Source: Deltaproteobacteria bacterium (GTDB lineage Bacteria > CG2-30-53-67). Taken from it: a stretch of DNA of 8,026 bases. The notes beneath the pieces were generated by a model. The model was not told the DNA's origin. It saw only the letters and a program-made list of their open reading frames with translations, and made no database searches. The stretch lies in contig JAADIO010000003.1 in NCBI GenBank assembly GCA_013151235.1, positions 1 through 8,026 on the forward strand, read 5' to 3'. Every line of letters begins with the position of its first letter. The first letter of the stretch is position 1. The position numbers and the translations under genes were made by a program. Positions 1 through 8,026 of the stretch are shown one piece after another.

Positions 1-13
1 CACGATCTCGCCC

Positions 14-90
14 TTTTTCCCGACCTTTCTGCGATGCTCGGCTGCGTGAAGGGGTTACTCTCCCCCTACGGGGGAGCATAGGAAAAACCC
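14..90. other. Nested inverted repeats (structured non-coding element) beyond trmD
   Basis: This stretch can fold strongly on either strand. A GC-rich hairpin has arms CTCCCCC (60-66) and GGGGGAG (70-76) around a 3-base loop. Outside it, ATGCTC (34-39) can pair with GAGCAT (74-79), TTTTTCC (14-20) with GGAAAAA (81-87), and alternatively GGGTT (52-56) with AACCC (86-90). There is no U-run after the hairpin on the minus strand, so it is not a classical intrinsic terminator for the trmD operon. I see no coding capacity resembling a known protein in 1-186. It may be a conserved intergenic repeat or a small structured RNA; I cannot name a family. The inverted repeats are seen directly; any RNA function is inference. 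Confidence 0.45.
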
Positions 91-110
91 GCACTTTAAT
101 TTTCTTGCCT

Positions 111-138
111 TCCCCGTGACTCCCCGTGTCCCCCGTGG
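111..138. repeat. Short tandem repeat, about 10-bp unit, three copies
   Basis: On the plus strand the units read TCCCCGTGAC, TCCCCGTGTC and CCCCGTGGTC in tandem. On the minus strand this is CACGGGGA repeated with 2-base spacers. A related CTCCTCCGTG follows at about 171-180. It lies between trmD and the window edge, in a gap where no gene is visible. Such decayed tandem units look like intergenic repeat DNA; no function can be assigned. Confidence 0.5.
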
Positions 139-186
139 TCAATGCTTTTGATCTTTGCCTTTGCGCCTTGCTCCTCCGTGCCAAGT

Positions 187-939
187 CTATTGTTCCTGAT
201 CCTCTTCCCGGATCCGCCGAAGCATCTCCCGATCTTCCTCACTCAATTCAGCCTTCTCCAACAGATCGGGACGGCTGCAAAAGGTCTTTTTTAACGCGCA
301 ATATCGCTGGTACCGTTTGATCTTCGCGTGATGGCCCGAAAGCAGGATCTCCGGGACCTTCATCCCGCGGTATTTTTCCGGCCGTGTGTACTGAGCATGC
401 TTCAGTAGCCCCCCGGAAAAAGAATCCGATACGACCGACCGTTCATCCCCCACGACGCCGGGAAGATTTCTCGAAACCGCATCAATCAACACCAAAGCCG
501 CCAGTTCCCCGCCGGAAATCACGTAATCGCCGATGGAGATCTCTTCATCGACAAGATGAGTCAAAACCCGGTCGTCAACCCCTTCGTATCGGCCGCAGAT
601 CAGAGTCAGCGCCCTGCTTTTCGATGCCAGGCGTTCCGCCGCCGCCTGGTTAAAAACATGCCCCTGCGGGGAGAGGAGAATCACCTTCGTTTCCGGCTGT
701 CTCTCCCGGATCAGATCGACCGCCCGAAAGATCGGCTCCGGCTTCAGGACCATCCCTTCGCCGCCGCCGTAAGGATAATCATCAACCGTTCGGTGCTTGT
801 CCCTCGTAAAATCCCGGAGCAAATGAACCCGGACGGAAATCTTTCCGTCCTTTTGTGCCCGTCCGATAATCCCCGATTCTGCATAGACCTGAATGATCTC
901 CGGAAAGAGAGTCAATACATCCCAGTCAAATTGGCTCAA
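187..939 (-). CDS. trmD: tRNA (guanine-N1)-methyltransferase TrmD
   Basis: TrmD transfers a methyl group from S-adenosylmethionine to N1 of G37, next to the anticodon, in tRNAs reading CNN codons, which prevents +1 frameshifting. It acts in the cytosol as a dimer with a trefoil-knot SPOUT fold. The 250-residue length is normal. Seen here: LTLFPE near the N-terminus, [12 protein letters not shown] (53-64), [13 protein letters not shown] (113-125), [11 protein letters not shown] (135-145) and YTRP (184-187) followed by [10 protein letters not shown]. By alignment from memory with the E. coli enzyme, catalytic Arg154 and Asp169 correspond to R157 and D172. The GLLD that usually follows is GLLK here. 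The start is TTG: a GGAGGGG Shine-Dalgarno at 944-950 is well placed and no ATG fits. The gene overlaps the end of rimM by 14 bases, suggesting coupled translation. No rplS follows in the 186 bases left. Confidence 0.97.
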
Positions 940-1477
940 AAAGCCCCTCCATGACGTGGATGATCATCTCTCCCCGCGCAAGATCGACCTTCCGGACCAC
1001 CTCCGCAATCGCCGGGATCAGGATTTCCTTTTTCCCCTTCCGGACCACATAGACGTCGTTGCTGCCGGTTTCCAGGATCTCCGTGACACTTCCCAGGTCC
1101 AGACCTTCTTCACTTACCACGGCAAGACCGATGATATCCGCATGATAGTAACGCCCCTCCCCAAGGGGAAGCGCCTGCGAACGATGGATCAGGATCCGGC
1201 TCTTCAAAAAGGGCTCGATCTCATCCAGCGTATCCAGACCGGCAAAGTGAAGGATCAGACGGTCTTTCTGAAAACGGACCCGGTCAATCCTGACCTTCTG
1301 CCGTTTCCCCGCAGGATCCTCCAGCACGACTTCTTCCAGATCGAGAAACCGACGGGGAGAATCGGTCAGGGGATAAACCTTGACCTCACCCCGGATGCCG
1401 TGTTTCCGGAAAACAGTGCCGACCTCAATCCATTCTTCCATAGAACCGGAAAAACCGTCGCTTGAATCAGAACGCAT
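926..1477 (-). CDS. rimM: Ribosome maturation factor RimM
   Basis: RimM binds ribosomal protein uS19 and assists late maturation of the 30S head domain. The protein shows the expected two domains. The N-terminal RimM barrel starts at [19 protein letters not shown] (16-34). The C-terminal PRC-barrel begins at [15 protein letters not shown] (103-117) and includes TGSNDVYVV (137-145) and EILIPAI (151-157). The start is uncertain. The ATG at 1477 gives 183 residues with a 12-residue polar extension. The ATG at 1441 gives 171 residues, closer to the usual family length and domain start. Neither has a clear Shine-Dalgarno, and a TGA at 1490-1492 blocks extension further upstream. It starts 23 bases after khpA and runs 14 bases into trmD, so it fits the operon. 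Confidence 0.95.
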
Positions 1478-1500
1478 GGGAGAACCGTATCACAAAGCCA

Positions 1501-1731
1501 TCATTCGATGATCTCAAGAACGCAACGCTTGCCCATCTTGGTCCCTGCTGCATTCAGGATGGTCCGGAGCGCACGAGCGGTTCGTCCCTGTTTTCCGATC
1601 ACCTTTCCCAAGTCATCCTGGGCAACCTTCAGCTCAATAACCGTTGTCTTCTCTCCCTGCACCTCCTGTACTTCAACATCCTCGGGATGATCCACCAGCG
1701 CTTTCACGACGTAGATTATAAGTTCTCTCAT
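1501..1731 (-). CDS. khpA: KH-domain RNA-binding protein KhpA (YlqC family)
   Basis: This is a 76-residue single KH-domain protein, the full usual length of the KhpA/YlqC family. The KH signature is [20 protein letters not shown], with the GKQG loop that contacts RNA at residues 46-49. In other bacteria KhpA dimerises or pairs with KhpB and binds many RNAs, influencing cell division and envelope functions; the role here is not known from sequence. The ATG is preceded by GGAGGG at 1741-1746 with 9 bases of spacing. It lies 51 bases after rpsP and 23 bases before rimM. The rpsP-khpA-rimM-trmD order is common in bacteria, which supports the call. Confidence 0.93.
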
Positions 1732-1782
1732 CTTCGGTCACCCTCCACTTGCGCATCCACCATCACCGAGCCTGTGGAACCG

Positions 1783-2049
1783 CTACGATGCGTTCTGACA
1801 AAACCTGGCCCAGATCCCCGAGCTTTTCAGAAACCGTTTGACCGTCTCCGTCGGCCGGGCTCCGGAGCCTAACCACTTCAAGACCGCTTCTTCCTGCAAC
1901 ACAATTTCCGACGGTTCCTTCCGGGGATCGTAGGTCCCGACCTGTTCGATGAATCTCCCATCGCGTGCCTTCTGAGAATCCATCACTACAATCCGATAGA
2001 AGGGAGACTTCTTTGCTCCATACCGGCTCAGTCGTATTGATACTGCCAT
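1783..2049 (-). CDS. rpsP: 30S ribosomal protein bS16
   Basis: bS16 is a small-subunit protein that stabilises the 5' and central domains of 16S rRNA during assembly. The 88-residue product begins with the family signature [20 protein letters not shown], followed by [14 protein letters not shown] (29-42) and a basic C-terminal half ([18 protein letters not shown]), all typical. The length is normal. It lies 39 bases after ffh and has the strongest ribosome binding site in the cluster, as expected for a highly made ribosomal protein inside an operon with lower-output neighbours. Confidence 0.98.
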
Positions 2050-2055
2050 CGCTTT

Positions 2056-2066
2056 CCACCTCCTTA
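2056..2066 (-). promoter_or_regulatory. Near-perfect Shine-Dalgarno of rpsP
   Basis: The minus strand reads TAAGGAGGTGG, almost fully complementary to the 3' end of 16S rRNA, with the GGAGG core 9 bases before the rpsP ATG. It fixes the rpsP start and implies much stronger translation of rpsP than of rimM, which has no evident site. Confidence 0.8.
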
Positions 2067-2088
2067 TTGTTTAAGATCACGATATTTT

Positions 2089-3495
2089 TTATCTTCGGAT
2101 TTTTCTCTTCTTCTTCAGTTTTTTCCGGAACCTTCCGCCGCCGCCCATGGCCGGGAGATTCCCCATTCCCATGTTCGGCATCCCACCGGGAAAGGCCGGC
2201 ATCCCTCCCTTTGAAAACATCTTCATCATCTTCTGCATCTGGGCGAACTGCTGCAGGAGACGGTTCAGGTCCTGCACCGTCGTGCCGCTTCCCCGGGCAA
2301 TTCGTTTTTTACGGCTTCCGTTGATCACTTGGTAGCGTTCCCGCTCGGCGGGAGTCATGGAACCGATCATCGCTTCAATCCTGGAAAGTTCCTTTTCATC
2401 GGGACGGGCCGCCGAAAGTTCCTGTATCCGGCCCATACCGGGGATCATTTTCATCAACGATTCCAAGGATCCCATCTTCTTGATACTCTTGAGCTGATCC
2501 CGAAAATCATCAAGGGTAAACTGCTGTTTCCGAATTTTTCTTTCCAGCTTCTCCGCCTGTTTTTCATCAAAGGTCGCCTCCGCCTTTTCAATGAGGGTCA
2601 GCAGGTCTCCCATCCCGAGGATCCGGGAAGCCACCCGGTCGGGGTGAAAAACTTCAAGCTGGTCCAGCTTCTCGCCCATCCCGACAAACTTGATCGGCTT
2701 GCCCGTTACGTAACGGATGGAAAGGGCGGCGCCTCCCCGGGCATCGCCGTCAAGCTTGGTCAGGACGACACCGGAGATTTCGAGCTGTTCATTAAAACTC
2801 CGGGAGATATTGACGGCATCCTGCCCCGTCATGGCATCCGCCACAAAGAGGATCTCATGAGGCGAGACCTTCGTCTTGATCCTGGAGAGTTCTTCCATCA
2901 GGGCCTCATCGATATGGAGCCGTCCGGCCGTATCCAGCAGGACGAGATCGAATCCTTCGGCCCGGGCCTTTTCCAGCGCCTCTCGGCAGATCGAAACAGG
3001 GTCCCGACTTTCCGTACTGTAGACGGGCACGCCCAACTGTTCGCCCAAAACCTGCAACTGCCGGATGGCCGCCGGGCGGTAGACGTCGGCCGCCACCATC
3101 AGGGGACGGTGCCCTTTCTTCTTGTAAATATGAGCAAGCTTGCCTACAGTTGTGGTTTTCCCAGAGCCCTGCAGACCGACCATCATGATCACCGTGGGCG
3201 GGGTGGAAGCCAGTTGCACCTTGCTTTCTTCCGACCCCATAAGGCCCGTCAATTCATCCTGTACGATCTTGATGAACTGCTGTCCCGGATTCAGGCTCTG
3301 ATGGACCTCCGTCCCGCAGGAGCGTTCCTTCACCTTCTCCAGAAACCCCCGGACGACCTTGTAATTGACGTCCGCCTCAAGGAGGGCCATCTTGACTTCG
3401 CGCAGGGCTTCCTGAACGTTCTCATCGGAAAGTTTTCCCTTGCCGGTAACATTCCTGATAATTGAATTCAGTTTTTCCGAAAGGGTATCAAACAC
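2089..3495 (-). CDS. ffh: Signal recognition particle GTPase Ffh
   Basis: Ffh binds 4.5S RNA and signal sequences emerging from the ribosome and delivers nascent membrane proteins to the FtsY receptor. The 468-residue protein has the full NG-M architecture. The N domain covers about 1-95. The GTPase has the P-loop GLQGSGKT (107-114), DVYRPAA (137-143), DTAGR (188-192) and TKLDGDARGG (246-255). The M domain runs from about 300 and has a Met-rich finger region. The RNA-binding signature SRKKRIARGSG is at 394-404. The tail is Met/Gly-rich and then strongly basic (RFRKKLKKKRKIRR). The start codon is GTG (plus-strand CAC at 3493-3495) with AGGAG at 3502-3506, 6 bases away. It is the first gene of the cluster and follows a good promoter. 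The 4.5S RNA gene is not in this window. Confidence 0.98.
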   Translation of the reverse strand: MFDTLSEKLNSIIRNVTGKGKLSDENVQEALREVKMALLEADVNYKVVRGFLEKVKERSCGTEVHQSLNPGQQFIKIVQDELTGLMGSEESKVQLASTPPTVIMMVGLQGSGKTTTVGKLAHIYKKKGHRPLMVAADVYRPAAIRQLQVLGEQLGVPVYSTESRDPVSICREALEKARAEGFDLVLLDTAGRLHIDEALMEELSRIKTKVSPHEILFVADAMTGQDAVNISRSFNEQLEISGVVLTKLDGDARGGAALSIRYVTGKPIKFVGMGEKLDQLEVFHPDRVASRILGMGDLLTLIEKAEATFDEKQAEKLERKIRKQQFTLDDFRDQLKSIKKMGSLESLMKMIPGMGRIQELSAARPDEKELSRIEAMIGSMTPAERERYQVINGSRKKRIARGSGTTVQDLNRLLQQFAQMQKMMKMFSKGGMPAFPGGMPNMGMGNLPAMGGGGRFRKKLKKKRKIRR

Positions 3496-3584
3496 AGATC
3501 ACTCCTGCAACGCTTCGTATCATTTTTGCACGAAAAAGCCAAAAAAAACCTCATGGATTTCCCGTCCAGACCTAAAGCTTATAA

Positions 3585-3613
3585 ATGTTATTGATTTTTT
3601 ACACTTCTGTCAA
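3585..3613 (-). promoter_or_regulatory. Sigma70-type promoter for ffh-rpsP-khpA-rimM-trmD
   Basis: On the minus strand a perfect -35 TTGACA (3613-3608) is followed after exactly 17 bases by TAACAT (3590-3585), which matches the -10 consensus at four of six positions. The start of transcription would be near 3578, giving a leader of about 80 bases before the ffh GTG. It sits in the only sizeable gap upstream of ffh and no other good promoter is seen before trmD, so it probably drives the whole cluster. Confidence 0.6.
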
Positions 3614-3631
3614 GAAAATAAAGCCTGACAT

Positions 3632-3656
3632 CCGGGAATGGGAAAGAGATTCCCGG
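3632..3656 (-). terminator. Possible weak terminator hairpin after rpe
   Basis: Perfect 7-base arms CCGGGAA (3632-3638) and TTCCCGG (3650-3656) enclose an 11-base loop, 7 bases beyond the rpe stop codon. Read on the minus strand, the T-rich stretch CTTTATTTTC comes only about 8 bases after the stem, so termination would be inefficient. Position between rpe and the ffh promoter is the main support. Confidence 0.3.
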
Positions 3657-3663
3657 CAGGAGA

Positions 3664-4317
3664 TCAGGAGAGCTCATTTCGGAAACGATCCAGGGTTTTC
3701 TGATAATCCTCCGTCCCGAAAACCGACGACCCGGAAACCAGTACATCGGCACCCGCCTGAGCAATCTTTTTCGCGTTCGTAACCGTTACACCACCGTCGA
3801 CCTCAATCTCCAGGTCGAGCCTCCTCTCCACCACCATCTCCTTGAGCCGGGTGATCTTGGGGAGGACCCCTTCAATGAAGCTCTGCCCGCCGAAACCGGG
3901 GTTCACCGTCATGACGAGTACCAGGTCAAGATCGGCCAGGACATACTCAAGAATCGACAGCGGCTGATGGGGATTCAGGGCTACTCCGGCCTTTTTCCCC
4001 AGGTCCTTGATCTGGTGAATCGTCCGGTGGAGATGGACGCAGGCCTCTGCATGGACCGTAAGGATGTCCCCGCCGGCCCCGGCGAATTCCGGGATATAGT
4101 CCGAAGGGTTTTCTATCATCAGGTGCACATCAAGGGGCAGATCGGTGATCCTGCGTACCGCCTTCACCACGGGAGGACCAATGGTGATGTTCGGCACAAA
4201 GTGCCCGTCCATAACATCGACGTGGATGTAATCAGCTCCCGCCGACTCCACGGCCCGGATCTCTTCGCCCAGACGTGCAAAATCAGATGACAGAATCGAC
4301 GGCGCGATCTTGACCAT
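3664..4317 (-). CDS. rpe: Ribulose-phosphate 3-epimerase
   Basis: Rpe interconverts D-ribulose 5-phosphate and D-xylulose 5-phosphate in the pentose phosphate (or Calvin) pathway, using a TIM barrel with a divalent metal. From the ATG at 4317 it is 217 residues, the usual size. Visible features: [10 protein letters not shown] at the N-terminus, HVDVMDG (32-38) giving metal/catalytic H32 and D34, DVHLM with H65, [11 protein letters not shown] (135-145), VDGG with the second catalytic Asp D174 (173-176), and the phosphate-binding VSGSSVFG (194-201). An upstream in-frame ATG at 4365 would add 16 residues, but AGGAGG at 4325-4330 lies 7 bases before the 4317 ATG and family members start with this MxKIAPSIL block. 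It is 168 bases upstream of ffh and divergent from the tusA operon; probably its own transcription unit. Confidence 0.97.
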
Positions 4318-4438
4318 ATGAAAACCTCCTGAAGGGTAACTGTTCAGGTCCCACCTCTTTTGCACTCCTCACGCCTTGTCCGGCGGAAAAACAGAAACAA
4401 CCGGAATCGTTACCTTGAATGGTTTGAAAAACGTGGAC

Positions 4439-4467
4439 AGACTACCTGAAAGACTTTCGCCTGTCAA
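4439..4467 (-). promoter_or_regulatory. Candidate promoter for rpe
   Basis: On the minus strand a perfect TTGACA (4467-4462) is followed after 17 bases by TAGTCT (4444-4439), which keeps only the TA---T positions of a -10 box. Transcription would begin near 4432, about 115 bases before the rpe start. The spacing and -35 are ideal but the -10 is poor, so this is tentative. Confidence 0.35.
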
Positions 4468-4525
4468 GGAAGGAGAACCTTCGAAATTCTACCAACAGGG
4501 GGGGGATAAAATCTTCATCACACGG

Positions 4526-4565
4526 TTTAAAAAAAATTGACAGAACAGCCCCTGTTCACTATAAT
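4526..4565 (+). promoter_or_regulatory. Perfect consensus sigma70 promoter of the tusA-dsrE2-kinase operon
   Basis: TTGACA (4537-4542) and TATAAT (4560-4565) are separated by exactly 17 bases, so both hexamers and the spacing match the consensus in full. An A/T tract (TTTAAAAAAAA, 4526-4536) directly upstream resembles an UP element. Transcription should start at about 4571-4573, roughly 190 bases before the tusA ATG. A promoter this strong is unusual for a sulfur-carrier/sensor operon and makes sense if it is normally repressed; the palindrome in the spacer is the obvious operator. Confidence 0.85.
4543..4557. promoter_or_regulatory. Palindromic operator-like site between -35 and -10
   Basis: GAACAG-CCC-CTGTTC is a perfect inverted repeat with 6-base arms, fitting exactly into the promoter spacer. 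A dimeric protein bound here would block RNA polymerase or, like MerR-type regulators, remodel the promoter; a MerR-type site usually needs a 19-20 bp spacer, so simple repression is more likely. GAAC-N7-GTTC does not match the GAAC-N4-GTTC Bacillus-type LexA box. The regulator is not encoded in the window. Confidence 0.6.
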
Positions 4566-4571
4566 TCCGGA

Positions 4572-4762
4572 TAAATCTTAGATGAATTCCAGTTCCCAAA
4601 GAAGCATAGACTCCGGATTCATTCTGCACCGTAAATGCCACTCTCCCTGCACAGGGATGAGGGGACTTGGCCGCAAGGTTTTCGGAACGGGGTGTTCTCC
4701 ACACCTCAACAAAGAGGTGTGATCACCGGCTCCTGCAGACGGAGCGTTACAGGAGGGAAGGA
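4572..4762 (+). promoter_or_regulatory. Long structured 5' leader of tusA with alternative hairpins
   Basis: The predicted leader is about 190 nt and rich in paired segments. The first is ATGAAT-T-CC (4582-4590) with GGATTCAT (4615-4622), one base bulged. Next come TCCCT (4644-4648) with AGGGA (4653-4657) and CTTG (4666-4669) with CAAG (4674-4677). ACACCTC (4701-4707) can pair either with GGGGTGT (4689-4695) or, as an 8-bp stem, within CACACCTC (4700-4707) and GAGGTGTG (4714-4721). CTCCTG (4730-4735) can pair with CAGGAG (4750-4755), which covers the tusA Shine-Dalgarno. The competing pairing is GCTCC (4729-4733) with GGAGC (4741-4745), which leaves the site free. No U-run follows any stem, so control of translation initiation fits better than termination. 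I do not recognise a known riboswitch class. Pairings are seen; switching is inferred. Confidence 0.5.
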
Positions 4763-4987
4763 ATGGAAATTCTAAAAGAGATCGATGTCACCGGTAAGGT
4801 CTGCCCCGCCCCCCTCATTGCCTTGGCCAAGGAGGTGCGCCATCATGACAAGGGCGCACTCCTTCGGATCAAGGGCGACGACCCTCTCTTTGAAGAATCG
4901 ATCCTCGACTTCTGCGCCGAAGGCGATCACAAAGTCGTCGAAACAAAGCGGGAAGGAAAGCGAATCAGTATCGTCCTGCAAACCTGA
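4763..4987 (+). CDS. tusA: TusA-like sulfur carrier protein (SirA/YedF family)
   Basis: This small cytosolic protein would carry sulfur as a persulfide on its conserved cysteine and hand it to partner proteins, as TusA does in tRNA thiolation, molybdopterin synthesis and dissimilatory sulfur metabolism. It has 74 residues, the usual size. The start motif is followed by DVTGKVCPAPLIALAK, with the CPxP signature at 14-17 and C14 as the acceptor. A second Cys lies in LDFCAEGDH, a common position in the family. The ATG has AGGAGG at 4751-4756, 6 bases upstream. It is the first gene of the operon and is followed after 18 bases by a DsrE2-type gene. The TusA-DsrE2 pairing is known from sulfur-oxidising and sulfur-metabolising prokaryotes. 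No rhodanese gene is present. Which acceptor it serves cannot be told from sequence. Confidence 0.88.
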   Translation: MEILKEIDVTGKVCPAPLIALAKEVRHHDKGALLRIKGDDPLFEESILDFCAEGDHKVVETKREGKRISIVLQT

Positions 4988-5005
4988 ATCCACAGGGAGC
5001 CTCCC

Positions 5006-5548
5006 ATGGAGAAAAACAGGATGGCCAAAAAAGGAACGATCATGGTCGTCAGCGGTGAGCTGGACCGGGTCCACACCGCTTTCCTCATCGCCACGGGATT
5101 TGCCGCCCTCGGCATGGAGATGAAGATGTGGTTTGTCTTCTGGGGACACAACTGCCTGAAGAAGCGGCGGGGACTTTTCACCCGGCGCCGCAGACCCGCT
5201 CCCGCCCGGGAAGGGACCTACCGGAATCTCGATACCGACAATCTCCTCCAACAGGTAGCAGAACTGTTCAACCGCGGCGGTGCCGAGCATCTCCCTCTCT
5301 CTCAACAGAACCTGATGGGCTTAGGCCCTGCCCTCATCCGGAAGATGATGAAAAAAAAGAATATCCCGACCCTGAAGGAACTGATCGCCGATGCCGATGA
5401 TCTGGGAGTGAAGTTTATCCTCTGTCAGATCTGTGTCGATGTCCTTGGCCTGAACATCGATGATTTGATCATCCCTCAGGTAGAGGTCAAGGGGGTCTCA
5501 ACCTACATGCAGGACACAATGGAGGCCCATGTAAACCTCTTTATCTGA
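5006..5548 (+). CDS. DsrE/DsrF/DrsH-like family protein, DsrE2 type
   Basis: The 180-residue protein fits the DsrE2 branch of the DsrE/DsrF/DrsH-like family, which receives or relays persulfide sulfur together with TusA. Seen: a hydrophobic N-terminal segment with IMVVSGELDRVHTAFLIATG (12-31), FVFWGHNCLKK (43-53, like the family's FxFWG block), LPLSQQNLMGLG (96-107), and the key cysteine segment FILCQICVDVLGL (137-149). It ends in VKGVSTYMQD and VNLFI, as in relatives. C140 matches the conserved active cysteine; C143 makes a CxxC where relatives often have Ser or Met. A basic loop with five arginines near 56-67 follows the hydrophobic part; membrane association is possible but not clear. The ATG follows AGGGAG (4994-4999) by 6 bases. 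An ATG at 5021 is possible but lacks a site. It lies 18 bases after tusA and 28 before the kinase gene. Confidence 0.85.
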   Translation: MEKNRMAKKGTIMVVSGELDRVHTAFLIATGFAALGMEMKMWFVFWGHNCLKKRRGLFTRRRRPAPAREGTYRNLDTDNLLQQVAELFNRGGAEHLPLSQQNLMGLGPALIRKMMKKKNIPTLKELIADADDLGVKFILCQICVDVLGLNIDDLIIPQVEVKGVSTYMQDTMEAHVNLFI

Positions 5549-5576
5549 CGAGAATCTCTGACAGGAAAGATCGGCC

Positions 5577-7751
5577 ATGAACCGGAAAAGCAAAGACCAA
5601 TTAGAAGAAATCCTGAGGCTCCGGGAGGAGAACTCCTTTCTTCGGAAGTCGTTGAATGAGACCTCCGGTGGACAGGAGCTTCTCCGGCAGCGAAAGGAAT
5701 TCTCCCAGATTCTCAAGGTCAGCCAGAAGGTCGTCTCCGAGCTGAATCTTCAAAAGGTCCTCAACCTCGTAGCGGAATCAGCCCGGGAGATCATTGAGGC
5801 CGACACCCTGGTTGTTCCCATCCTGAACAAAACACGCGACCACTATATTTACATGGCCGCTGAAGGGGAAGGGGCCGAAGAATTCACAAAGCTGCGATAC
5901 AAGATTCATGTCGGCATGTGCGGATGGGTCCTCCGGAATGAACGTCCCCTTCTCTTCGGAGCACCTTCGGAGTGGTGGATGGAAGAGAAAACCCCATGGG
6001 AAGAAGGACAGCAGTCGGCTCTTTTGGTTCCCCTCTTCGGCCGGGAAGGGATCATCGGCGGACTTTCCGGCCTCGGAAAGCAAGGGGGCGGAAGCTTCAC
6101 CGAACATGACCTTGATCTTCTGACCCTTTTTGCCAACCAGGTCAGCGTCGCGATTGCCAACGCCCATCTCTTTCATGAAAGAGAAGAAATCATCCGGAAT
6201 ATAGAAGAAGAAAAGGAACGGCTGGCCGTCACGCTTCGAAGTATAGGCGACGGAGTTATCACCACGGATACGACGGGGAATGTGGTTTTGATCAATAAAA
6301 TTGCAGAAGAACTTACAGGATGGCATCAGGAAGAAGCAACCGGAAAACCGCTGCAGGAAATTTTTCATATCATCAATGAACAGACACGTATCCCTTGTGC
6401 CGACCCCGTATCAAAAGTATTACAACTTGGAAAGATCTGCGGCCTGGCTAACCACACACTCCTCGTTGCAAAAGACGGGACGGAGCGAATTATCACCGAC
6501 AGTGGAGCGCCGATTCGGGACCGGGACTCGCGTGTGATCGGAGCGATCCTCGTCTTCCGGGATATTACTGAAAAACGGAAGATTGACTCGGAGCTAATGA
6601 AAATGGAAAAGCTCGAATCTTTGGGCGTTTTGGCCGGGGGAATCGCTCACGACTTCAACAATATCCTCGTTGCCATTCTCGGCAATCTCAGTCTCGCAAC
6701 GGAAACTCTCTCTCCCGAGGACAAGCTCTATCCACTGCTTCAACAGGCGGAAAAAGCCTCACTTCGTGCCCAGGCATTGACAAAACAGCTGCTCACTTTC
6801 TCCAAGGGGGGCGCTCCGATCCGGGAACTCGCCTCTATTGCCGAGGTAATCCAGGATTCTTGTGACTTCGCTCTGCGGGGGAAGGGCGTCCGCTGCAATT
6901 ACAAAATCCCGAATACTTTATGGCCTGTGGAAATCGATACAGGACAGATGAGCCAGGTGATTCAGAACCTGATTCTGAATGCCGCTCAAGCCATGCCGGA
7001 TGGGGGAACAATCAATATTGCCGCTGAAAATCTGGCCTTGGGAAATAGTGAAAATCCTTCCCTTCAAGCTTCCCCCTACATCAAGATCCTCATTCAGGAT
7101 AGCGGGAACGGAATCGCACCGGATCAGATCGGCCGGATCTTCGACCCTTATTTTACAACCCGGGAAGATGGGTCCGGCCTGGGCCTGGCCGTAACCCATT
7201 CCATCGTCACTAAACATGACGGTCATATCACAGTCACATCAAAAAAGAATCGGGGAACCACCTTCATCCTCTACCTTCCTGCAGTAACGGAAAAAGTCCC
7301 CCGGCAGAAAAGCAGCCGCTCAAAAACCGTCAACCAGAAGAGAGGACGGATCCTGGTCATGGATGATGAAGAAATCGTACGGGACGTTGCAGCAAAGATG
7401 CTGACCCGTTTCGGATTCGAAGCCGTTCCAACATGTTCCGGAGAGGAAGCCGTCAAGCTCTTTCGGGAGGCTGCCGAGAGAGGAACCCCCTTCGACCTGA
7501 TCCTTGCAGACCTTACCATTCCCGGTGGAATGGGAGGCAAAGCCCTGGCCACCGAGATCCATCGAACCGACCCTGCAGCAAAGATCATTGCCTCCAGCGG
7601 CTATTCCAACGATTTCGTCATGTCTGATTATGAAAAATTCGGATTTTGCGGTGCAGTGGCCAAGCCCTACCGGTTGCAGGAACTTCAGGAGGTCGTTGAC
7701 CGCATCCTGGGGGAAGAACCGGCATCGTCAAGTGATGCTGCAGGAACATGA
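5577..7751 (+). CDS. Hybrid sensor histidine kinase (GAF-PAS-HisKA-HATPase-REC)
   Basis: This 724-residue signalling kinase is predicted soluble: no signal peptide or membrane segment is seen. In order: a short coiled coil (about 7-45), a GAF domain (about 50-200, with VGMCGWVLRNERPLLFG), a linker helix, a PAS domain (about 212-332, SIGDGVITTDTTGNVVLIN to ILVFRDITEKRK), a HisKA domain with GGIAHDFNN and phospho-acceptor H358, and an HATPase domain. The HATPase shows the N-box NLILNAAQAM (464-473), DSGNGI (508-513), IFDPYFTT (521-528) and GSGLGLA (532-538). A C-terminal receiver has acidic MDDEE (595-599), acceptor D645 in ADLTIPG, SS at 673-674 and K696 in AKPY. All catalytic residues look intact. 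There is no DNA-binding or enzymatic output, and no separate response regulator or Hpt gene in the window. The GAF or PAS pocket would sense a small ligand or redox cue. AGGA at 5563-5566 precedes the ATG. Cotranscription with tusA and dsrE2 is likely given the 28-base gap. Confidence 0.95.
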   Translation: MNRKSKDQLEEILRLREENSFLRKSLNETSGGQELLRQRKEFSQILKVSQKVVSELNLQKVLNLVAESAREIIEADTLVVPILNKTRDHYIYMAAEGEGAEEFTKLRYKIHVGMCGWVLRNERPLLFGAPSEWWMEEKTPWEEGQQSALLVPLFGREGIIGGLSGLGKQGGGSFTEHDLDLLTLFANQVSVAIANAHLFHEREEIIRNIEEEKERLAVTLRSIGDGVITTDTTGNVVLINKIAEELTGWHQEEATGKPLQEIFHIINEQTRIPCADPVSKVLQLGKICGLANHTLLVAKDGTERIITDSGAPIRDRDSRVIGAILVFRDITEKRKIDSELMKMEKLESLGVLAGGIAHDFNNILVAILGNLSLATETLSPEDKLYPLLQQAEKASLRAQALTKQLLTFSKGGAPIRELASIAEVIQDSCDFALRGKGVRCNYKIPNTLWPVEIDTGQMSQVIQNLILNAAQAMPDGGTINIAAENLALGNSENPSLQASPYIKILIQDSGNGIAPDQIGRIFDPYFTTREDGSGLGLAVTHSIVTKHDGHITVTSKKNRGTTFILYLPAVTEKVPRQKSSRSKTVNQKRGRILVMDDEEIVRDVAAKMLTRFGFEAVPTCSGEEAVKLFREAAERGTPFDLILADLTIPGGMGGKALATEIHRTDPAAKIIASSGYSNDFVMSDYEKFGFCGAVAKPYRLQELQEVVDRILGEEPASSSDAAGT

Positions 7752-7885
7752 CCAATGGGTAGTATTCCCGCTGGACGGAAGAGATCCACTCCCACTTTCG
7801 CTTGGGGAATGTTTGTTATAAAGCTCGTTCCACCCTGATCATCCTGACAAATATTTTTTCTTCAGATCGTTTCCAGGCCAAAGAA
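7752..7885. other. Intergenic stretch without recognised gene
   Basis: After the kinase stop codon there is no supported coding region or clear terminator. GGGGAATG (7804-7811) can pair imperfectly with CGTTCC-A-CC (7826-7834), but the T-run (7853-7859) comes about 19 bases after the stem, too far for a standard terminator. Transcription of the operon may end here inefficiently or run into the repeats beyond. Confidence 0.4.
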
Positions 7886-7905
7886 GATGAAGTCGTAAAA
7901 AGTCG
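7886..7905. repeat. Short intergenic repeat motif (GTCGTAAAAAGTCG)
   Basis: The stretch GATGAAGTCGTAAAAAGTCG carries two AGTCGT half-units 10 bases apart (7891 and 7901). It resembles, from memory, a short motif scattered in intergenic regions of some deltaproteobacterial genomes, and it abuts the larger palindromic repeat. Only one copy is in the window, so its status as a genomic repeat is inference. Confidence 0.3.
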
Positions 7906-7916
7906 TTTTCCGGATT

Positions 7917-7973
7917 CCGTTCATGGTTCGACAAACTACCGAGCATGGTGAGCCGGTCGAACCACACGAACGG
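7917..7973. repeat. Palindromic intergenic repeat (CCGTTC...GAACGG)
   Basis: The left arm CCGTTCATGGTTCGAC (7917-7932) is nearly the reverse complement of the right arm GTCGAACCACACGAACGG (7956-7973). The 23-base centre holds a second imperfect stem, CTACC with GGTGAG. This two-level palindrome has the look of the REP-like GTTCGACAAGCTCACC family of intergenic repeats found in many bacterial genomes. As RNA it would fold into a long hairpin that could protect or end the upstream transcript. Confidence 0.6.
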
Positions 7974-8026
7974 TCCATTAAACTTTCCGAACCACATGCC
8001 CGGAAGCTCGCCGAACCACACAAACG
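7958..8026. repeat. Tandem degenerate repeat with core CGAACCACAC
   Basis: The core occurs three times: CGAACCACAC at 7958, CGAACCACAT at 7988 and CGAACCACAC at 8012, with periods of 30 and 24 bases. Copies one and three extend into CGAACGG or AAACG. The first is also the right arm of the palindrome; the others look like decayed or partial copies. The array continues past the window edge. Confidence 0.5.

Follow-up and report, generated by a model that had tools for sequence, protein, structure and literature searches.

The window, that is, the whole stretch of 8,026 nucleotides analyzed here, is contig C3 of a 2.62-Mb genome from a Deltaproteobacteria bacterium, the phylum of which is represented by eight genomes in our comparison. 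Its genes are rpe, on the minus strand, and, transcribed divergently from rpe, tusA, dsrE2, and a GAF/PAS hybrid histidine kinase (Table 1). The tusA operon is preceded by a sigma-70-type promoter with both hexamers in perfect agreement with the consensus, and no second promoter match with three or fewer mismatches was found in the eight genomes of the phylum. Since this promoter ends at position 4565, the transcript is expected to start near 4571, giving a leader of about 190 nt (~4571 to 4762). A preliminary description of this DNA had proposed a set of alternative stems in the leader and made its reading depend on a transcript that covers them; as judged from the promoter, all of the listed pairings would lie inside the transcript. 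No terminator was found on the plus strand of the leader. A 46-codon open frame at 4582-4722 (MNSSSQRSIDSGFILHRKCHSPCTGMRGLGRKVFGTGCSPHLNKEV) was rejected, as its start is found only in the window's genome, the aligned block has no codon pattern, and the frame is not conserved in the relative introduced below. Directly 3' of tusA-dsrE2, at 5577-7751, the hybrid histidine kinase combines GAF and PAS domains with a receiver domain and is a possible signaling partner of the tusA/dsrE2 sulfur-transfer pair. At the contig end (7919-8026), repeated GAACCACA-type motifs are probably a dispersed repeat where the assembly broke.

Table 1. Features of the tusA locus in the window and the evidence for each.
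Feature	Position	Strand	Evidence or remark
Sigma-70-type promoter TTGACA-17-TATAAT, tusA operon	4537..4565	+	12/12 consensus match
Perfect palindrome GAACAGCCCCTGTTC between -35 and -10	4543..4557		Arms GAAC...GTTC conserved in the relative
Full element copy, ~140 nt, inside the tusA 5' UTR	4615..4755	+	Matched by models R1 and R2, which also find other loci
Three-way junction closed by P1 (CATTCTG 4620-4626/CGGGGTG 4688-4694 and CCG 4629-4631/CGG 4682-4684)	4620..4694	+	MFE of the module alone; homologous P1 in other copies
P2, long hairpin CCACTC-TCCCT-gcac-AGGGA-t-GAGGGG	4638..4664	+	MFE; P2 at the same place in other copies
P3, hairpin TGGCC-GCAA-GGTTT	4668..4681	+	MFE
P4, GGGGTGT 4689-4695 with ACACCTC 4701-4707	4689..4707	+	Excludes P1 and also the 4700-4721 hairpin
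8-bp hairpin CACACCTC-aacaaa-GAGGTGTG	4700..4721	+	13-bp hairpin at the equivalent site in the relative
Anti-SD CTCCTG 4730-4735 with CAGGAG 4750-4755 (holds the SD); rival pair GCTCC 4729-4733/GGAGC 4741-4745	4730..4755	+	
tusA (PF01206)	4763..4987	+	
dsrE2 (PF13686)	5021..5548	+	

The same promoter is found at the tusA locus of the sole other genome of the genus in the comparison, the Dive96_bin10.193 MAG (hereafter the relative; sample Dive96 comes from a vent study on the Southwest Indian Ridge, PMC9769843). Both hexamers are identical there, and the palindrome between them retains its GAAC and GTTC arms, while only two of the seven central bases are conserved. This pattern suggests that GAACAGCCCCTGTTC is a candidate operator for a dimeric repressor, and it raises an alternative in which the leader is passive and a repressor of this kind, bound to the GAAC-N7-GTTC spacer dyad, controls the operon at its promoter. 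The perfect promoter and the retention of the arms but not of the centre fit this alternative. However, the dyad comparison involves two sequences, the full promoter/dyad site occurs once per genome so that no wider regulon is visible, and the element described below is left unexplained together with its other copies. We consider a passive leader rather unlikely; repressor control as such is compatible with the reading of the leader that we prefer, and both may hold. Further GAAC-N7-GTTC sites before a -10 were inspected and gave no convincing regulon.

The segments that the preliminary description had named in the leader are all present: ACACCTC, with GGGGTGT upstream and GAGGTGTG (4714-4721) downstream; CTCCTG and the CAGGAG that holds the Shine-Dalgarno (SD) sequence; and GCTCC and GGAGC. 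The chance level of such pairings was determined from dinucleotide shuffles of the window's leader alone. Of the shuffles, 8% had a 6-nt anti-SD within 30 nt, 48% had a 7-nt segment that could pair, G-U included, with one stretch upstream and another downstream, and 2% had a perfect 8-bp hairpin; the whole-leader fold had a z of -1.36. By partition function, CAGGAG is predicted to be paired at a probability of ~0.87, and the CTCCTG/CAGGAG helix to form at ~0.84 per pair. Taken on its own, the window's leader has pairings that are mostly weak versus chance, and what identifies a real feature at this site is comparison, with the homologous leader and with further copies, not the single sequence.

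In the relative, the promoter is followed by a leader of ~240 nt and then by tusA-dsrE2. The two leaders aligned with a similarity score of 29 versus 9.4 +/- 1.4 in shuffles, and when the last 45 nt were left out, the score was 17 versus 8.9 +/- 1.4. They are homologous, far beyond chance, and have YUCCUG and CGGAGCGTYACAGGAG in common. The consensus fold of the two leaders was not significant (z -1.4); two sequences are insufficient here, and power for a consensus fold comes only from the extra copies. Where the window has its 8-bp hairpin, the relative has a perfect 13-bp hairpin, CAGGAACCGGCGG-TTTT-CCGCCGGTTCCTG (locus L002, 1718-1750), and the 5' arm of this hairpin contains ACAGGAA, which resembles the SD, ACAGGAG. 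Since ACAGGAA imitates the SD, the anti-SD strand of the relative's leader would have two competing partners; the partition function places the anti-SD in the 13-bp hairpin, with the SD paired to only about one half.

A covariance model built from the two tusA leaders only (R1) was run on 60 genomes and revealed two new full copies in the relative, at 70 bits (E 7e-22) and 55 bits (E 1.5e-16). These copies precede hslV (after polA) and namZ (after pckA), and a partial copy at 23.6 bits lies before nadC (after valS); each of the three is in the sense direction. A model made from the four full copies (R2) confirmed the hslV, namZ, and nadC copies. With a third model, comprising the last 55 nt of the element (R3), the eight genomes of the phylum gave exactly six good matches, four in the relative and two in the window's genome: tusA in both genomes, hslV, namZ, the 3' part at nadC, and the 3' part on contig C19 of the window's genome. 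The C19 copy (C19:41142-41196) is intergenic and 3'-only, with the end of a DUF4912-like gene (a label assigned by eye) on one side and a GH57 gene downstream. In the remaining six genomes of the phylum, R3 gave nothing above background. All six copies are oriented with transcription, and four of them end at or beside the start signals of the downstream gene. Identity between copies is only 57-67%. An R1 match in genome G038 (E 0.0016) was rejected because its alignment was unconvincing, and the additional GCGGAGYGTYACRKG matches inspected outside the known copies were chance matches, mostly coding.

The element is previously uncatalogued and low-copy. An Rfam scan at relaxed E-values gave no plausible match for the window, the relative's tusA locus, or loci L051-L053, which bears out the earlier impression that the leader belongs to no known class. 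Plasmid and phage collections contained no element match, pattern scans of IMG/VR returned none or chance coding matches, and the literature searched held nothing like it.

When the 5' module of the window's copy was folded alone, P1, P2, and P3 all formed, and P3 is present in other copies as AAGUC-GUAU-GACUU (hslV) and GGGCC-AUAU-GGCUU (namZ). The consensus fold of the three full copies of the relative, calculated with RNAalifold, had a z of -3.8 against shuffles that keep columns but not dinucleotides. On the same footing, the P1-P3 module of these copies had a z of -3.7 and all four full copies, including the window's, a z of -2.4 (p 0.02). RNAalifold recovered the hand-drawn P1, P3, and 3' hairpin P5 and refined P2. 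Secondary structure is conserved across the copies. The covariation proposed earlier as a check is suggestive only: pair counts on four sequences, in which helix 5 was misdrawn by one pair, showed few both-sided changes and were not above shuffles, while the consensus fold did beat column shuffles. Conservation is loose in the linkers between the helices, and in the window's copy, P1 has two internal mismatches and P5 is largely lost, with three of six pairs left. The 3' strand of P1 has a second partner, forming P4, in three of the four full copies (window, hslV, and namZ); in the hslV and namZ copies the P4 analogue is GUGCGG/CCGCAY beside P1. In the hslV copy, the loop of P5 (CCGCCG/CGGCGG) holds CUCCUG at a distance of 7 nt from CAGGAG, as would be suitable for an H-type pseudoknot. 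Of the six copies, the three whose CAGGAG is intact have a loop or strand complementary to the SD (perfect or with one G-U); the other three have none.

Comparison of the spacers revealed empty sites. In the polA-hslV spacer, the window's genome lacks a 127-nt block that the relative has directly before TGTYACAGGAGGG, and in the valS-nadC spacer it lacks the relative's 52-nt block. In the pckA-namZ spacer, most of the element is missing from the window's genome and GAGCGTTA is kept near the spacer end, so this empty site is less clean than those at hslV and nadC. The hslV site of three family members (G002, G003, and G005) has no recognisable element. From the spacer sequences, the element would have been gained in the relative's line or precisely lost elsewhere; had the window's genome lost it precisely, identical empty sites would result. 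Its apparent gain at, or precise loss from, several loci makes it probable that the element moves or is spread by recombination. The 127-nt insert at hslV does not include the native SD, and since TGTTACAGGAGGG occurs at this site even where the element is absent, the host site itself accounts for some of the shared 3' sequence and of the CAGGAG conservation.

Several known kinds of element share some of these properties. MITEs and other small non-autonomous intergenic elements are also short, non-coding, and structured, with empty orthologous sites and several loci per genome, and the element shows such presence/absence polymorphism cleanly at hslV and nadC and partially at namZ. Unlike MITEs, it has no terminal inverted repeats (best terminal match 5/8) and no target duplication at its two cleanest insertions, hslV and nadC, and its copies are few, diverged, and always sense-oriented. 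REPs are 20-40 bp long, usually present in many copies, and tagged at one end with GTAG or CGTC, and CGTC-REP stems almost always start with AT (PMC3733652). The element resembles the GTAG- and CGTC-tagged REPs in being a GC-rich hairpin between co-directional genes that is probably transcribed, but it is ~140 nt long, has two to four copies per genome (six in the two genomes), and its CGTC/CGTT follows the stem instead of tagging its 5' end. Integron attC sites are likewise structured, 60-140 bp long, and fixed in orientation relative to genes; the core sites GTTRRRY and RYYYAAC were looked for in the element and are absent. A further candidate kind is an element derived from IS200/IS605, which depends on a Y1 transposase in trans, has subterminal hairpins, and makes no target duplication; hairpins are present in the element described here, and no duplication was seen.

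Translational riboswitches that sequester the SD are another such kind. The preliminary description had seen in the leader the layout of a possible translational riboswitch or protein-controlled leader and guessed at a sulfur or thiol ligand. Like these riboswitches, the element is a multi-helix 5' UTR domain with mutually exclusive helices and the SD in the last helix; unlike them, it has no Rfam class and no coherent gene set, its sites are empty in a sister species, and its switching is a predicted one. What stands of the earlier reading is an uncatalogued structured element with a conserved fold and competing helices near the SD. The element is not peculiar to tusA, as it also lies before hslV, namZ, nadC, and the GH57 gene. 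In a broader form of that reading, the element would define a class of riboswitch-like or thermosensing leaders that controls a small regulon (tusA, hslV, namZ, and nadC), in which the junction is the sensor, P1 versus P4 the switch, and the SD hairpin the output. The sense orientation of every copy, the position adjoining a gene start, the conserved junction, the exclusive P1/P4 pairings, and the lack of a match to any known class are all consistent with it, but tusA, hslV, namZ, and nadC share no pathway, and the empty sites, the 3'-only copies without a sensor, the loose linkers, and the P1 mismatches in the window's copy argue against it, and we regard such a class as unlikely. It is highly improbable that tusA-dsrE2 operons have a riboswitch of their own that senses sulfur or thiols. 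Both genomes of the genus do have the element before tusA; however, it also precedes unrelated genes, its sites can be empty, some copies are 3'-only, and when leaders of other tusA-dsrE2 operons were collected, as had been advised, those of Desulfobulbaceae were unrelated and without the element.

Taken together, we consider it fairly probable that the tusA leader is a copy of a ~140-nt, genus-restricted, dispersed structured element that is probably mobile and may mask the ribosome binding site in cis. In the proposed layout, a three-way junction (P1, P2, and P3) comes first, and the GC-rich hairpin region behind it borders on the start region of the downstream gene. The CUCCUG strand of this last module would cover the CAGGAG ribosome binding site, and the competing GCUCC/GGAGC pairs (P5 in other copies), together with a P1/P4 exchange farther upstream, would free it. 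The most likely effect of the element would be on translation, in cis. Counting against this reading are the missing terminal inverted repeats and target duplications, the very low copy number (two and four) with diverged copies, the native SD outside the hslV insert, and the half-paired SD of the relative's tusA leader. We find it distinctly improbable that the element represents a portable family of translational control RNAs, in which a mobile three-way junction inserted in sense beside the SD would subject unrelated genes to a common signal. Should the element be mobile and act on translation, a structured 5'-UTR domain can move before unrelated genes, and this would offer a route for riboswitch-like leaders to arise and spread. 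It also follows that alternative hairpins near an SD need not signify a riboswitch for the downstream gene.

Two further structures were seen at related loci. In a deltaproteobacterial locus (L018, 2485-2625), an inverted-repeat block (CTCTGGCTGATAATGTTTTCGC ... GCGAAAACATTATCCGCCAGGGA) lies just upstream of tusA and is possibly another inserted palindromic element at a tusA locus. At a contig end (L021, 1-551), a near-perfect fold-back upstream of dsrE2 is probably an assembly artefact.
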